Source of the DNA: Thalassomonas actiniarum
Lineage (GTDB): Bacteria; Pseudomonadota; Gammaproteobacteria; Enterobacterales; Alteromonadaceae
Direction of reading: 5' to 3'
Assembly (NCBI RefSeq): GCF_000948975.2
Contig: NZ_CP059735.1
Location: 2,852,001-2,916,000, forward strand
DNA length: 64,000 nt
The position numbers were made by a program, and so were the translations under genes. Shown one piece after another: positions 1 to 64,000 of the stretch. The notes under the pieces were generated by a model. It searched no databases, was not told the DNA's origin, and worked only from the letters and a program-made list of their open reading frames with translations. Numbering within the stretch: the first letter of the stretch is position 1; every line of letters starts with the position of its first letter.

Positions 1-81
1 CCAAGGCGGATAAAAAAAGAAGCAGCCTTTGGCTTTTATGCAGGCAGGGGCAGTAATTAATTGAGAAAATGGAAATAAATA
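1..81. other. left window edge, no gene assigned
   Basis: This is the upstream flank of the allantoicase gene. A short open frame ends with TAA at 58-60 and another at 55-57, so the 3' end of an upstream gene, perhaps allantoinase given the pathway, may lie here. Too little sequence is present to recognise it. A weak ribosome binding site (GGAAAT) precedes the ATG at 82. Confidence 0.4.
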
Positions 82-1113
82 ATGACTAAAAATGAAGAGT
101 TAACTCAGCATTACAATACCCACTATGTCGATCTTGCCAGCGAGCGCATCGGCGGTGAAACCCTGGCCTGTAGCGATGATTTTTTTGCCGAAATGGAAAA
201 CCTGCTAAAACCCGGACGCGGCATTTTTATTGACGATAAATACACAGAGCGCGGCAAGTGGATGGACGGCTGGGAATCCCGTCGCAGCTACGGTCGTGAT
301 AACGGCAGGGAGTACGACTGGTGTATCATTCGTTTAGGTATCCCGGGTGTTATTTATGGCCTGGATGTCGATACTAACTTCTTCAGGGGCAATGCCCCGC
401 AAACCGTTTCTGTGGAAGGGTGTGTCAGTGAAGGGCAGCCGGATGTCTCGACCCAGTGGCAAACCATTTTATCTCAAAGTCCGGTAGAGGCTCATAGCCA
501 GAATTTCTTTGAAATCGACCCAAGTGCAACCGCCAATACTGCCTGGACCCATGTGCGCTTGAATATCTTCCCCGACGGCGGTGTCGCCCGTTTCAGGGTT
601 TACGGGCAAGCCCAGGTGAACTGGAGCGAGTTTGTTGACGGTGAATTAATCGATCTGGCCTACATTAAAAACGGCGGCAAGGCGCTTTTGGTCAGCGACA
701 TGTTTTTCAGTGATAAAAACAATTTGATCATGCCGGGACGCGGTAAAGACATGGGAGATGGCTGGGAAACCAAACGCCGTCGTGATCCGGGTCCCGACTG
801 GTCGATTATCAAGCTGGCGGCGAAAGGTAATGTGCAAAAGGTGATCATAGATACCCATCACTTTAAAGGTAATTTCCCGGATCACTTCACCCTCGAAGGT
901 ACGGTTTCTGACAGCGATGATTTCACTTCAGGTGAAAACGTCAGCTGGCAGCCGATTATCGAAAAAACCAAATTATACGCCCACCGCGAGCACTTGTTTT
1001 TAAAAGAAATTGTCGCGGATAAGGCCCAGGCCTTTACCCATGTGCGCCTAAATATTTTCCCCGACGGCGGTGTCAGCCGGATGCGGGTATTTGGCCACCG
1101 TGTCGATAAGTAA
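82..1113 (+). CDS. alc: allantoicase
   Basis: Hydrolyses allantoate to ureidoglycolate and urea in the cytoplasm, the third-last step of ureide breakdown. The 343-residue protein shows the internal duplication typical of the family: each half carries a PGRG(K) strand, an RR(D) patch and a conserved THVRLNIFPDGGV(A/S)R block (near residues 155-170 and 318-334). Length is normal for a two-repeat allantoicase. It is the first visible gene of a same-strand run with uraD, uraH and allA, separated by only 28 bp from uraD, so cotranscription is likely. The start ATG follows a short A-rich GGAAAT leader. Confidence 0.93.
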   Translation: MTKNEELTQHYNTHYVDLASERIGGETLACSDDFFAEMENLLKPGRGIFIDDKYTERGKWMDGWESRRSYGRDNGREYDWCIIRLGIPGVIYGLDVDTNFFRGNAPQTVSVEGCVSEGQPDVSTQWQTILSQSPVEAHSQNFFEIDPSATANTAWTHVRLNIFPDGGVARFRVYGQAQVNWSEFVDGELIDLAYIKNGGKALLVSDMFFSDKNNLIMPGRGKDMGDGWETKRRRDPGPDWSIIKLAAKGNVQKVIIDTHHFKGNFPDHFTLEGTVSDSDDFTSGENVSWQPIIEKTKLYAHREHLFLKEIVADKAQAFTHVRLNIFPDGGVSRMRVFGHRVDK

Positions 1114-1141
1114 CCGGGCAACAGTGAGCAGGAGTAGTTAA

Positions 1142-1651
1142 GTGACTTTACAAGAATTAAATTTGTTGCCCGAAAGTGATGCCAGCCATGCGTTTATGCA
1201 ATGTTGCACCGCAAGTACCTGGGTTAAGGCCATGGTGCAAAGCCGGCCGTTTGCAGATGAAGCGGCGTTATACCAGGCGGCGGATCAGCATTGGCAAGGG
1301 CTGAGTGAAAGCGATTATCTGGAAGCCTTCGAAGGCCATCCTAAAATCGGTGACGTTAACAGCCTCAGGGCCAAATACGCCAATACCAAAGCCCTGGCCA
1401 GCGGCGAGCAAAGTGCGGTCAATGTCGCGTCCGAGCAGGTATTAAATGACCTTGCCAAAGGCAACAGCGATTATGAAACCAAGTTTGGTTTTATTTTTAT
1501 TGTCTGTGCTACAGGCAAAAGCGCCGAACAGATGCTGGCGTTATTGCAGGCGCGCCTGCCCAATGAACGGGCGCAGGAATTAGCCAATGCCGCTGAAGAG
1601 CAGCGGAAAATTTTTCACCTGCGCTTAGACAAGTGCTTAGATAAAGTTTAG
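1142..1651 (+). CDS. uraD: 2-oxo-4-hydroxy-4-carboxy-5-ureidoimidazoline (OHCU) decarboxylase
   Basis: Decarboxylates OHCU to S-allantoin, the last step of the urate to allantoin conversion. The 169-residue protein has the family hallmarks EAFEGHPKIGDV near residues 60-71, with the catalytic His in HPKIGD, and the C-terminal RLPNER...EEQRKIFHLRL helix. It uses a GTG start at 1142 placed seven bases after the GGAG of an AGGAG site. It sits between alc and uraH; uraH begins 10 bp after its stop, which supports a single transcript. Confidence 0.95.
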   Translation: MTLQELNLLPESDASHAFMQCCTASTWVKAMVQSRPFADEAALYQAADQHWQGLSESDYLEAFEGHPKIGDVNSLRAKYANTKALASGEQSAVNVASEQVLNDLAKGNSDYETKFGFIFIVCATGKSAEQMLALLQARLPNERAQELANAAEEQRKIFHLRLDKCLDKV

Positions 1652-1661
1652 GGAAATCAAT

Positions 1662-2003
1662 ATGAGCCAAATTACCACCCATGTTTTAGATACCACCCGG
1701 GGCAAGCCGGGCGCAGAGATCCCGATCACTTTATATCAGCAAACAGCAGACGGCTGGCAACAGCTCGCCAGCGGCGTCACCAATGATGACGGCCGTATTG
1801 CCGGATTATTAGCAGATGAGCGTATTCTGGATGCCGGTATTTACCGTATGCATTTTGATACCAATGCTTATTTCGAGCGCATGGGCGATAAAGGTTTTTA
1901 TCCTTATGTCGATATTGTTTTTGAATTAAGTGCCGGCGGCGATCATTACCATATTCCGTTGTTGCTGACGGCTTATGGTTACTCCACCTACCGCGGCAGT
2001 TAA
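1662..2003 (+). CDS. uraH: 5-hydroxyisourate hydrolase (transthyretin-like)
   Basis: Hydrolyses 5-hydroxyisourate, the product of urate oxidase, to OHCU. At 113 residues it has the normal length of a bacterial transthyretin-like HIU hydrolase. The N-terminal THVLDTTRGKPG strand with the active-site His, the DDGR segment, the HYHIPLLL strand and the invariant C-terminal YRGS tetrapeptide are all present. No signal peptide is visible, so it is cytoplasmic. It follows uraD by 10 bp and precedes allA by about 36 bp. Confidence 0.97.
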   Translation: MSQITTHVLDTTRGKPGAEIPITLYQQTADGWQQLASGVTNDDGRIAGLLADERILDAGIYRMHFDTNAYFERMGDKGFYPYVDIVFELSAGGDHYHIPLLLTAYGYSTYRGS

Positions 2004-2039
2004 CGGCAACAGTTAAAGTTGGAAAATGAGTTGGGAAAT

Positions 2040-2546
2040 ATGACTGAACAAATCGTGCCTAAGATCTTAACCAGTGAAGCCTTTGCCCCTTTTGGCGATG
2101 TGATTGAAGTGGATGAGGACAGGCAGCATTTTACCATCAATGACGGCTTTACCGAGCGTTATCATGATTTGGCCACCGTGGATGTGGAGAAAAATAACGG
2201 TCGGACCCTGATTAATATTTTTCGCTCGACGCCTTTAGTACAGCCTGTCGCGATTAAAATGATGGAGCGCCATCCGCTGTCCAGTCAGGCTTTTATTCCT
2301 CTGGGCAACGAGCCTTATTTAGTGGTGGTGGCTCCCAAGGGGGAGTTGGAGTTGAGTGCTATAGAGGTTTTTATCGCCCAAAGCAACCAGGGGGTAAATT
2401 ACCATGCCGGTACCTGGCATCACTATTGTCTGGCATTGCACCAGCAAAGTGACTTTTTGGTGGTTGACAGGGGTGGTGAAGGGGACAACTGCGATGTGGT
2501 TGAACTCGACGGCAGTAAAATGATAGCAACGCAGAGCAAAGCGTAA
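2040..2546 (+). CDS. allA: ureidoglycolate lyase
   Basis: Splits ureidoglycolate into glyoxylate and urea, completing allantoate degradation. The 168-residue product follows the AllA pattern throughout: EAFAPFGDVIE near the N terminus, FTERYHDLA, ERHPLSSQAFIPLG, GVNYHAGTWHHY and a C-terminal DFLVVDRGGEGDNCDV. An in-frame TTG at 2019 would add seven residues, but the ATG at 2040 matches the usual start of the family, so it is preferred. It is the last member of the close alc-uraD-uraH-allA run; guaD starts 121 bp downstream and may have its own promoter. Confidence 0.94.
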   Translation: MTEQIVPKILTSEAFAPFGDVIEVDEDRQHFTINDGFTERYHDLATVDVEKNNGRTLINIFRSTPLVQPVAIKMMERHPLSSQAFIPLGNEPYLVVVAPKGELELSAIEVFIAQSNQGVNYHAGTWHHYCLALHQQSDFLVVDRGGEGDNCDVVELDGSKMIATQSKA

Positions 2547-2667
2547 AAGTTGAGGCGATATAAGCTGTGCTGCGAGGACATTCGGCCGGGTTATATTGAA
2601 TAATTCTATCTTCATCCAAAAATTAAGGCACAGGCCGGGATGAGAATCTTATAGAGAATAAAGTGTT

Positions 2668-3954
2668 ATGTTAAAAGTTTATCGTGGTGAAATCTTACAC
2701 TTTTTGGCGGATCCCGCCAAAGTGGCACTTGAGCAAAGTTACCAGCACTTTGCCGACGGTCTGCTGGTGATTGAAGACGGCAAGGTAAAACAGCTGGGGG
2801 AGGCATCAAACCTGCTAGCGACTTTACCGGGCGGTGTTGAAGTGACCCATTATCAAAACGGCCTGATCATGCCGGGGTTTATTGATACCCATATCCATTA
2901 TCCGCAAACGGAAATGATCGCTTCATATGGCGAGCAGCTGCTTGAATGGCTGGAAAATTATACCTTCCCGGCAGAAAGGCGCTTTGAAGATGAAGCCTAT
3001 GCCAAAGATGTGGCCGAGTTTTTCCTGGATCAGTTGCTTGATGCCGGCACCACTACCGCCCTGGTATTTGGCACCGTACATAAACAGTCGGTGGATGCCT
3101 TTTTTACCGTGGCACAACAGAAAAAACTACGTATGATCTGCGGTAAGGTGTTAATGGACAGAAACTGTCCGGACTTTTTAACCGATACCGCCGAAACCGG
3201 TTTTAACGACAGTAAAGCCTTAATCGAAAAATGGCACAATACCGACCGGCTGCAATATGCGGTGACGCCAAGATTTGCCCCTACCAGTACCCGTGAGCAG
3301 CTGGATAAAGCCGGGGAATTGCTCTCCCTGTATCCTGATGTCTATATGCATACCCACCTTTGTGAAAACAAAAAGGAAATTGAATGGGTGCAGGCGCTAT
3401 TCCCGGAAAGTAAGGGTTACCTGGATGTTTACGATCAAAGCAATCTGCTGGGCCGACGCAGTGTTTTTGCCCACGGCGTACATTTACACGACGAAGAATG
3501 CCAGCGCCTGAGTGATACCGGCTCGGCGATTGCTTTTTGTCCTACTTCCAATTTATTCCTCGGCAGCGGTTTGTTTAACTTGAAACAGGCCGAAGAATAC
3601 GATGTCAATGTCGGCATGGGGACAGATGTCGGTGCCGGCACCAGCTTTTCCATCCTGCACAGCCTGAACGAAGCCTATAAAATCCAGCAGCTCAGGGGAG
3701 AGAAACTAACGCCGTTTAAATCTTTCTATCTCTCTACTTTAGGAGGCGCGGTGGCGCTGGACCTGGAAGATAAGATAGGGAATTTAGCACCAGGCAAAGA
3801 AGCCGACTTTATCGTACTTGATTATCATGCCACGCCGCTGATGCAGCGCCGTATGAAACAGTGCAAAACCCTGCATGAAAAGCTCTTTGTACTGAGCATG
3901 TTAGGGGATGAACGTAGCGTCTGCGCAACCCATATTCTCGGAGAGAGGGTTTAG
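2668..3954 (+). CDS. guaD: guanine deaminase
   Basis: Deaminates guanine to xanthine, feeding the purine ring into the urate pathway. The 428-residue amidohydrolase carries the zinc-binding THIHYPQ motif after MPGFID (about residues 68-77), HTHLCEN, FAHGVHL and the GMGTDVGAGTS aspartate motif, all characteristic of GuaD rather than cytosine deaminase. Length is typical. No export signal. It lies between allA and puuD on the same strand, consistent with one catabolic cluster. Confidence 0.95.
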   Translation: MLKVYRGEILHFLADPAKVALEQSYQHFADGLLVIEDGKVKQLGEASNLLATLPGGVEVTHYQNGLIMPGFIDTHIHYPQTEMIASYGEQLLEWLENYTFPAERRFEDEAYAKDVAEFFLDQLLDAGTTTALVFGTVHKQSVDAFFTVAQQKKLRMICGKVLMDRNCPDFLTDTAETGFNDSKALIEKWHNTDRLQYAVTPRFAPTSTREQLDKAGELLSLYPDVYMHTHLCENKKEIEWVQALFPESKGYLDVYDQSNLLGRRSVFAHGVHLHDEECQRLSDTGSAIAFCPTSNLFLGSGLFNLKQAEEYDVNVGMGTDVGAGTSFSILHSLNEAYKIQQLRGEKLTPFKSFYLSTLGGAVALDLEDKIGNLAPGKEADFIVLDYHATPLMQRRMKQCKTLHEKLFVLSMLGDERSVCATHILGERV

Positions 3955-3972
3955 GCGCAGCGAGAGATAAAT

Positions 3973-3991
3973 CCCGGGTGTATCACCCGGG
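3973..3991. other. GC-rich hairpin after guaD
   Basis: CCCGGGTG and CACCCGGG form a perfect 8-bp stem around a TAT loop, 19 bp after the guaD stop codon. There is no T tract, so it is more likely an mRNA-stabilising or attenuating stem than an intrinsic terminator. Confidence 0.5.
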
Positions 3992-4076
3992 TAAGGTCAC
4001 CTGGCAGCCACAGGCAAAAAATATAACGATAAGCCCGGTGACAGTATTTATTTAAAACTCAAATGATAGGAAGTTT

Positions 4077-5276
4077 ATGGATCCGTATATTACTGAATGG
4101 CTCAACCTTATCTTGCGCTTTGCCCATTTAATCACGGGTATCGCCTGGATCGGCGCATCGTTTTATTTTGTCTGGCTGGACAACCACCTGGAAAAGCCGC
4201 CGGCGTGGAAAGAAGAAAAAGGCATCAAGGGAGATCTCTGGGCCATACATGGCGGCGGGTTTTATGAAGTAGCCAAATACAAGCTGGCGCCGCCGCAAAT
4301 GCCGCAAACCCTGCACTGGTTTAAGTGGGAAGCCTATACCACCTGGATCACGGGTTTCTTATTATTGTCCCTGATGTTTTATGTCGGCGCTGAGTCTTAC
4401 CTTATCGACAAAAGGGTGGCGGATTTAACGCAAATGCAGGCGGTTGCCATTGGTCTTGGCTCAATAGTTTTCGGTGTCGGCTGTTATGAAGTGATGGTAC
4501 GTACCAAATTAAGAGAACACGGCCTGTTGTTGGGTATCTTGTTGTTGGCCCTGGCCACGGCCTTATCTTATGGCCTGACCCAAGTATTTAGTGCCCGTGG
4601 CGCTTATATCCATATGGGCGCCATTATCGGCACTATTATGGCGGGCAATGTGTTTTTCGGCATCATGCCTTCCCAGCGTGCGCTGGTAAAAGCCGTAGAA
4701 GAGGGCACCAGCCCGGATCCCGCCTACGGCCTTAATGCCAAGGTACGCTCGACCCACAATACTTATACCACCTTGCCGATCTTATTTATGATGATCAGCA
4801 ACCATTATCCTATCACCTATAACCATGAGTATAACTGGCTGATTTTAGTAGCGGTGATAGTGATCACTGCGGTGATCCGCCAGTTCTTTGTCCTGCGTCA
4901 TTTCGGTACCAATAAACCGGCATTGTTGGCAGGCGCTGCGGCGGCCATTGCGGTACTGGCGTATCTGATCGCGCCGAAAAACCTGGAGCCGAGTGCGGAG
5001 CAACTGCAGCAGGGGGTTGATATCACTAAGGTGAATACCATCATACAAAGCCGGTGCGTGACTTGTCACAGCGTCAGTCCCAGCGATGATGTCTTCAAGG
5101 CGGCCCCGGGAGGCGTGATGTTTGATGATCTTAACGCTATCCAGCAATGGGCGCCACGGATCAAGGCCCGGACCATAGATGCCCCGGATATGCCCTTTAT
5201 GAATAAAACCCAGATGACCCAGGACGAGCGCGAGTACCTGGCATTATGGATTGCCAAAGGAGCGCCTATTCACTAG
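4077..5276 (+). CDS. puuD: membrane urate oxidase (urate hydroxylase) with C-terminal cytochrome c domain
   Basis: Oxidises urate to 5-hydroxyisourate using the respiratory chain instead of O2-dependent uricase. The 399-residue protein starts with a membrane region rich in hydrophobic segments (first one LILRFAHLITGIAWIGASFYFVWLD) and includes the family motif HGGGFYEVAKYK. The C-terminal domain carries a haem-binding CVTCH at residues 327-331 and a downstream Met-containing MPFMNKT loop. A good AGGAAG site precedes the ATG. Context between guaD, uraH and uraD supports the assignment. Electron transfer to the terminal oxidase is known for the family, not shown here. Confidence 0.92.
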   Translation: MDPYITEWLNLILRFAHLITGIAWIGASFYFVWLDNHLEKPPAWKEEKGIKGDLWAIHGGGFYEVAKYKLAPPQMPQTLHWFKWEAYTTWITGFLLLSLMFYVGAESYLIDKRVADLTQMQAVAIGLGSIVFGVGCYEVMVRTKLREHGLLLGILLLALATALSYGLTQVFSARGAYIHMGAIIGTIMAGNVFFGIMPSQRALVKAVEEGTSPDPAYGLNAKVRSTHNTYTTLPILFMMISNHYPITYNHEYNWLILVAVIVITAVIRQFFVLRHFGTNKPALLAGAAAAIAVLAYLIAPKNLEPSAEQLQQGVDITKVNTIIQSRCVTCHSVSPSDDVFKAAPGGVMFDDLNAIQQWAPRIKARTIDAPDMPFMNKTQMTQDEREYLALWIAKGAPIH

Positions 5277-5368
5277 GCACTTACCGGATAAGAGCTGGAT
5301 AAGCGTCAGGAAAAACGGCCTGGGTTATAAATTGAAGCGGGTCATGAAAAGAATAAGGTACAGAAACT

Positions 5369-7549
5369 ATGCAAACCAATACAGTTAACCGTGTTATCAA
5401 ACACGGCTATAAAATCCACCCGGCATTATTCGAACTGGTGGAGCAGGAAGTCTTGCCGGGGCTAGGGCTGGATAATGAAAGCTTCTGGCACGCTTTTAGT
5501 GATATTTTGTCGGATTTTATCCCGCAAAATCGCGAGCTCCTGGAAAAAAGGGCCAGTTTGCAACAGCAAATAGATGACTGGCACCGTAATCATAAAGACT
5601 TTAACGCCAGTGCTTACCGGGCCTTTTTAACGGATATCGGCTATATCGTGCCTGAAGGGGAAGACTTTAGCATTACCACGGCTAATGTTGATGCGGAAGT
5701 GGCTACCATCGCCGGACCGCAACTGGTTGTGCCGCTGATGAATGCCAGGTATGCCCTCAACGCCGCCAATGCCCGCTGGGGCAGCTTATATGATGCCCTG
5801 TACGGCACGGATGTGATTGATGAGTCCGATGGCGCTGAACGCAGCGGCGGTTATAATGCCCGCCGCGGCGATAAAGTGATCGCTTTTGCCCGGGACTTTC
5901 TTGATAAAACCTTGCCGCTCGTTAGCGGCAGCCATAAGCACACCCAAAATTACTATGTTGAAAACCAAAGGCTGGTGGCGGTACTCGCCGACGGCGAACA
6001 TAGCCATTTGGCGGATGAAAGCCAGTTTGTCGGTTTTAACGGTGAGCAAAGCAAACCTGCCTCTGTATTATGTCAAAACCATGGCCTGCATATAGAGATC
6101 CAGTTTGATGATCATCACCTGATCGGTAAAACCGACAATGCCGGTATCAAAGACATTATCCTGGAATCGGCGTTAAGCACAATACAGGATTGTGAAGACT
6201 CGATTGCCGCCGTTGACGGCGAAGATAAAACCGCGGTTTACCGCAACTGGCTTGGCCTGATGCGGGGCAATTTAAGTGAAACCCTGGAAAAAAATGGCCG
6301 TCAGTTAACCCGGACCTTAAACGGTGATCGCCATTATCTTGATGCCCGCGGCGAAGCGCTCGTATTGCCGGGGCGCAGTTTGCAATTTATCCGCAACGTC
6401 GGCCACTTGATGACCACGGATGCGGTACTGACCAGTGACGATAATGAGGTGCCGGAAGGCCTGGTGGACGGCATGATCACCAGTTTGATTTCCCTGCACG
6501 ATCTTAACGGCAACTCGGCTTTTAAAAACTCACGCCACGGCAGTATCTATATCGTAAAGCCTAAGATGCACGGCCCGGATGAAGTTGCCTTTACCTGCCG
6601 GTTATTTTCCCGCATCGAGCAGGCACTTGGCCTTGAGGAAAATACCATTAAAGTGGGGATCATGGACGAGGAGCGCCGCACTTCCGTAAACTTAAAGGAA
6701 TGTATCCGCGCGGCGAAAACCCGCCTTGCCTTTATCAATACCGGCTTTTTAGACAGAACCGGTGATGAAATCCACACCGGCATGCTGGCGGGTCCTATGG
6801 CGCGTAAAGAGCTGATGAAGGATGAGAAATGGATCTCTGCCTATGAAAACAGAAATGTCCGCATAGGCCTGGCGGCCGGGCTGAAGGGCAAAGCGCAAAT
6901 CGGCAAGGGTATGTGGGCGGTGCCGGATCAAATGGCCAATATGCTCAATACCAAAGTCGGCCACCCGTTATCCGGGGCAAACTGTGCCTGGGTGCCGTCA
7001 CCGACTGCCGCCACTTTGCATGTGATGCATTATCACCAGGTCGATGTTGCCAAGGTGCAGCAACAACTGATGCAGCAAGCGGCAAAAGATGATTTAGGCG
7101 ATTTGCTGACCTTGCCGTTATTGGCGGATCCCAAAAGCTTAACTGCAGATGAGATACAGGCGGAGCTGGATAATAATGTCCAGGGCTTGCTTGGTTATGT
7201 GGTGCGCTGGGTGGACCTGGGGATCGGCTGCTCTAAGGTGCCGGATATTGATGATATCGGCCGTATGGAAGACAGGGCGACGTTAAGAATCTCCAGCCAG
7301 CATATTTGTAACTGGTTAGCGCATAATATCTTAGATGAAGCACAAGTGATGGCATCCCTTAAACGTATGGCCCAAGTGGTCGACGGGCAAAATGCCGGCG
7401 ACGATGCTTATACCAATATGGCGCCGAATTTTGAGAACAGCATTGCTTTTCAGGCGGCCTGCGATTTGATCTTTAAAGGTAAAGAACAGCCGAGCGGTTA
7501 CACCGAGCCTTTACTGCACCAAAGCCGACGTCAGGTTAAAGCGAAATAG
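5369..7549 (+). CDS. glcB: malate synthase G
   Basis: Condenses glyoxylate with acetyl-CoA to malate. The 726-residue single-chain length, the [18 protein letters not shown] segment, the [11 protein letters not shown] loop and the [11 protein letters not shown] motif identify isoform G rather than A. Placement directly after the ureide genes suggests that it here serves to capture glyoxylate released by AllA, rather than only glycolate or glyoxylate-shunt metabolism. No isocitrate lyase or glc genes adjoin it. A hairpin lies 30 bp downstream. Confidence 0.95.
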
Positions 7550-7578
7550 ATCAAAAAAATACACGGCAATCTTTGTAT

Positions 7579-7622
7579 AATAGCCACTAAGCTCGCCCCT
7601 GTGGCGGGTTTAGTGTGCTATT
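7579..7622. terminator. long imperfect hairpin after glcB
   Basis: The arms AATAGCCACTAAGCTCGCC and GGCGGGTTTAGTGTGCTATT pair with a few mismatches around a short loop. It sits 29 bp after the malate synthase stop and before the regulator gene. A clear U tract is missing, so it may be a terminator, an RNA-stability element or a dispersed repeat. Confidence 0.45.
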
Positions 7623-7727
7623 GCTTGCCAGGGCAAAGAAAACTTTGCCATTTACCTGGTTCACCCCTTTAAAAACCGGCGATTGCACCTATATACTAAT
7701 CAATTGCTATATTAAGGAGTTATTGCG

Positions 7728-8354
7728 TTGTCATCAGCCAAGTCACAAGACGGTAATATCAGGCAAAAAAACAAAGCCCTGATTTTAACTGCGGCGAAAA
7801 AAGAATTTGTCACTTACGGGTTTAAAGGGGCATCGATTAAACGTATTGCCGAGCGCGCCAATATTCCCAGAACCAATATTCATTATTACTACAAGAATAA
7901 AATCGATCTCTACCAGCAACTGCTTAATGATATCCTGGAAACCTGGAACCAAAGATTTGATACCTTGACGGCAGAAGATAATGCCAAAGAGGCGTTAACC
8001 GCCTATATTCGTGCCAAGGTGATGTACTCAAAAACCGATCCCGATGCCTCTCGTATTTTTGCCAGTGAAATTATTCATGGCGCCCCGCATTTAAAACCAT
8101 ATCTTGCTAAAGAGTTTAAAGAATGGGTACAGGGAAAAACTGCGGTGATCCAGTCCTGGATAGATCAGGGACAAATTAATGCGGTTAATCCCTACCATTT
8201 GCTTTTTTTGATCTGGGGGGCAAGTCAGCATTATGCCGACTTTAATGTCCAGGTCTTATCCGCCATGGATAAACAGGAGATGTCCAACGATGATTATGAA
8301 GATGTTGTGACTTCACTGACCTCGATTATCCTGTGTGGGTGCGGCATCAAATAA
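7728..8354 (+). CDS. TetR family regulator, RutR-like
   Basis: Predicted one-component DNA-binding regulator of 208 residues. The N-terminal helix-turn-helix (about residues 22-65) reads KKEFVTYGFKGASIKRIAERANIPRT; the C-terminal half, with SRIFASEIIHGAPHL and LIWGASQHYADF, resembles the RutR (YcdC) ligand domain that senses pyrimidines. The start is TTG at 7728, placed 8 bp after AAGGAG; no in-frame ATG is available nearby. Lying between the ureide genes and adenine deaminase, it probably controls purine catabolism, but ligand and operators are inferred. Confidence 0.85.
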   Translation: MSSAKSQDGNIRQKNKALILTAAKKEFVTYGFKGASIKRIAERANIPRTNIHYYYKNKIDLYQQLLNDILETWNQRFDTLTAEDNAKEALTAYIRAKVMYSKTDPDASRIFASEIIHGAPHLKPYLAKEFKEWVQGKTAVIQSWIDQGQINAVNPYHLLFLIWGASQHYADFNVQVLSAMDKQEMSNDDYEDVVTSLTSIILCGCGIK

Positions 8355-8407
8355 CGGTGGAAAATGGCAGCTTCTGCCGCCATGAAAAAATAGCAGCGTC
8401 AGTTTGC

Positions 8408-8435
8408 ACTCAAGGTATACTTAAATACATTGAGT
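8408..8435 (+). promoter_or_regulatory. palindrome over a candidate -10 box upstream of adenine deaminase
   Basis: ACTCAA and TTGAGT flank GGTATACTTAAATACA to give a 28-bp imperfect palindrome starting 53 bp before the start codon. The left half contains TATACT, a possible -10 hexamer, without a convincing -35. It could be an operator for the adjacent TetR-type regulator; this is inference. Confidence 0.35.
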
Positions 8436-8442
8436 ACAATAA

Positions 8443-9486
<1,044 letters not shown>

Positions 9487-9664
9487 GGGGGGGGTTATTG
9501 AGGGGCAAAGTTTCCGGCAACTTCACAAAGAGGTTAACTTTCAGCACTTTGAACGTTAAGATGGCTTTTTATCAACCACTTTATACAAGCAAAGTTTTTT
9601 CCGGCGCCGTTATCTTTTAATTAAGGTCCGAAAGCTTGAATGAGGTGAATGTACAGGAAAGGCT

Positions 9665-10132
9665 ATGACCCAAGCGTTACATTTTCGTCGTCTGGAAAGC
9701 ATGTATCAGGCGGCCCCCATCAATGAATTTTACCGGCCAGAGATGCAGGTGGGCGAGGGCGAAGCGAGTATCACCATAACCGTGGATGAAAAACATCACC
9801 ACTCAGGCGGGGGCGTACACGGCTCCGTTTATTTTAAAATGCTCGATGATGCCGCATTTTTTGCCGCCAACTCCCTCGAAGATAAAGTTTTTGTCCTAAC
9901 CACGAGTTTTACCACTTACCTGACCCGCCCGGTGGCCCATGGAAAATTGACCGCCAAAGGTAAAATGGTCAACAGCAATAAAAGCCAGTTTATCGCCGAA
10001 GCCGTGGTTTATGATGAAAAGGATAATGAGATCGGGCGTGGCAATGGTATCTTTGTCCGGGGAAAATTACCGTTAACAGATGCCAGGGGGTATTTATCAT
10101 ATGACGGTGATAACGGAAACCACAGCGGCTAG
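9665..10132 (+). CDS. PaaI-type hotdog thioesterase
   Basis: A 155-residue single hotdog domain, with HHHSGGGVHGSVYFKMLDDAAFFAAN containing the HGG-like active loop and acidic helix of PaaI/YigI-type thioesterases, followed by the strand TTSFTTYLTRPV. It probably hydrolyses an acyl- or aryl-CoA in the cytoplasm; the substrate is unknown. A GGAAAGG site precedes the ATG. The DUF3750 gene overlaps its 3' end by 32 bp in another frame, suggesting translational coupling. Confidence 0.8.
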   Translation: MTQALHFRRLESMYQAAPINEFYRPEMQVGEGEASITITVDEKHHHSGGGVHGSVYFKMLDDAAFFAANSLEDKVFVLTTSFTTYLTRPVAHGKLTAKGKMVNSNKSQFIAEAVVYDEKDNEIGRGNGIFVRGKLPLTDARGYLSYDGDNGNHSG

Positions 10133-10712
10133 TGTTGAGTTAAGGGCAGCAAAAATTCCGGGGGCTGTGGGGATTATTGCCGATCATTACTGGTTTGTGA
10201 TTGATAAAGGCGGGGATAGCCACAGGCAGCGTTGGGAAGTCTGGCAGCACAAAAATGTCGGCGGGCAAAGCTGGTATTATCTTCATAAAAACCTGAAAGA
10301 GTGCGAAAGTGGAGTGGGCAACGGACCGAGCCGGGTAGAGTATCGCTGGCGCGGAGCAAAAGCGGCAAACTTGATTCGGGTGATAGAAGCTTCACCGGAG
10401 CAATATCCTCATCTGGGCCTTTACCGATACTGGCCGGGGCCTAACAGTAATACTTATGTCCAATGGATACTCGATCAGGCAAAAATCACGGAAATACCCG
10501 GCCCCAGCGCCATAGGTAAAGACTATCTGGGCATAATGGGAAGTAAGTTAACCCGGCAGGGGATCTTAATATCAACCCCGGTTATCGGTGTGGATTTTGT
10601 TTGGGGCAACTATGTTACTTTCCAGTTGGCCACTTTACCTTTTGGCTGGACTTTTAAACCTTTCAGGCTGGTTTACCCCGGATTAAGATGGCAGCAAAAT
10701 GAAAACAGATAA
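10101..10712 (+). CDS. DUF3750 family protein
   Basis: A 203-residue protein whose conserved core contains YRWRGAKAANLIRVIEASPEQYP and PGPNSNTYVQWIL, the signature I associate with DUF3750. The N and S of the NSNTYVQW motif suggest an enzyme-like site, but no function is known. The ATG at 10101 has a GGGGG tract about 10 bp upstream and is preferred over an earlier in-frame start at 10080. It overlaps the thioesterase gene by 32 bp and is followed at once by a MITE-like repeat. Confidence 0.7.
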   Translation: MTVITETTAASVELRAAKIPGAVGIIADHYWFVIDKGGDSHRQRWEVWQHKNVGGQSWYYLHKNLKECESGVGNGPSRVEYRWRGAKAANLIRVIEASPEQYPHLGLYRYWPGPNSNTYVQWILDQAKITEIPGPSAIGKDYLGIMGSKLTRQGILISTPVIGVDFVWGNYVTFQLATLPFGWTFKPFRLVYPGLRWQQNENR

Positions 10713-10925
10713 TAATACCAATTGCATTAAGCAGATGAGAAAATTCGGTGAGGATAAATTTTCAAAAAAAACCTTTATCGTTCCGGACTAAAGCTAAGCA
10801 CCAGCATCCATGCAGGCGAGGCGTTTGATTGAGCAATAGCAAGCGATTGTGATTGAAAACAACACAGGACTTGGAGATTTAGACCATCCGAAGATGGTTA
10901 GATATTTAATAAAATTGGTATAATA
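10713..10925. mobile_element. MITE-like element with terminal inverted repeats
   Basis: The left end TAATACCAATTGCATTAA and the right end, read on the other strand as TATTATACCAATTTTATTAAA, match over about 15 positions. The roughly 213-bp interior has no reading frame worth calling but contains a small hairpin, ACCATC and GATGGT, near the right end. The left end abuts the DUF3750 stop codon. This layout suits a non-autonomous miniature element; no transposase is present in the window. Confidence 0.6.
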
Positions 10926-10990
10926 CAGGGTAAGGCAAGCTTTTTTTGGCAATGGCGATATTTAGAATAAAGGGTCTTACGGGAAAAACT

Positions 10991-11707
10991 ATGGTTAAAC
11001 CACACAGATATTTTAACCTTGGCCGACACGCATTGATGCTGGTGTTTTCCTGCATTTGTTTTACCGTATCGGCCGGGCAGGAAAAATCAGGCATACCGAC
11101 TGGCTTTGTTGACCTTGAACAGCTTATACCAACCCTGGAGGTAGAGTTAAGATATTACGGTAAAGACAACTTTGTCGGTGAGGCTATCCCCGGATATAAT
11201 AAGCCCAAAGCGATACTGACCAAAAAAGCCGCCACGGCCTTAAAACAGGCGCAGGAGGAATTGCTTAAATTCGGACTGGGACTTAAGGTCTATGACGCCT
11301 ACCGGCCGCAACGGGCTGTCGATTTTTTTGTCCGCTGGGCAGAGGATCTCAAAAATACCAAGATGAAACAGCGTTATTACCCGCAAGTCGCTAAAAAAGA
11401 TCTGTTCACTCATGGCTATATCGCGGCAAAATCCGGTCATTCACGCGGCAGTACCGTTGATGTGACGTTAGTTTCCCTGATCGGGGGGAAAGCAACCGAG
11501 CTGGATATGGGCACGACCTGGGATTATTTCAGTGTCAAATCCTGGCCCGCCAACCTGGCGCTGAGTGCGCAGCAAAGGGCGAACCGTATGTTGTTGCAAC
11601 AAGTGATGCTCAGGCAGGGTTTTAAGTTCCTGGAAGAAGAATGGTGGCATTTTACTTTACAAGGTGAGCCTTTTAGCGAGCAATATTTTGATTTTGCCAT
11701 TGAATAA
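10991..11707 (+). CDS. D-alanyl-D-alanine dipeptidase, VanX/DdpX type
   Basis: Zinc dipeptidase predicted to hydrolyse D-Ala-D-Ala in the periplasm. The SGHSRGSTVDVTL motif supplies the His and Asp zinc ligands, and EEWWHF gives the catalytic Glu and third ligand. YDAYRPQRAV is the usual VanX arginine segment. The N-terminal FNLGRHALMLVFSCICFTVSAG looks like a signal peptide. Two earlier in-frame starts exist (TTG 10946, ATG 10952), but the ATG at 10991 has a better GGGA site. No vanHA-like genes adjoin it, so a peptidoglycan-recycling role is more plausible than vancomycin resistance. Confidence 0.85.
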   Translation: MVKPHRYFNLGRHALMLVFSCICFTVSAGQEKSGIPTGFVDLEQLIPTLEVELRYYGKDNFVGEAIPGYNKPKAILTKKAATALKQAQEELLKFGLGLKVYDAYRPQRAVDFFVRWAEDLKNTKMKQRYYPQVAKKDLFTHGYIAAKSGHSRGSTVDVTLVSLIGGKATELDMGTTWDYFSVKSWPANLALSAQQRANRMLLQQVMLRQGFKFLEEEWWHFTLQGEPFSEQYFDFAIE

Positions 11708-11822
11708 GTTACCTTTGTTTCGGGCAGTTCAGCCAAAAGCAAATACTTGTTGCAAGGCGAATAAAAAATGCCGTGATTGGCTATAGTAATTAAAGAGTAA
11801 TTTACGTGAAGGTGTGAAAGCT

Positions 11823-12575
11823 ATGCTCAAGTCTTTGCTAATGGCTTTGTTAAATGTTTTCCTGGTGTTATTGTTTGTTGTCGGCAGTGACTATGCCCGG
11901 GCGAAACGGCTGGATGTGACTGTCGGCTGGACTAAACCTCCTTACGTCATTGAGCAGGGGGATACCGGATTTGAACTAGAATTGGTCCGGGCCATTTTTA
12001 AACAAATGGGTCATCAATTAAATTTTATCTATTTACCTTTTGGCCGTTCCTACGACTTAGTGAAACTGGGCAAGGTGGATGTCGGCATGACCTTAAGCAG
12101 TAAGTTGGATATCTCTCCGGCCAAATTCAGCGAACCTTATATTATTTACCAAAATGTCGCGATAAGCCTTAAAGGACGCGGCATTAGCATAAAGGAAATT
12201 TCCGAGTTGCAAAGGTATTCTATCGTCGGTTTTCAAAATGCCAATTTTATTTTAGGGGAGCAATACAGCAAAGCGGTGCAGTCCAGCCCTTTTTATGTCG
12301 AACTGCCCGAGCAGAAAAAACAGGTAGAAATGTTACTCAAAGGCAGAACCGATGTGGTGGTGATGGACGTTAATATTTTTAACTATTTAAGCAAGGAATT
12401 TCTCGGTAAAAGCCATATGGCAAATGTTGATGTTCACAAGATTTTTCCAACAAACCCTTATCGTTTGGGTTTCCTGGATGACGGCCTCAGGCTGGAGTTT
12501 GACAGACATTGGCAAAAGTTCAGGAATACCGAGCAATACCAGCTGCTGTTGCAGCAGTATGACTTTCTGCAATAA
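11823..12575 (+). CDS. orphan family 3 solute-binding protein (SBP_bac_3)
   Basis: A 250-residue periplasmic protein with a signal peptide (LLMALLNVFLVLLFVVGSDYARA) followed by a PBPb-type fold: VTVGWTKPPYVIEQGDTGFELELVRAIFKQMG, then GKVDVGMTLS and FSEPYIIY. No permease or ATPase is adjacent, so this is an orphan of the kind common in these marine genera and may not serve transport. A GTG at 11814 is also in frame; the ATG at 11823 has better spacing to GAAGG. It converges on the UrtA-like pseudogene. Confidence 0.75.
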   Translation: MLKSLLMALLNVFLVLLFVVGSDYARAKRLDVTVGWTKPPYVIEQGDTGFELELVRAIFKQMGHQLNFIYLPFGRSYDLVKLGKVDVGMTLSSKLDISPAKFSEPYIIYQNVAISLKGRGISIKEISELQRYSIVGFQNANFILGEQYSKAVQSSPFYVELPEQKKQVEMLLKGRTDVVVMDVNIFNYLSKEFLGKSHMANVDVHKIFPTNPYRLGFLDDGLRLEFDRHWQKFRNTEQYQLLLQQYDFLQ

Positions 12576-12608
12576 CGATTTGTTGCTGACCGTACTCACC
12601 TTCAACCG

Positions 12609-13521
12609 CTAATTTTTGTCTAACTCATTCAGGTAATTTTTCAAAGCATCAAATTCATACCGGCCGCCGTGACCGCCTGGGCCCAGAGATAAAGCCCGAT
12701 ATAGGCGGCTTCCATAGGATCATTAATGACCCTGTGCTGTTCGAAGCGGCTTTTAAAGGCGTGAACAAAATTTATATTCTCCCGGCTGTTAATACTTTGA
12801 AAATAATTCCAGGCGGCATAGTGACCCGCCAGCAACTTACTGCCGATGGTTTTAACTGCCGGATATCCCTGATGACCGAGGATACATCGTTTGAGCCCTG
12901 GGGCAGGTAGATTTCGGCCAAAGGGGTAACTCCCCGTTTTTTTAATAAATCTTTAATGATCATATTGGCGGCCCGGGGAAAAATATAATCAGAGCCGAGC
13001 AGGTAAACTCTTTGCCCCAGGTTTTCCTGCGCCCAGTGGATACTGGGAATAATTTGCTGGTTAGGGGCTGCACCGGTATAGATAATATTGGGGGATTGCT
13101 CCAGTCCTTCATATTGCACCGGATAAAAGAGTAAATGTTGGTACTGCTCCACCACAGGTTTTACCGCTTTTCTGCTGGCAGAGGTCCAGCAGCCGAAAAT
13201 CACCGGCACCCGGTCCTGGACAATCAGCTGTTTGGCCTTGGCGGTAAATTGATCCCAGCTGGAAGCGCCGTCGGCGATCACCGGCTGTAATGGCCGTCCT
13301 AACACGCCTCCCGAGCGGTTGATTTCTTCTATTGCCAGGGTAAGGGCATCAACCCGGTCTTTTTCACTAAAGGCCATGGTCCCGGTCAGGGAATGGAGAA
13401 TACCGACTTTGACAGGCTGGCGGCTATTATCGCTGCAGGATAATATCAGGGGGCTTATTAAAGCAAGCGTGAGCAGGATGAATGTTGTTATTGGTCTGTG
13501 TCTTTGCATTGCTGGCGTCAC
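12609..13521 (-). pseudogene. decayed UrtA/AmiC-type solute-binding protein
   Basis: The N-terminal 230 residues read well as a urea/amide ABC substrate-binding protein: lipobox-like LILSCSD, VGILHSLTGTMAFSEK, EEINRSGGVLGRPLQP, FGCWTSASRKAVKPV, YPVQYEGLEQSPNIIY and GSDYIFPRAAN. The frame is then lost near 12850. LAGHYAAWNYFQSI...NDPMEAAYIGLYLWAQAV, a conserved later part of the family, resumes at once in another frame, so an estimated 60-80 residues of the middle are missing. A second shift near 12660 leads to a stop at 12609, short of the family's usual end. Multiple lesions make a sequencing artefact unlikely. Confidence 0.75.
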
Positions 13522-13546
13522 CGGGAAGTTGCCGGCTATTTGCTGA

Positions 13547-14302
13547 TTACTGCCAGTCTTTGAGACCGTATTTTTGTAAAATGCCGGCTAATTCGCCATT
13601 TGTGCGCATTTTGCTAAAGCCCTCTGCAAATAACCGAATGTATTCCCTGGCGTTGGCTTTGTTGGGAGAGCAGGCAATATAAAGAGGCTGGCCATCGGTA
13701 ACACTGCCAACGGAGATAATATCTTTATCATGACCAAGTTCGCGTAGTTTGGCATCCATGACAATATCGTATTCAATGATGACATCGAGCCTGCCGGACA
13801 TCAACTTACCGATATTTTGCCTTAAGGCCTTATTGGCAAAAACAATTTGCACCTTGTCTGTGTCTTTATTGCGGGCGATATAGTCTTCGAGTACCTGAGT
13901 GTAGGCATAATCGCCGATAACCCCGAGGCGGATATTGCGCAGGGAGTCGATGCCCCGGTAACGCCAGGCACTTTCTTTTTTGATGTAGAAAACCGGTTTG
14001 ATAAAACCCCAGGGTTCTTGGGTAAAGACAAAGTCGGGGGCGTCATTGTGATCGGCGCCGACCACGCAGTCATAGCGGCCCTTGCGCACCATTTTTAAGC
14101 TGCCGCGCCAGGGCAGGGTCTGGTAGTCCAGGCTGTGACCATTTTCGACAAGGATCTTTTTTGCTATTTCAATCATATAACCGGGATTTGCTGCGCCGGG
14201 TCTGCCATTGACGGGATACCATTCATCGGCGCGTATGGTGACAACATCGCCATAGCCGGGGGAGCTGAGTAATATCAGTAGGATCACGAGTGGTTTTAAC
14301 AT
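13547..14302 (-). CDS. orphan family 3 solute-binding protein (SBP_bac_3)
   Basis: A 251-residue exported protein: the signal peptide LKPLVILLILLSSPGYG is followed by IRADEWYPVNGRPGAANPGYMIEIAKKIL, GRYDCVVGADHNDAPDF and a C-terminal LAGILQKYGL, the standard PBPb layout. The ATG at 14302 has AAGGGG seven bases upstream and is preferred to a start at 14440 that would add 46 unrelated residues. No transporter subunits adjoin. It lies 25 bp downstream of the 5' end of the UrtA-like pseudogene, on the same strand. Confidence 0.78.
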   Translation of the reverse strand: MLKPLVILLILLSSPGYGDVVTIRADEWYPVNGRPGAANPGYMIEIAKKILVENGHSLDYQTLPWRGSLKMVRKGRYDCVVGADHNDAPDFVFTQEPWGFIKPVFYIKKESAWRYRGIDSLRNIRLGVIGDYAYTQVLEDYIARNKDTDKVQIVFANKALRQNIGKLMSGRLDVIIEYDIVMDAKLRELGHDKDIISVGSVTDGQPLYIACSPNKANAREYIRLFAEGFSKMRTNGELAGILQKYGLKDWQ

Positions 14303-14584
14303 GGGTTGGCCCCTTGAAATTTCTGGCTCGCATATCCCGCCCCTGATCCCTTGCGTGATTGGGATTGTTGCTGCCTGATTGTACCTGGCGTTTACTCCTC
14401 TAGAGTATAGTCGAATATTATAACCAGAGGTTTCACTCAAAGGGGCTGATTAAGGTATGTTTTAAACAGCTTTTTAGCGTTAATGTCCGGGGCAGATCAC
14501 AGCTAAGTGCTTTGGCTTTTTATTTAGTTAAAATCTTGTTATCTTGGGTACTTAATCAACAAATAAGCGGTTAAAGGAATACTG

Positions 14585-15907
14585 ATGTTAGCTTTTTTAC
14601 CCCCTCGTAAGTCTCTGCTGTCGGCGGCAGCCTGTCTATTGTTCACGATTTTACCGGCCACCAGTTGGGCGCAAGTGCAGGTGATCCATGCCGGGCAATT
14701 ACTGGCTGTTCCGGGGCAGGCCCCTTTAAAGCAGCAAACCTTAGTGGTGACGGACGGTAAAATCACCGGGGTTTTTCCCGGGTATATCTCTCTGGATAAA
14801 TTTGCCGATGATGCCCGTTTAATCGACTTATCTTCCTCTTTTGTGATGCCGGGGTTAATGGATATGCATGTCCACCTCCAGGGGGAGTTAGGGCCGAATA
14901 ATGACAGTGAAACCTTACGCTTATCCGATGCCGATGTTGCCATGAAAAGCGTATTTTTTGCCGAGAAGACCCTGATGTCGGGCTTTACCACGGTGCGTGA
15001 TCTTGGCGCCAAACCCGAGCAAATTTATGCCCTGCGTGATGCCATCGACAAAGGCTGGGTGTCCGGGCCGAGAATTATTGCCGCCGGCAGGGTGTCTATC
15101 ACCGGCGGCCATGCCGATGTTGACGGGATGCGTGCGGACTTATTAGAAAAATTTACCGCCAAAACCGTTTGCGACGGCCCTTTTGATTGTCGCCGGGCCA
15201 CCCGCCGGGCGATCAAATTCGGCGCGGATTTGATAAAAATCACCTCAACCGGGGGAGTATTATCCGATACCAATACCGGCACCGGCGTGCAGATGACGGA
15301 TGGAGAACTTAAAGAAGTGGTAGAAACAGCCCATGGTTTAGGGCGAAAAGTTGCCAGCCATGCCCATGCGGCAGCGGGCATCAATGCGGCGCTGCGTGCC
15401 GGTGTCGACAGCATAGAACACGGCAGTTATGCCGATGAAGAAAGCATCCGCTTGTTTAAGCAAAGCGGCGCCTACCTGGTACCGACTTTGCTGGCGGGAG
15501 ATACTGTGGTGAATATGGCGAAAACGGCTGATTTTATGTCCGATGATATCAAAGCCAAGGCGATACGTGTCGGCGGTGACATGTTAAAGAACTTTTCCCG
15601 GGCACAGCGCGCCGGGGTGAATATTGCCTTTGGCACCGACAGCGGCGTCTCCAGGCATGGCGGGAATGCCAGAGAGGCGGTGCTGATGTTTGAAGGGGGC
15701 ATGAGCGCTGCGGAGATCTTAAAGTCGGCGACGGTTAATGCGGCCAAATTGATCGGTTATCAGGACAGTTTAGGTACGCTTGAAAAAGGCAAATTGGCGG
15801 ACATTATTGCCACCGGCATCAGCCCGCTTGAGGATATCAGCGCCTTGCTAACGGTTGATTTTGTGATGAAAGCAGGCAAAGTGGTAAAAGCACATGAGAA
15901 AAGCTAG
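14585..15907 (+). CDS. secreted amidohydrolase (imidazolonepropionase / prolidase-like)
   Basis: A 440-residue metal-dependent hydrolase with a signal peptide ending near ATSWA (residue 29). It shows the amidohydrolase superfamily ligands: MDMHVHLQ, FTTVRDLG, KITSTGGVLSDT with the carbamylated-Lys region, SHAHAAAGINAALRAGVDSIEHGS and GTDSGVSRHGG. Relatives include Xaa-Pro dipeptidases and carboxypeptidases of the Sgx9260 type; the substrate is not evident. A GNAT-like gene follows after 11 bp. Confidence 0.85.
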   Translation: MLAFLPPRKSLLSAAACLLFTILPATSWAQVQVIHAGQLLAVPGQAPLKQQTLVVTDGKITGVFPGYISLDKFADDARLIDLSSSFVMPGLMDMHVHLQGELGPNNDSETLRLSDADVAMKSVFFAEKTLMSGFTTVRDLGAKPEQIYALRDAIDKGWVSGPRIIAAGRVSITGGHADVDGMRADLLEKFTAKTVCDGPFDCRRATRRAIKFGADLIKITSTGGVLSDTNTGTGVQMTDGELKEVVETAHGLGRKVASHAHAAAGINAALRAGVDSIEHGSYADEESIRLFKQSGAYLVPTLLAGDTVVNMAKTADFMSDDIKAKAIRVGGDMLKNFSRAQRAGVNIAFGTDSGVSRHGGNAREAVLMFEGGMSAAEILKSATVNAAKLIGYQDSLGTLEKGKLADIIATGISPLEDISALLTVDFVMKAGKVVKAHEKS

Positions 15908-15918
15908 CATCCGCTGCC

Positions 15919-17097
15919 ATGGCTGTTGAGCAAGAGACTGATTTTGATATTTTATATCTGGACGCTATCTCCCGGGTAAGCGCCGATATCTGGGATGGCC
16001 TTTTTCAGCGCCGGGATCCCTTTGTGCGTCACGCCTATTTATCGGCGTTGGAGCAGTCAGACTGCGTTGGTGCCGACAGTGGCTGGCAGGTTTCACACCT
16101 GGTGGTTAAAAATCGCCAGGACGGCACTGTAGCGGCATTGATGCCGCTCTATATCAAGTCGCATTCTTTTGGCGAATATCTGTTTGACTGGTCCTGGGCC
16201 GAGGCTTATCAAAAACACGGCTTTGAATATTACCCCAAGCTGGTCAGTGCCATTCCTTTCACCCCGGTAGCGGGTGAGCGTCTGGCAATCGCCGGTGATT
16301 ACCAGGTTTACCAGAAAAAAATTGCTCGGCAGGTGACCCGGGCGCTGTTGAATAAAGCCCGGGAACTTAACGCGCAAACGGTGCAATGTTTCTTTTATCC
16401 GGAACAAGCCAATACAGCGGCCTTGTTGCAAACAAATAACTGGTTGCCGCGACGGGATGTCCAGTTTTACTGGTTTAATAGGGAGTACGCCGCTTTCAGT
16501 GATTATCTTGCGGCAATGAGCGCACGTAAGCGTAAAAACATCAAAAAAGAAAGAGCGCGGGTATTTGCCTCGGGTATCAGTTTTCACTGGCTAAGCGGCG
16601 CTGAAATGAATACTGAATTATGGCAGCAGTTTTTACGTTTTTACCAGGCGACCTATGCAAAACGTTCCGGCCACTATGGTTATTTAAATAAGCACTTTTT
16701 TACTGTGCTTGGCGAAACCATGGCGGACAATCTCTTGCTGCTTTTTGCCAAGCAGCAGGAGCAAATTGTCGCCGCGGCCTTGTTTTTTCGCGATCAACAA
16801 ACCCTCTACGGACGTTATTGGGGCTGCGAGCAGGAGTTTGATTTTTTGCACTTTGAAACCTGCTACTACCAGGGTATAGATTATTGTATCCGGCATAAGT
16901 TAAAGCGCTTTAATGCCGGGGTGCAGGGGGAGCATAAGGTCGCCAGGGGATTTACCCCGGTGTTTACTTATGGTGCTTACCAGATATTACGGCCGGACTT
17001 TAATGCCGCGATTGGCGATTTTCTTAAGCAGGAAGATGCCTACCTTGAGGGGTATTATCAGCTGATGCACACCAGGTTACCTTTTAAAGTAAAATAA
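15919..17097 (+). CDS. FemAB-like acyltransferase (PF04339/DUF482 type)
   Basis: The 392-residue protein has the acyltransferase pattern of the DUF482/FemAB-like family: WDGLFQRRDPFVRHAYLSALEQSD near residue 23, YIKSHSFGEYLFDWSWAEAY, MSARKRKNIKKERARV and a C-terminal NAGVQGEHKVARGF block. Family members are annotated as peptidoglycan-related N-acyltransferases, but the true substrate is unknown. It begins 11 bp after the amidohydrolase stop and is probably translated from the same message; the ribosome site is weak. Confidence 0.75.
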   Translation: MAVEQETDFDILYLDAISRVSADIWDGLFQRRDPFVRHAYLSALEQSDCVGADSGWQVSHLVVKNRQDGTVAALMPLYIKSHSFGEYLFDWSWAEAYQKHGFEYYPKLVSAIPFTPVAGERLAIAGDYQVYQKKIARQVTRALLNKARELNAQTVQCFFYPEQANTAALLQTNNWLPRRDVQFYWFNREYAAFSDYLAAMSARKRKNIKKERARVFASGISFHWLSGAEMNTELWQQFLRFYQATYAKRSGHYGYLNKHFFTVLGETMADNLLLLFAKQQEQIVAAALFFRDQQTLYGRYWGCEQEFDFLHFETCYYQGIDYCIRHKLKRFNAGVQGEHKVARGFTPVFTYGAYQILRPDFNAAIGDFLKQEDAYLEGYYQLMHTRLPFKVK

Positions 17098-17135
17098 CCC
17101 GGTGTTCGGTGCAGAGACAAGGGCTGCATATCGGA

Positions 17136-18059
17136 TCAAGCCTTGGCAGCCGACTTTTTCTTGTTAAGCTTTATCACCCCGGTGATCAGCGCGACTCCGG
17201 TTAAAATACAGCCGCCGCCAAGCAACATCGACGTAGTGACCACTTCATTAAGAAATAACGCGCCCCAGAATACGCCAAAGACGGGAATAAGGTAAGTCAC
17301 CGACATGGCATTGGCCGGTCCCAATGCGGCGATCAGCCGGAAAAAGATGATATAGGCGATGCCGGTACAGACGGTGCCCAGCAGCACCACCGAAGTGATG
17401 GCCAAAGCCGAAGGCATGCTTGTTGGCAGAAAAAACAAACTGACAGGCGTCAATAACATCGTAGCCGCTAACTGGCTGCCGCTTGCCTGGGCCAGGGGCT
17501 TGATATGGCTTAAGTACCTTTTGGTAAAGTTTGCCGAGATAGCGTAACACAATGCTGCCCCCATCACCGCCAGTACCGGCAGCAGTATATTGCTTTCTTC
17601 GCCGGCAGTTGGCGCGATGGCTATTTTGTCATACATAAGTAAATAGACGCCAAGGCAGCCGAGTATGATGCCAAACACGGCATTGAGACTGAGCTTGTCC
17701 TTAAACCATAAATAGGCGACCAGCACGCCGAACATGGGGGTAGTGGTATTTAAAATGGAGGTTAGCCCCGCCGATAAGGTTAAGGTGGCATAGCCGAATA
17801 ACACAAAGGGGATCGCGGTATTTAACGCCCCGACAACAAAGAGTTTCGGCCACTGTCCATTCAGCGCCTTTTGCTGGCGATAAAGAAATAATAGCGGTAC
17901 TAGCAGTAAGCTGGCGATCAGGGTGCGCATCGCCATAAACAGCACAGGGCCGAACTCAGGGCTGCCGATACGCATGAACATAAAGGAAGCGCCCCAAATA
18001 GAGGCGAGCAGAATTAATTCAAAGCCTTGTCTGGCTTGTATACCTTGGGGTGTTTTCAT
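17136..18059 (-). CDS. DMT superfamily (EamA) permease
   Basis: Ten-helix drug/metabolite transporter of 307 residues with the two EamA repeats: LILLASIWGASFMFMRIG at the N terminus, NTTTPMFGVLVAYLWFKDKL closing repeat 1, and YLIPVFGVFWGALFLNEVV closing repeat 2, ending in a Lys-rich tail. Inner membrane; substrate unknown. The ATG at 18059 is chosen because an upstream in-frame start at 18155 would overlap trmO by 61 bp. It is the last gene of an rcsF-trmO-DMT run. Confidence 0.85.
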   Translation of the reverse strand: MKTPQGIQARQGFELILLASIWGASFMFMRIGSPEFGPVLFMAMRTLIASLLLVPLLFLYRQQKALNGQWPKLFVVGALNTAIPFVLFGYATLTLSAGLTSILNTTTPMFGVLVAYLWFKDKLSLNAVFGIILGCLGVYLLMYDKIAIAPTAGEESNILLPVLAVMGAALCYAISANFTKRYLSHIKPLAQASGSQLAATMLLTPVSLFFLPTSMPSALAITSVVLLGTVCTGIAYIIFFRLIAALGPANAMSVTYLIPVFGVFWGALFLNEVVTTSMLLGGGCILTGVALITGVIKLNKKKSAAKA

Positions 18060-18094
18060 GGTTTGTTTCTTTTTTAAATACTGCTTATCGTCGT

Positions 18095-18814
18095 TTAACG
18101 GGCGATCTTTTCTATGGCGATAACTTCTGCCCGGGTCAGATCCTTCATCTGCCACAGGATATTAAACTGGTGTAAATGCATGCCATAGCGCTTATCGTCA
18201 GCCTGACCGCTTTTATAGGCCGGGCGCGGATCCTGGGCTAATACCTGGCTGATCAGCTGCTCAAGTTCGGGATATGCCTGGTGAAACTTAAGCAAATCCT
18301 GCTTTGCCTGGCTGGAGAAGCTGATGTTTAAGCTATCGGCAGGGGACTCCTGGGCAAAGCCGGCGCTGGCATCATACAGGGCGTCGGAATAAGGCACGTA
18401 AGGCTTGATATCGATGATCGGTGTCTGATCCAGCAGATCCAACCCCGAGATCCCGAGTTTGACGCTTTTGTTTTCCACCCGGATATCTTCGAGTTTTACC
18501 ACAGACATGCCTACCGGGTTTGGCCTGAAGGTCGAGCGGGTGGCAAGCACGCCGAGTTTTTTATTGCCCCCCAGGCGCGGCGGCCGCACCAGGGGCTTCC
18601 AGCCTTGTGCCGAAGTGCCGTGAAAAATGAACATCAGCCACAAATGACTAAATTGCTCCAGTCCGCGCACCAGTTCAATATTATTGGCCTGGCCTGCCAA
18701 CTCGATATGGCCTTTGGCGGCACTGACGATGCCCGGCTGGCGCGGGATGGCAAATTTTTCTTTATAGGGGGAGCTGACGTAACCTATGATATCCAGGGTA
18801 ATTTGTTGATTCAT
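18095..18814 (-). CDS. trmO: tRNA (N6-threonylcarbamoyladenosine37-N6)-methyltransferase
   Basis: Methylates t6A37 in tRNA using S-adenosylmethionine (TsaA/YaeB family). The 239 residues contain the family motifs GYVSSPYKEKFAIPRQPG near the N terminus, RPPRLGGNKKLGVLATRS, FRPNPVGMSVV and LDLLDQTPIIDIKPYVPYSD. The start codon immediately follows the rcsF stop codon (18815), giving tight translational coupling. The rcsF-trmO order is also known from enterobacteria. Confidence 0.95.
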   Translation of the reverse strand: MNQQITLDIIGYVSSPYKEKFAIPRQPGIVSAAKGHIELAGQANNIELVRGLEQFSHLWLMFIFHGTSAQGWKPLVRPPRLGGNKKLGVLATRSTFRPNPVGMSVVKLEDIRVENKSVKLGISGLDLLDQTPIIDIKPYVPYSDALYDASAGFAQESPADSLNISFSSQAKQDLLKFHQAYPELEQLISQVLAQDPRPAYKSGQADDKRYGMHLHQFNILWQMKDLTRAEVIAIEKIAR

Positions 18815-19216
18815 TTATTGTCCGAGCACCTGGTAAGCTTTGGCATAACACACCCGTAAGCTGATGCACTGCGCCGATTTTATCTCGGTGCAGCCGGTAA
18901 AGATCACCGCGTTGGCCTTTTTTTCATCCGCCTGACGTCTGGCCTCGGTACGGGCGTTGATCTCATCCGCGGCGGCATGGTGGGGTTTTAACTGACAATC
19001 CTGGCCTTCCACCAGGCCGATATACCTGTGGTCCCCGGGAAATTCCTGCTCATTTTGATAAATTTTAACCCGGGTCGGGGAGAAGTATTCCCTGAAGTTT
19101 TCTTCATCCAGGTTGGTGGACACTTGATACTGGCTGCTGCAGCCGCCAAGCAGGGCCGCGGCAAGGAAACTAACGGTGAGGGTAAATTTTTGCGATGACA
19201 TTTTCCGAGAGAGCAT
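18815..19216 (-). CDS. rcsF: RcsF-like outer-membrane stress-sensor lipoprotein
   Basis: A 133-residue lipoprotein: hydrophobic leader and lipobox LLGGC near residue 26, then VKIYQNEQEF, GLVEGQDCQ, KKANAVIFTGC and CISLRVCYAKAY. The four later cysteines match the disulfide core of RcsF, which signals envelope damage to the Rcs phosphorelay in enterobacteria. No other rcs genes are in the window, so its partner here is unknown. The start at 19216 has an AGG site six bases upstream; an ATG at 19201 is possible. Confidence 0.85.
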   Translation of the reverse strand: MLSRKMSSQKFTLTVSFLAAALLGGCSSQYQVSTNLDEENFREYFSPTRVKIYQNEQEFPGDHRYIGLVEGQDCQLKPHHAAADEINARTEARRQADEKKANAVIFTGCTEIKSAQCISLRVCYAKAYQVLGQ

Positions 19217-19318
19217 AAATAACCTACTAAATAATTTAAGGCCTTAGTTTACAGGTTTTTCCGCTGTGACAAAACCGGTAGGGGGATTGTTGTCTAACGC
19301 CATCACCCCGGCGGCAGC

Positions 19319-21445
19319 TTATTGGGGGGATTTACCGCCGATCCAGTAGTCGAATAATCTCGTCAGGCTGTTATTTTTCTGCTTCATGGCAATCCAGTTC
19401 CGCATAAAGAGCTCAAATTCCTGATCGTTTTTATTGATGGGGAAGGCCATGGCTAAAGGCGGCAGCACAGGCTTAGGGGCTATTACGGTATAATCCGGGT
19501 AGAGCAAAGTCCAGGCGGATGCGGCAGCAGCGCCGTATAACATGGCGTCTATATGCTGATATTGATCGCGGAAAAATAACCTCGGGCTGGCGATTTCCCA
19601 GGCCTTGCCCCGGGTAAAATATCTCTGTACGGCATTTTGGTAAAAGAAGGTTTCCGGTATGCCTATGGTGAGATCTTCCCGTGCGCTAATGTCCTGCCAG
19701 CGGACAAATTCGCTGCGGCGTTCATCCTTAACCAAAAACGCCAGTGATTGCTGGCTGTATGGCGCCGTCAGGGTAAATTCCCTGAGGTTATCCGGGATCA
19801 CCGGGATCCCCGAGGTGATATCCAGATAACCGGAAGCGAGCAGGGCAGCCGCCTGGTGATGGTAAATTTTGACAAACTCTATCTCTACCTGGAGATCGGT
19901 TGCCAAAAGGTGCATGATTTCAATATCAAACCCCACCAACTTGCCTTCGCCATTGTGAAAGGCGTAGGGGAGATCGTCACGGAAATAACCGACGCGGATA
20001 AAACCTCTTTGTTTGATCCGGGTTAATACGCTGGTAAAAGGCCGGGCATTTAACAATTGCTCCTGTGCCTGTGGGAGATTGCGGCTCTTGACCTCGGGGT
20101 ACAAAAAGTCGCGGTTGATAAAGTTGTCATAACCCTGGTACTGGTGGCCGATTTCATTAAAACCAAAGCGTAAGGCCAGAAATAACACAATGGAAACGGC
20201 GGGAATAATCATCAGGTTGCGGCCCAGATAGCGCCATTTTACCTTGATGGTGTTATTCATGGCACAGGCGAGCAGCAGCGGCAGGCAAGTGGCGAAGCTG
20301 ACGGATAATACCGCGGATAAGCGGCCGATGATCAGGTTTTCGGCAACGATGAAAAAGTCAAACATGCTGGCGGAAACATTAAATAATTCCAGCAACTTAG
20401 GCATGGCCAGGGTACTGGTGCCAAACAACTGGGGTAAACCGGCGAGTAGCAACATCAGGTAATCCCCCGATGAGATATAGGCGCCGGAAAACCAGGCGGC
20501 AAACAGGGTAAAGAGGATTGCCAGTAATTTTCCTCCCACCGGCAGGCTAAAGGAAATCGGGATTAAAATGCCGGGCACTTTTTCAATATTGGCGTTATGG
20601 CTGGTTGATGACGAACTTGCCTGGTTTTGTGCCAGCAGTGCTTTGGTCTTTTCGATCAGCACAGGGATAACAATAAAAAAACTGCCGGTGGCAAAAGCAG
20701 TGACCATGGCTTCCCGAAAAGCTTTGACCAGCTGGCGGTAGCTAAAAGGGGTGAGCAGGGCAACGGTGGCGGGCAGTACCGCAAATGACAACAGCGCCAC
20801 CACCAGGGTGGAGCTGATGATATAAACAAATAAGCCGTCAATTTGTGCTGCCTCTATGGTGGCCGCCGCCCGATAGGCGATACAAAAGACCCCGAGCGGG
20901 GCAAAGCGCATCACCATATTGCTGATGTTGGCAACCGCCGCCTGTAAGCTGGTTAATACCGACAAGGTATGCCTTTTACCTTTTACCGACATCAGGCCGA
21001 TACCGACAAAAATACTGAACAGCACGACCGCGGGAATAATGGTATGGGCCAGGGCATAAAAGGGGTTGGCGGGGATCAATAAAGCGATCAGCTGCAATTC
21101 ATCCGGCGCTTTTATCGCCCCCGGGCTGTAATAGTCGGCATTTGGCCAGTTTGGAAAAGCAAGCGGCGTTAAAAAGATAAAGACCAGGGCAATAAAAAGC
21201 AGCAGGGCCAAAATGAGCAGGCTTTGTTTAAAGGCTTTACCGGCCTGCAAGGGGGATAGTCCGCCAATACCGACAATCAGGGACAGGGCAATATAGGGCA
21301 AAGCGGTCATTTGCAATAAGGTCACAAAGGTATCGGCCAGCGCGCCGATAGGGGGAACTTCGGTCTGACTAATGCCGCCGATAACCAGGCCCAATGCCAT
21401 GGTGAAAAGAATTTTAACGGAAAGGGGAAGAGAGCTTAACGGCAT
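19319..21445 (-). CDS. dicarboxylate/cation symporter (SDF family) fused to a family 3 solute-binding domain
   Basis: A 708-residue two-part protein. Residues 1-430 form a glutamate-transporter-like (DAACS) membrane domain: MALGLVIGGISQTEVPPIGALADTF, a scrambled TATGSFF-like FATGSFFIVIPVLIEK, and SFSLPVGGKLLAILFTLF. After a linker, residues 460-708 are a PBPb domain: IRVGYFRDDLPYAFHNGEGKLVGFDIEIM, GYLDITSGIPVIPDN, TLTAPYSQQSLAFLV. No second signal peptide occurs, so the binding domain would be tethered to the transporter. The ATG at 21445 is preferred to a TTG at 21469 lacking any ribosome site. Confidence 0.85.
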   Translation of the reverse strand: MPLSSLPLSVKILFTMALGLVIGGISQTEVPPIGALADTFVTLLQMTALPYIALSLIVGIGGLSPLQAGKAFKQSLLILALLLFIALVFIFLTPLAFPNWPNADYYSPGAIKAPDELQLIALLIPANPFYALAHTIIPAVVLFSIFVGIGLMSVKGKRHTLSVLTSLQAAVANISNMVMRFAPLGVFCIAYRAAATIEAAQIDGLFVYIISSTLVVALLSFAVLPATVALLTPFSYRQLVKAFREAMVTAFATGSFFIVIPVLIEKTKALLAQNQASSSSTSHNANIEKVPGILIPISFSLPVGGKLLAILFTLFAAWFSGAYISSGDYLMLLLAGLPQLFGTSTLAMPKLLELFNVSASMFDFFIVAENLIIGRLSAVLSVSFATCLPLLLACAMNNTIKVKWRYLGRNLMIIPAVSIVLFLALRFGFNEIGHQYQGYDNFINRDFLYPEVKSRNLPQAQEQLLNARPFTSVLTRIKQRGFIRVGYFRDDLPYAFHNGEGKLVGFDIEIMHLLATDLQVEIEFVKIYHHQAAALLASGYLDITSGIPVIPDNLREFTLTAPYSQQSLAFLVKDERRSEFVRWQDISAREDLTIGIPETFFYQNAVQRYFTRGKAWEIASPRLFFRDQYQHIDAMLYGAAAASAWTLLYPDYTVIAPKPVLPPLAMAFPINKNDQEFELFMRNWIAMKQKNNSLTRLFDYWIGGKSPQ

Positions 21446-21652
21446 AACCAGGTTGAAATAGGGTAACAATACAGTGAACCTTAAAAGAAAAAAGGGAAAT
21501 ACACCAGTAAATTACCAATAAATTATCTTAGTTCAAAAGCTGGGGAGAGGCCGTTTCCGGCTGCTAAAAATTACCGGGAAAGTGACTAATTTGGTATTTT
21601 TTATGAAAGGGAAGAGGTGCCGGGGGATGGCATGACAGAGAGCTTTGTCAAA

Positions 21653-21680
21653 GGATCTAAACGGAAAACCGCTTAGATCC
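21653..21680 (-). terminator. hairpin terminator after the small peptide gene
   Basis: GGATCTAA, then CGG, pair with CCG and TTAGATCC around AAAA, giving an 11-bp stem with one mismatch. It starts 15 bp downstream of the stop of the small peptide gene on the minus strand and is followed there by TTTG. Confidence 0.6.
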
Positions 21681-21694
21681 AAAGCATTATGCTA

Positions 21695-21895
21695 TTAACA
21701 CTGGTTAGATGTGGCACAAGTGGCGCCAACACTGCCCTGACAAGTGTCAGTACATTGACCGGTGAAAGGACCTTCACAGCCCCCGTCACGGGTCCAAACC
21801 CCAGCGCCGCCTATTTGCATGGTCGCTTCGGCAGGTAAAACGTTTTTGTCCTGAGAAAGGGTTTTTAATTTATTTTTATTTAATGATAACTTCAT
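21695..21895 (-). CDS. small Cys-rich leader/core peptide, RiPP-precursor-like
   Basis: A 66-residue peptide. The first 30 residues (MKLSLNKNKLKTLSQDK...MQIGGAG) look like the lanthipeptide-type leader families ending in a double-Gly site at residues 29-30. The remainder is rich in Gly, Thr, Ser and Cys, with five Cys, the last one C-terminal. It has its own promoter, a strong AAAGGAG site 7 bp before ATG and a downstream hairpin, so it is a true independent gene. No LanB/LanC/LanM-like enzyme is within the window. It could be a modified natural-product precursor, or a small disulfide-bonded secreted peptide. Confidence 0.6.
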   Translation of the reverse strand: MKLSLNKNKLKTLSQDKNVLPAEATMQIGGAGVWTRDGGCEGPFTGQCTDTCQGSVGATCATSNQC

Positions 21896-21940
21896 TGTTA
21901 ACTCCTTTTTTATTAATCGTGTAAATAATACACCTTTGGC

Positions 21941-21968
21941 ATCATAACAGGTATTAATAAAATGTAAA
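21941..21968 (-). promoter_or_regulatory. sigma70 promoter of the small peptide gene
   Basis: On the minus strand TTTACA at 21968-21963 and TATGAT at 21946-21941 are 16 bp apart; each hexamer matches five of six consensus bases. It ends 45 bp upstream of the start codon. Confidence 0.6.
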
Positions 21969-22055
21969 TATTGTTTTTGGTTTGTAATTAAGGTGTTTTT
22001 AAGCTGTGTTGTTCGGCGAAGGGGTTAAGCGTGAAGCCTGGGGGAGGCGAGAGAA

Positions 22056-22083
22056 AAAGCCGGACAGCGAAGGTCCGGCTTTG
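22056..22083 (-). terminator. intrinsic terminator of the metalloprotease gene
   Basis: On the minus strand AAAGCCGGAC and GTCCGGCTTTTT form a 10-bp stem around CTTCGCT, followed by five Ts. It starts 43 bp after the stop codon. Confidence 0.85.
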
Positions 22084-22126
22084 CTTCATTTAAGTCTTAC
22101 TTAACTTAAAACTTGTGCAAGCAAGC

Positions 22127-23647
22127 TTATTTGTATTTCCAGGTAATATTGTTACCGCTAAAGGCTGAATAGGCATGAATGCCGATATGCCAGGTACCCG
22201 CACTTGGGTTGTTGATAGTACAGGTTTCGGTATTACCGTAATCCCATGAACGACAAGTATAAGAACTTGTCGTCGGGGCGCTGCCGTTGCCCAGATACAG
22301 ATCGGCATCACCGCTGCCGCCGGTAATATCCACGACCAGCTGAGTAGTGCCTGATGGGATCACTTGCTCAAAACGCACCCAGTTTTTGCTGCTGGCAGAT
22401 AAATCGCTGTGGCTTACCGTGGTCCACTCGCTTGGCGTACCGGCAGTTCTAAAGGCCGCCATGGTGGCTGCAGTTTCATTTAATACCCGGGTATTGTCAC
22501 TGCGCGAACTGGTACCGGTTGCTGTGCCGCCGTAAGTTTTGTTCGGGTTAGACCAGAATAGTTGACGGGTACAACCTGAACTACAGTTATAGGCCATCAC
22601 CGTACGCCAGTTGCCGTTTGGATCCTGGTAACCGTGACCGTAGGAGAACGGAGAGTTGGTCGGATCATTTTCCGGGTTATGACGGGCGCCCTGCAAATGA
22701 CCTAATTCATGGCCAAAAGAGTAGTAACCTGTGGCACAGTCATAATCGACGATGGCAAAGGCGCTTGAAGCATTGGCATAAATGGCATCTGCCTGGCCAC
22801 AGTAACCGTTGGTATCATGTACCAATACCACCATATCGGCGCCATAGGTGTCACGCATGGTATGTACTTCATCCATGTAGCCGTCGTTGGTTGCGGCTAA
22901 ACGGTTTAAGTCGGTTTCTGAATTACTGTGCTCGGTATAACTGACTTGTGCGGTATGCACGATATTGACGCTGGCGTTAACGCCACTGGTGCTGTAACCG
23001 TTGTTGGTTTCAGTTTCAGCCAGATCAATCAAGGCAGCGATATTGCCCGACAGGCTGGCGGCTTTTGAGGTATATACTACCAGCACGTCGATGACAGGGT
23101 TAGCGGCTGTTGTCGCTTGGGCAGATGCATCGAAAGCGGCACTTGCCGGTTCCACATAATCATCGGCGTGATCTTTAAAGACGTCTTCGTTTACTTGCTC
23201 AACCGAGTGATTGCCCTGGCCTACAGAGCGGATGCGGTATAATTTACCTTCATAGCGTACGGTACCGGTTACTGTACCGTCACGCTCAACTAAAATCGCA
23301 GAGTTTTGCTGCTTGGTTAAGGCATCGGCATTGCTGTTCAGGCTTAAAAATTCTGAAGAAACTTCACCCTGCCAAATCATGGAGCCGGATTTGCTCATGC
23401 TGGCCTTAGTTCTGCCAAATTCAATATTGAGCTGGTCATCAAGCTGGATATTTAAGCTTTTAGTGCTTTGCTTTAAAGCTCCTTTATTAATGTGAAACAG
23501 GCTACGTTTGTTAACATCTGCCTTTAATGTTTGCACGCTATTCATTTCGGCATTGCTTGCTTGAGAGAATAAATCGGTAGCTGCCTGGGCCTGCATGCCC
23601 ATGGTCAGTAACGCTGCTGAAATCACACTAAGTTTAAATTTGTTCAT
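22127..23647 (-). CDS. secreted zinc metalloprotease (reprolysin/M12-like) with PPC domain
   Basis: A 506-residue exported protease. The signal peptide KLSVISAALLTMGMQAQA is followed by a propeptide of about 170 residues, then the catalytic domain that opens with NPVIDVLVVYTSKAA. The zinc site HELGHLQGARH begins at residue 313, the extended HExxHxxGxxH form, followed by the YGHGYQ and MAYNC (Met-turn) segments. The last 90 residues form a bacterial pre-peptidase C-terminal domain (GGSGDADLYLGNGSAP, TCRSWDYGNTETC). The ATG at 23647 has AAAGGAAG upstream; an upstream frame extension to 23731 is not needed. Probably an extracellular nutrient-acquiring protease. Confidence 0.9.
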   Translation of the reverse strand: MNKFKLSVISAALLTMGMQAQAATDLFSQASNAEMNSVQTLKADVNKRSLFHINKGALKQSTKSLNIQLDDQLNIEFGRTKASMSKSGSMIWQGEVSSEFLSLNSNADALTKQQNSAILVERDGTVTGTVRYEGKLYRIRSVGQGNHSVEQVNEDVFKDHADDYVEPASAAFDASAQATTAANPVIDVLVVYTSKAASLSGNIAALIDLAETETNNGYSTSGVNASVNIVHTAQVSYTEHSNSETDLNRLAATNDGYMDEVHTMRDTYGADMVVLVHDTNGYCGQADAIYANASSAFAIVDYDCATGYYSFGHELGHLQGARHNPENDPTNSPFSYGHGYQDPNGNWRTVMAYNCSSGCTRQLFWSNPNKTYGGTATGTSSRSDNTRVLNETAATMAAFRTAGTPSEWTTVSHSDLSASSKNWVRFEQVIPSGTTQLVVDITGGSGDADLYLGNGSAPTTSSYTCRSWDYGNTETCTINNPSAGTWHIGIHAYSAFSGNNITWKYK

Positions 23648-24031
23648 TTTATCTTCCTTTGTATAACAACTATCCTGAGTTTTTATTTTTTTGGATATTC
23701 TTATCGCCACCATTAGGGAATGGCTCCTCAACCTGCTTTCGGATATTTACGCTAACTTAATCAAAATGTAATAAAAATGATTTAGGCTGTTAACATCCGG
23801 CAGCTTCTATACGATAAGTTGTTGATTATTTATGACTAGTAAAAAGGCGACAAAATTTCGCGATAAAGCGACATGAAATTGGTGAATCAAGCGGAAAGCC
23901 ACTGTTTATCAGGAATGTTTTACTAAGAAGGTTAGAGTTTTTTCACCATAATGTCTGAATAAAATACCGGTTTTTGGCGTTATTTATGCTGTTTGTCTTA
24001 AAATAGTCTGAACAACATCTGACAGCGAATG
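23648..24031. other. AT-rich intergenic region
   Basis: About 380 bp between the metalloprotease start and the TfoX-like gene. It presumably holds the protease promoter, but no convincing hexamer pair was found, and no open frame here looks real. Confidence 0.4.
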
Positions 24032-24300
24032 CTAGTTGGGGGCCAGGCCCATGTCTTCCAGGCAGAGTAAAATGTGGTTTTTTGTTCTTTGGCCACCGTT
24101 TGCCAGTGACAATTTTCACGGGCGCCGATAATGGCATAAAGGGAATTTAATCCTGTGCCTTTGACCGTTTCTTTTAAGTGCTGATAGAGTTCGAAGGGGT
24201 CGATAGCGAAAAAGTCGTCAACGTTGTGGATATCGACTTGCGCCAGGACTTCTTCACTTTTGGGACCAAAACCTTTGAGATCTCTTAACCGTTTTGTCAT
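24032..24300 (-). pseudogene. TfoX/Sxy C-terminal-domain protein, frameshifted near its end
   Basis: The start encodes LRDLKGFGPKSEEVLAQVDIHNVDDFFAIDPFELYQHLK, the helix-hairpin-helix-like TfoX_C domain, as a stand-alone protein. After WQTVAKEQK the current frame gives unrelated residues to a stop at 23998. Inserting one A in the A6 run (24078-24083 on the complementary strand) restores NHILLCLEDMGLAPN and a stop at 24032, the ending expected for the family. Whether this is a real one-base deletion, programmed slippage or a sequencing error cannot be told. Competence or regulatory role is uncertain. Confidence 0.65.
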
Positions 24301-24390
24301 AACTTATGATAAATAAAGTGAAACCCAGGTGCTAATTGAATAAAACGGGTAAGGCCACAGCAAAGTGCCTGCCTTACCCGCGAGCCGCGA

Positions 24391-25386
24391 CTAGCCGGCT
24401 TTGGCTTGTTGCTGGGCCTTCTGCTCGGCTATCTTGGCCTTTTTCGCCTCTTTTCTCAATTCCAGGCTTTTCTTGGCATCGCTGCCGATATGGGCTTCAC
24501 CGCGTTGTTTGGCCAGTTCCATTTGCTTTTCGCGTTCGGCATAACGGGCACGCTGCTCGTCGCTGACCTTGTCGATGCAATGGTGACAGCTAACACCTTT
24601 TTGGTAAGCCTCACGGGTCTTGTCTTCTTCCGTGATTGGCATGCGGCAGGCGTGGCATTGGTCGTACTGGCCTTTGTTCAGCTGGTGGTCAACGGCAACC
24701 CTGTCATCAAAAACAAAACATTCCCCTTGCCACATGGTGTTTTCTTCCGGCACCTCTTCCAGGTATTTTAAAATACCGCCTTCAAGGTGGTAAACTTCTT
24801 CAAAACCTTGCTCTTTCATATAAGCGGTCGACTTTTCACAGCGGATTCCGCCGGTACAGAACATGGCCACTTTCTTATGCTTGGCGGGATCCATGTGGTC
24901 TTTGACATATTGCGGAAACTCGCGGAAGGTTTCGGTATTGGGGTTTACCGCATTTTCGAAGGTACCGATTTCGATTTCATAATCGTTGCGGGTATCCACC
25001 AGGAAAACTTCCGGATCTGAGATCAGGGCGTTCCAGTCTTTAGGCTTAACATAAGTACCGACAACCTGTTTCGGATCTATGCCTTCAACACCCATAGTGA
25101 CGATTTCTTTTTTCAGTTTGACCTTGCTGCGCTTAAACGGACAAACCTCATTGTAAGACTCTTTGTGCACCAGGTTCGCTAAGCGCTCATCGCTTTTTAA
25201 CCAGTTAAGTACGGTTTCGATACCGGCTTGAGGCCCGGCGACAGTGCCGTTGATACCTTCAAGGGCAAGTAATAAGGTACCGCGTACTTCATTGTCTTCC
25301 ATTACTTTTAATAACGGCTGACGCATTTGCTCGAAGTTTTCCAGGGTAACGAACTTGTATAAGGCTGATACTACACATTGAGACAT
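24391..25386 (-). CDS. trhO: tRNA uridine(34) 5-hydroxylase, rhodanese family
   Basis: Oxygen-dependent hydroxylation of U34 in tRNA (YceA family), an early step to cmo5U/mo5U. The 331-residue protein has an N-terminal domain ([33 protein letters not shown]), a rhodanese domain with the active Cys in [15 protein letters not shown], and a zinc-finger-like C-terminal region ([18 protein letters not shown]) with a charged tail. Length is normal. It is a single-gene unit between the TfoX-like gene and metG. Confidence 0.93.
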
Positions 25387-25630
25387 ATATTTTCCTACTG
25401 CTGATCGGAGCGTAAATCCGGTGCTAAAAATTCGGCGCGCATTATAGCTCAGACATGATTAAGTGTACAAGCCTTAAAAATCTTCGCTACTGGTGATGCT
25501 TTCTCTGTTTCCTTGTTTGAATCGCTGAAAGGTTTGCTATTTACGTGCGGATAAATCTGCTTAGGGGACAAATAGCAGTTTTAATCAGCTTTTTAGTTAA
25601 CCCGGTGAGCTTTGATGGGCAATAGTAATA

Positions 25631-25658
25631 GAAAAGGCGAGCATCAGCTCGCCTTTTC
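25631..25658 (-). terminator. intrinsic terminator of metG
   Basis: GAAAAGGCGAGC and GCTCGCCTTTTC form a perfect 12-bp stem with an ATCA loop, 68 bp downstream of the metG stop. On the minus strand a TTTTCTATT tract follows. The rest of the 339-bp gap between metG and trhO shows nothing else. Confidence 0.85.
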
Positions 25659-25725
25659 TTGTCTATAAACTCCAAGGTGTTGTCGTGCCAAACACGAATG
25701 CCGTGACAACAAATCACTTAAGGAG

Positions 25726-27789
25726 TTATTTTACCCGCATACCCGGTTGTGCGCCTTCTTCAGGGTTTAAGATCCATAAATCTTTACCGCCGGGGCCTGC
25801 TGCCAATACCATGCCTTCCGACATGCCAAAACGCATTTTACGCGGTGCCAGGTTGGCCACCATGACCGTCATTTTACCTTCAAGATCTTCAGGTTGGTAG
25901 GCTGACTTGATGCCGGCAAATACCTGGCGGGTTTCGCCGCCTAAGTCCAGTTCAAGGCGTAGCAACTTGTCGGCTTTTTCGACATGCTCGGCTTTAACGA
26001 TTTTGGCGACACGTAAATCGATTTTAGCAAAATCGTCAAACTGGATTTCTTCTGAAATCGGATCGTCGGCTAGCGGGCCACTTACCGGCGCTTTAGTCTC
26101 AACGGCTAAACTTTCTTTTGAAGCTTCTGTCATGGCGTTCACTTTATCCATATCAACACGTTGCAATAAGGCCTTGAACTTGTTGATTTTATGATCTGTT
26201 AATAGGGTTTTATGGCCTTCCCAGACAAGCGTGTCGTTAAGGAAAGCTTCGGTGCTCTCGGCCAGCTTAGGCAATACCGGCTTAAGGTAGGTCATCAAGG
26301 TACGGAACATGTTGATGCCCAATGAGCAAATATCCTGTACTTCCTGCTGCTTGGTTTCATCTTTAACCAGCTGCCACGGTTCTTTCACGGCAATATATTC
26401 GTTGACCTTATCGGCAAGCGCCATGATTTCACGCATCGCACGGCCAAAGTCACGGGCCTCATAATGGGCAGCGATACTGTCGCCTGCGGCCATTACTTCA
26501 TCTGCCAGTGCCTGATTGTCGATGTTGGTTGATAACATGCCGTCAAAGCGCTTGGTAATAAAGCTGGCGCATCGCGAAGCAATGTTAACTACCTTGCCGA
26601 CCAAGTCAGAATTTACCCGCTGGGCAAAATCTTCCAGGTTTAAATCCAGGTCATCGATGCGGCTGGTGAGTTTGGCGGCATAATAATAACGCAGGTATTC
26701 CGGGTTTAAATGTTCCAAGTAGGTACGGCCTTTAATAAAGGTACCCTTGGACTTAGACATTTTTGCGCCGTTAACGGTGACAAAACCGTGGGCGTAAACC
26801 GAAGTTGGCTTACGGTAACCGGCACCTTCTAACATGGCCGGCCAGAACAGGCTGTGGAAATAGATGATGTCTTTACCGATAAAGTGGTAAAGCTCGGCGT
26901 CTGAGTCTTTTTTCCAGTAGGTATCAAAGTCGATACCTGTCTTGTCACACAGGTTTTTAAAGCTGCCCATATAACCGATAGGGGCGTCTAACCAGACATA
27001 GAAATATTTGCCCGGGGCATTGGGGATTTCAAAGCCGAAATAAGGGGCATCGCGGCTGATATCCCACTGCTGCAGGCCTTGTTCGAACCATTCGCCAAGT
27101 TTGTTGGCCATTTCGTCCTGCAAGGAGCCGCTACGGGTCCAGTCGTTAAGCATTTCACCAAAAGCCGGCAGGTCGAAGAAGTAGTGCTCGGAATCTTTTA
27201 ATACCGGCGTCGCACCTGAAACCACAGAGCGCGGGTTGATTACTTCAGTCGGCGAATAGGTGGCGCCGCAGCTGTCGCAGCTGTCGCCGTTTTGATCTTC
27301 GCTTTTACAGGTCGGGCAGGTGCCCTTAACGAAACGGTCCGGCAGGAACATGCCTTTTTCCGGATCGTATAACTGGGAGATCACTTTGGTTTTAATATGG
27401 CCCTTGGCGTGCAGGCGGTTATATATCTCTTCCGATAATTCGCGGTTTTCATCGCAATGGGTGGAATGATAATTGTCAAAGCTGATATGGAAATCGTTAA
27501 AATCCGCCATATGCTCTTCGCGCACACCGGCAATCATCTCTTCGGGTGTCATGCCAAGCTCCTGGGCTTTAAGCATGATCGGCGTGCCGTGGGCATCGTC
27601 GGCGCAAACGAAATAGACTTCATGGCCGCGCATTCGCTGGAAGCGTACCCAGATATCGGTTTGGATATGCTCTAACATATGGCCTAAATGAATAGAACCA
27701 TTGGCATAGGGCAGGGCACAGGTGGCAAGTATTTTACGCTTTGCCGGCGTTGATGTTGACGGCTGTTCCATAGTCTTTTCTACTGACAT
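25726..27789 (-). CDS. metG: methionyl-tRNA synthetase
   Basis: Charges tRNA-Met in the cytoplasm. The 687-residue chain has the class I signatures [15 protein letters not shown] (HIGH box, near residue 27) and [11 protein letters not shown] (KMSKS), a zinc knuckle [19 protein letters not shown], and a C-terminal tRNA-binding domain beginning [24 protein letters not shown], so it is the long dimeric form. It is divergent from mrp, an arrangement also seen in Escherichia coli. Confidence 0.98.
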
Positions 27790-27889
27790 ATAAAGGTTAA
27801 TATTATTTTGATGGTAATCGTGGGGGGAATGGTACAGAATTTAAGGTCTATTTTCATTAATAATTATTACGTTTTATTCAATCTTTCTT

Positions 27890-29080
27890 ATGTCTGTGGT
27901 GATCATGGTTAAATGTATTGCCCCTACAGTGGATATAAGGCTGAATAGAACCTATTCTCGGTGGATTAAATTGTTCGGTAAGTTTTTTTCCAGTAAAGCA
28001 GAAACTGCGCTAAGCAGCGATGAAATCAAGCAACTTATTGCAGATAGCTTGGCTGAGTATCGCTCAGACATTTTTCCAGACGGCATTTTGTCCCTGTGCA
28101 CGGATGTTAATATTTCCTTGGCCGGTAAGGGGAAAAAAATCACCGTGGCGCTGACGGTGCCATTCCCCTGCACCTTTGAATTGTCCCAGGTGGCGGATAA
28201 CCTCAGTGAAGCGCTGCAAACCAAAGTTATTTTTGATGTTCAACTGCAGGTGAGGCCGGTAAGAAGCCATGAGATTGCCAATGTCGGTAATATTATCGCC
28301 GTTGCCTCGGGTAAAGGCGGTGTCGGGAAATCGACCACTACGGTCAATCTCGCCTATGCCCTGATGGCGGAAGGGGCAAAAGTGGGGATATTGGATGCCG
28401 ATATCTACGGCCCTTCCATTCCGACCATGCTTGGACTGAAAAACGAAAAGCCCACCTCCAAAGACGGCAAACTTATGACCCCGCTTAACGCACAGGGCTT
28501 AGAGGCCATGTCTATCGGCTTTCTGGTGCCGGATGAAGAAGCCACTGTATGGCGCGGCCCCATGGCCAGCTCTGCCTTTAGCCAGCTGCTCAATGAAACC
28601 GATTGGTCTGATTTGGATTATCTACTGATAGATATGCCGCCGGGTACGGGGGATATCCAGCTGACCCTGGCGCAAAAAGTACCGGTGGCGGCGGCTGTGG
28701 TGGTGACCACACCCCAGGATATTGCCTTAGCCGATGCCGCCAAGGGCATTGTGATGTTTGATAAGGTGCAGGTGCCGGTACTTGGCGTGGTGGAGAACAT
28801 GAGTTATCACCTGTGCGAGCACTGCGGCGAGAAATCCCACCTGTTCGGCCAGGGCGGGGGAGGCGATATTGCCACCAGCTATAGAACCCGGTTATTGGGC
28901 CAGTTACCTTTAGATATTGCCATCAGGCAAGATGCCGACTTGGGGAAATCTGAGATAATAGAAAATAGCGCTGGTGAAATTGCCCTGCTTTACCGTAAAA
29001 TAGCCCGAAATATGGCGGCGCAGTTATTTTATCAGTTAGACAGCCGCAGCCCGAATACCGCAGAAATCGTCACGCTTTAG
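27890..29080 (+). CDS. mrp: Mrp/ApbC iron-sulfur cluster carrier ATPase
   Basis: P-loop NTPase that holds and transfers Fe-S clusters. An N-terminal MIP18-like domain (SLCTDVNISLAGKGKK) precedes the deviant Walker A ASGKGGVGKSTT near residue 138, DADIYGPSIPTMLG, DMPPGTGDIQLTL, and the cluster-binding CEHCGEKSHLFG. The start is uncertain: the ATG at 27890 lacks a ribosome site and the first 27 residues look unlike the family. A TTG at 27971, seven bases after GGTGGA, would give MFGKFFSSKAET and may be the real start. Divergent from metG, upstream of dcd. Confidence 0.93.
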   Translation: MSVVIMVKCIAPTVDIRLNRTYSRWIKLFGKFFSSKAETALSSDEIKQLIADSLAEYRSDIFPDGILSLCTDVNISLAGKGKKITVALTVPFPCTFELSQVADNLSEALQTKVIFDVQLQVRPVRSHEIANVGNIIAVASGKGGVGKSTTTVNLAYALMAEGAKVGILDADIYGPSIPTMLGLKNEKPTSKDGKLMTPLNAQGLEAMSIGFLVPDEEATVWRGPMASSAFSQLLNETDWSDLDYLLIDMPPGTGDIQLTLAQKVPVAAAVVVTTPQDIALADAAKGIVMFDKVQVPVLGVVENMSYHLCEHCGEKSHLFGQGGGGDIATSYRTRLLGQLPLDIAIRQDADLGKSEIIENSAGEIALLYRKIARNMAAQLFYQLDSRSPNTAEIVTL

Positions 29081-29136
29081 CTGGCAGGCTTCGGGTATTA
29101 ACGTATCAATAGGGATTAAACCAAGAAGAAGACCTT

Positions 29137-29736
29137 ATGAGATTAAGTGATCAGGACATAGAACAACATATTAAAGACGGTAAAATTCAAATTTCGCCGA
29201 TCCCAAGTGCCAGCATGATTTCCGGGGTCAGCGTCGATATTCGTTTGGGCAATGAATTTCGCGTTTTTCAGGATCATACCGCGCCTTATATCGACTTAAG
29301 CGGGCCCAGAGAAGAAATGCAAAAGGCGATGAACTCGGTGATGAGTGAGGAAATCTTTATCCCCGACGGTGAAGCCTTCTTCCTTCATCCCGGTGAACTG
29401 GCACTTGCCGTCACCTACGAGTCGGTGACTTTACCTGATGATATTGTCGGCTGGTTAGACGGCCGCTCTTCTTTGGCGCGTTTGGGACTTATGGTGCATG
29501 TAACCGCACACCGTATCGATCCCGGCTGGTCCGGACAGATCGTACTGGAATTTTATAACAGCGGTAAATTGCCGCTGGCATTAAGACCTAAGATGAAGAT
29601 TGCCGCGCTGAACTTTGAAACCATGTCGTCTAAAGCATTACACCCTTATAACAAGCGTAACGATGCCAAGTACAAGGGACAAATGGGCGCAGTTGCCAGC
29701 CGTATCAGTCAGGATGAGTCTTCAACGGCTGAGTAG
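29137..29736 (+). CDS. dcd: dCTP deaminase
   Basis: Converts dCTP to dUTP for thymidylate synthesis. The 199 residues contain [67 protein letters not shown] (nucleotide site with catalytic Glu) and the C-terminal [12 protein letters not shown]. Length matches the trimeric gammaproteobacterial enzyme. It lies 56 bp downstream of mrp and ends at a strong intrinsic terminator. Confidence 0.97.
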
Positions 29737-29800
29737 TCCTCAACGGCTGAGTAGCCTTTAACGCCACAATAGCCGGCGATGGCAAAATAAAATGTGTAAG

Positions 29801-29832
29801 TAAAAAGAGCCGGCTTTGACCGGCTCTTTTTA
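29801..29832 (+). terminator. intrinsic terminator of dcd
   Basis: AGAGCCGG and CCGGCTCT form a perfect 8-bp stem around CTTTGA, followed by a T run, 70 bp after the dcd stop. The A run on the left side could let it also work on the minus strand for yvcK. Confidence 0.88.
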
Positions 29833-30034
29833 TTTACAAGGATGTAAAGTATGTCATGGGTTCATGGATGAACAGGAATGACGATTTACAAGGATGTAAA
29901 GTATGTCATGGGTTCAGGATGAACAGGAATGACGATTTACAAGGATGTAAAGTATGTCATGGGTTCAGGATGAACAGGAATGACGATTTACAAGGATGTA
30001 AAGTATGTCATGGGTTCAGGATGAACAGGCATGA
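29833..30034 (+). repeat. four tandem 51-bp units of GGA-loop hairpins (CsrA-site-like array)
   Basis: Units start at 29833 (52 bp, one extra base), 29885, 29936 and 29987 (last one incomplete). Each + strand unit has the hairpin TTTACA-AGGA-TGTAAA and a second, GTCAT-gg-GTTCA-GGA-TGAAC-agga-ATGAC. In RNA form the first contains UUACAAGGAUGU, matching the known CsrA SELEX consensus RUACARGGAUGU at 11 of 12 positions, with GGA in the loop and ACA/UGU in the stem as required. There are 11 GGA motifs, 8 of them in loops. It resembles the CsrB/RsmZ sponge layout. No good promoter or end terminator is visible, so it may instead be an intergenic hairpin repeat or read-through tail of dcd. Confidence 0.6.
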
Positions 30035-30039
30035 TAGAT

Positions 30040-30957
30040 TTACCTCTGAGCTGTTTTAAGCCGGGTTGTTTCCGGCAACTGGCTGACACACTCTATCAAC
30101 GCCGCCACCAGCTTTTCCTTATCGTGATGATGGGGCACGGCATCACAGGTCAGATCCCGGTAAATCATATTCACCCGGGGAGAGTGTACTTCCTTATCCT
30201 GGCAAATTACGGTATCTATCGGCAAACAGCCGACATTTGCTTCTATCCAGTCCAGCTTATCCGGCAATGACAAGGCTGCCGCCGGACTTTTCTCGGCGAC
30301 AATATTTTCGATAAAAACACTGTGGCCGCGCCTTTTGCACAGGGCATTGGCGATATCACGTACCAGCAGCGGCGGGATCACGCTGGTCAGGAAGCTGCCG
30401 GGACCGAGAATGATCAAATCGGCATTTTCAATGGCTTCAATACACTGAGGCAGGGATTTTACCAAAGGCGCCAGCATCAGGTTTTTCGGCATGATCGGCA
30501 TTTCGTCCACCGAGAGTTCGCCGACACGGCACCGTCTCTGGGGATAAAAGGCCATTAAATCCGTCGGGGTTTCCGACATAGGAAATACCTGGGTTTTAAC
30601 CCTGAGCAGACGACGCACCAGTTTAATAGAGTCTAACGGGCGAGACTGCACCTGGTCGAGACCGTATAAAATCAGATTACCCAGATTATGACCACCCAGT
30701 TCATCCTGGCCGTCAAAACGATAGTTAAAGAGTTGGTTGCCGACAGAGTCATGCTCTACCAGTTGGGTCAGGCAGTTGCGCAAATCGCCCCAGGCGATGG
30801 AACTGCTGCGTTTTCTTAAGCGCCCGGTGGAACCGCCGTTATCAGTGGTGGCGACTATACCTGTAAGTTGATCCCTCATAAACGAAAGTGTCGATAGCAC
30901 CCGACCTAATCCATGGCCTCCGCCAATGGCGACAATATTTAGCTTGTTTAGCTGCAT
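30040..30957 (-). CDS. yvcK: YvcK/CofD-like gluconeogenesis factor
   Basis: A 305-residue protein of the YvcK family (UDP-sugar-binding relatives of the CofD transferase). The glycine-rich IGGGHGLGRVLSTLS at the N terminus, TDNGGSTGRLR, WGDLRNCL, GHNLGNLIL and GPGSFLTSVIPPLLV are typical. In Bacillus the homologue is needed for growth on gluconeogenic carbon; its role in proteobacteria is less clear. It converges on dcd, with the 51-bp repeat array between the two 3' ends. Confidence 0.9.
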   Translation of the reverse strand: MQLNKLNIVAIGGGHGLGRVLSTLSFMRDQLTGIVATTDNGGSTGRLRKRSSSIAWGDLRNCLTQLVEHDSVGNQLFNYRFDGQDELGGHNLGNLILYGLDQVQSRPLDSIKLVRRLLRVKTQVFPMSETPTDLMAFYPQRRCRVGELSVDEMPIMPKNLMLAPLVKSLPQCIEAIENADLIILGPGSFLTSVIPPLLVRDIANALCKRRGHSVFIENIVAEKSPAAALSLPDKLDWIEANVGCLPIDTVICQDKEVHSPRVNMIYRDLTCDAVPHHHDKEKLVAALIECVSQLPETTRLKTAQR

Positions 30958-31572
30958 ATAATAGTTGTTACGTGCTCAATGAGGTTATTTAACCTGTCAA
31001 TAATAAGAGTCAACCTTACCTGTAACCGTTATAAAAATAAAGCAAAGAACCCTTACACCGGATTACACCATATTACATGGCGAGAATTTGCGCATGAACT
31101 GATGTTTTATTGCCTAAACAGGATTTCAAGCAAGTTAACCCGTTTTAAAAACCCTATATAAGAACTAAAAGTATAGCTGCTTACCATTGAAAACAACTTT
31201 GCCCTGTTCAGGAGCAAAGATTGATGAAGTTGCGGCTATAGGGCAGGGCAGTATCGATAACTATGAATGCTTGTTCGCTATGATATTTGTTTGCTAATAA
31301 GAGTAGGGGATTTAAAAACAAGGTTAAATAAGTTAAAAATGAAGGGCTTAGTATTGTCATTTCAAGAGTAGTTGTCTTTGTTTTATTTTCATCTTGCTTA
31401 AAAGCGGCCATAAACAGGGGGTTTTACTAAGGAGACAAGGTAAATCCTGTAAGGGTGAGTATAAAAATCATACACATAAGCGCTTGATTATACAAAAAAT
31501 AATCAAGATGCTTCTTAACTGAGCACTCGAACCAAAAGTTTGATATTTTTACCTGTTTTTTTTAAATAAGTG
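30958..31572. other. AT-rich intergenic region upstream of the tRNA array
   Basis: No credible gene. The one structural feature is a 9-bp inverted repeat, CTTGATTAT (31483-31491) and ATAATCAAG (31499-31507), 66 bp upstream of the tRNA promoter; its role is unknown. The yvcK promoter should lie at the left end. Confidence 0.4.
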
Positions 31573-31601
31573 TTGACACCAAGCAGGCCTCTGCTTAGAA
31601 T
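31573..31601 (+). promoter_or_regulatory. strong sigma70 promoter of the tRNA array
   Basis: TTGACA (31573-31578) and TAGAAT (31596-31601) are separated by exactly 17 bp. The bases just after the -10 box are GC-rich (GCGCCTCG), the discriminator type associated with stringent control of stable RNA promoters. The first tRNA begins 49 bp downstream. Confidence 0.85.
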
Positions 31602-31650
31602 GCGCCTCGTTTTCAGCAAGTACTAGGTCTACTTGCTAACGAGGAAACAC

Positions 31651-31726
31651 GGGGCTATAGCTCAGCTGGGAGAGCGCTTCGCTGGCAGCGAAGAGGTCTG
31701 CGGTTCGATCCCGCATAGCTCCACCA
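31651..31726 (+). tRNA. tRNA-Ala (GGC)
   Basis: First of 12 tRNAs. 76 nt with encoded CCA; acceptor GGGGCTA/TAGCTCC, anticodon loop CTGGCAG closed by CTTCG/CGAAG. Confidence 0.97.
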
Positions 31727-31772
31727 TCTTATCTTTATTGGTAAGGTGTTTAGATTTAAAAGTGTCATCTGT

Positions 31773-31848
31773 GTCCCTATCGTCTAGAGGCCTAGGACAC
31801 CGCCCTTTCACGGCGGTAACAGGGGTTCGAATCCCCTTAGGGATGCCA
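31773..31848 (+). tRNA. tRNA-Glu (TTC), copy 1
   Basis: 76 nt with encoded CCA; anticodon loop CTTTCAC between CCGCC and GGCGG. The T arm AGGGG/CCCCT and acceptor GTCCCTA/TAGGGAT are intact. Confidence 0.97.
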
Positions 31849-31885
31849 ACTTTTAAATCAAAACGAGTACGCATTGAATAGCTGT

Positions 31886-31961
31886 GTCCCTATCGTCTAG
31901 AGGCCTAGGACACCGCCCTTTCACGGCGGTAACAGGGGTTCGAATCCCCTTAGGGATGCCA
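31886..31961 (+). tRNA. tRNA-Glu (TTC), copy 2
   Basis: Identical in sequence to copy 1, with encoded CCA. The spacer from copy 1 is 37 bp. Confidence 0.97.
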
Positions 31962-32000
31962 CTCGTTTAACAGTTTGAAAATTAGTTTGATTGTCACTAT

Positions 32001-32076
32001 GTCCCTATCGTCTAGAGGCCTAGGACACCGCCCTTTCACGGCGGTAACAGGGGTTCGAATCCCCTTAGGGATGCCA
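32001..32076 (+). tRNA. tRNA-Glu (TTC), copy 3
   Basis: Identical to copy 1. The flanking spacers are unrelated to each other, so selection or gene conversion acts on the tRNA itself. Confidence 0.97.
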
Positions 32077-32106
32077 ATCAAATTAATCAAAATTTAATGG
32101 TTCTAT

Positions 32107-32182
32107 GTCCCTATCGTCTAGAGGCCTAGGACACCGCCCTTTCACGGCGGTAACAGGGGTTCGAATCCCCTTAGGGATGCCA
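32107..32182 (+). tRNA. tRNA-Glu (TTC), copy 4
   Basis: Identical to copy 1, with encoded CCA; it lies 30 bp after copy 3. Confidence 0.97.
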
Positions 32183-32237
32183 CCATTAAATTTAGGATTG
32201 CTCTTCTGGCACAAGGGTAATTTGACACAAGTTTTGT

Positions 32238-32313
32238 GTCCCTATCGTCTAGAGGCCTAGGACACCGCCCTTTCACGGCGGTAACAGGGGTTCGAATCCC
32301 CTTAGGGATGCCA
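32238..32313 (+). tRNA. tRNA-Glu (TTC), copy 5
   Basis: Identical to copy 1, with encoded CCA; it precedes the second tRNA-Ala. Confidence 0.97.
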
Positions 32314-32381
32314 ATATTGCCGGCATCGATTGAAAACCGATGCACATGCTTCAAAGAATGAAGCATCACCGTAAGGATTAC

Positions 32382-32457
32382 GGGGCTATAGCTCAGCTGG
32401 GAGAGCGCTTCGCTGGCAGCGAAGAGGTCTGCGGTTCGATCCCGCATAGCTCCACCA
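32382..32457 (+). tRNA. tRNA-Ala (GGC), copy 2
   Basis: Identical to the first tRNA-Ala. From here on Ala and Glu genes alternate. Confidence 0.97.
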
Positions 32458-32518
32458 TATTCTGGTTGTTGATGGTGTTAATCATTGATAACGAGTGTAG
32501 TAAATTGAATTGTCTTAT

Positions 32519-32594
32519 GTCCCTATCGTCTAGAGGCCTAGGACACCGCCCTTTCACGGCGGTAACAGGGGTTCGAATCCCCTTAGGGATGCCA
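32519..32594 (+). tRNA. tRNA-Glu (TTC), copy 6
   Basis: Identical to copy 1, with encoded CCA. Confidence 0.97.
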
Positions 32595-32641
32595 ATTCAA
32601 TTTATATCCAACGCGGTTAACCTGACTCAATGAAGAGATTC

Positions 32642-32717
32642 GGGGCCATAGCTCAGCTGGGAGAGCGCTTCGCTGGCAGCGAAGAGGTCTGCGGTTCGAT
32701 CCCGCATGGCTCCACCA
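32642..32717 (+). tRNA. tRNA-Ala (GGC), copy 3, acceptor variant
   Basis: Differs from the other Ala copies only by a paired change in the acceptor stem, GGGGCCA/TGGCTCC instead of GGGGCTA/TAGCTCC. A U-A pair has become C-G, so folding is kept. Confidence 0.97.
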
Positions 32718-32780
32718 TATTCTGTTTAATGCTGTTTGATAAAGTCAGCGTTAAGTAGTCTTAAAGTTAAATTGTCTTAT

Positions 32781-32856
32781 GTCCCTATCGTCTAGAGGCC
32801 TAGGACACCGCCCTTTCACGGCGGTAACAGGGGTTCGAATCCCCTTAGGGATGCCA
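32781..32856 (+). tRNA. tRNA-Glu (TTC), copy 7
   Basis: Identical to copy 1, with encoded CCA. Confidence 0.97.
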
Positions 32857-32900
32857 ATTTAACTTAATATTCATTCAGTAAGTATCGAATTGAAAAATTC

Positions 32901-32976
32901 GGGGCTATAGCTCAGCTGGGAGAGCGCTTCGCTGGCAGCGAAGAGGTCTGCGGTTCGATCCCGCATAGCTCCACCA
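32901..32976 (+). tRNA. tRNA-Ala (GGC), copy 4
   Basis: Identical to the first tRNA-Ala, with encoded CCA. Confidence 0.97.
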
Positions 32977-33026
32977 TATTCTGTTTGTTGCCTTGGCGGC
33001 AAATAGTCTATAGTAAATTGTCATAT

Positions 33027-33102
33027 GTCCCTATCGTCTAGAGGCCTAGGACACCGCCCTTTCACGGCGGTAACAGGGGTTCGAATCCCCTTAGGGATGC
33101 CA
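33027..33102 (+). tRNA. tRNA-Glu (TTC), copy 8
   Basis: Last complete tRNA of the array, identical to copy 1. A terminator hairpin begins 14 bp after its CCA. Its 3' flank is the sequence that has been copied into the tandem 142-bp repeats. Confidence 0.97.
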
Positions 33103-33116
33103 ATTTACATAAATCA

Positions 33117-33138
33117 ACCGACGCAAGTCGGTTTTTTT
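33117..33138 (+). terminator. intrinsic terminator of the tRNA operon
   Basis: ACCGAC-GCAA-GTCGGT followed by a run of Ts, directly after the last full tRNA. The same hairpin recurs at 33259-33280, 33401-33422 and 33543-33564 in the downstream repeats; the two middle copies have the T run interrupted as TTTTGTT. Confidence 0.88.
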
Positions 33139-33170
33139 ATGCCTGAAATTTGACTTTGTTGTTATTGATT

Positions 33171-33244
33171 AACCCTTAAGGACACCGCCCGCAGCTCCTT
33201 AGCCAGGCACGGTAACAGGGGTTCGAATCCCCTTAGGGATGCCA
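33171..33244 (+). pseudogene. tRNA-Glu-like pseudogene, repeat unit 1
   Basis: The 3' half (CGGTAACAGGGG, T arm, acceptor strand TAGGGAT, GCCA) equals tRNA-Glu. The 5' half is remodelled: acceptor 5' strand AACCCTT still pairs at five or six positions, the D stem is lost, and the anticodon loop is replaced by GCAGCTCCTTAGCCAGGCA. A new 6-bp inverted repeat, TAAGGA and TCCTTA, spans the D/anticodon region. Confidence 0.75.
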
Positions 33245-33312
33245 ATTTACATAAATCAACCGACGCAAGTCGGTTTTGTTATGCCTGAAATTTGACTTTG
33301 TTGTTATTGATT

Positions 33313-33386
33313 AACCCTTAAGGACACCGCCCGCAGCTCCTTAGCCAGGCACGGTAACAGGGGTTCGAATCCCCTTAGGGATGCCA
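33313..33386 (+). pseudogene. tRNA-Glu-like pseudogene, repeat unit 2
   Basis: Same 74-nt remodelled segment as in unit 1, with intact T arm and CCA end. Confidence 0.75.
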
Positions 33387-33454
33387 ATTTACATAAATCA
33401 ACCGACGCAAGTCGGTTTTGTTATGCCTGAAATTTGACTTTGTTGTTATTGATT

Positions 33455-33528
33455 AACCCTTAAGGACACCGCCCGCAGCTCCTTAGCCAGGCACGGTAAC
33501 AGGGGGTCGAATCCCCTTAGGGATGCCA
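33455..33528 (+). pseudogene. tRNA-Glu-like pseudogene, repeat unit 3
   Basis: Same as units 1 and 2 except that the T loop reads GGTCGA instead of GTTCGA, changing the invariant T54. This suggests that no function depends on the T loop of this copy. Confidence 0.75.
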
Positions 33529-33580
33529 ATTTACATAAATCAACCGACGCAAGTCGGTTTTTTTATGCCTGAAATTTGAT

Positions 33581-34008
33581 TTTTCTGCCTGCTGTTTTTC
33601 TGAACGTGAAAACACCTTATATAGCTTGCCATTAAATTTTTGCCTGCCCAGCTTTGCTTACTACTTTTACCGTCATGTTATTTGGCACCAGGCCTAAAAA
33701 TTTAGCTTCCTCTCCCTGCTAACAGACTAATTGGCCCTTCTTAATCACTTCCCTTGCCTTATTCTAAATATACTTTAGCGGTAATTTTTTACTCATTCAG
33801 GTGAGATAGCTTTCTATTTAAGCGCACTTGCATAGGTGAATTGACAACGGCCTTTGGTTTTTACTTTTCCACCGTAACAGCTGTTGTCGCTGGAAATTGC
33901 AAATGTACTCGCGATAAAACCGCGAAAACCGATTGAGAAACAAACAAAGCAGCAAGATACCACGGGCATTAAACCTACAAACAATATGTGTAAAGAGGAA
34001 GTTTGAAT
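33581..34008. other. intergenic region with no recognised gene
   Basis: About 430 bp of AT-rich sequence between the tRNA-derived repeats and the secreted hydrolase. No convincing reading frame or hairpin was seen. The hydrolase promoter presumably lies at the right end. Confidence 0.4.
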
Positions 34009-35625
34009 ATGAATTTATTAAAAACCACTTTAGTCTCAGCCATCTTTTTGATACCAAGCAGCCAAATCATGGCGGGTGTTGATTCCGACTTTAAGGAAAA
34101 ACCCCATGAGCGCTTCACCGTTTATACCGGCGACGGCAATTATAAACAGGCCTATCACTGGGTTTTTAACGAAAACGGGCAGGGGCCGGCGGTCACTATT
34201 TTTCTCAATCATGGCTCTGGCGGAGAGTGGTACGATGAAATAGATACCGAATTTGGCGTTTGCGGGCCTGATTATATTAATGGCAATGGCGATTTTACCG
34301 GCACGTTATATGACGGCTTATGTGAGGTTGACGGCAATGGTGATGAAGTGATGCTGGCAGACTTTACCGTCAGCAATGTACCGGTAGGGCCTTTGCTTGA
34401 AGATTTTATGCTGAAAAAAATTGTCGGCAGTACCGCTTTTGCCGCCTGGTATTGGCAAGATGCTTTTGCGCAATTTGACTCTCCGGTACATATTTTTATG
34501 GTCGGGCGTTACAACATAGTCAAAGATGCCGCTCATTTGGATAATGCCCTTTACTGGCTAAATCTCACCGATGAAAACAGCGTGACCCGGGATACAAACC
34601 CACCGTATAACTTTGATGGCTATGGTGTATCCGATATCGACGGCGACTTACGTCCCATGCATGCAGCACCTGACATTGCAGGATTCGATAATGTATTCCT
34701 TTATAAAGCGGTCAAAGAGCAATATCCCAATATATCCTTGAACAATATCATTATTGAGGGGCGCTCTAACGGCGGCTCAGCGATGATAGCCCTGGCTGCC
34801 GATCATCATATATGGCCGCAGAATACCCGGGAATTTTGGGGACGTAACCTACCGGCGCCAAACGAGCAACCACAGCCAGATCCGGATCCGGTTATTATCC
34901 CGGCGCTAACCCTGAATGACATTGTCAATAATCCACAATATGCCGATGCCTTCAATGCCATGTTGGCAAACATCAGCGCAGCAGATTTAGACGCCAGACT
35001 AAACAATGGCGAGTCACTTAATTTGTACAGCAACCATATGGTGGTCAATGGCACTGCGGGTGAACAAGCCAATGTAGAGGAGCCTGAGGTGAACCCCAAT
35101 GGAAATTTCTCAGTCGAGACTTACCATGCAGATCTCGCGGCTTTTATTGGTGGCAATTTTTATGACGATGTAAAAATGATCCACTCATTTTATCCCGGCT
35201 GCCAACTAGACGGCACCATGGAAAAAGACGATAGCTTGCAGCAAGGTGTGGTAGCAGACGACGGCGACAATGCCAACGGTTATAAAGTGGCGATTAAAAC
35301 CATGTTCAGTTTTGGTGATGAAGATTCCCTCTATAAAGCTGAGTGTGATGACCGTGTAAATGAAGGGGCGGTGCAAACCGATGTTGCCGGTACCTTTGCG
35401 GCTTCAACAATCACCGATGGTTCGGTATCTGTCATTGGCGAGCTTTTCTCACCCGCGCAACATGGTTTCGATTACAAGGATGTAGAAACCAATCAACCAG
35501 GTGATACACAAAACGAACAAGACCGGGCGGCGGAGTCTCGCCGGGCCATTGAACGTGTGATCAATCAGGCGATTGCCGAGTTAGGGCTCAATGGCAGTTA
35601 CGCCTTGCCGGATAATTTGAATTAA
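34009..35625 (+). CDS. secreted alpha/beta-hydrolase-like protein
   Basis: A 538-residue exported protein with signal peptide LLKTTLVSAIFLIPSSQIMAG. TIFLNHGSGGEWYDE resembles an oxyanion strand, and IIEGRSNGGSAM is a nucleophile elbow (G-R-S-N-G) with Ser at residue 253. FGDEDSLYKAECDD and SPAQHGFDY could supply the acidic residue and His. A Pro-rich, acidic insertion (EQPQPDPDPVI) follows the Ser motif. An esterase or depolymerase is plausible; I do not recognise a specific family. The start at 34009 follows GAGGAA by eight bases; a TTG at 34003 is less likely. Confidence 0.7.
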   Translation: MNLLKTTLVSAIFLIPSSQIMAGVDSDFKEKPHERFTVYTGDGNYKQAYHWVFNENGQGPAVTIFLNHGSGGEWYDEIDTEFGVCGPDYINGNGDFTGTLYDGLCEVDGNGDEVMLADFTVSNVPVGPLLEDFMLKKIVGSTAFAAWYWQDAFAQFDSPVHIFMVGRYNIVKDAAHLDNALYWLNLTDENSVTRDTNPPYNFDGYGVSDIDGDLRPMHAAPDIAGFDNVFLYKAVKEQYPNISLNNIIIEGRSNGGSAMIALAADHHIWPQNTREFWGRNLPAPNEQPQPDPDPVIIPALTLNDIVNNPQYADAFNAMLANISAADLDARLNNGESLNLYSNHMVVNGTAGEQANVEEPEVNPNGNFSVETYHADLAAFIGGNFYDDVKMIHSFYPGCQLDGTMEKDDSLQQGVVADDGDNANGYKVAIKTMFSFGDEDSLYKAECDDRVNEGAVQTDVAGTFAASTITDGSVSVIGELFSPAQHGFDYKDVETNQPGDTQNEQDRAAESRRAIERVINQAIAELGLNGSYALPDNLN

Positions 35626-35985
35626 CCAAGCAGGATAGAGCAGGCCGGTGATCCGACACTAAGGGCAGCGTAAGCATGCCGATAAGAAACCGGACAACGG
35701 CCTGAATTAATTTATGTCCGTTGTTTTATAACGGTGAACTCTCTTGTTTGAGGTTTAGTCGTGATATGCAAGTCATGTTGAGTGTTATTGTCGTGACGTT
35801 AACTCAATGTTTTTTATAGTATTGAATTCTTCGTACAGTAAGTTATACAGTATCTGTAATTAAGCGCAATATTAAATGTAACCATACCCGGATTTATCCC
35901 GCTTTTTCTACTATAAACACAGGGTGAAACATTAACCACAGGAGGTATATCAAGCGAAGCTATTTACTAGCCATAGCTAAAATAG
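35626..35985. other. intergenic region with weak hairpin
   Basis: ACAACGG (35694-35700) and CCGTTGT (35718-35724) followed by TTTATAA may terminate the hydrolase gene. The rest is AT-rich and shows nothing definite before the 15-bp repeats. Confidence 0.35.
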
Positions 35986-36090
35986 CTGATTAATAAATAG
36001 TTAACTAATAAATAGTTAACTAATAAATAGTTAACTAATAAATAGTTAACTAATAAATAGTTAACTAATAAATAGCTGACTAATAAACAG
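35986..36090. repeat. seven 15-bp direct repeats upstream of symE-like gene
   Basis: Five perfect units TTAACTAATAAATAG (36001-36075) are flanked by two degenerate ones, CTGATTAATAAATAG (35986-36000) and CTGACTAATAAACAG (36076-36090). Each junction makes GTTAAC. The array ends 80 bp before the start codon. It could be an iteron-like protein-binding array or a slippage-prone promoter spacer; no function is known. Confidence 0.9.
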
Positions 36091-36170
36091 CGAATAAACA
36101 CAAGCGCTACCCCTGAGTGCTCAAACACCCAGAGATAGCTAACCTAAACGAACTTGATAAGGAGTCCGTC

Positions 36171-36440
36171 ATGGCTGAATATCATCATACGCCAGAGACT
36201 TGTCCGGCAAAAGTAAAATATCCCCGCCACCGCCAGTTAACCGTACAGGAAACCATTTGCGACTCGGCCGTGAAAATCCGCGGCACCGGCATTAACTATG
36301 TGCCTGTTAATGTTGAACCTTGTATTGTGCTCAGGGGAAAATGGCTGAAAAAGGCCGGTTTTGCTATCGGGCAAAAAGTCACTTTGATCATTAATCCGGA
36401 TGAAGTGATGATTACCCCTAAGCTATCCGCCAAAAATTAA
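36171..36440 (+). CDS. SymE-like toxin family protein
   Basis: An 89-residue protein whose C-terminal half matches the SymE (AbrB-like) fold: VPVNVEPCIVLRGKWLKKAGFAIGQKVTLIINPDEVMITPK. In Escherichia coli SymE is an SOS-induced toxin repressed by the antisense RNA SymR; an equivalent antisense RNA could overlap the start here but cannot be proven by eye. ATG 36171 follows AAGGAG by five bases and beats a GTG at 36117. It stands alone between the repeat array and a hairpin. Confidence 0.75.
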   Translation: MAEYHHTPETCPAKVKYPRHRQLTVQETICDSAVKIRGTGINYVPVNVEPCIVLRGKWLKKAGFAIGQKVTLIINPDEVMITPKLSAKN

Positions 36441-36500
36441 ACTTGTTTAATACAGGCTACACAGGAAAAAGAGACTGATCCTAAGCAATAACAGGCTAAG

Positions 36501-36528
36501 CAACTGTGCCTGTTGGCAGGCGCAGTTG
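36501..36528 (+). terminator. hairpin after symE-like gene
   Basis: CAACTGTGCCTG and CAGGCGCAGTTG pair over 12 positions with one G-T wobble around TTGG, 60 bp after the stop codon, followed by TATTATATT. Confidence 0.6.
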
Positions 36529-37006
36529 TATTATATTGTTGCTATGTAAAAATATAACGGGGCCAGAGAATAGCGGGCTCAGACTAGAGCAAGGCCAGGA
36601 GAACGCAGGGCTGGTGGGTCCGGCATAAATTTTCCGGTGATGGCCTCGGCGTGCAAGGAAATAGCGTTATTTTCACCTTAAGTCTCTTTTAAAAATAAAA
36701 CAACATAACGGACATACGGTATAGGATAAAAAAATCAGCCTGCAGGCAAAAAATGAAACATTTCCCGATGGAATTATTCCACTTTTTTATATTCGTTAAC
36801 TTTAATATATTCAAGTAGCTAAAGCCGCGTCAGCTGCTTTTTGTACCAGAGATTCGTTTTTGGGCAGCTTGAAAATCAGTTGTTATCTATAGGTTGAATT
36901 AAAACCGTACTTTTGCATAAATTATTAATGTAAAACAATAAAATTGTGATAGCACAAGTGGTAAGCTTATTTTGGATAAACCTATTTTACGATCAGGGAG
37001 TGTTAA
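36529..37006. other. intergenic region with no recognised gene
   Basis: About 480 bp. No reading frame looks coding and no repeat was seen. The promoter of the universal-stress gene should lie at the right end, which has AGGGAG seven bases before the ATG. Confidence 0.4.
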
Positions 37007-37885
37007 ATGAGCAAAATTCTTGTAATAGCGCACCGGGAAGACGAAAGCCCCACGGCAATAAATAAGGCGCTGCAACTGGCTGAACGCTATTGTGCAGGCA
37101 TTCATATTGTGGCCTTTTGCCATGAAGAGCTTGAGTCTGTCGGCAGTTTTACTGCCGAGCAGGTAGAGCAGGTTAAACAGCAAATTGTCGATAAACGCCA
37201 TCAATGGATTCAACATCAAGTTGCACAGCTAGAGCATGGCACCAGCAATATCACGGTTGATACGCAGTGGGAAAAAGAAATATATAAAGCCGTTTTAAAA
37301 GAAGTCTCCACCAACGACTACCGCTTTATCGTCGCTCAGCATCACGGAACCGGCAGTTTTTTCCATATTTCAACCGAGTGGTATTTATTACGGGAAAGCC
37401 GCATTCCTGTTTATTTGGTACGTCAGGACGAGTGGAAAAGCCAAAGTACTGTGCTGGCTGCGGTTGATTTAAAAAATGACTCGGTAGAAGGTAAGTTGAT
37501 GCGCGAGCAAGTGATGTCTGCCGCCGCAGACTTTGCCAAGACATTTAATTCAAGATTACACTGCTGCTTTTGTTTTGAATTGCCGGAAATACTCATAGAT
37601 CTTGATGTTATCGATAAAGTTCGTTATCAAGATGAAGTACGTGAAAAATATCTGCCGCAGATGCAGGCCCTGGCGCAGGAATATCATATTGATGAACAAG
37701 ACCTGCATGTGAAATTTGGCAATCCGCAAAAGTGCATTGCCAGTGTAGCAACCAAATCAAAAACACATACCGTTGTTATTGGTTCGATGGCCCGCAGCGG
37801 CATCAAAGGAAAACTAATAGGAAACACTGCTGAGAAATTAACGGCTTATCTACATACTGATATGTTAATTGTAGCGCCGGTGTAA
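37007..37885 (+). CDS. tandem universal stress protein, UspE-like
   Basis: A 292-residue protein made of two Usp domains. The first starts ILVIAHREDESPTAINKALQLAERY; the second starts VLAAVDLKNDS near residue 148 and ends with HTVVIGSMARSGIKGKLIGNTAEKLTAYLHTDMLIVAP, the G2xG9xGS/N-type nucleotide motif that completes a typical Usp domain. The first domain lacks that motif. A cytoplasmic stress role is inferred from the family. A terminator hairpin follows. Confidence 0.87.
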   Translation: MSKILVIAHREDESPTAINKALQLAERYCAGIHIVAFCHEELESVGSFTAEQVEQVKQQIVDKRHQWIQHQVAQLEHGTSNITVDTQWEKEIYKAVLKEVSTNDYRFIVAQHHGTGSFFHISTEWYLLRESRIPVYLVRQDEWKSQSTVLAAVDLKNDSVEGKLMREQVMSAAADFAKTFNSRLHCCFCFELPEILIDLDVIDKVRYQDEVREKYLPQMQALAQEYHIDEQDLHVKFGNPQKCIASVATKSKTHTVVIGSMARSGIKGKLIGNTAEKLTAYLHTDMLIVAPV

Positions 37886-37963
37886 TTTACTTATAAAAAC
37901 ACGGATTCTTTTGTTCTTTTTAAGAGTACTCTTGATATTGTGAATGAAATGAATGCGTTATTG

Positions 37964-37989
37964 GCTGCTCACGATTTGTTGTGAGCAGC
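37964..37989 (+). terminator. hairpin terminator of the uspE-like gene
   Basis: GCTGCTCAC and GTGAGCAGC form a perfect 9-bp stem around GATTTGTT, followed by TCTTTGCTT, 79 bp after the stop. Confidence 0.7.
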
Positions 37990-38005
37990 TCTTTGCTTAA
38001 CTTAG

Positions 38006-38035
38006 GCGTTTTGTTATACATCTGGTATAAAACGC
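38006..38035. other. inverted repeat between convergent genes
   Basis: GCGTTTTGTTATAC and GTATAAAACGC pair with a small bulge around ATCTG. It lies between the uspE-like gene and the LysE-type gene, and could serve as a bidirectional terminator or processing stem. Confidence 0.45.
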
Positions 38036-38142
38036 TCATATACCAGTGCCGGAATTTCATATTACCCAGCGGTATTTTATGCCTGCCCGGATATGTAAAC
38101 ACAATACAGCACCTACAAGAACTAACAGCTATTACTTGCCAA

Positions 38143-38781
38143 CTAGCCCAAGGCCAGCCAAAACCCGAGGGCTATCATCAGGCTACCGGCAATGCGGTTC
38201 ATCCATTTGATATTATCCCCACGGTTTAAAAACAACCTTAAGCTTTTACCTCCAGCAGCATATGCCATCATGCTGGTAAATTCCGTGAGCATAATAATGC
38301 TGAGCAGTATCGCTAATTGCACATTAAGGTTCGCTTCAACGTTAATAAAAGGGGGCAGTAAAGAAATCATAAAGGCCCAGCCTTTAGGGTTGGCAATTGC
38401 CGTGATCAGTCCCTGGTAAAACAGGGAAGTGCGGTTGACTTGCTGTTGATCAATATTATCGGTTAACGCCATTTTACCTTTAGCGCGCCACATATTTACG
38501 CCGATATAGGCTAAATATGCCCCTCCCAGCCATTTTAATAGGGCAAAAGCTTCGGGATAGTTCAGCATAACACTTGCCACCCCCATAACCGCAGCAACGG
38601 CAACAACAGCTACACCGATTAATTCCCCCATCATCATCCATAATGTGCGTCTTACGCCGATACTCATGCCAAGGGTCATGGCCAAGGTCATGCACATACC
38701 CGGGGTGATCGATACAAAAAAGAAGGTGGGAATAAACACGGCAAGTACGGCAAAGTCAGGCATGACAGTTTTCTTATTCAT
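38143..38781 (-). CDS. LysE/RhtB family amino-acid exporter
   Basis: A 212-residue inner-membrane exporter. FFFVSITPGMCMTLAMTLGMSIGVRRTLWMMMGELIGV holds the family's P-G-P-like entry motif (here TPGM) and the first helices; LLKWLGGAYLAYIGVNMWR and ITAIANPKGWAFMISLLPPFI are standard LysE/RhtB segments. Substrate unknown, probably an amino acid such as homoserine, threonine or similar. A single gene, 134 bp from the carotenoid oxygenase 3' end. Confidence 0.88.
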   Translation of the reverse strand: MNKKTVMPDFAVLAVFIPTFFFVSITPGMCMTLAMTLGMSIGVRRTLWMMMGELIGVAVVAVAAVMGVASVMLNYPEAFALLKWLGGAYLAYIGVNMWRAKGKMALTDNIDQQQVNRTSLFYQGLITAIANPKGWAFMISLLPPFINVEANLNVQLAILLSIIMLTEFTSMMAYAAGGKSLRLFLNRGDNIKWMNRIAGSLMIALGFWLALG

Positions 38782-38914
38782 TATTATGGCTTGCCAGTTT
38801 AATAGAGCTTAAGCGCAGAAGCTAGCTTGCTTAAGGTGAGTGCAGAAAGTTTTGGAGAATAAAGGCCGGTAACAAGGGCAGGTTTGCCCTTGATGTTTTA
38901 ATACTTTCGTTAGG

Positions 38915-40441
38915 TCAGCTTCTGAGAAAACTCCCATGGAAACCCAAGGGAATATGATAAGGCAACCAGGCACGCATGATAGGCCCCTGCGAGAGATTAT
39001 CGGCCTGAAACAGGTTAAGGCAGGTGCGCTTGCTTGGCACATGCAAAGCGGTGCCAAGGAGATAACCACTGCCTTCACGGGCTTTATTGGTGGTGATCAC
39101 ATGCTCTTCAACCAGGTAATCTTCACCGTAATAATATTCATCCACTGCCCCGGTATCTGTGTTTAACCTGCGTATAGAATCTGCCCAGAGCGTGTTGTTT
39201 TTATTGCCTGTGGTGTAAAGCAAACGGTTTCTGTGGCCAACCAGGTGGTCATAAATTCTAGGGAATTCACTGTCGCCGTCAATATATTGCTCAGTGAAGC
39301 CACCATTGGGTTTTAGCGTATATAACACGGTTTGTGAGCGGTTGGTATGCTTGCCTGTCTCGCCCTGCATCAAGGCTGATAAATTATGTAGCGAGCCGAC
39401 ATCCGGATATAAACTGGCGTCAAAATGTATGCTGCCGTCGCGCTCTTCCCAGGCATTGCCAAAATGAAAAGCAAAGCCCGGGGGCAGTTGATAGCTTTTC
39501 TTCAGGGTTAAGTGTGCTTTATCTATCACTAATACCCGCATCGGCTGTTCTTTTTCAAAGCGGGTGCGCTCAAAAAATCCTTTGCCCGCGCCATTGGGGG
39601 ACAGGGAAGGTAAGATCAGCAAGATATGCTTATGGGTGATTAAAAAGTCATGCAGCATGCCGCGATAACCGGCATCGACCACGGCGGCATTTTTCATCTG
39701 ACCGTTTGCCGATAAATGATAGAGCACCGCCTGGCCATTGCCGTTAAGACCAAAATTGAAGATATCGCCGCCGGGATCTATTTTCGGGTGGGCAGAAAAC
39801 GGCATGCCTTTTAAGCTTTGGCCAAACGGGCTGTTTTGCCCGAGGTTGACCCAATCGCTGCTGTTCAGTGTCTGTGGGTTAACCTGCATCGGCGAGCCTG
39901 CTTCCCACAGGGTCCAGAGCTTATCGCCCACGCTGATCACGTTAGTGTTGGAGCTATTGATACTATCGGCATGATGCACCGCCAGGGCACCGGCAATTTT
40001 GGTATCCGGCCCCGAGTAGAGGAACTTGCCCGCCTGTTGTTCTCTGGCAAATTTCGGGGTATTGATAAATTTCCCCTGATGAAAAAGCTTGCCATTGCCA
40101 AAGTTAAAGCTGTGGAGCATGCCGTCACCTTCAAATAGGTGCCGGTACCTGAGGTTACCCCGTTCATGGCCCGCCGGGCCGATACGGTAAAGTGTCCCCT
40201 TTAAATCCCCCGGCATTTTCCCCTCAATGGTTAAGGCTTTTAAGGCAAAATTTTCCGTGACATTGGCAAAACCGATCAAGGCGGGATTGTCCTGCAGCGC
40301 CCGGGCAAATTGTGCTTTTGTTGATAACGGCATCGGGACCGGATCTATTATTTTTGCCAGCGCCTGCATGCCAGGGGCCATTGCCAGGCTGCTACCGGCG
40401 ACCATGGATAAATTTTTTATAAAATGACGTCTGTTCATCAT
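38915..40441 (-). CDS. Tat-exported carotenoid oxygenase family protein
   Basis: A 508-residue RPE65/CCD-type protein predicted to cleave a carotenoid or related alkene with non-haem iron. The expected spaced His ligands are in SAHPKID, MLHDFLITHKHILL, FAFHFGNAWE and the C-terminal IPLGFHGSFL. The N terminus NRRHFIKNLSMVAGSSLAMAPGMQA is a twin-arginine signal, so it acts in the periplasm. It lies 27 bp downstream of the DUF2141 gene and is probably in its operon. The substrate is unknown; lignostilbene-type activity is also possible. Confidence 0.88.
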   Translation of the reverse strand: MMNRRHFIKNLSMVAGSSLAMAPGMQALAKIIDPVPMPLSTKAQFARALQDNPALIGFANVTENFALKALTIEGKMPGDLKGTLYRIGPAGHERGNLRYRHLFEGDGMLHSFNFGNGKLFHQGKFINTPKFAREQQAGKFLYSGPDTKIAGALAVHHADSINSSNTNVISVGDKLWTLWEAGSPMQVNPQTLNSSDWVNLGQNSPFGQSLKGMPFSAHPKIDPGGDIFNFGLNGNGQAVLYHLSANGQMKNAAVVDAGYRGMLHDFLITHKHILLILPSLSPNGAGKGFFERTRFEKEQPMRVLVIDKAHLTLKKSYQLPPGFAFHFGNAWEERDGSIHFDASLYPDVGSLHNLSALMQGETGKHTNRSQTVLYTLKPNGGFTEQYIDGDSEFPRIYDHLVGHRNRLLYTTGNKNNTLWADSIRRLNTDTGAVDEYYYGEDYLVEEHVITTNKAREGSGYLLGTALHVPSKRTCLNLFQADNLSQGPIMRAWLPYHIPLGFHGSFLRS

Positions 40442-40468
40442 ACTGTCCGTTGTTAATAGTGGCTGTGA

Positions 40469-40897
40469 TTAATAAATGACTTTGCTGGAGAGCTTGAGGT
40501 CACCGCCGTTTACCTGAAATTTCATTTCCTGATATTTTGCCGGGCCAAAATTTGGCATGGCATTGTTGGAAAATCCGTAACCTTCGGTGGGTATGCCAAA
40601 AAGATTGCTGTCGAGTTTGCCGTTGTTATTTTCATCGTGATAAAAGCGCAGTGCGTATTCACCGCTGTCGACATCCTGAAAGATCAGGGTGGCATTGCCT
40701 GATTTTGCTTTGGTCATAGTGGCCAGCTCGGCTTTGCCCTGGTTATAATTTTCTTCGCCATGAAATAGCTGAATATAGAGTTTCCCCTGGTCATTTTTTA
40801 TCCCGGTGATCTCCAGCTGGATATTGGCACTGTGGGCAAAAAAGCTGCTCAGGGTGAATGCGCCTGTGATGAATAATGTGTTTATTGTTTTAATCAT
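40469..40897 (-). CDS. DUF2141 family periplasmic protein
   Basis: A 142-residue exported protein: signal peptide INTLFITGAFTLSSFFAHSA, then IQLEITGIKNDQGKLYIQLFHGEENY and EYALRFYHDENNNGKLDSNLFGIPTEGYGFSNNA, the core of DUF2141 with its acidic D-E-N-x-N-G-K-L-D loop, which looks like a Ca-binding site. ATG 40897 has AAAAGGAG nine bases upstream. Family members are often near carotenoid genes; the function is unknown. Cotranscribed with the carotenoid oxygenase by position. Confidence 0.85.
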   Translation of the reverse strand: MIKTINTLFITGAFTLSSFFAHSANIQLEITGIKNDQGKLYIQLFHGEENYNQGKAELATMTKAKSGNATLIFQDVDSGEYALRFYHDENNNGKLDSNLFGIPTEGYGFSNNAMPNFGPAKYQEMKFQVNGGDLKLSSKVIY

Positions 40898-40983
40898 AAA
40901 AGTACTCCTTTTTATGTTTTTCGTATAAATCACTTAAGGTGAATAACAAGCCATTGCCTGGCGTTGAAAAAACTTTAAAATAG

Positions 40984-40998
40984 GGCGATGTGATCGCC
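40984..40998. promoter_or_regulatory. palindrome in the lytTR / DUF2141 divergent promoter region
   Basis: GGCGAT-GTG-ATCGCC is a perfect 6-bp inverted repeat in the 163-bp gap between divergent genes. It is a candidate operator, but LytTR proteins usually bind direct repeats, so another regulator is possible. Confidence 0.4.
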
Positions 40999-41060
40999 AA
41001 GGCAGATTACGTGAACCGCGCCATTTTTTCGTAAAAAGCACAGTAAAGGTTGAAGTACCA

Positions 41061-41867
41061 TTGACGATTCGTGAATTTTTCCTTAAATATCATATAGAAA
41101 GTGAGTTGTTTAATAAAAAGACAATCAAAACGGATTGCCTGGTTTTACTGATAGCAGGCGTAGTTTTAGCTTTGCTGGCGCCTTTTGGTATGAACAAAAT
41201 TGCCCTGGGCAGCAACATTGCCTTTTGGGTGACCGCCTGTTTTGTTGGGCATTTGCTTTATTCACCCTTGTTCTTTTTCGGGACTAAATATTTGCAGCGT
41301 TTTCCTTTGCCTGTCTGGGCGGGATTATTGCTGTTGTCGGTCGTCGGCGGATTTTTGATGTGTTTTGTGATCACTTTTATCAGCTGGTTATATCTGGGCG
41401 GTCGTGCCGATTATCTTGCCGATATCCCCATTCTCTTTCCAAAAACCTTTTTAATTGGTGTGATCATCACCTTGGTAAAACTGTTTAAGCACTACATTAA
41501 GCACCAAAACGAGCAACTAGCGCAGCAAAAGCAAATTCAGCAGGAGCAGGAGACCAGCGTTAACTTTATGGCTAAGTTGCCAAAAGATAAACGCGGCACC
41601 TTGTTGTGTCTGGAAATGGATGATCATTACCTTAAGGTACATACCGATAAAGGGCATCACATGTTGTTGATGCGTTTAAAAGATGCTTTAGAAGACTTGG
41701 TTCATTACCCGGGGCTGCAGACCCACAGATCCTGGTGGGTGGCAGAAGAAGCCATTCGTGAAAGTGTTAAGCAGGAGCGCAAAGTGTCGTTAAGGCTGAG
41801 CAATGATTTGCTGGTGCCTGTCTCCAGAACGTATCTGCCGCAGCTGAAAGCGAGGAACTTGCTCTGA
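41061..41867 (+). CDS. membrane-anchored LytTR DNA-binding regulator
   Basis: A 268-residue protein. Residues 25-150 contain four hydrophobic segments (CLVLLIAGVVLALLAPFGM, IAFWVTACFVGHLLYSPLFFFG and two more), followed by a Gln-rich linker. A C-terminal LytTR domain reads LCLEMDDHYLKVHTDKGHHMLLMRLKDALEDL and HRSWWV, ending VSRTYLPQLKAR. The start codon appears to be TTG at 41061; no good ATG is in frame nearby. It is divergent from the DUF2141/carotenoid-oxygenase operon and is its obvious candidate regulator. Confidence 0.8.
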   Translation: MTIREFFLKYHIESELFNKKTIKTDCLVLLIAGVVLALLAPFGMNKIALGSNIAFWVTACFVGHLLYSPLFFFGTKYLQRFPLPVWAGLLLLSVVGGFLMCFVITFISWLYLGGRADYLADIPILFPKTFLIGVIITLVKLFKHYIKHQNEQLAQQKQIQQEQETSVNFMAKLPKDKRGTLLCLEMDDHYLKVHTDKGHHMLLMRLKDALEDLVHYPGLQTHRSWWVAEEAIRESVKQERKVSLRLSNDLLVPVSRTYLPQLKARNLL

Positions 41868-42030
41868 GAGCTTGTTAATTAAGGTGTTGTTGCTGCTGAT
41901 AATGTTTTTGTCTGCTCAGCATCAAAGCGCGTCTTCAATAAAAGATAATCTATGTTTGCACAAGCAATCATTAGCAAAAAAACAAAGCACATGCTAAAAC
42001 TTTTACACTATTTACAAAACTGCCTCCCTG

Positions 42031-43833
42031 ATGAATAAAGCAGCCCTGTCGGTACTCAATACCGTTTTTGGTTACCCCGAATTTAGAAGCCCCCAGGATG
42101 AAGTCATTGACACTGTGATTAATGGTGGCGATGCCCTGGTATTAATGCCGACAGGTGGCGGTAAGTCTCTTTGTTATCAAATACCTGCACTGATCCGCCC
42201 GGGGTGTGCCATTGTTATTTCACCGCTGATTGCCTTAATGCAGGACCAGGTGAATGCACTGACCCAGCTGGGCATTAATGCCGGTTTTTTAAATTCAACG
42301 CTGGATAACAATCAGGCTTTAGCGGTTGAGCAGGCGCTTTTTCAGGGGGAATTAGAGCTACTTTATATTGCCCCCGAGCGTTTAACCCAGCCCAGAACCT
42401 TGTCCATGCTGCAGCAATGCTCTATTGCCTTATTTGCCATTGATGAAGCCCATTGTGTTTCGCAGTGGGGGCATGACTTTCGGGCAGATTATCTAGAGTT
42501 GTCGTTATTACACCAGCAATTTCCTTCGGTGCCGCGCATCGCCTTAACGGCGACGGCGGATCCCCGCACCCATCAGGAAATCAGCGAAAGACTGCAGCTT
42601 GATCAGGCCAGGCATTTTATCGCCGGGTTTGACCGGCCGAATATCCAGTATCGCATCCATCAAAAGCATAATGGCCGCCAGCAGTTATTAAGCTTTATCC
42701 GCAGCGAGCATGAACATGACGCCGGTATTGTTTATTGCCTGTCCCGCAAAAAAACCGAAGAAACCGCCAGCTGGTTATGCCAGCAGGGGTTACAGGCCTT
42801 GCCTTATCATGCCGGGTTAGCACCACAGGTGAAAGAGCAGCATCAAAACCGTTTTTTACGGGAAGACGGCATTATTATCGTCGCCACCATCGCTTTTGGC
42901 ATGGGCATAGATAAACCCGATGTCCGTTTTGTTGCCCATCTCGACTTGCCAAAAAGCATAGAGTCTTATTATCAGGAAACCGGGCGGGCAGGGCGTGACG
43001 GCCAGGCGGCGACTGCCTGGATGGTTTATGGCTTGCAGGATGTGATCAAGCTCAAACAGATGCTGGACAGATCCGAAGCCCCCGACATGCAAAAGCGCAT
43101 TGAACGCCAGCGTTTAGATGCCATGTTAGGGCTTTGTGAAATTACCACCTGCCGCAGGCAAACCTTATTGGCTTATTTTAATGAACATTTGCACCGGCCC
43201 TGCGGCAATTGCGATACCTGTATTACCCCGGTGCAAACCTGGGACGGCACCGAGGCGGCACGTAAGGCGTTGAGCTGTGTCTACCGCACCGGGCAACGTT
43301 TCGGCGTTAATCACCTTATCGATGTGCTTCTGGGGAAAAGCACGGCCAAAGTGCAGCAATTTCATCACCAAACACTGAGTACTTATGCCATAGGGAGTGA
43401 GCTGGAAAGCAATCAGTGGCATTCTGTGTTCCGCCAGTTAGTGTCGCGCGGTTATATATATGCCGATATGGATAGTTTCGGCGCCTTTAAGCTGACGGAG
43501 AAATGCCGCCCTTTATTGCGCGGCGAACAAAGCATTGAACTGCGCAAAGATAACACCGGAAAGATGAAAAAGAAAAAAGCATCAAAATCAGCAGCTGTTC
43601 CTGAATATGCCCAGCCCTTATGGGAAGCGCTCAGGGCGTTAAGGAAACAGCTGGCGGATGAGCATGGTGTTCCCGCTTATACGGTTTTTCATGACAGTAC
43701 TATGATGGAAATGATCAGTATCCGCCCTGAGAATAGGGAGCAGCTGTTAAACATCAGCGGTGTCGGGGTCAGTAAATTAGATAAGTACGGCGAGCAGTTT
43801 TTGGCGGTTATTGCCGAGCATAATCAACAATAA
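42031..43833 (+). CDS. recQ: ATP-dependent DNA helicase RecQ
   Basis: A 3'-5' DNA helicase of 600 residues for recombination repair. Walker [33 protein letters not shown] (DEAH), [31 protein letters not shown] and [12 protein letters not shown] are all present. The zinc site C-x-x-x-C...C-x-x-C (CRRQT...CGNCDTC), the winged-helix region, and a C-terminal HRDC domain ([22 protein letters not shown]) complete the standard layout. Normal length. It stands alone; the ribosome site is weak. Confidence 0.96.
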
Positions 43834-43978
43834 AAGAATAGCCTTGGTTCATTCGATAAAAGTATAAATATCGGTCAGATTTGATTGCATGCTGGCAGGT
43901 GAGGGTAAATTATTTTTATTAGAGAAAACAAAACTCTACATGGATGTTCATTCAGTGAAAACGATCATTGATGAAAAG

Positions 43979-44506
43979 TCAGCTTATTTCATCATAGGAA
44001 GCTATTAACTCATTATTAAAATAGGTCGAAATCAGTTCTCCCTGCCAATGACATATTGAAATGATGGGCTGCCTCTGCCGCCCACCATAATCTTGGGTAT
44101 TGATTTCATGGTGAACTGCTTTATTTTGTAAGTCGCCATTGAGCTTGAGCATCAGTGCAGAAAGCGGGGCAATCGAACGCCAGCTTTTACTTGTCGACCA
44201 AAGGAAATAATAATGATCATCCTGATCTTCAGGGTTATCTTTTTCGATATAGATAGATTGTAAAACAGGCACGCTTGCCCCAAACATACGCCCGGGCATA
44301 CGTGATTTAATCACTTTTTTCTCGAATGAGAATTGACCTTCACTATCGGTTGATGCATAGGTAACTTGCTCTTTCCCGTCTTCATAGCCTTCATACATCA
44401 GCCTACGAACCACCTCTATTCCGGCGACAGGTTTACCATTATCGGTAATACAGCCGCGTACCTCGGCTGACAATTCAACATCGTGGCGTTTAAACAGTCC
44501 AAACAT
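43979..44506 (-). CDS. DUF6795-like protein of unknown function
   Basis: A 175-residue protein beginning MFGLFKRHDVELSAEVRGCITDNGKPVAGIEVVRRLMYEG. The N-terminal part resembles a carboxypeptidase-regulatory (Ig-like) fold with GKPVAG and STDSEGQFSFEKK. No signal peptide, membrane segment or catalytic motif is clear. I recall similar vibrio and Shewanella proteins labelled DUF6795, but this is from memory. The start has a strong AAGGAGG site. Confidence 0.6.
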   Translation of the reverse strand: MFGLFKRHDVELSAEVRGCITDNGKPVAGIEVVRRLMYEGYEDGKEQVTYASTDSEGQFSFEKKVIKSRMPGRMFGASVPVLQSIYIEKDNPEDQDDHYYFLWSTSKSWRSIAPLSALMLKLNGDLQNKAVHHEINTQDYGGRQRQPIISICHWQGELISTYFNNELIASYDEIS

Positions 44507-44780
44507 GGCTCGGCCTCCTTGGTGAAGAGAAGTTTTGTTTACCTGAGCATATAAGGGGAAATTTTTGATATTCCAGAGCTGGATTTATGCTGCTGGAAAT
44601 TGTTTGCTCTAACCAAAAGTATCGCTTTTGCTGATAATTGCTTTACAGAAATTTCCCAAGCTGAAAATTTAGTATGGTTGGCTTTATCATTTATTCAATA
44701 GCTTTTTATAAAAGCTGATTCGATAAAATGACGGGGAGGGGGATTATCAGGCATTGGCCTTTTGGAGTATAAGGGAAGGC

Positions 44781-44835
44781 CCGTTATCTTTGCGTCAATG
44801 CCATAGCTGTGAGCAGCTTAGCGCAAAGATAACGG
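44781..44835. other. nested inverted repeat after the antiporter gene
   Basis: CCGTTATCTTTGCG (44781-44794) and CGCAAAGATAACGG (44822-44835) pair perfectly over 14 bp. Inside the 27-nt loop, AGCTG and CAGCT form a second stem. It begins 9 bp after the antiporter stop on the minus strand but lacks a T tract. Nothing else was seen in the 338-bp gap to the next gene. Confidence 0.7.
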
Positions 44836-44844
44836 AAATGTGCT

Positions 44845-46443
44845 TTAGCTGGCTGTACTCCCCATGGGCTCGGGGTAAGCTTGCGGCAACATGGCGAAAC
44901 TTTCTTCGGCGAAACCGACCCCGGCTTCGGTATAGAAGTTAAAGACTTTGTCTATGCCGTACTCAATCAATTCTTCCCGTTCATCGTCATAGCGGGCGAT
45001 GGCGGCAATTTGCCCCTGGTAGTTGGCGGTTTTTAACTGGCTGGCAATGCTTTTACTGTCCTGTACCGAAGGCAGGGCCAGCAGGATTAAATGGATCTTG
45101 CTCAGGTCGATATTTTCCCAGAAAAAAGCATCTTCCCCGTCGCCGTAACAGGCCTGCATGCCTTTTTTGCTGATCTGTTTTATTTTTTCCTTGTCGGCAT
45201 CCATTCCCCAAACCCGGGTATTGCCGTGGGTGGATAATGCCTGGTAGGCCCCCATACCAACCCGGCCCATGCCGATAACGATGACAGGAGCATCCTCGGG
45301 CTGTTCAAATACGTCTTCGGGCAGGCGGGTGCTGCGCTCGAATTTTCTCAGGAAATCTTTATGGCGGGCAAAGATAATATGGGAAAAGCGGTACAGCACA
45401 TTGGTGAGGACAAAAGAGATTGACACCGCCAGTGCCAGGATCACCAGCCACTCGTTGGCCAACCAGCCGGCCTTGACGCTGATAGCGGTGACGATCAGGC
45501 CAAATTCACTGTAATTGCTTAACCCCAGGGCACTTAAATAGGCGGTCCGGCAGCGAATTTTCAGTGCGCACAGCAGCAGGAAAAACAGCACAAATTTGAC
45601 CGGCAACAACAGTGCCAGTGCTGAGGCCAGCCCCAGCATTTGCCAGTCGGGCAGGGCGGTAAAGCCTATGGTCAGGAAGAAGCCGATTAAAAAGATATCT
45701 TTAAAACTCAGCAGCGACTTAGAGATTTCCGTTGCTTTAGGGTGCGTGGCCAGCAACATGCCTATAAGCAGGGCGCCGAGATCACCTTTGATATTTACCA
45801 GTTCAAACAATTCATAACTGCCCAGCGCCAGGAAAAAGCCTCCCAAAGGCATTAACTCGCCGTGACCGGCGTGACTGATCACCCGGCTGAGCAGCGGACG
45901 CAGCAGCACCAAAACTAACAGCGCCGGAGCCCATATGGAGGGGGTTTTTCCCGTAGCCAGCACTAAAAAGATCACCGCGACGATATCCTGCATCACCAGG
46001 ATGCCGATGGCGAGTTTGCCGTGGCGGGTTTTCATTTCCCCTTGCTCTTCCAACAGCTTGACGACGCAAACCGTGCTGCTGAAACTCAAAGCAAAAGCGA
46101 TCAAGGCGGCGGTGGTGAAGTCGAGATCGGCAAAGTAGGCCACGGCCCCCATGATCAGCAATTTGGAGAGTACGGCAACCGTCACCACCCAAATCAGGGT
46201 ATGGCTTAAACTGGCGAGCCAGATTTCCGGTTTGAATAAGTCTTTGACGTTTAGTTTCAACCCGATCGTAAATAACATCAAGGTGATGCCTAAATCTGCC
46301 AGAGCCTGGAGATTGTCATCCGCCTGGAAGCCGAGGAAATGCAGTAAAAAACCGGCAAACAGGTAGCCGATAGAAGGGGGCAGCGACACCGACTTTGATG
46401 CCAGGCCGCAAATAAACGCAAAAAGTATCCAGATAAATTCCAT
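44845..46443 (-). CDS. KefC/YbaL-like cation:proton antiporter with NAD-binding domain
   Basis: A 532-residue protein of the CPA2 family. About 12 hydrophobic segments run from WILFAFICGLASKSVSLPPSIGYLFAGFLLHFLG to about residue 365. The C-terminal cytosolic TrkA-N (RCK) domain starts VIVIGMGRVGMGAYQALS and contains WGMDADKEKIKQI. Probably exchanges K+ or Na+ for H+; ion specificity is not evident. The protein ends without a TrkA-C domain. It is followed by a nested inverted repeat. Confidence 0.87.
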   Translation of the reverse strand: MEFIWILFAFICGLASKSVSLPPSIGYLFAGFLLHFLGFQADDNLQALADLGITLMLFTIGLKLNVKDLFKPEIWLASLSHTLIWVVTVAVLSKLLIMGAVAYFADLDFTTAALIAFALSFSSTVCVVKLLEEQGEMKTRHGKLAIGILVMQDIVAVIFLVLATGKTPSIWAPALLVLVLLRPLLSRVISHAGHGELMPLGGFFLALGSYELFELVNIKGDLGALLIGMLLATHPKATEISKSLLSFKDIFLIGFFLTIGFTALPDWQMLGLASALALLLPVKFVLFFLLLCALKIRCRTAYLSALGLSNYSEFGLIVTAISVKAGWLANEWLVILALAVSISFVLTNVLYRFSHIIFARHKDFLRKFERSTRLPEDVFEQPEDAPVIVIGMGRVGMGAYQALSTHGNTRVWGMDADKEKIKQISKKGMQACYGDGEDAFFWENIDLSKIHLILLALPSVQDSKSIASQLKTANYQGQIAAIARYDDEREELIEYGIDKVFNFYTEAGVGFAEESFAMLPQAYPEPMGSTAS

Positions 46444-46555
46444 TTGGCCCTCAAGTTGTTCAATTTGCCATGAAAAGCAAAAAGTTGTTGCTAGTGTTAA
46501 GTTGTAGGTAGTGTAAAATTGCTAGTCGTTATTTGTGTTTAGCTTGTCTTTGTTT

Positions 46556-47185
46556 TCATTTGCTTTTCTTTAGCAGTAACTGGTTCAGCTGTTTATGCAT
46601 CACCTCGACGATTAACGGCTGCGCCGCCTGGTTCGGGTGAATGCCGTCCGCCTGCATCAGTTTCGGGTTGGTGGCTATCTCTTCCATAAAAAACTGCAAT
46701 AACGGAATATTTTCCTGTTCGGCGACCTGGGTGAAGGTATCGGTAAATAACTGGTTATATCTGGGGCCGTAATTGGGGGGAATACGGATATTCATGATCG
46801 CCACCGGAATATCTTTTTCCTTGGCCAGCCGGATTATTTGTAACAAGTTGTTTTTTATCAGCTTGGGGGGAAAGCCGCGCAGGCCGTCATTGCCGCCGAG
46901 TTCTATTAGCAGATAATCGACTTTTTCTTTCGATAAAATGCCCGGCAGGCGAGATAAACCGCCTGCTGTGGTCTCGCCGCTTATGCTAGCATTAGTGATC
47001 ATAAAGGGGGCATTTTGCTCGTTGAGGGTTTGATTAAGTAAACTGACCCAGCCTTCATTTTGTTGCATTCCATAGCTTGCACTGAGACTATCACCTAGTA
47101 ATACAATAGAGTTAGCCGCTTTAACCTGAGCACTTAGGGTTAGCAAGCAAAACATTAACAAAGTAAAAAAAGTATTTTTTATCAT
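46556..47185 (-). CDS. tesA: acyl-CoA thioesterase I / lysophospholipase L1
   Basis: Periplasmic SGNH hydrolase of 209 residues acting on long-chain acyl thioesters and lysophospholipids. The signal peptide FFTLLMFCLLTLSAQVKA precedes the four SGNH blocks: LLGDSLSASYGM, ISGETTAGG, IELGGNDGLRG and DGIHPNQAAQ. The ATG at 47185 matches the family start; an upstream frame extension of 52 residues would lie inside ybbA and is rejected. Its start codon overlaps that of ybbA on the opposite strand. Confidence 0.94.
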   Translation of the reverse strand: MIKNTFFTLLMFCLLTLSAQVKAANSIVLLGDSLSASYGMQQNEGWVSLLNQTLNEQNAPFMITNASISGETTAGGLSRLPGILSKEKVDYLLIELGGNDGLRGFPPKLIKNNLLQIIRLAKEKDIPVAIMNIRIPPNYGPRYNQLFTDTFTQVAEQENIPLLQFFMEEIATNPKLMQADGIHPNQAAQPLIVEVMHKQLNQLLLKKSK

Positions 47186-47891
47186 GAAGTTAAATTCCGA
47201 AATTATCCTTAAAGCCGATGCGTTAGCCAAGTCAGTTGCCTTGGAAAATAAAAACCTGGATCTGTTACTCGAGATAAATCTTGAAGTTAATGCAGGTGAA
47301 ACACTGGCGATTGTCGGTTCCTCCGGCTCAGGTAAAACCACCTTATTATCCTTGCTTGCCGGACTGGACCTCCCCTCGTCAGGTGCAGTTTATCTTAAAA
47401 ACCATGGTTTGCACCAGCTAAATGAAGAGCAGCGCAGTCAGGTACGAGCAGAGCACGTGGGATTTATTTTCCAGCAGTTTCTTTTAGTTAACAGTTTGAC
47501 CGCGCTTGAAAACGTGATGTTGCCCGCCGAGCTGGCCAATATGGCAAATGCCAGGGAAAGCGCTAAAGCTTTGCTTGAGCAGGTGGGCTTAGGAGATCGC
47601 ATTGATCATTTCCCTTCCCAGTTATCCGGCGGTGAGCAGCAAAGGGTCGCCATTGCCCGCGCCTTTATTTCCAAGCCGGATATTTTATTTGCCGATGAGC
47701 CCACAGGCAACTTGGATACCCGTACCGGCGAGCATATCACCGAGTTGCTGTTTAACCTGAACCAGCAATTTGGCACTACCTTGGTGCTGGTGACCCATGA
47801 TCCTAAACTGGCGGATAAGTGCCAGCGCCGGGTGGTGATGGAGAGCGGACAGCTTATTGAAGAAGTTACTAACATTGCCAATGTCGGTTAG
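47184..47891 (+). CDS. ybbA: ABC transporter ATPase YbbA
   Basis: A 235-residue ATPase of the LolD/MacB type. Walker A IVGSSGSGKTTLLSLLAGLD, Q-loop IFQQFLLVNSLTALENVMLP, signature LSGGEQQRVAIARAFI and Walker B ILFADEPTGNLD are intact. It pairs with the large permease that starts 31 bp downstream. The ATG at 47184 overlaps the tesA start codon, so both promoters must lie inside the opposing gene. Confidence 0.94.
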   Translation: MKLNSEIILKADALAKSVALENKNLDLLLEINLEVNAGETLAIVGSSGSGKTTLLSLLAGLDLPSSGAVYLKNHGLHQLNEEQRSQVRAEHVGFIFQQFLLVNSLTALENVMLPAELANMANARESAKALLEQVGLGDRIDHFPSQLSGGEQQRVAIARAFISKPDILFADEPTGNLDTRTGEHITELLFNLNQQFGTTLVLVTHDPKLADKCQRRVVMESGQLIEEVTNIANVG

Positions 47892-47921
47892 ACCGGGCTT
47901 TTAATAGGAAAACAATGACCT

Positions 47922-50492
47922 ATGAATATTTTTAATGCTGTCTGGTTCAGGCAATCAAAACGTTTACTGCTGCATGAACTACGCCGGGGTGATCTCACCA
48001 TTATTTGCCTGGCGATTGTGCTGGCGGTGGCCACGGTATTTTCCCTGTCGGGATTTTCCGGGCAGATACAACAGGCTTTGCTCAATAAAAGCACCAGCTT
48101 TATTGCCTCAGATCGGGTGCTGCAAACCAGCCGCGAGATAGCCCCGGCGATTATCGACAAAAGCGAGCAGCTCGGCCTTGATAATGCCAAGCAAGTATTA
48201 ATGTCGTCCATGGTGTTTGCCGGCGACAAGATGCAGCTGGCACAACTTAAGGCGGTTTCCGATGCTTATCCGCTTAGAGGCGAGCTGCTGATCTCTTTCC
48301 CGCAGCACAAGTTAGTTAACCAGCGCCGTAACGCGCCTGAGGCCGGCAAGGTCTGGGTGGAGAAGAAAGTCTTATCCGCGCTGGATTTGACTATGGGGGA
48401 TACCATAGAAATAGGTGTCAGCAGTTTTGTGCTTGACGGCATTATCGAGCAAATTCCCGATGCCAGTTTCAGCGTCTTTACCAATGGCCCGGCGATTATT
48501 TTAAATGAGTCGGATATCGGCAAAACCCAGCTGATACAGCCGGCCAGTCGCCTCACTTATAAGTATTTATTTGCCGGCGACAATGATGCGGTTGAAGCAT
48601 TTGAGGCCTGGATCAAACCGCAAGTGAACGAAACCCAGCGCTGGTACGATATCCAGTCACGGCAATCGCCGCTCGCCAATGCCCTTAACCGCGCGGAAAA
48701 GTATCTCTCCCTGGCCAGTATGCTGGGTATTATCCTCGCCGCCGTTGCGGTCGCAGTCGCCAGTCGCCGTTACAGCCACAGGCACCAACCTATGGTGGCG
48801 GTGTTTAAGGCCATGGGGGCGTCTATGGCCCATATCCAGAAACTCTATTGCCTGCATTGGGGGCTGCTGAGTCTTTTCGGCATTTTTGTCGGTATCGTCC
48901 TGGGCTATGCCTTATTGCAGGGCGGCTTATATGCGGTGAAGGACTTTTTGCCGGTAAACGATTTTGTCTTTAGCTGGTATCCGCTGGTCATTTCCTGTGT
49001 CACCGGGCTGATTTGCGCCATTGCCTTTGCGGTGACGCCGTTAAAACATCTGGTGGCGACACCGGCTTTGTCGGTGATCCGCGGTTTTTCCCAACAGGAA
49101 AGCGGTGCTGATAATGGCAGTTCGCTTTCCTTTAAACAGAGAGTACAACAAGGCGGCCAGTATCTTTTACCGCTGGCGGCGCTGTTTACCCTGCTGTTTA
49201 TGTTCAGCAAAGATTTGCTGTTAAGTTTTGCCTTGCTTATCGGCGGCATTCTGGTGGCGGGTATTCTGGTGCTCTTTGGCCGCGGCCTGATGAGTGCAGG
49301 CCGGGTTGCCGGTACCCAGGCGGGTAAATCCTGGCATCTGGCGATGGCGAATTTAAAACGACGGGCAAAAGAAAACAGTGTTCAGCTGGTAAGCTTTACC
49401 ATAGCGATTAAGTTGTTGTTATTGATTGTGGTGATCCGCAGCGCTTTGCTGAGCGAATGGCAGCAGCAATTACCCCAGGATGCGCCGAACCGCTTTTTGA
49501 TCAATGTCAGCGGGCCGGAAGTGACCCAGGTAGATGACTTTGTTGCCAAACACGGTTTAAAAACCAGCGGTTTATATCCCGTGGTACGGGGACGGCTAAC
49601 TGCGATTAATGAAGAAAAAGTCGCGCAAAAAGTCACCAAGGAAGAAGATAAGGCGTCGGATAACGGCAGGCGCGGTGTCGGCCGAGAGCTTAACCTGACC
49701 TGGCGCGAGCAGTTGCCGAAGGAAAATAACATCATTGACGGCAGTTGGTGGAGCGAGTCGGGTGCTGAATCAAGTGGGCAGCCCCAGGTCTCGGTTGAGC
49801 ACGGGTTGGCCGAGCGCTTGGAGCTTAAAATCGGCGATACTTTGACCTTCCAGCTCGGCAGTGAGTTTTTCACTGTGCCTGTTACCAGTATCCGCGAAGT
49901 GAACTGGCAGTCGATGCAGCCGAACTTCTTTATGATCTTCAGCCCGGGCGTGCTGGCAGATTTTCCTGCCACCTATATTTCATCGCTGTATATACCCGAT
50001 GAAAAAGATCAAGCCCTGCAAGACTTTATGACGCAGCATCCGACCATTTCCATGATAGATGTCGATGCCATGATAGGTCAGCTGCACAGCGTGATCGAAC
50101 AGGTATCGCTGGCGGTGGAGTTTATCCTGGTACTGGTGGTGATCGCAGGCTCCCTGGTCTTGGTGGCGCAGGTACAGGCCAGCATGGAAGAGCGCGAGCG
50201 TGAAGTGGCTATTTTAAGAACCTTGGGAGCAAAAGGCGCCTTACTGAGGAACAGTGTCTTGTTCGAATTTGTCGCCCTGGGAGCGATTGCCGGTTTTATG
50301 GCCAGTATTGCCATGGAGATCGCCGTGTACTTTTTACAAACCCGGGTATTTGATATGAGCGCCAGTTTGCACTTTCAATACTGGGGGCTGGGGATCGTGT
50401 CCGGTGGCCTTTTTGTCGGCTTGGTGGGCATGCTCAGCTGTTGGCGCTTGCTTAATATGTCAAGTGTGACCCTGATCCGGCGGACCATGTAA
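47922..50492 (+). CDS. ybbP: FtsX-like ABC permease YbbP
   Basis: An 856-residue permease of the ten-helix YbbP class. It has an N-terminal helix (LTIICLAIVLAVATVFSLSGFSG), a large periplasmic domain, an FtsX segment near residues 250-400 (YLSLASMLGIILAAVAVAVASRRY), further helices, a second periplasmic domain, and a terminal FtsX segment (LVLVVIAGSLVLVAQVQASMEEREREVAILRTLGAKGALL). With YbbA it probably forms an extractor of lipids or lipoproteins; the substrate is unproven. A terminator follows. Confidence 0.93.
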   Translation: MNIFNAVWFRQSKRLLLHELRRGDLTIICLAIVLAVATVFSLSGFSGQIQQALLNKSTSFIASDRVLQTSREIAPAIIDKSEQLGLDNAKQVLMSSMVFAGDKMQLAQLKAVSDAYPLRGELLISFPQHKLVNQRRNAPEAGKVWVEKKVLSALDLTMGDTIEIGVSSFVLDGIIEQIPDASFSVFTNGPAIILNESDIGKTQLIQPASRLTYKYLFAGDNDAVEAFEAWIKPQVNETQRWYDIQSRQSPLANALNRAEKYLSLASMLGIILAAVAVAVASRRYSHRHQPMVAVFKAMGASMAHIQKLYCLHWGLLSLFGIFVGIVLGYALLQGGLYAVKDFLPVNDFVFSWYPLVISCVTGLICAIAFAVTPLKHLVATPALSVIRGFSQQESGADNGSSLSFKQRVQQGGQYLLPLAALFTLLFMFSKDLLLSFALLIGGILVAGILVLFGRGLMSAGRVAGTQAGKSWHLAMANLKRRAKENSVQLVSFTIAIKLLLLIVVIRSALLSEWQQQLPQDAPNRFLINVSGPEVTQVDDFVAKHGLKTSGLYPVVRGRLTAINEEKVAQKVTKEEDKASDNGRRGVGRELNLTWREQLPKENNIIDGSWWSESGAESSGQPQVSVEHGLAERLELKIGDTLTFQLGSEFFTVPVTSIREVNWQSMQPNFFMIFSPGVLADFPATYISSLYIPDEKDQALQDFMTQHPTISMIDVDAMIGQLHSVIEQVSLAVEFILVLVVIAGSLVLVAQVQASMEEREREVAILRTLGAKGALLRNSVLFEFVALGAIAGFMASIAMEIAVYFLQTRVFDMSASLHFQYWGLGIVSGGLFVGLVGMLSCWRLLNMSSVTLIRRTM

Positions 50493-50536
50493 TTTGCATC
50501 GCCTGACTATATTACTGGTCCGGTAACCGAATAAAT

Positions 50537-50566
50537 AAAGGCTTGCTGCAACAAGCCTTTATTCTT
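50537..50566 (+). terminator. terminator of ybbA-ybbP
   Basis: AAAGGCTTG and CAAGCCTTT pair over 9 bp around a short CTGCAA-type loop and are followed by ATTCTTT, 45 bp after the ybbP stop. The T/A-rich flanks on both sides allow it to act also for the convergent yfcH-like gene. Confidence 0.8.
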
Positions 50567-50596
50567 TGCGAACATACCCGGCTTGCTTTTTTGCCG

Positions 50597-51526
50597 TTAT
50601 TTGGCCAGCAACTGCGTTAATGCCTGTGCTAGTGTCGGGTACTCAAAGGCGAAACCGGCATCAAGCAGTTTTTTCGGTACTACATGCTGGCCGTGGATCA
50701 AGAGTTCAGCCATTTCCCCTATCAAGAGTTTTAATACCGGGCCCGGCATAGGCATAAAGCAGGGGCGGCCTAGTTGGCTTGCCAGTGTCTGGCTAAACTC
50801 CTTATTGCTGACCGGTGTTGGCGCGGTCAAGTTTACCGCTTGGGAAATGTTCTCTTGTTGCAGCAGGTAGTTCAGCGCCTGGCAGTAGTCGTCTATATGT
50901 ATCCAGGGCATAAACTGAGCGCCATCGGCAATCGGCCCGCCCAGTCCGAAAGAAAAGGGCGGCAGCATTTTTGCTAAGGCCCCGCCATTTTTGCTTAAGA
51001 CAATACCGGTACGCAGCAGGCAAACCCGGGTCTTTTCCCGGCACAGCAGGGCTTTTTCTTCCCAGGTCCGGCATAATTCGTGGCTGAACTCCGGATAACA
51101 ATCAGCAAAATCTTCATCTATATCTAATGCTTGCTGGCGGCCATAATAGCCGATGGCAGAGCCGGAAAGGAAAACCTCCGGCGGGGAGGCGGATTGGTTG
51201 ATCAATTGTGCAAGCTGTTCGGTAACCTGCCAGCGGCTTTGACACAAGCGTTGTTTTTGCTTTTCACTCCAGCGGCTATCTGCCAGCGATTCCCCTTGCA
51301 GGTTGATCACCGCATCAAAGGCATCCAGGTTCTCAAAGCCCTGTAAATGCTGGATCAAGACAATGTCTTTTTTATCCTGGTGTTCTTTTGCACCTCCTGG
51401 CAATTGGTTGCTGAGCGATGGTGGATGAATTTGCCGGCTCAGGACGGTAAAGTGATGTTGATGCAAATATTTGTTAATAAAATGCCGGCCGATTAAGCCG
51501 GTGCCCCCGGTGATCAGGATATTCAT
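50597..51526 (-). CDS. TIGR01777/YfcH-like NAD-dependent epimerase family protein
   Basis: A 309-residue short-chain dehydrogenase/epimerase-like protein. It starts ILITGGTGLIGRHFIN (Rossmann glycine motif), followed by VINLQGESLADSRWSEKQKQRL, FLSGSAIGYYGRQQ and the family's LRTGIVLSKNGGALAKMLPPFSFGLGGPIADGAQFMPWIHIDDY. The tail has the DUF1731-type QLGRPCFMPMPGPVLKLLIGEMAELLIHGQHVVP. Function is unknown in most bacteria. It converges on ybbP. Confidence 0.9.
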   Translation of the reverse strand: MNILITGGTGLIGRHFINKYLHQHHFTVLSRQIHPPSLSNQLPGGAKEHQDKKDIVLIQHLQGFENLDAFDAVINLQGESLADSRWSEKQKQRLCQSRWQVTEQLAQLINQSASPPEVFLSGSAIGYYGRQQALDIDEDFADCYPEFSHELCRTWEEKALLCREKTRVCLLRTGIVLSKNGGALAKMLPPFSFGLGGPIADGAQFMPWIHIDDYCQALNYLLQQENISQAVNLTAPTPVSNKEFSQTLASQLGRPCFMPMPGPVLKLLIGEMAELLIHGQHVVPKKLLDAGFAFEYPTLAQALTQLLAK

Positions 51527-51734
51527 ATCATTGCACCTTTGCCTGTTTTAGTATCGAGCTTAGTCTATTTTGTTTGCCTGCGGGCTTAATCTTTTTAATT
51601 TATGACAAAGCTTGGGCCTGCTGGGTAAAAAATGTGCAATACCATGAATTAATTATCAAAATTTATTACGGCTTTTAAGGCATTTTAGCGTATAGTTTGG
51701 GCTTTAAAATCAAGAACAAAAGAAAAGTTTATTT

Positions 51735-52814
51735 ATGGGATTAACCAGCAAAAACAGTAGTGCCGTTAAGGCGCTTTTGGTGACCGCCGCTCTTTTTATT
51801 ATTCTTGCGGGCATTAAAACCGCGGCGAATATTTTAGTACCGTTTTTATTGTCGGTCTTTATCGCCATCATCTGCAATCCCCTGGTGGCAAAAGCCAGCA
51901 AATACAAAATCCCCAATGTGATTTCCGTACTCTTGGTGATCCTGATTTTTGTCACCGTCGCCCTTTCCCTGGCAGGCCTGGTAGGGAAATCCCTGAATGA
52001 GTTATCCCTGTTGTTGCCTGAATACCGGGCGCAGCTCAAAGACCAGTTTATCTGGGTAACGGAAAAACTCGCCAACTACAATATTCAGATTTCCTCTGCG
52101 GTGCTGGTGGAGTATTTTGACCCGGGGGCGGCCATGAGCCTGGCGGCGGATATGCTCAGCGGCCTGGGAGGCGTGATGGCCAATATGTTTTTGATCATCA
52201 TGACGGTGGTTTTTATGTTGTTTGAAGCCTCAGGTATCCCGAAAAAGTTGCATCTGGCGTTGGACGATCCCGAAATGCGCCTGAAGCAAATCGATAAGTT
52301 CCTTTCTTCGGTGAACCATTATATTGCGATTAAAACCCTGGTCAGTATTGCCACCGGGGTCTGCGTTTCCGTGATGTTGTGGGCCTTTGGCCTGGACTTT
52401 TTCCTGCTGTGGGGCGTGCTGGCATTTTTGCTTAATTATATTCCCAATATCGGCTCTATCATTGCGGCGGTACCGGCGATGTCTTTGGCGGTATTGCAGC
52501 TCGGACCGGGCAGTGCCGGGCTTATCGGTTTAGGTTATCTGATGATCAATACCGTGATGGGCAATGCGGTAGAGCCCAGATACCTGGGAAGAGGCCTGGG
52601 CCTGTCTACCTTAGTGGTATTCCTATCGTTAATCTTTTGGGGCTGGCTGTTGGGCACGGTAGGCATGTTATTGTCTGTGCCTTTAACCATGATAGTAAAA
52701 ATCGCCCTGGAAAGTTCGTCGGAAGGCCGCTGGCTGGCTGTGCTCTTGTCTGGGAATGAGTCTGGGAATGAAAGCGGGAATGAGCCGGAAAATGAAGCCG
52801 GGCAGAAGGCTTAG
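51735..52814 (+). CDS. AI-2E family (PerM-like) permease
   Basis: A 359-residue membrane protein of the AI-2E/UPF0118 family with about eight helices: VTAALFIILAGIKTAANILVPFLLSVFIAII at the N terminus, a soluble middle part, and LLWGVLAFLLNYIPNIGSIIAAVPA plus NAVEPRYLGRGLGLSTLVVFLSLIFWGWLLG, the conserved C-terminal motifs. The cargo is unknown; the family includes autoinducer-2 exporters and Na+/H+ antiporters. The last 20 residues are a short SGNE repeat encoded by imperfect 12-bp repeats. Confidence 0.87.
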   Translation: MGLTSKNSSAVKALLVTAALFIILAGIKTAANILVPFLLSVFIAIICNPLVAKASKYKIPNVISVLLVILIFVTVALSLAGLVGKSLNELSLLLPEYRAQLKDQFIWVTEKLANYNIQISSAVLVEYFDPGAAMSLAADMLSGLGGVMANMFLIIMTVVFMLFEASGIPKKLHLALDDPEMRLKQIDKFLSSVNHYIAIKTLVSIATGVCVSVMLWAFGLDFFLLWGVLAFLLNYIPNIGSIIAAVPAMSLAVLQLGPGSAGLIGLGYLMINTVMGNAVEPRYLGRGLGLSTLVVFLSLIFWGWLLGTVGMLLSVPLTMIVKIALESSSEGRWLAVLLSGNESGNESGNEPENEAGQKA

Positions 52815-52881
52815 TGCTGACGCTTACCTGATAAATACAGATCTTGCCTTGATGGATATTTGAATGTAAGGAGTGCTGTTG

Positions 52882-53364
52882 ATGGACAAGTATATCGTCA
52901 CCAAAGAAGAAATTGACGACTATCCCGGGATTGAGAAAACACATTTTCTCAATAACAAAGCGGTGCGCCGCAATAAATCCCTGGGCGATCTTACCGGCTT
53001 AAACGGCATAGGTTTTCATATTATTGAGATCCGGCCGGGATTTGAGTCCACCGAGTTTCATCAGCATTTTTTTGAAGAAGAATGCGTATATATTCTTGCC
53101 GGAGAAGCTGAAGCGAGGATCGGTGATGATATCAGCCGGGTAAAGGCTGGTGATTTTATCGGTTACCGGGCGGGGGGCCTGGCCCATAGCCTGAAAAATA
53201 CCGGTGATCAACTGTTAAGGTGTATCGTGGTCGGCCAGCGCTTGGAACATGATGTTGCCGATTATCCGGATTTGCAAAAGCGTATTTTTCGCAATAAAGG
53301 CTGTCAGTGGAACCTGGTGGATATTGCTGCGATCGAAACGCCGGTGGCGGGGGAGAAAAAGTAG
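52882..53364 (+). CDS. cupin domain protein
   Basis: A 160-residue single-cupin protein. The metal-binding motif 1 reads FHQHFFEEECVYILAGEAEARIGD and motif 2 GYRAGGLAHSLKNTG. The N- and C-terminal extensions (ALEHDVADYPDLQKRIFRNKGCQWNLVD) suggest the family that binds sugars or small ligands; the activity is unknown. ATG 52882 has AAGGAG eight bases upstream, preferred to GTG 52873. Confidence 0.8.
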   Translation: MDKYIVTKEEIDDYPGIEKTHFLNNKAVRRNKSLGDLTGLNGIGFHIIEIRPGFESTEFHQHFFEEECVYILAGEAEARIGDDISRVKAGDFIGYRAGGLAHSLKNTGDQLLRCIVVGQRLEHDVADYPDLQKRIFRNKGCQWNLVDIAAIETPVAGEKK

Positions 53365-53430
53365 TAAAGGAAAGCTGACATGGGCAGGCATTGGAAGGGA
53401 TAGCCAATGCCTGCGTTTAGCTGTTAGCGC

Positions 53431-54273
53431 TTATAACGCTCTTTGGTGACGCTTGATCGCCCTGGCGATACGTTTGGCGGCACGGGTCACGGTTTTTCTG
53501 CTGGGGTGCAGACCGTCGCCCATATGTTCGAAACCTTTCCAGAAATCAAGGACAATAGCGCCTGGCATTTCGCTTTCCAGCCTGGTGCGGTAGAGGTCCC
53601 GGTAAGCATTGTAGCTCTCTTCACCTATGATCCAGGGCCAGCCCAGGGCGGTACGGAAAAGCTCCAGCTCTAAATTTTCATAAGCTGGGGTATAGCCGTA
53701 AATCGGGGTGATGCCTTTTTCCAGCGCCTTTTTGCCGACGGCAATGAGATTGTCAATAGAGGCATTCATCTGATCTTCACTGCATTCCATGGTGAGTTCC
53801 ATGGCAATACCGAAGGCATCGGGATGCATGCAGTCGTTGCCCTTCACGATCACCAGGTAATTGGCATTGACGTTATCCCCTGAGGATACCCGGGCCAGGG
53901 CTTTTTGAAACTGGGTATCGTAACTGTCCCAGCCGGGGCCGACGCATTCAGGTCCCGGATAACAGCCGAGGCGGGTAAAACTGGTGGCGCCCGCCTGGGC
54001 TTCGTTAATGACATGTCCCGAAAGGCTTCTTTCCCTTACCAGGGCATTGCCAAGAGACAGATAAGTGCCCAAATTGACCGCCGTGCCCGCTAAAGGGGCC
54101 TGTAAATCACTGAAAAACGGGGTAGTTGCATTTGCATAAGAGGCGCCGATGATCAGCAATGGTGCCTCGGTTGATTTATGATCTGCCCATGCCGCAGAAG
54201 ATAAAAATGACATGGTGATAAAAACTGAAGAAAAGAGACGTTTGACCGATTTTAAGTATGAAAACTTCAACAT
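53431..54273 (-). CDS. secreted SGNH-like hydrolase
   Basis: A 280-residue exported protein with signal peptide LFSSVFITMSFLSSAAWA. It has the SGNH blocks in unusual form: LIIGASYANATT in place of GDS, NEAQAGAT, IVKGNDCMHP and DGLHPSRKTVTR for the Asp/His pair. Four or more Cys suggest disulfides. Probably a periplasmic or extracellular esterase or lipase-like enzyme; substrate unknown. Single gene, convergent with the cupin gene. Confidence 0.72.
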   Translation of the reverse strand: MLKFSYLKSVKRLFSSVFITMSFLSSAAWADHKSTEAPLLIIGASYANATTPFFSDLQAPLAGTAVNLGTYLSLGNALVRERSLSGHVINEAQAGATSFTRLGCYPGPECVGPGWDSYDTQFQKALARVSSGDNVNANYLVIVKGNDCMHPDAFGIAMELTMECSEDQMNASIDNLIAVGKKALEKGITPIYGYTPAYENLELELFRTALGWPWIIGEESYNAYRDLYRTRLESEMPGAIVLDFWKGFEHMGDGLHPSRKTVTRAAKRIARAIKRHQRAL

Positions 54274-54562
54274 AAAATATTCCTGGTACTAAGTTAATGT
54301 TAAAAATAAAACACCCTTATCCCAAGGCTTTTTATGAAACCTTCCCTGGGATCTGCTATCAAGATATCGTTTTGTTTCACATGTGGATACCCTGACAATT
54401 AGAACAAATCGATCTAACCATCATGAACGTGTTAACTTTTTGTTATATCTTGATGTCGTCAAGATAGGAGTTTTCCCTGAGGATATTACTGGTATTATTG
54501 CCTTAAGCTGATCATACTTTTGCCTGGGCACAGCTATTGCCAGCTAAGCCAAAGGAGGGAAA

Positions 54563-55012
54563 ATGTCTGAGGAAAAAGGAAATTATACCGGCAGTTGTTT
54601 ATGCGGACAGGTGCAATATCAGGTGAGCGAGTTTTTACCCGTGATCGCCCATTGTCATTGCACTATGTGTCAAAAATTCCATGGTGCGGCTTTTTCTACG
54701 TTTGCCGAAGTTGAAAAAGAACACCTTCATTGGCTCAGCGGCCAGGAGCATTTAACCAGCTACCGGGCAGAAAACGGCAGCATCAGGCAATTCTGTAATT
54801 GCTGTGGCGCCAGTATGGCATTCATTTCCCGTTATAACGAGGAAGCGTCCACGGTAGAGATTGCCATCGCCACCTTAGACTCCGGGGCGCCTTTAACCCC
54901 GGATGCCCATATTTTTACCCGCTCCCAAGTGCCCTGGATAACATTGTGCGATGATTTGCCCAGGTTCAGTGGCTTTCGCACACCAATACCGGCAGATGAA
55001 GATCACAGTTGA
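54563..55012 (+). CDS. GFA family (glutathione-dependent formaldehyde-activating-like) protein
   Basis: A 149-residue zinc protein. The two zinc sites of the family are visible: GSCLCGQVQYQV, HCHCTMCQKFHGAAFSTFA and QFCNCCGASMAFIS. The GFA label derives from one enzyme whose activity was later disputed, so a metal-binding protein of unknown role is safer. An AAAGGAGG site precedes the ATG. Its last 10 bp overlap the 3' end of the convergent lytic transglycosylase gene. Confidence 0.88.
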   Translation: MSEEKGNYTGSCLCGQVQYQVSEFLPVIAHCHCTMCQKFHGAAFSTFAEVEKEHLHWLSGQEHLTSYRAENGSIRQFCNCCGASMAFISRYNEEASTVEIAIATLDSGAPLTPDAHIFTRSQVPWITLCDDLPRFSGFRTPIPADEDHS

Positions 55013-56184
55013 TAGCTTTGTTCCGCCCGGGTGACTTTTTGCAGGTAACGCCGGCTTTCACTCTTGGGATGCCCTGTGGTTAAGTGCCGGTAAACTTCTT
55101 CAGGCAGCAGTGCATTGATCCGGCTTTTGGCATGGTCCCGGTTGCTGCTGAAGGTTTTAAAAACATTGCCGGCGCCGCCGTTGTAGGCGGAAATGACGGC
55201 AAAATGCCGGCTCTGGCTGTTGCGGATATTTTTCAGGTATTGCTGGGATAAAATATGCAAATAGGCGGTGCCGATGTCGATATTTTCCCGGGCGCTGAAC
55301 AGGGTTTGCTTGCCCGGCATGCCGGGTTTTTTCTTGATCTTCTGATAAACATCTTTGCCCGCGGTGGCGGGCACGATTTGCATCAGGCCGTAGGCATTGG
55401 CGCGGCTGACGGCAAAGGGGTTAAAACTGCTTTCGGTTTCGATAATGGCATAAATCAATGCCGGTTTTATTTGATATTTATTGGCGGCGGCCAGCACATA
55501 AGGAGCGTATTTTTGTTTGCGCAGCTGATGGTGAGAGCCCACCATAGGGATTTCTACACCATAAATCTTTTGTTTGCCCCTGACGGTTTTTTTCAATTTG
55601 TGTTTGATCAGGTAGTCGGCAAAGCGGTTGGCGCGCCAGGAATAGGCGATAGCCTGGCCGTCGTGATCGAGTACCTGATTAAATAAATAGGGTTTACCGG
55701 AAATGATCGGCTCCTTGTCGGAAAACAAATCGATATGGGCCGGATTATCGTCGGTGAGTAAAGTGGTGACGATTGCCTGTTTGAGCTGTTCCAGGGGCTT
55801 GCCGGCGGCAACGGTTTCAACACTGACCAGGCCTTTGGCAAAGTCGACCTCGGCCTTGGAATGATAGCCGTGGCCGTATTTCACTAACTTTTTTCGCCCG
55901 GCAACGACGGCATGGTCTTTACCCCAGATGGCGATGATGATGGCGGCGAATTCTTTAATGCTGGCATCTAAGGTGTTGAGATCGCTGACTAGCTGTCCGG
56001 GAGACTGGCTGTAGGTTTTCCCCTTGCCCTGGAGGTAACCTTTAAGGTGTGTTTTCGGATCGTCCGAGAGTATCGCCCGGGCAAGTTTTTGCTGATCTGT
56101 TACCGTGCAGGCGCAGAGCAGCACAGTGAAAAACAAGATAACGCCCAGGCGGGGTGAGAAAGAAAACCTGCGGGTAACATCCAT
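55003..56184 (-). CDS. membrane-bound lytic murein transglycosylase C-like
   Basis: A 393-residue outer-membrane lipoprotein: leader LGVILFFTVLLCAC with the lipid-modified Cys near residue 26. The DUF3393-type N-terminal domain precedes a SLT domain starting APYVLAAANKYQIKPALIYAIIETESSFNPFAVSRANAYGLMQIVP, in which the ES segment carries the catalytic Glu. It cleaves peptidoglycan glycan strands to 1,6-anhydro products. Length and layout fit MltC. Overlaps the GFA gene by 10 bp at the 3' end. Confidence 0.9.
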   Translation of the reverse strand: MDVTRRFSFSPRLGVILFFTVLLCACTVTDQQKLARAILSDDPKTHLKGYLQGKGKTYSQSPGQLVSDLNTLDASIKEFAAIIIAIWGKDHAVVAGRKKLVKYGHGYHSKAEVDFAKGLVSVETVAAGKPLEQLKQAIVTTLLTDDNPAHIDLFSDKEPIISGKPYLFNQVLDHDGQAIAYSWRANRFADYLIKHKLKKTVRGKQKIYGVEIPMVGSHHQLRKQKYAPYVLAAANKYQIKPALIYAIIETESSFNPFAVSRANAYGLMQIVPATAGKDVYQKIKKKPGMPGKQTLFSARENIDIGTAYLHILSQQYLKNIRNSQSRHFAVISAYNGGAGNVFKTFSSNRDHAKSRINALLPEEVYRHLTTGHPKSESRRYLQKVTRAEQSYQL

Positions 56185-56381
56185 CCAATAGCAATCCCAT
56201 ACTGCAAAACTCTGGCCTTACTTTTTCATATCCGGCAACAAAAATAAAGTCTGTACCGTTTTTACAAGTAAAAGGGAGAGGAAATTTACCGATAAGGGGA
56301 TTTAGCTTGATTCAAATCACGGCGGGGGCTTTTCGCCTTTGTTAGCATGCCTTCAGGTAGCATAATCAGGTAAAAGTACTG

Positions 56382-58220
56382 ATGGAAGAATGGGTAGGGG
56401 AAATCTGGCATAAGTTTATTACCCGCAAGGCGTCGACCGAATATCAAGAGGCCAGGGTAAAGTTTGCCGATATCAGTCACTCGGTGTCCCTGGTATTTCG
56501 GGCCCTTGGCGGCGAAGGCGTTAAACGGGTTGAAGCAGCGAGTGGCCGGGATTACCTGGTGCGGCGTTCTTTGCTGGAAAAAATTTCCGGCGCCAACCAG
56601 CAAATCAGCCTGGCCTGGCAAGACGATGAAAGCCTGCGTCTGCCCGAATCGCTGGCAGTTTTCCCCGACAGTGAGCTTAACCGGGATCTTTATATCTGGC
56701 TGGCAGTGCTGGCGGCGCAGCACAACGGCCGCTTTAAGCACTGGGGGCTGGATAACCAGCAGCTGGTGCTGGATGTGCTGACAAAATACCCGGGATTAAA
56801 ACCCAGGTACCAGCGCCTGGCAAAAACTTTTGTAGCCCAACGCGGCGATCCGGGGAAATTACCCCGGGAAGAACGGGAAATGGAGCTTGCCATTAACCGT
56901 GCCTTATTGGAGCCCGGTTCAGTGAAAGCATTTCCTGTGGTCAATTATGCCCCGAAAGCGGTATTGCTATGGCTGTATCCGGCCTCAGTTATTTCATCAC
57001 AGGCATCGCCTTTTCTGGAAAATAGTGCCGATGAAGACGAACAGGAAAGCAAAAAGCCAAAACAGGAAAAGCAAATCAACACCCGTAAAAAAGCCGAACG
57101 CAGCGATGCCGGTAATAACCGCGATGGCATGATGATTTTTCGCCTGGAGAGCTTATTTAGCTGGAGCGAATTTTCGAAAATGGACCGCGGCCTTGACGAC
57201 AGCGATGATGAAGATAATGACCGCGTGGCGCAAGATCTTGATAAAATTACCTTGTCCAGACAGCAAACACAAAAAAGCTCGGCGATAAAAATGGATTTGG
57301 ATCTGCCCTCTGCCAGTGAAGACGATATTCCCCTCGGCCCCGGCTGCAAATTGCCGGAATGGGATTATCGCAGCAATCAGCTGGTACCGGACAGGTGTTT
57401 GTTGCATCCCATGCTGCCAAGAGATGCGAGCCCTAAAGGTTTGCCCAAGCATCTGCAAAACACTGCCAAGACCATACAGGCGCAGTTTGAGCAATTGCAA
57501 AGTGTCCGCTACTGGCTCAAATCCCAGCCCCAGGGGGAAGAGGTCGACATGAATGCCTGGCTTGATTTTTATGTACAAACTCAGGCATCAAAAGCTGAAG
57601 ATCGCGGACTGTATCAGAGTTTTCGCGGTAACTTCCGCGACTTATCCTGTTTGTTGCTGGCGGACTTGTCCATGTCAACCGAAGCCTATCTAGATGACGA
57701 TAACCGGGTTATTGACGTGGTTAAAGACAGTTTACTGCTCTTTGGCGAGGCGCTGCAGTCAAGCGGCGATAATTTTGCCATGTATGGTTTTTCCTCGGTG
57801 AAACGCTCGAATGTCCGCTTTAGTGTGTTAAAAAACTTCAGGGAAAACTACGGCAATCAGATCAGGGGACGCATCCAGGCATTAAAACCCGGCTTTTATA
57901 CCCGTATGGGGGCAGCGGTTCGCCAGGCAAGTAAGCTTTTGATCGAACAGCAATCGACGCAAAAGCTGCTATTGATGCTCACCGACGGCAAGCCCAACGA
58001 TATCGACCATTATGAAGGGCGTTTTGGTATCGAAGACTGCCGCCAGGCGATCCTCGAAGCCAGGCAGCAGGGCATAAAACCCTTTTGCATTACCATAGAT
58101 CAGGACGCCGCGGATTATTTGCCGTATATTTTCGGCAGCAGCGGTTTTACCGTGATTATGAAACCTTCACAGCTGCCGGTGCGCCTGCCCCAGTTGTACC
58201 ACCAGCTGACGGCACAATAA
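56382..58220 (+). CDS. norD: NorD-like VWA protein
   Basis: A 612-residue protein resembling nitric-oxide-reductase activation protein NorD. The N-terminal half is helical and charged (KKPKQEKQINTRKKAERSD linker). The C-terminal VWA domain has the MIDAS DLSMST near residue 428 and LLMLTDGKPNDIDHYEGRFGIEDCRQA. NorD works with a NorQ-type MoxR ATPase to mature the NorCB complex. Neither norCB nor norQ is in the window, so it is either a distant partner or serves another oxidase. A DnrP-like gene follows by 21 bp. Confidence 0.8.
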   Translation: MEEWVGEIWHKFITRKASTEYQEARVKFADISHSVSLVFRALGGEGVKRVEAASGRDYLVRRSLLEKISGANQQISLAWQDDESLRLPESLAVFPDSELNRDLYIWLAVLAAQHNGRFKHWGLDNQQLVLDVLTKYPGLKPRYQRLAKTFVAQRGDPGKLPREEREMELAINRALLEPGSVKAFPVVNYAPKAVLLWLYPASVISSQASPFLENSADEDEQESKKPKQEKQINTRKKAERSDAGNNRDGMMIFRLESLFSWSEFSKMDRGLDDSDDEDNDRVAQDLDKITLSRQQTQKSSAIKMDLDLPSASEDDIPLGPGCKLPEWDYRSNQLVPDRCLLHPMLPRDASPKGLPKHLQNTAKTIQAQFEQLQSVRYWLKSQPQGEEVDMNAWLDFYVQTQASKAEDRGLYQSFRGNFRDLSCLLLADLSMSTEAYLDDDNRVIDVVKDSLLLFGEALQSSGDNFAMYGFSSVKRSNVRFSVLKNFRENYGNQIRGRIQALKPGFYTRMGAAVRQASKLLIEQQSTQKLLLMLTDGKPNDIDHYEGRFGIEDCRQAILEARQQGIKPFCITIDQDAADYLPYIFGSSGFTVIMKPSQLPVRLPQLYHQLTAQ

Positions 58221-58241
58221 GCACAAGGGTGAGCATAATAA

Positions 58242-58469
58242 ATGAAGCAGACTTATCATAAGGTGTGTCATGTGAATACAGAAAATACGGTGCCTTGCTT
58301 ATATTGTCAGGCACAAAATGCCATCGATAAAAAAAACTGCGGCCATTGCGGTATGCCGCTGGCGTTAAAACATCCGGAAAATAAAAACAGCCGGCTGCGC
58401 TTTTTCAGTAAAGTGTTTGCGTTAATTGCGCTGTTTTGCCTGGTGATGATGGCTTATCTGCCAAGATAA
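58242..58469 (+). CDS. small zinc-ribbon membrane protein, DnrP-like
   Basis: A 75-residue protein with a zinc ribbon, PCLYCQAQNAIDKKNCGHCGMPL, then one C-terminal membrane helix, FFSKVFALIALFCLVMMAYLP. It resembles the proteins called DnrP in denitrifying pseudomonads, recalled from memory. It follows the norD-like gene by 21 bp, which supports a link to nitric-oxide metabolism. A GTG at 58272 is a possible alternative start. Confidence 0.65.
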   Translation: MKQTYHKVCHVNTENTVPCLYCQAQNAIDKKNCGHCGMPLALKHPENKNSRLRFFSKVFALIALFCLVMMAYLPR

Positions 58470-58520
58470 AAGATCGGGAAAAAACAAAAGGCGCTTGTAA
58501 CTCCTTGTAAGTTCTTGCAA

Positions 58521-58558
58521 GTGAAGGGAAAACCATGAATTATGGTCTTTTCACTTTT
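58521..58558 (+). terminator. imperfect hairpin after the DnrP-like gene
   Basis: GTGAA...ACCAT and ATGGT...TTCAC form two stacked 5-bp stems separated by an internal loop, followed by four or five Ts, 51 bp after the stop. Confidence 0.4.
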
Positions 58559-58591
58559 TAAGCAGGACAAATAAAACAAGGAGTGTTTATT

Positions 58592-59686
58592 ATGACAGTG
58601 ATCAGTACACGGACATTTGAAGTTGATAAAACCCAGTTGGTGAAAACCCGGGTGACTTGCCAAGATGTTGATCAGGCTTTAGGGCCGGATCAGGTCTTGC
58701 TCAAAGTCGATAAATTTGCCTTGACCGCCAATAACATCAGTTATGCCCTCACCGGGGACAGTTTGGGCTATTGGCGCTTTTTCCCTGCAAAAGATAACTG
58801 GGGCAGAATTCCTGCAATGGGCTTTGCCGAGGTGATGGCCTCGAATTGCCGGGGGATCGAAGTGGGAGAGCGGGTGTGGGGTTTTCTGCCTATGGCCAGC
58901 CATGTAAAAATAACCGCCGGTAAAATAACCCCCTTTGGTTTTGTTGATGTGAGTCCGCACAGAGCCGAGCTGGCCCCTGTTTACGCCAGTTTTGAGCGGG
59001 TAAAGGCTAATCCGTTTTACCGTGAAGATAACGAAGATTACGAAATGCTGTTGCGGGGATTGTTTACCACTTCCTGGCTGGTGGATGATTTTATGTTCGA
59101 TCATCAGTATTTTGCTGCCAGCCAGTATCTGATCACCAGTGCCTCCAGTAAAACCAGCACAGCCCTGGCTTTTGCGGTGCGTGAAAGGGGCGAATTGCCG
59201 GCCATAGGCATTACCTCAATGGCCAACAAGGCCTTTGTTGAAAGCTTAGGCTGTTATGATCAGGTGATTAGTTACGATGAAATAACGTCATTGGATACCA
59301 CTAAAGCATCCATTTTGGTGGATATGGCCGGCAGCGGCAAAATCCTCGAGCAAATCCATCAACATTTTAACAGGCAATTGCGCTATTCATGTCGCATCGG
59401 GGCCACCCATCATAATGCCTTATTTACCGGGGGGGATTTACCCGGCGCCAAACCAACTTTCTTTTTTGCCCCGAGCCAGATACAAAAAAGATCGCAAGAC
59501 TGGGGGCGGGAGCAATTGATGACATCTTTAGGACAAGCGATGATGCGTTACCTGGTATTTGCCCAATCCGTACTGGGGATAACCTATAGCCGGGGCGAAG
59601 ATGAGATAGACAGCGTTTATCAGGATATACTGAGTGGCCGGGCAAATGCCGATGTCGGCCATATTATCTCCATGTGGCAACAATAA
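58592..59686 (+). CDS. DUF2855 family protein
   Basis: A 364-residue protein with an MDR-like layout: an N-terminal domain (FALTANNISYALTGDSLGYWRFFPAKDNWGRIPAMGFAEV) and a Rossmann-like middle (LITSASSKTSTALAFAV, GITSMANKAFVESLGCYDQVISYDEI). It matches DUF2855, whose members lack a proven substrate but look like quinone oxidoreductase relatives. ATG 58592 follows AAGGAG by eight bases, preferred over GTG 58583. Single gene with a strong hairpin downstream. Confidence 0.85.
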   Translation: MTVISTRTFEVDKTQLVKTRVTCQDVDQALGPDQVLLKVDKFALTANNISYALTGDSLGYWRFFPAKDNWGRIPAMGFAEVMASNCRGIEVGERVWGFLPMASHVKITAGKITPFGFVDVSPHRAELAPVYASFERVKANPFYREDNEDYEMLLRGLFTTSWLVDDFMFDHQYFAASQYLITSASSKTSTALAFAVRERGELPAIGITSMANKAFVESLGCYDQVISYDEITSLDTTKASILVDMAGSGKILEQIHQHFNRQLRYSCRIGATHHNALFTGGDLPGAKPTFFFAPSQIQKRSQDWGREQLMTSLGQAMMRYLVFAQSVLGITYSRGEDEIDSVYQDILSGRANADVGHIISMWQQ

Positions 59687-59700
59687 GACGGACATCAGCG

Positions 59701-59742
59701 GCTTAGGGTAAATAAAGGAGTCCCCCTTTCTTTACCCTAAGC
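59701..59742 (+). terminator. perfect 12-bp inverted repeat after DUF2855 gene
   Basis: GCTTAGGGTAAA and TTTACCCTAAGC pair perfectly; AAAGG and CCTTT inside the loop can extend the stem. It starts 14 bp after the stop. No T tract follows, so the function as terminator is likely but not certain. Confidence 0.6.
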
Positions 59743-60089
59743 GTAGCTAAAAACTCTTCTAAAATGTGCGGGCAATAGATAACTTGCACGGCATACACCG
59801 TAAGTTTTGCTTCTTCATTGATAAAGGGCTGCAACTTGACCCGGGTTATAACAACACCTTTAATCCAGCATGGTAAAATGCTTAAATCTTAGATGAATTT
59901 TTTAGCGCTTGCTCTGAGGTTCATTACCTGACTTTATGGTGCGATATCCGGGCAAGCCGAAATAAATGTTGCTTGTGAGCAATTTCGTTGTCTGAAGAAC
60001 TCAATTGTAAGAGAGTGCCTCTATACTTGACAAAAACCGAGTCTTATATCGTAATTATTGATAGATCCTAAGGAAAGAATTGCTTTTTT
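59743..60089. other. intergenic region upstream of the GAF-HlyD gene
   Basis: About 350 bp with no credible gene and no recognised repeat. It should hold the promoter of the two-gene export unit. The AAGGA nearest the ATG at 60090 is too far (about 17 bp) to be a normal ribosome site. Confidence 0.4.
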
Positions 60090-62060
60090 ATGGAAACAAC
60101 GAGCCCATTGGTCAAGACTCCCACAGAAGATGATGTTAAGGATCCGGACAAGGAGAGTGGCGCGTTCGAAGCTGTTTCCCCCCCTGAATCTGAACCTTTG
60201 GCGTCAGAGTCAACACAAGATACTACTTCGGGGGCTGTTCCTTTTTCGGCTTCTGTTACCGGCCCCGATAATTCACTGAGCGAACTACAGACTCTGGCCC
60301 TTAACTGGCTTAACTGGCAGGCGAGCATGGTATCAGGGGTTTTGTGCGGCGGGATATTCTTGCCGGCAAAAACTTCAAAGCAGGGGCTGGAGTTGTTGGC
60401 ACAATATCCCCAAAGCGGTGCTAACCGGGTATTGCTTGAGCAAGCTGCCTGTTTAAGCCTGGCGTCGGGAAAAAGCAGCATACGGTTTAATCAGGAATAT
60501 AGCAGCAATCAAGGACAAACCTGCGACTTGCTTGCCTGTCCGTTAATGGTGGATGAAAAGCCATCGGTGATTGTGGCCCTGGCGATTTCTCCCCGCTCTA
60601 AGCCCCAGTGTCATGCGGTAATGCAATTACTTGAATGGGGCATGTTGTGGCTGGAATCCTTGCTCAGGCAGGAGGTTGCCTCACGGCGGGAGCAGTCGGC
60701 CATCATCTTAAAGTTGCTCTATGCTGTGCTCGGCCATGGCAGCGTGAAAGCGGCGGCCCTTGAAGCGGCCAATGTCTTGTCTACAGAGTTAGCCTGCCAG
60801 CGGGTCAGCATTGGTCTTTGTTATGGTCTGTCTGCGCGTTTGGTGGCTTTATCCCATATTGCCCATTTTGAACGGGAGCGTGACTTTATCCGTGAAATTG
60901 AAGCGGTGATGAATGAAGCCATAGATCAGGGCAAGCCGCTGGCGTACCGCGAAGGCGCCGCTTCTTCAAGTGCTGTGATGCAGGCACATGCCAGGCTGGC
61001 GAAGCAGCAGGGCAATAAAGCGGTTTATACCCAGGGGCTGACAGGACAATCCGGATATATCGGGGCCATTAGTTGTGAGCTAGGCAATAATACCGAGTTA
61101 AGTAAAGAGAAGCTGGCCCTGTATGAAACGGTAAGCCGGTTACTTGGGCCCATTTTCGAACTCAAAATGAAGCATGAAGCGTCCTGGTTAAAAAAAACGC
61201 TGGCCGCTTTGCGTTTTTCTGTCGGGCGTGTGCTGGGGCTGAGTTATCTGAAAGTGAAAATAGTGTTGCTGTCGGCAATTGTCGCCTTGGCTGGACTTTC
61301 TGAACTCCCGGGGACTTTTGAAGTAAAAGCTTCTGCCACCTTACAGGGCAAGGTCCGACAGTTGCTGGTGGCGCCGCAGGATGGCTTTATTAAAAAAGGT
61401 ATGGTGAGCGCCGGTGACCTGGTCGAGCAAGGCAAGTTGCTGGCCACCCTGGATGATAACCGGCTACAACTGGAACGGCAGAAGTGGCAAAGTGAGTTTA
61501 ATAAGCTGAAAAAACAGTATCAGCAGGCTTTCTCCGAGCGCGAGCGTGCCCAGCTGGGGATTTTACAGGCCCGGCTCGATCAGGTAAGCGCCGAAATGCA
61601 ATTGGTTGACGAGCAAATTGCCCGTACCCGGTTAAAGGCGCCTTTTGACGGTATTGTGCTCAGCGGTGATCTGGATCAGGCCCAGGGATCGCCTGTGACC
61701 CGGGGCCAGGTGCTGTTTGAAGTGACGCCCCTGAACCATTACCGGGTGGTGCTTGAAGTGGATGAACATGATATTGCCCGTTTGCAATCGGGGCAGACCG
61801 GCACCTTGATCATGACGGCATTACCCGATACCCGTTTTAATATCACCCTGGAAAAGGTGATCCCGGTGGCGATCAGCAGTGACGGTTATAATTATTTTCG
61901 GGTCCAGGCCCAGCTGGAACAACCCTCTTCACTGTTACGTCCCGGTATGCGGGGCGTAGCTAAAATTACCATAGCCCAGAGGGAGCTGTTGTGGATCTGG
62001 ACCCATGAACTGAAAGAGCGCTTGTCCTTATGGCTCTGGTCACTGGGAGTATCGGGGTGA
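60090..62060 (+). CDS. HlyD-family adaptor with N-terminal GAF-like domain
   Basis: A 656-residue protein in three parts. After an acidic, low-complexity N terminus come about 300 residues that look like one or two GAF-type sensory domains (ILKLLYAVLGHGSVKAAALEAANVLSTEL...). A membrane helix (VKIVLLSAIVALAGLSEL) lies near residue 395. The periplasmic part is a membrane-fusion adaptor: lipoyl-like VAPQDGFIKKGMVSAGDLVEQGKLLATLD, a coiled coil (KWQSEFNKLKKQYQQAFSER), and LKAPFDGIVLSGDLDQAQGSPVTRGQVLFEV. The sensor-adaptor fusion is unusual. It overlaps the next gene by three bases. Confidence 0.82.
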   Translation: METTSPLVKTPTEDDVKDPDKESGAFEAVSPPESEPLASESTQDTTSGAVPFSASVTGPDNSLSELQTLALNWLNWQASMVSGVLCGGIFLPAKTSKQGLELLAQYPQSGANRVLLEQAACLSLASGKSSIRFNQEYSSNQGQTCDLLACPLMVDEKPSVIVALAISPRSKPQCHAVMQLLEWGMLWLESLLRQEVASRREQSAIILKLLYAVLGHGSVKAAALEAANVLSTELACQRVSIGLCYGLSARLVALSHIAHFERERDFIREIEAVMNEAIDQGKPLAYREGAASSSAVMQAHARLAKQQGNKAVYTQGLTGQSGYIGAISCELGNNTELSKEKLALYETVSRLLGPIFELKMKHEASWLKKTLAALRFSVGRVLGLSYLKVKIVLLSAIVALAGLSELPGTFEVKASATLQGKVRQLLVAPQDGFIKKGMVSAGDLVEQGKLLATLDDNRLQLERQKWQSEFNKLKKQYQQAFSERERAQLGILQARLDQVSAEMQLVDEQIARTRLKAPFDGIVLSGDLDQAQGSPVTRGQVLFEVTPLNHYRVVLEVDEHDIARLQSGQTGTLIMTALPDTRFNITLEKVIPVAISSDGYNYFRVQAQLEQPSSLLRPGMRGVAKITIAQRELLWIWTHELKERLSLWLWSLGVSG

Positions 62061-64000
62061 GCAAGCCCGGCCAGGGGGACAACTGGCCTATGGTCAAAGG
62101 CATGAAGTTTTGCCTGGCCCCGCATATTCAGGTTTATCCCCAGTGCTACCGGGGAGAGTCCTGGTTTGTGCTAAGGGATCTCACCAAGGGGCGGCACTTA
62201 CGTTTTAATGCCCTGGCTTATGAAGTGATCGGCCGCCTTGACGGCCAGCGCACCCTGGAAGAAATCTGGCAGCAGCTGCCCCTCACTTCGGGTGAACAAG
62301 TCACCGCAGAAGCGCCGCCGGATGGGCAAGCTTTGGAAAAACACCTGCTGAACCGGGAGGATATGCTACACCTGGTGGCGCAACTACATGCCATAGATGC
62401 CCTCAAAGGGGAGCTGTCTGTTCCGGTGGAAACCATGCTAAAACGGGACAAGCAGGCCCGTCATCATCGCTGGCAGCAAAAATTGCTGAATCCGCTGGCG
62501 CTGCGTTTTTCTTTGTTTGACCCTGATCGTTTCCTTAATGCAGCCATCCGCTGGATAAAACCTTTGCTGTCGAAAGCGGCTTTTCTGATCTGGCTACTGG
62601 CTGTTTTGCTGGCGGCAATGCTGGCTTTGGCCAATAGTACCAGGCTTTCCCAGGCCATCAGCCATGACCTTATGACGGTCCAAAACCTGTTGCTGTTGTG
62701 GCTGTTATATCCCCTGATCAAAGCCTGCCATGAATTTGCCCATGCTTTTGTGGTGAAATTTTGGGGGGGCGAAGTGCATGATATGGGGATCACTTTGCTC
62801 ATTTTTATGCCGGTGCCTTATGTTGATGCGTCTTCTGCCTGGACCTTTCGGGAAAAAAGAAAACGTATCCTGGTGGGGGCGGCGGGGATCATGGCGGAGC
62901 TGTTTCTGGCGGCCCTGGGATTATTTGCTTACCTGGCGGTGGAGCCGGGGATTGTCAGCCAGGCGGCATTGTTTACTTTTATGACAGGCACCATTTCAAC
63001 CGTGCTTTTTAATGCCAACCCTTTGTTGCGCTTTGATGGTTATTTTATTTTGCAGGATCAGCTTGAGATCCCGAACCTTGCCAGCCGCGCTTCCCGTTAT
63101 TACCTGTACTTGCTGCAACGTTACCTGTTTGCTAGCCCCCTGGCCCAATCACCGGTTACGGCTAGCGGAGAGCGGGGCTGGTTCCTCTGTTATGGTGCTG
63201 GCGCTTTTTTTTACCGGCTTTTTATGCTGACGGTGATCGTATTATTTTTGCTCAAGGACTATTTAATTGCTGGCGTGGTCCTGGCCGTGTGGGCTATCAG
63301 TTTGCAAATTTTGTTGCCGTTATGGCGGGGGTTTTCTTTCCTGCTGGCGAGCGAGAAACTGGCCGGGCACAGGATAAGAGCCGTGACGGCGATGACAGGT
63401 ATCCTAGTTTTGTTCACCTGCGCCTTGTTTTTTATTCCCGTTCCCCATACCAGCTTTGCCCAGGGGGTGGTCTGGGTACCCGAGCAAGCACAAATATATG
63501 CCCCCGGTGACGGCTTTGTTGAGACGGTTTACCTTGCTTCCGGCACCCCGGTTGAGGCCGATGCGCCCCTGATGGAGATGAAGTCTGCGGTATTGGATAA
63601 AAATATTGCCGTACTTAAAGCTAAGCTGAAGCTGTTGAAAATTGAACGGCAAAAAGCGTTAAAAGATCAGCCGGTGCAGCTTGAGATCATCAGGGAAGAA
63701 GCCTCGGCCATTGAGGCAGAACTGGCACAGCTTCAGCAGCAAAAGTCAGCCTTTAGTATAAAAAGCGGGCAGTCGGGGGTTTTTGTTTTACCCGGCGATA
63801 AGCAACTTGCCGGGCAATACTTGCAGCAGGGAGAGCTGATTGGTTATGTTATCAGCCCTGAGCATCTTATCATCAGAGCCGTGGTCTCCCAGTCCGATAT
63901 AGGCCTGGTCCGCAAAAGAAATAATACCGTGCAGATCCGGCTTGCTGAAGACCTCAATCAGGTGATCGATACACAAATTCTTAAAATGACACCTGCGGGC
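62057..64000 (+). CDS. PqqD-like / M50 protease / HlyD-like membrane protein, truncated by the window edge
   Basis: Begins with GTG at 62057, sharing GTGA with the stop of the adaptor gene; 648 codons are visible. Residues 30-75 resemble a PqqD-type domain (LRDLTKGRHLRFNALAYEVIGRLDGQRTLEEIW). A site-2-protease core follows: zinc motif CHEFAH with His225, Glu226 and His229, and the partner motif NPLLRFDGY with Asp327, among several membrane helices. The last 180 residues are HlyD-like (IYAPGDGFVETVYLASGTPVEADAPLMEM, coiled coil, lipoyl repeat). Related proteins sit in type I export or peptide-processing clusters; the cargo is not in the window. Confidence 0.78.
   Translation, partial: MSKPGQGDNWPMVKGMKFCLAPHIQVYPQCYRGESWFVLRDLTKGRHLRFNALAYEVIGRLDGQRTLEEIWQQLPLTSGEQVTAEAPPDGQALEKHLLNREDMLHLVAQLHAIDALKGELSVPVETMLKRDKQARHHRWQQKLLNPLALRFSLFDPDRFLNAAIRWIKPLLSKAAFLIWLLAVLLAAMLALANSTRLSQAISHDLMTVQNLLLLWLLYPLIKACHEFAHAFVVKFWGGEVHDMGITLLIFMPVPYVDASSAWTFREKRKRILVGAAGIMAELFLAALGLFAYLAVEPGIVSQAALFTFMTGTISTVLFNANPLLRFDGYFILQDQLEIPNLASRASRYYLYLLQRYLFASPLAQSPVTASGERGWFLCYGAGAFFYRLFMLTVIVLFLLKDYLIAGVVLAVWAISLQILLPLWRGFSFLLASEKLAGHRIRAVTAMTGILVLFTCALFFIPVPHTSFAQGVVWVPEQAQIYAPGDGFVETVYLASGTPVEADAPLMEMKSAVLDKNIAVLKAKLKLLKIERQKALKDQPVQLEIIREEASAIEAELAQLQQQKSAFSIKSGQSGVFVLPGDKQLAGQYLQQGELIGYVISPEHLIIRAVVSQSDIGLVRKRNNTVQIRLAEDLNQVIDTQILKMTPAG

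Follow-up and report, generated by a model that had tools for sequence, protein, structure and literature searches.

Described RNAs nearest to the repeat

Binding sites of CsrA are mostly hexaloops with at most four contiguous base pairs, according to the accessible portions of three papers (PMC7652899, PMC4005645, PMC5027483). The available text of two of them gives the repeat of the sponge RNA CsrB as CAGGA(U/A/C)G and the SELEX consensus as RUACARGGAUGU, in which ACA and GGA are fully conserved (PMC7652899, PMC5027483), and the excerpted text of the third describes the high-affinity CsrA/RsmE site as an ANGGAX hexaloop on a stem (PMC4005645). CsrB/CsrC and RsmX/Y/Z (Rfam RF00018 and its relatives) carry many GGA motifs in small hairpin loops, a feature shared by the array described here, which has eight such loop motifs. 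The nearest precedent is TwoAYGGAY (Rfam RF01731), which the accessible part of its description defines by two hairpins with A-Y-GGA-Y loops and a tandem G-A in one stem and places in gamma-Proteobacteria and Clostridiales (PMC2864571). The available text of a later paper already proposes it as a CsrA binder from motif matches (PMC4333381), the same kind of evidence as is used below.

A four-unit array between dcd and yvcK

The window, a 64,000-nucleotide stretch of the Thalassomonas actiniarum genome (contig NZ_CP059735.1, positions 2,852,001 to 2,916,000), contains an array of four 51-52 bp units at 29833-30035, between dcd and yvcK. The upstream gene, dcd (29137-29736, + strand), is an open reading frame (ORF) encoding dCTP deaminase (TIGR02274, 229.9 bits, NCBIfam); its intrinsic terminator, a hairpin followed by a T-tract at 29827-29831, occupies 29802-29831 on the same strand and is evident in the sequence and in a mechanical terminator test. 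A single A (29832) separates this T-tract from the first unit, a distance of 1 nt. Downstream, the ORF of the convergent gene yvcK (30040-30957, - strand; TIGR01826, 291.4 bits, NCBIfam) has its stop codon 4 nt past the array end. Tandem Repeats Finder reports 29832-30043 with a period of 51, 4.1 copies, and 97% matches, and a covariance model of the repeat (R1, described below) matches four units on the + strand: unit 1 (29833-29882, 50 nt with an extra T, 72.6 bits), unit 2 (29885-29933, 67.9 bits), unit 3 (29936-29984, 67.9 bits), which equals unit 2, and unit 4 (29987-30035, 61.3 bits), whose outer stem is altered at the 3' end. The four tandem units that the original prediction had placed between the dcd terminator and the yvcK 3' end are therefore confirmed.

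A lone unit folds into a 6-bp hairpin with an AGGA loop (hairpin A), a GTAT linker, and a longer hairpin (hairpin B) that has an internal loop, in which GG faces AGGA, and a GGA loop. In unit 1 these parts lie at 29833-29848, 29849-29852, and 29853-29882 of the + strand, respectively, with GGA at 29840 (hairpin A), 29866 (loop of hairpin B), and 29875 (internal loop). Units 1, 2, and 4 folded singly at -10.2, -9.8, and -10.6 kcal/mol, each with the two GGA-loop hairpins drawn beforehand. The array contains 11 GGA motifs within 29840-30021, spaced by 26, 9, 17, 25, 9, 17, 25, 9, 17, and 25 nt; eight lie in hairpin loops as CA(N)GGANG and three in the internal loop, in agreement with the count claimed earlier, and dinucleotide shuffles contained a mean of 0.28 and a maximum of 3 such loop motifs (n = 500). 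Unit 1 does have the extra base noted in the original prediction, but the comparison has to be turned around: the family norm for hairpin B is the hexaloop of unit 1, and units 2-4 are one base short. Hairpin A of this array has one base more than the family norm.

Because every stem is palindromic, the whole array, folded to minimum energy, forms a single long rod (-64.1 kcal/mol) and not a row of small hairpins; with pairs limited to 40 nt the energy is -46.5 kcal/mol. The small hairpins would therefore be expected only during RNA synthesis or when bound. Both strands of the array fold well (z-scores of -6.35 and -6.28), so folding energy cannot pick the strand. A 67-amino-acid ORF is present over the array. 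A protein-coding tandem repeat was rejected since unit spacing across sites is not a multiple of three (50 at locus L089, 51 at L071, and 51 and 52 at L087).

The density of GGA motifs, 11 in about 180 nt, would suit a dedicated sponge RNA of the CsrB/RsmZ type with its own promoter at this locus, and the CsrB model does align to the array, weakly, at 25.9 bits (E = 1.4e-5 with only 321 nt searched). That score lies below the gathering threshold of 71, as do the 15 bits of the PrrB_RsmZ model below its threshold of 44, so the covariance models of the known sponges fail to claim the array; relaxed Rfam scans gave the weak CsrB match and unrelated low scores. A consensus scan of 29000-31300, which also overlooks the dcd terminator, returned no promoter-like match on the + strand and only two + strand terminator-like matches past the array, at 30219 and 30280, both within yvcK and the closer of them 184 nt from the array; the original prediction had likewise seen no clear promoter or U-tract end. 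With these results, the dispersal of the unit in the genome, and the variation of the dcd site between genomes (both described below), a dedicated sponge gene is highly improbable.

A dispersed family with a conserved structure

A DNA search of the T. actiniarum genome with the repeat gave 15 matches. An alignment (A1) of 21 distinct units from 14 of those sites was used to build R1, which found at least 140 units at a minimum of 70 sites in the same genome (E up to 1); 150 of 2258 candidates were scored in this search, which makes 140 units a lower bound. Thirty of the 70 listed sites have one unit and the largest has six. All 140 listed units are on contig C1 and none is on C2 (0.94 Mb); in another genome, G001, the second contig does carry units. 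Systematic sampling of 20 segments of 20 kb gave 7 units distributed over 5 sites, of which 4 were already listed; this suggests a total of very roughly 80 sites. The array at dcd is one site of a dispersed repeat family and not a single sponge gene, a possibility that the original prediction had itself raised. The longest array seen, with 12 units, is in genome G003 (L199; G003:C1:4889858-4890478).

Among 40 relatives, the family is present in all four genomes of the same genus (T. actiniarum included), in 6 of 20 other genera of the taxonomic family, and in 2 of 16 from the order; under stricter filters, 44 of the 274 genomes sampled across the class carry it. No description of it was found in the literature covered, which leaves out most subscription journals. 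A model based on 21 units is enough to detect the family readily, which makes it testable.

The family unit opens with a hairpin of 4 bp whose loop is AGGA(N). A GTAT-like linker leads to a longer hairpin, which carries an ANGGAN loop on a 4-bp stem and has a 2 x 4 internal loop. In a longer variant, identified by eye (L015/L049, L062, L068, and L232), hairpins A and B are separated by an additional large stem and by a TCC-loop hairpin, which amounts to a GGA hairpin on the opposite strand. Comparison among units shows a predicted structure kept by compensatory change. Alignment A1 has 94.6% of its cells paired and changes on both sides in 11 of 14 pairs, and 0 of 500 shuffles reached its covariation score. 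Among 130 distinct units of the T. actiniarum genome, 92.4% of cells are paired (at most 43.8% when the structure is slid along the alignment) and the covariation score is 0.663 versus 0.213 in shuffles; for 109 distinct units from named genomes, a set in which most of hairpin A was dictated by the search pattern, the values are 95.2% and 0.437 versus 0.151. In the larger alignments A2 and A4, which were fitted to the model, the count of pairs that changed on both sides is within the ordinary range (65 and 30 of 500 shuffles, respectively, reach it). One pair of the first structure, A31-U36, was rejected: A31 is nearly invariant while its partner varies, and loop B is therefore a hexaloop, ANGGAN, on a 4-bp stem.

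The wobble pairs favor the GGA strand as the one that would be folded. On this strand G-U pairs number 106 and A-C pairs 39, a ratio of 2.7 that compares with at most 1.40 in 2000 shuffles, in a count whose cells are not independent and whose collecting and aligning model favors G-U over A-C a priori.

The unit is close to TwoAYGGAY in concept: it has two GGA hairpins, and an internal loop in which GG or GA faces ARGA; where GA faces ARGA, a tandem G-A could form. It differs in that loop A is short of the base that precedes GGA in that motif and lies outside the stem with the internal loop, and the available portions of the two TwoAYGGAY papers mention no dispersal after terminators (PMC2864571, PMC4333381). 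The TwoAYGGAY model of Rfam gave no match on the array (E up to 10), on 12 family loci (E up to 5), or on 16 loci of other genomes (E up to 1).

Loops and CsrA

The stems covary strongly while the loop motifs keep their sequence. In the 130 distinct units, the bases of GGA in loop B are G in 125/125, G in 125/125, and A in 123/125, and in loop A they are G in 112/114, G in 112/114, and A in 109/113. Loop A reads C-AGGA-N-G, with T (51), A (32), C (23), or G (4) after GGA, and corresponds to the CsrB repeat; loop B reads C-A-N-GGA-N-G with free N positions and corresponds to the high-affinity hexaloop. The family loops thus match the published pattern of CsrA sites in detail and are putative CsrA sites. 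Set against the CsrB/RsmZ sponges, the family is dispersed after terminators at no fewer than 70 loci, scores below the Rfam cut-off, and, in the consensus scan around the array, gave no + strand promoter-like match and no close terminator-like match past the array.

The T. actiniarum genome encodes one standard CsrA of 65 amino acids. It also contains two CsrB-like candidates, at C1:4532410-4532744 (L351, 66.2 bits) and C2:402479-402827 (L352, 57 bits), both below the cut-off of 71; the former reads as a GGA-rich RNA with a terminator at its end. In the class-wide sample of 274 genomes the family is not associated with CsrA: a CsrA match was obtained for 40 of 44 genomes with the family and for 195 of 230 without it (p = 0.35; matched by hand). 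The four positive genomes without a CsrA match are G155 (73% complete), G179 (95%), G270 (77%), and G293 (55%); G179 and G293 belong to one genus, and a true absence of CsrA is therefore possible there.

Position relative to terminators, genes, and replication

At 48 of the 70 listed sites the mechanical test detects an intrinsic terminator on the GGA strand whose end lies -1 to 8 nt ahead of the first unit, and at 39 of these the distance is exactly 1 nt, as at dcd. The same test places a terminator next to the array at 34 of 51 listed sites in G003 (27 at 1 nt), compared with 14 of 4000 random positions and with 0/70 and 0/51 (G003) at the far array end. Judged by eye, several of the 22 sites that fail the test have a hairpin with a shorter T-run (for example, L059, L063, L089, and L112), and other failing sites are longer variants in which the array starts further upstream (for example, L052, L062, L072, and L107). 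From the opposite direction, a unit or degenerate relative directly follows 6 of 36 gene-end terminators in the 400-kb sample, also scored by eye, and one more lies about 14 nt later. In the named genomes, 101 of 118 pattern matches come after a terminator hairpin versus 57 of 753 other occurrences of TTTATG at the same loci. Some more distant lineages have units without a terminator.

Gene calls based on ORFs make the upstream gene co-directional with the GGA strand at 62 of the 70 listed sites. The original prediction had held that scattered single copies on both strands would speak against it. The unit's dispersal over 70 listed sites, 30 of them with a single copy, therefore bears that out in part, but strand is not random.

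Arrays directly after terminators might instead serve transcription termination or insulation, either by backing up a leaky terminator on the GGA strand or by presenting a C-rich opposite strand as a Rho site for a convergent gene. A convergent gene does lie downstream at 40 of the 62 sites, compared with 14 of 36 sampled gene-end terminators (p = 0.02), but the remaining 22 face a co-directional gene. A further same-strand terminator within 200 nt is present at only 3 of 70 and 1 of 51 (G003) sites versus 113 of 2000 random stretches, and the conserved GGA hexaloops would be left unexplained. Such a role is improbable.

GC skew changes sign near 3.0-3.3 Mb in T. actiniarum and between the 2.5- and 3.0-Mb bins in G003. 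The GGA strand follows the replication fork at 56 of 70 sites and, in G003, at 45 of 51, compared with 198 of 304 sampled genes (p = 0.016 and 0.0009, respectively); the two genomes share sites, so these counts are not independent. Against sampled terminators of the T. actiniarum genome (23/36) the excess is not significant (p = 0.10). Replication orientation was rejected as the main cause, being mostly explained by gene orientation; the fork bias is thus mostly gene bias, with some excess left.

Evolution between genomes

At least 27 of the 51 listed G003 sites have both flanks orthologous to those of a T. actiniarum site. Twenty-four of the 27 pairs were compared (three were left out for want of a full unit), giving 312 base-pair comparisons: 247 unchanged, 27 compensatory, 13 one-sided, 19 broken, 3 unpaired in both, and 3 gaps. 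Both loops retain GGA in 44 of 48 cases each. Sites have stayed in place in the two species, with compensatory changes in their stems. Mean identity is 84% at orthologous sites, 64% between sites of one genome, and 91% within arrays, and from the first two values the copies look old and resident. At dcd, genome G002 has two units in the same place and G003 has a decayed remnant (22.8 bits, E = 0.001), and 28 loci of other genera gave no unit (two chance-level matches, E = 0.45 and 0.71). The family therefore looks old and resident, with arrays that vary in copy number and individual sites that can be lost.

Proposed CsrA sites on read-through RNA

The best reading, to which we assign a probability of about 0.45, is that these are structured repeats placing putative CsrA sites on terminator read-through RNA. 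At most sites, units stand singly or in tandem immediately past an intrinsic terminator and share the strand of the gene upstream. RNA polymerase passing a leaky terminator would synthesize a tail in which every 51 nt offer two sites that CsrA dimers may bind. Each array site would then act as a small CsrA buffer, its output set by read-through and by transcription upstream, and the distributed buffers would add to the CsrB-type RNAs of the cell. Should CsrA bind these tails, its sites in the cell would far outnumber those on the known sponge RNAs and would depend on how leaky the terminators are, a connection not found described in the literature covered. The original interpretation, a CsrA-titrating RNA perhaps made by read-through of the dcd terminator, is partly supported by this: loops and stems fit CsrA sites and the position after terminators fits read-through, but the unit is dispersed and a discrete titrating RNA made at this locus is not supported.

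Several observations stand against the read-through reading. CsrB-like candidates are already in the genome; CsrA presence is uncorrelated with the family, two positive genomes of one genus having no CsrA match; and the dcd site is decayed in G003 and without a unit in the 28 loci of other genera. The predicted minimum-energy fold of the whole array hides the local hairpins, and exact abutment to a terminator is unnecessary for a sponge. Identical 23-mers across orders and units within transposase-like remnants, described next, point to mobility.

Possible mobility and likeness to REP/BIME and BOX elements

REP sequences are extragenic palindromes made of a tetranucleotide followed by an imperfect hairpin, with tetranucleotides that differ from GTAT. 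The family resembles REP/BIME elements with their RAYT (TnpA-REP) in being extragenic and palindromic and in lying at gene 3' ends in clusters; unlike them, it has the GTAT linker, its own stem sequences at each site, and terminator abutment, and its copies are not near-identical. BOX repeats of pneumococcus are, like this family, dispersed, modular, structured, and intergenic, but differ in sequence and host, and we know of no terminator abutment or GGA loops for BOX.

The repeat may accordingly be a REP/BIME-like nonautonomous mobile element whose hairpins are recognized as single-stranded DNA by some enzyme. Insertion would follow hairpin, T-run, and A targets, arrays would grow by slippage, and the likeness to CsrA sites would be coincidental or secondary. 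Such an element would be a repeat that targets terminators and has hairpins closely imitating the CsrA site. An identical 23-mer, TTTATGTTCAGGANGAACGGTAT, occurs across genera and orders even though stems are free to vary, the matches listed including Colwellia, Cognaticolwellia, Marinobacterium, Bowmanella, Marinobacter, Amphritea, Dasania, Arenicella, Thalassomonas, and others. At four loci, three from one metagenome-assembled genome (L276, L303, and L312) and one from G099 (L395), a unit without a terminator follows GGATTTTATG (GGGTTTTATG at L303) inside transposase-like remnants, which we take to be of the IS91 type. Two downstream remnant pieces scored 16.4 and 13.3 bits with Pfam Y2_Tnp, both below the cut-off, and the upstream piece had no Pfam match. 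Searched separately against plasmid records, the upstream piece gave 60-95% identity and the downstream piece mostly 60-80%, with 1 of the 16 matches listed annotated as a transposase. The tendency of GGA strands to follow replication more often than genes do also favors mobility.

On the other side, the T. actiniarum genome has no Y1 transposase, and 30 loci from 52 Y1 matches of relatives contained no unit (E below 0.1; best E, 0.16). A single unit searched in plasmids and phages gave no match, the divergence between sites makes the copies look old and resident, and the loop pattern with its free N positions is that of CsrA. Mobility, the main rival, is possible, somewhat less probable than the read-through reading but more probable than a role in termination or insulation.

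The read-through reading and mobility could also be combined: many gammaproteobacteria might hold a genome-wide CsrA reservoir on their terminators, with free CsrA reporting escape from termination; the units would have spread as mobile elements preferring terminator T-tracts and then been kept for this RNA function. This broader scenario is unlikely.

Other repeats in the window

The Rfam gathering scan of the window returned 12 tRNAs only; twelve tandem tRNA genes, four Ala(GGC) and eight Glu(TTC), lie at 31651-33102 on the + strand with repeated spacers. An 18-bp repeat at 29717-29763 spans the dcd stop codon, with TAG in each copy, and a 15-bp tandem repeat, AAATAGTTAACTAAT, occupies 35980-36087 with 7.2 copies and 94% matches.
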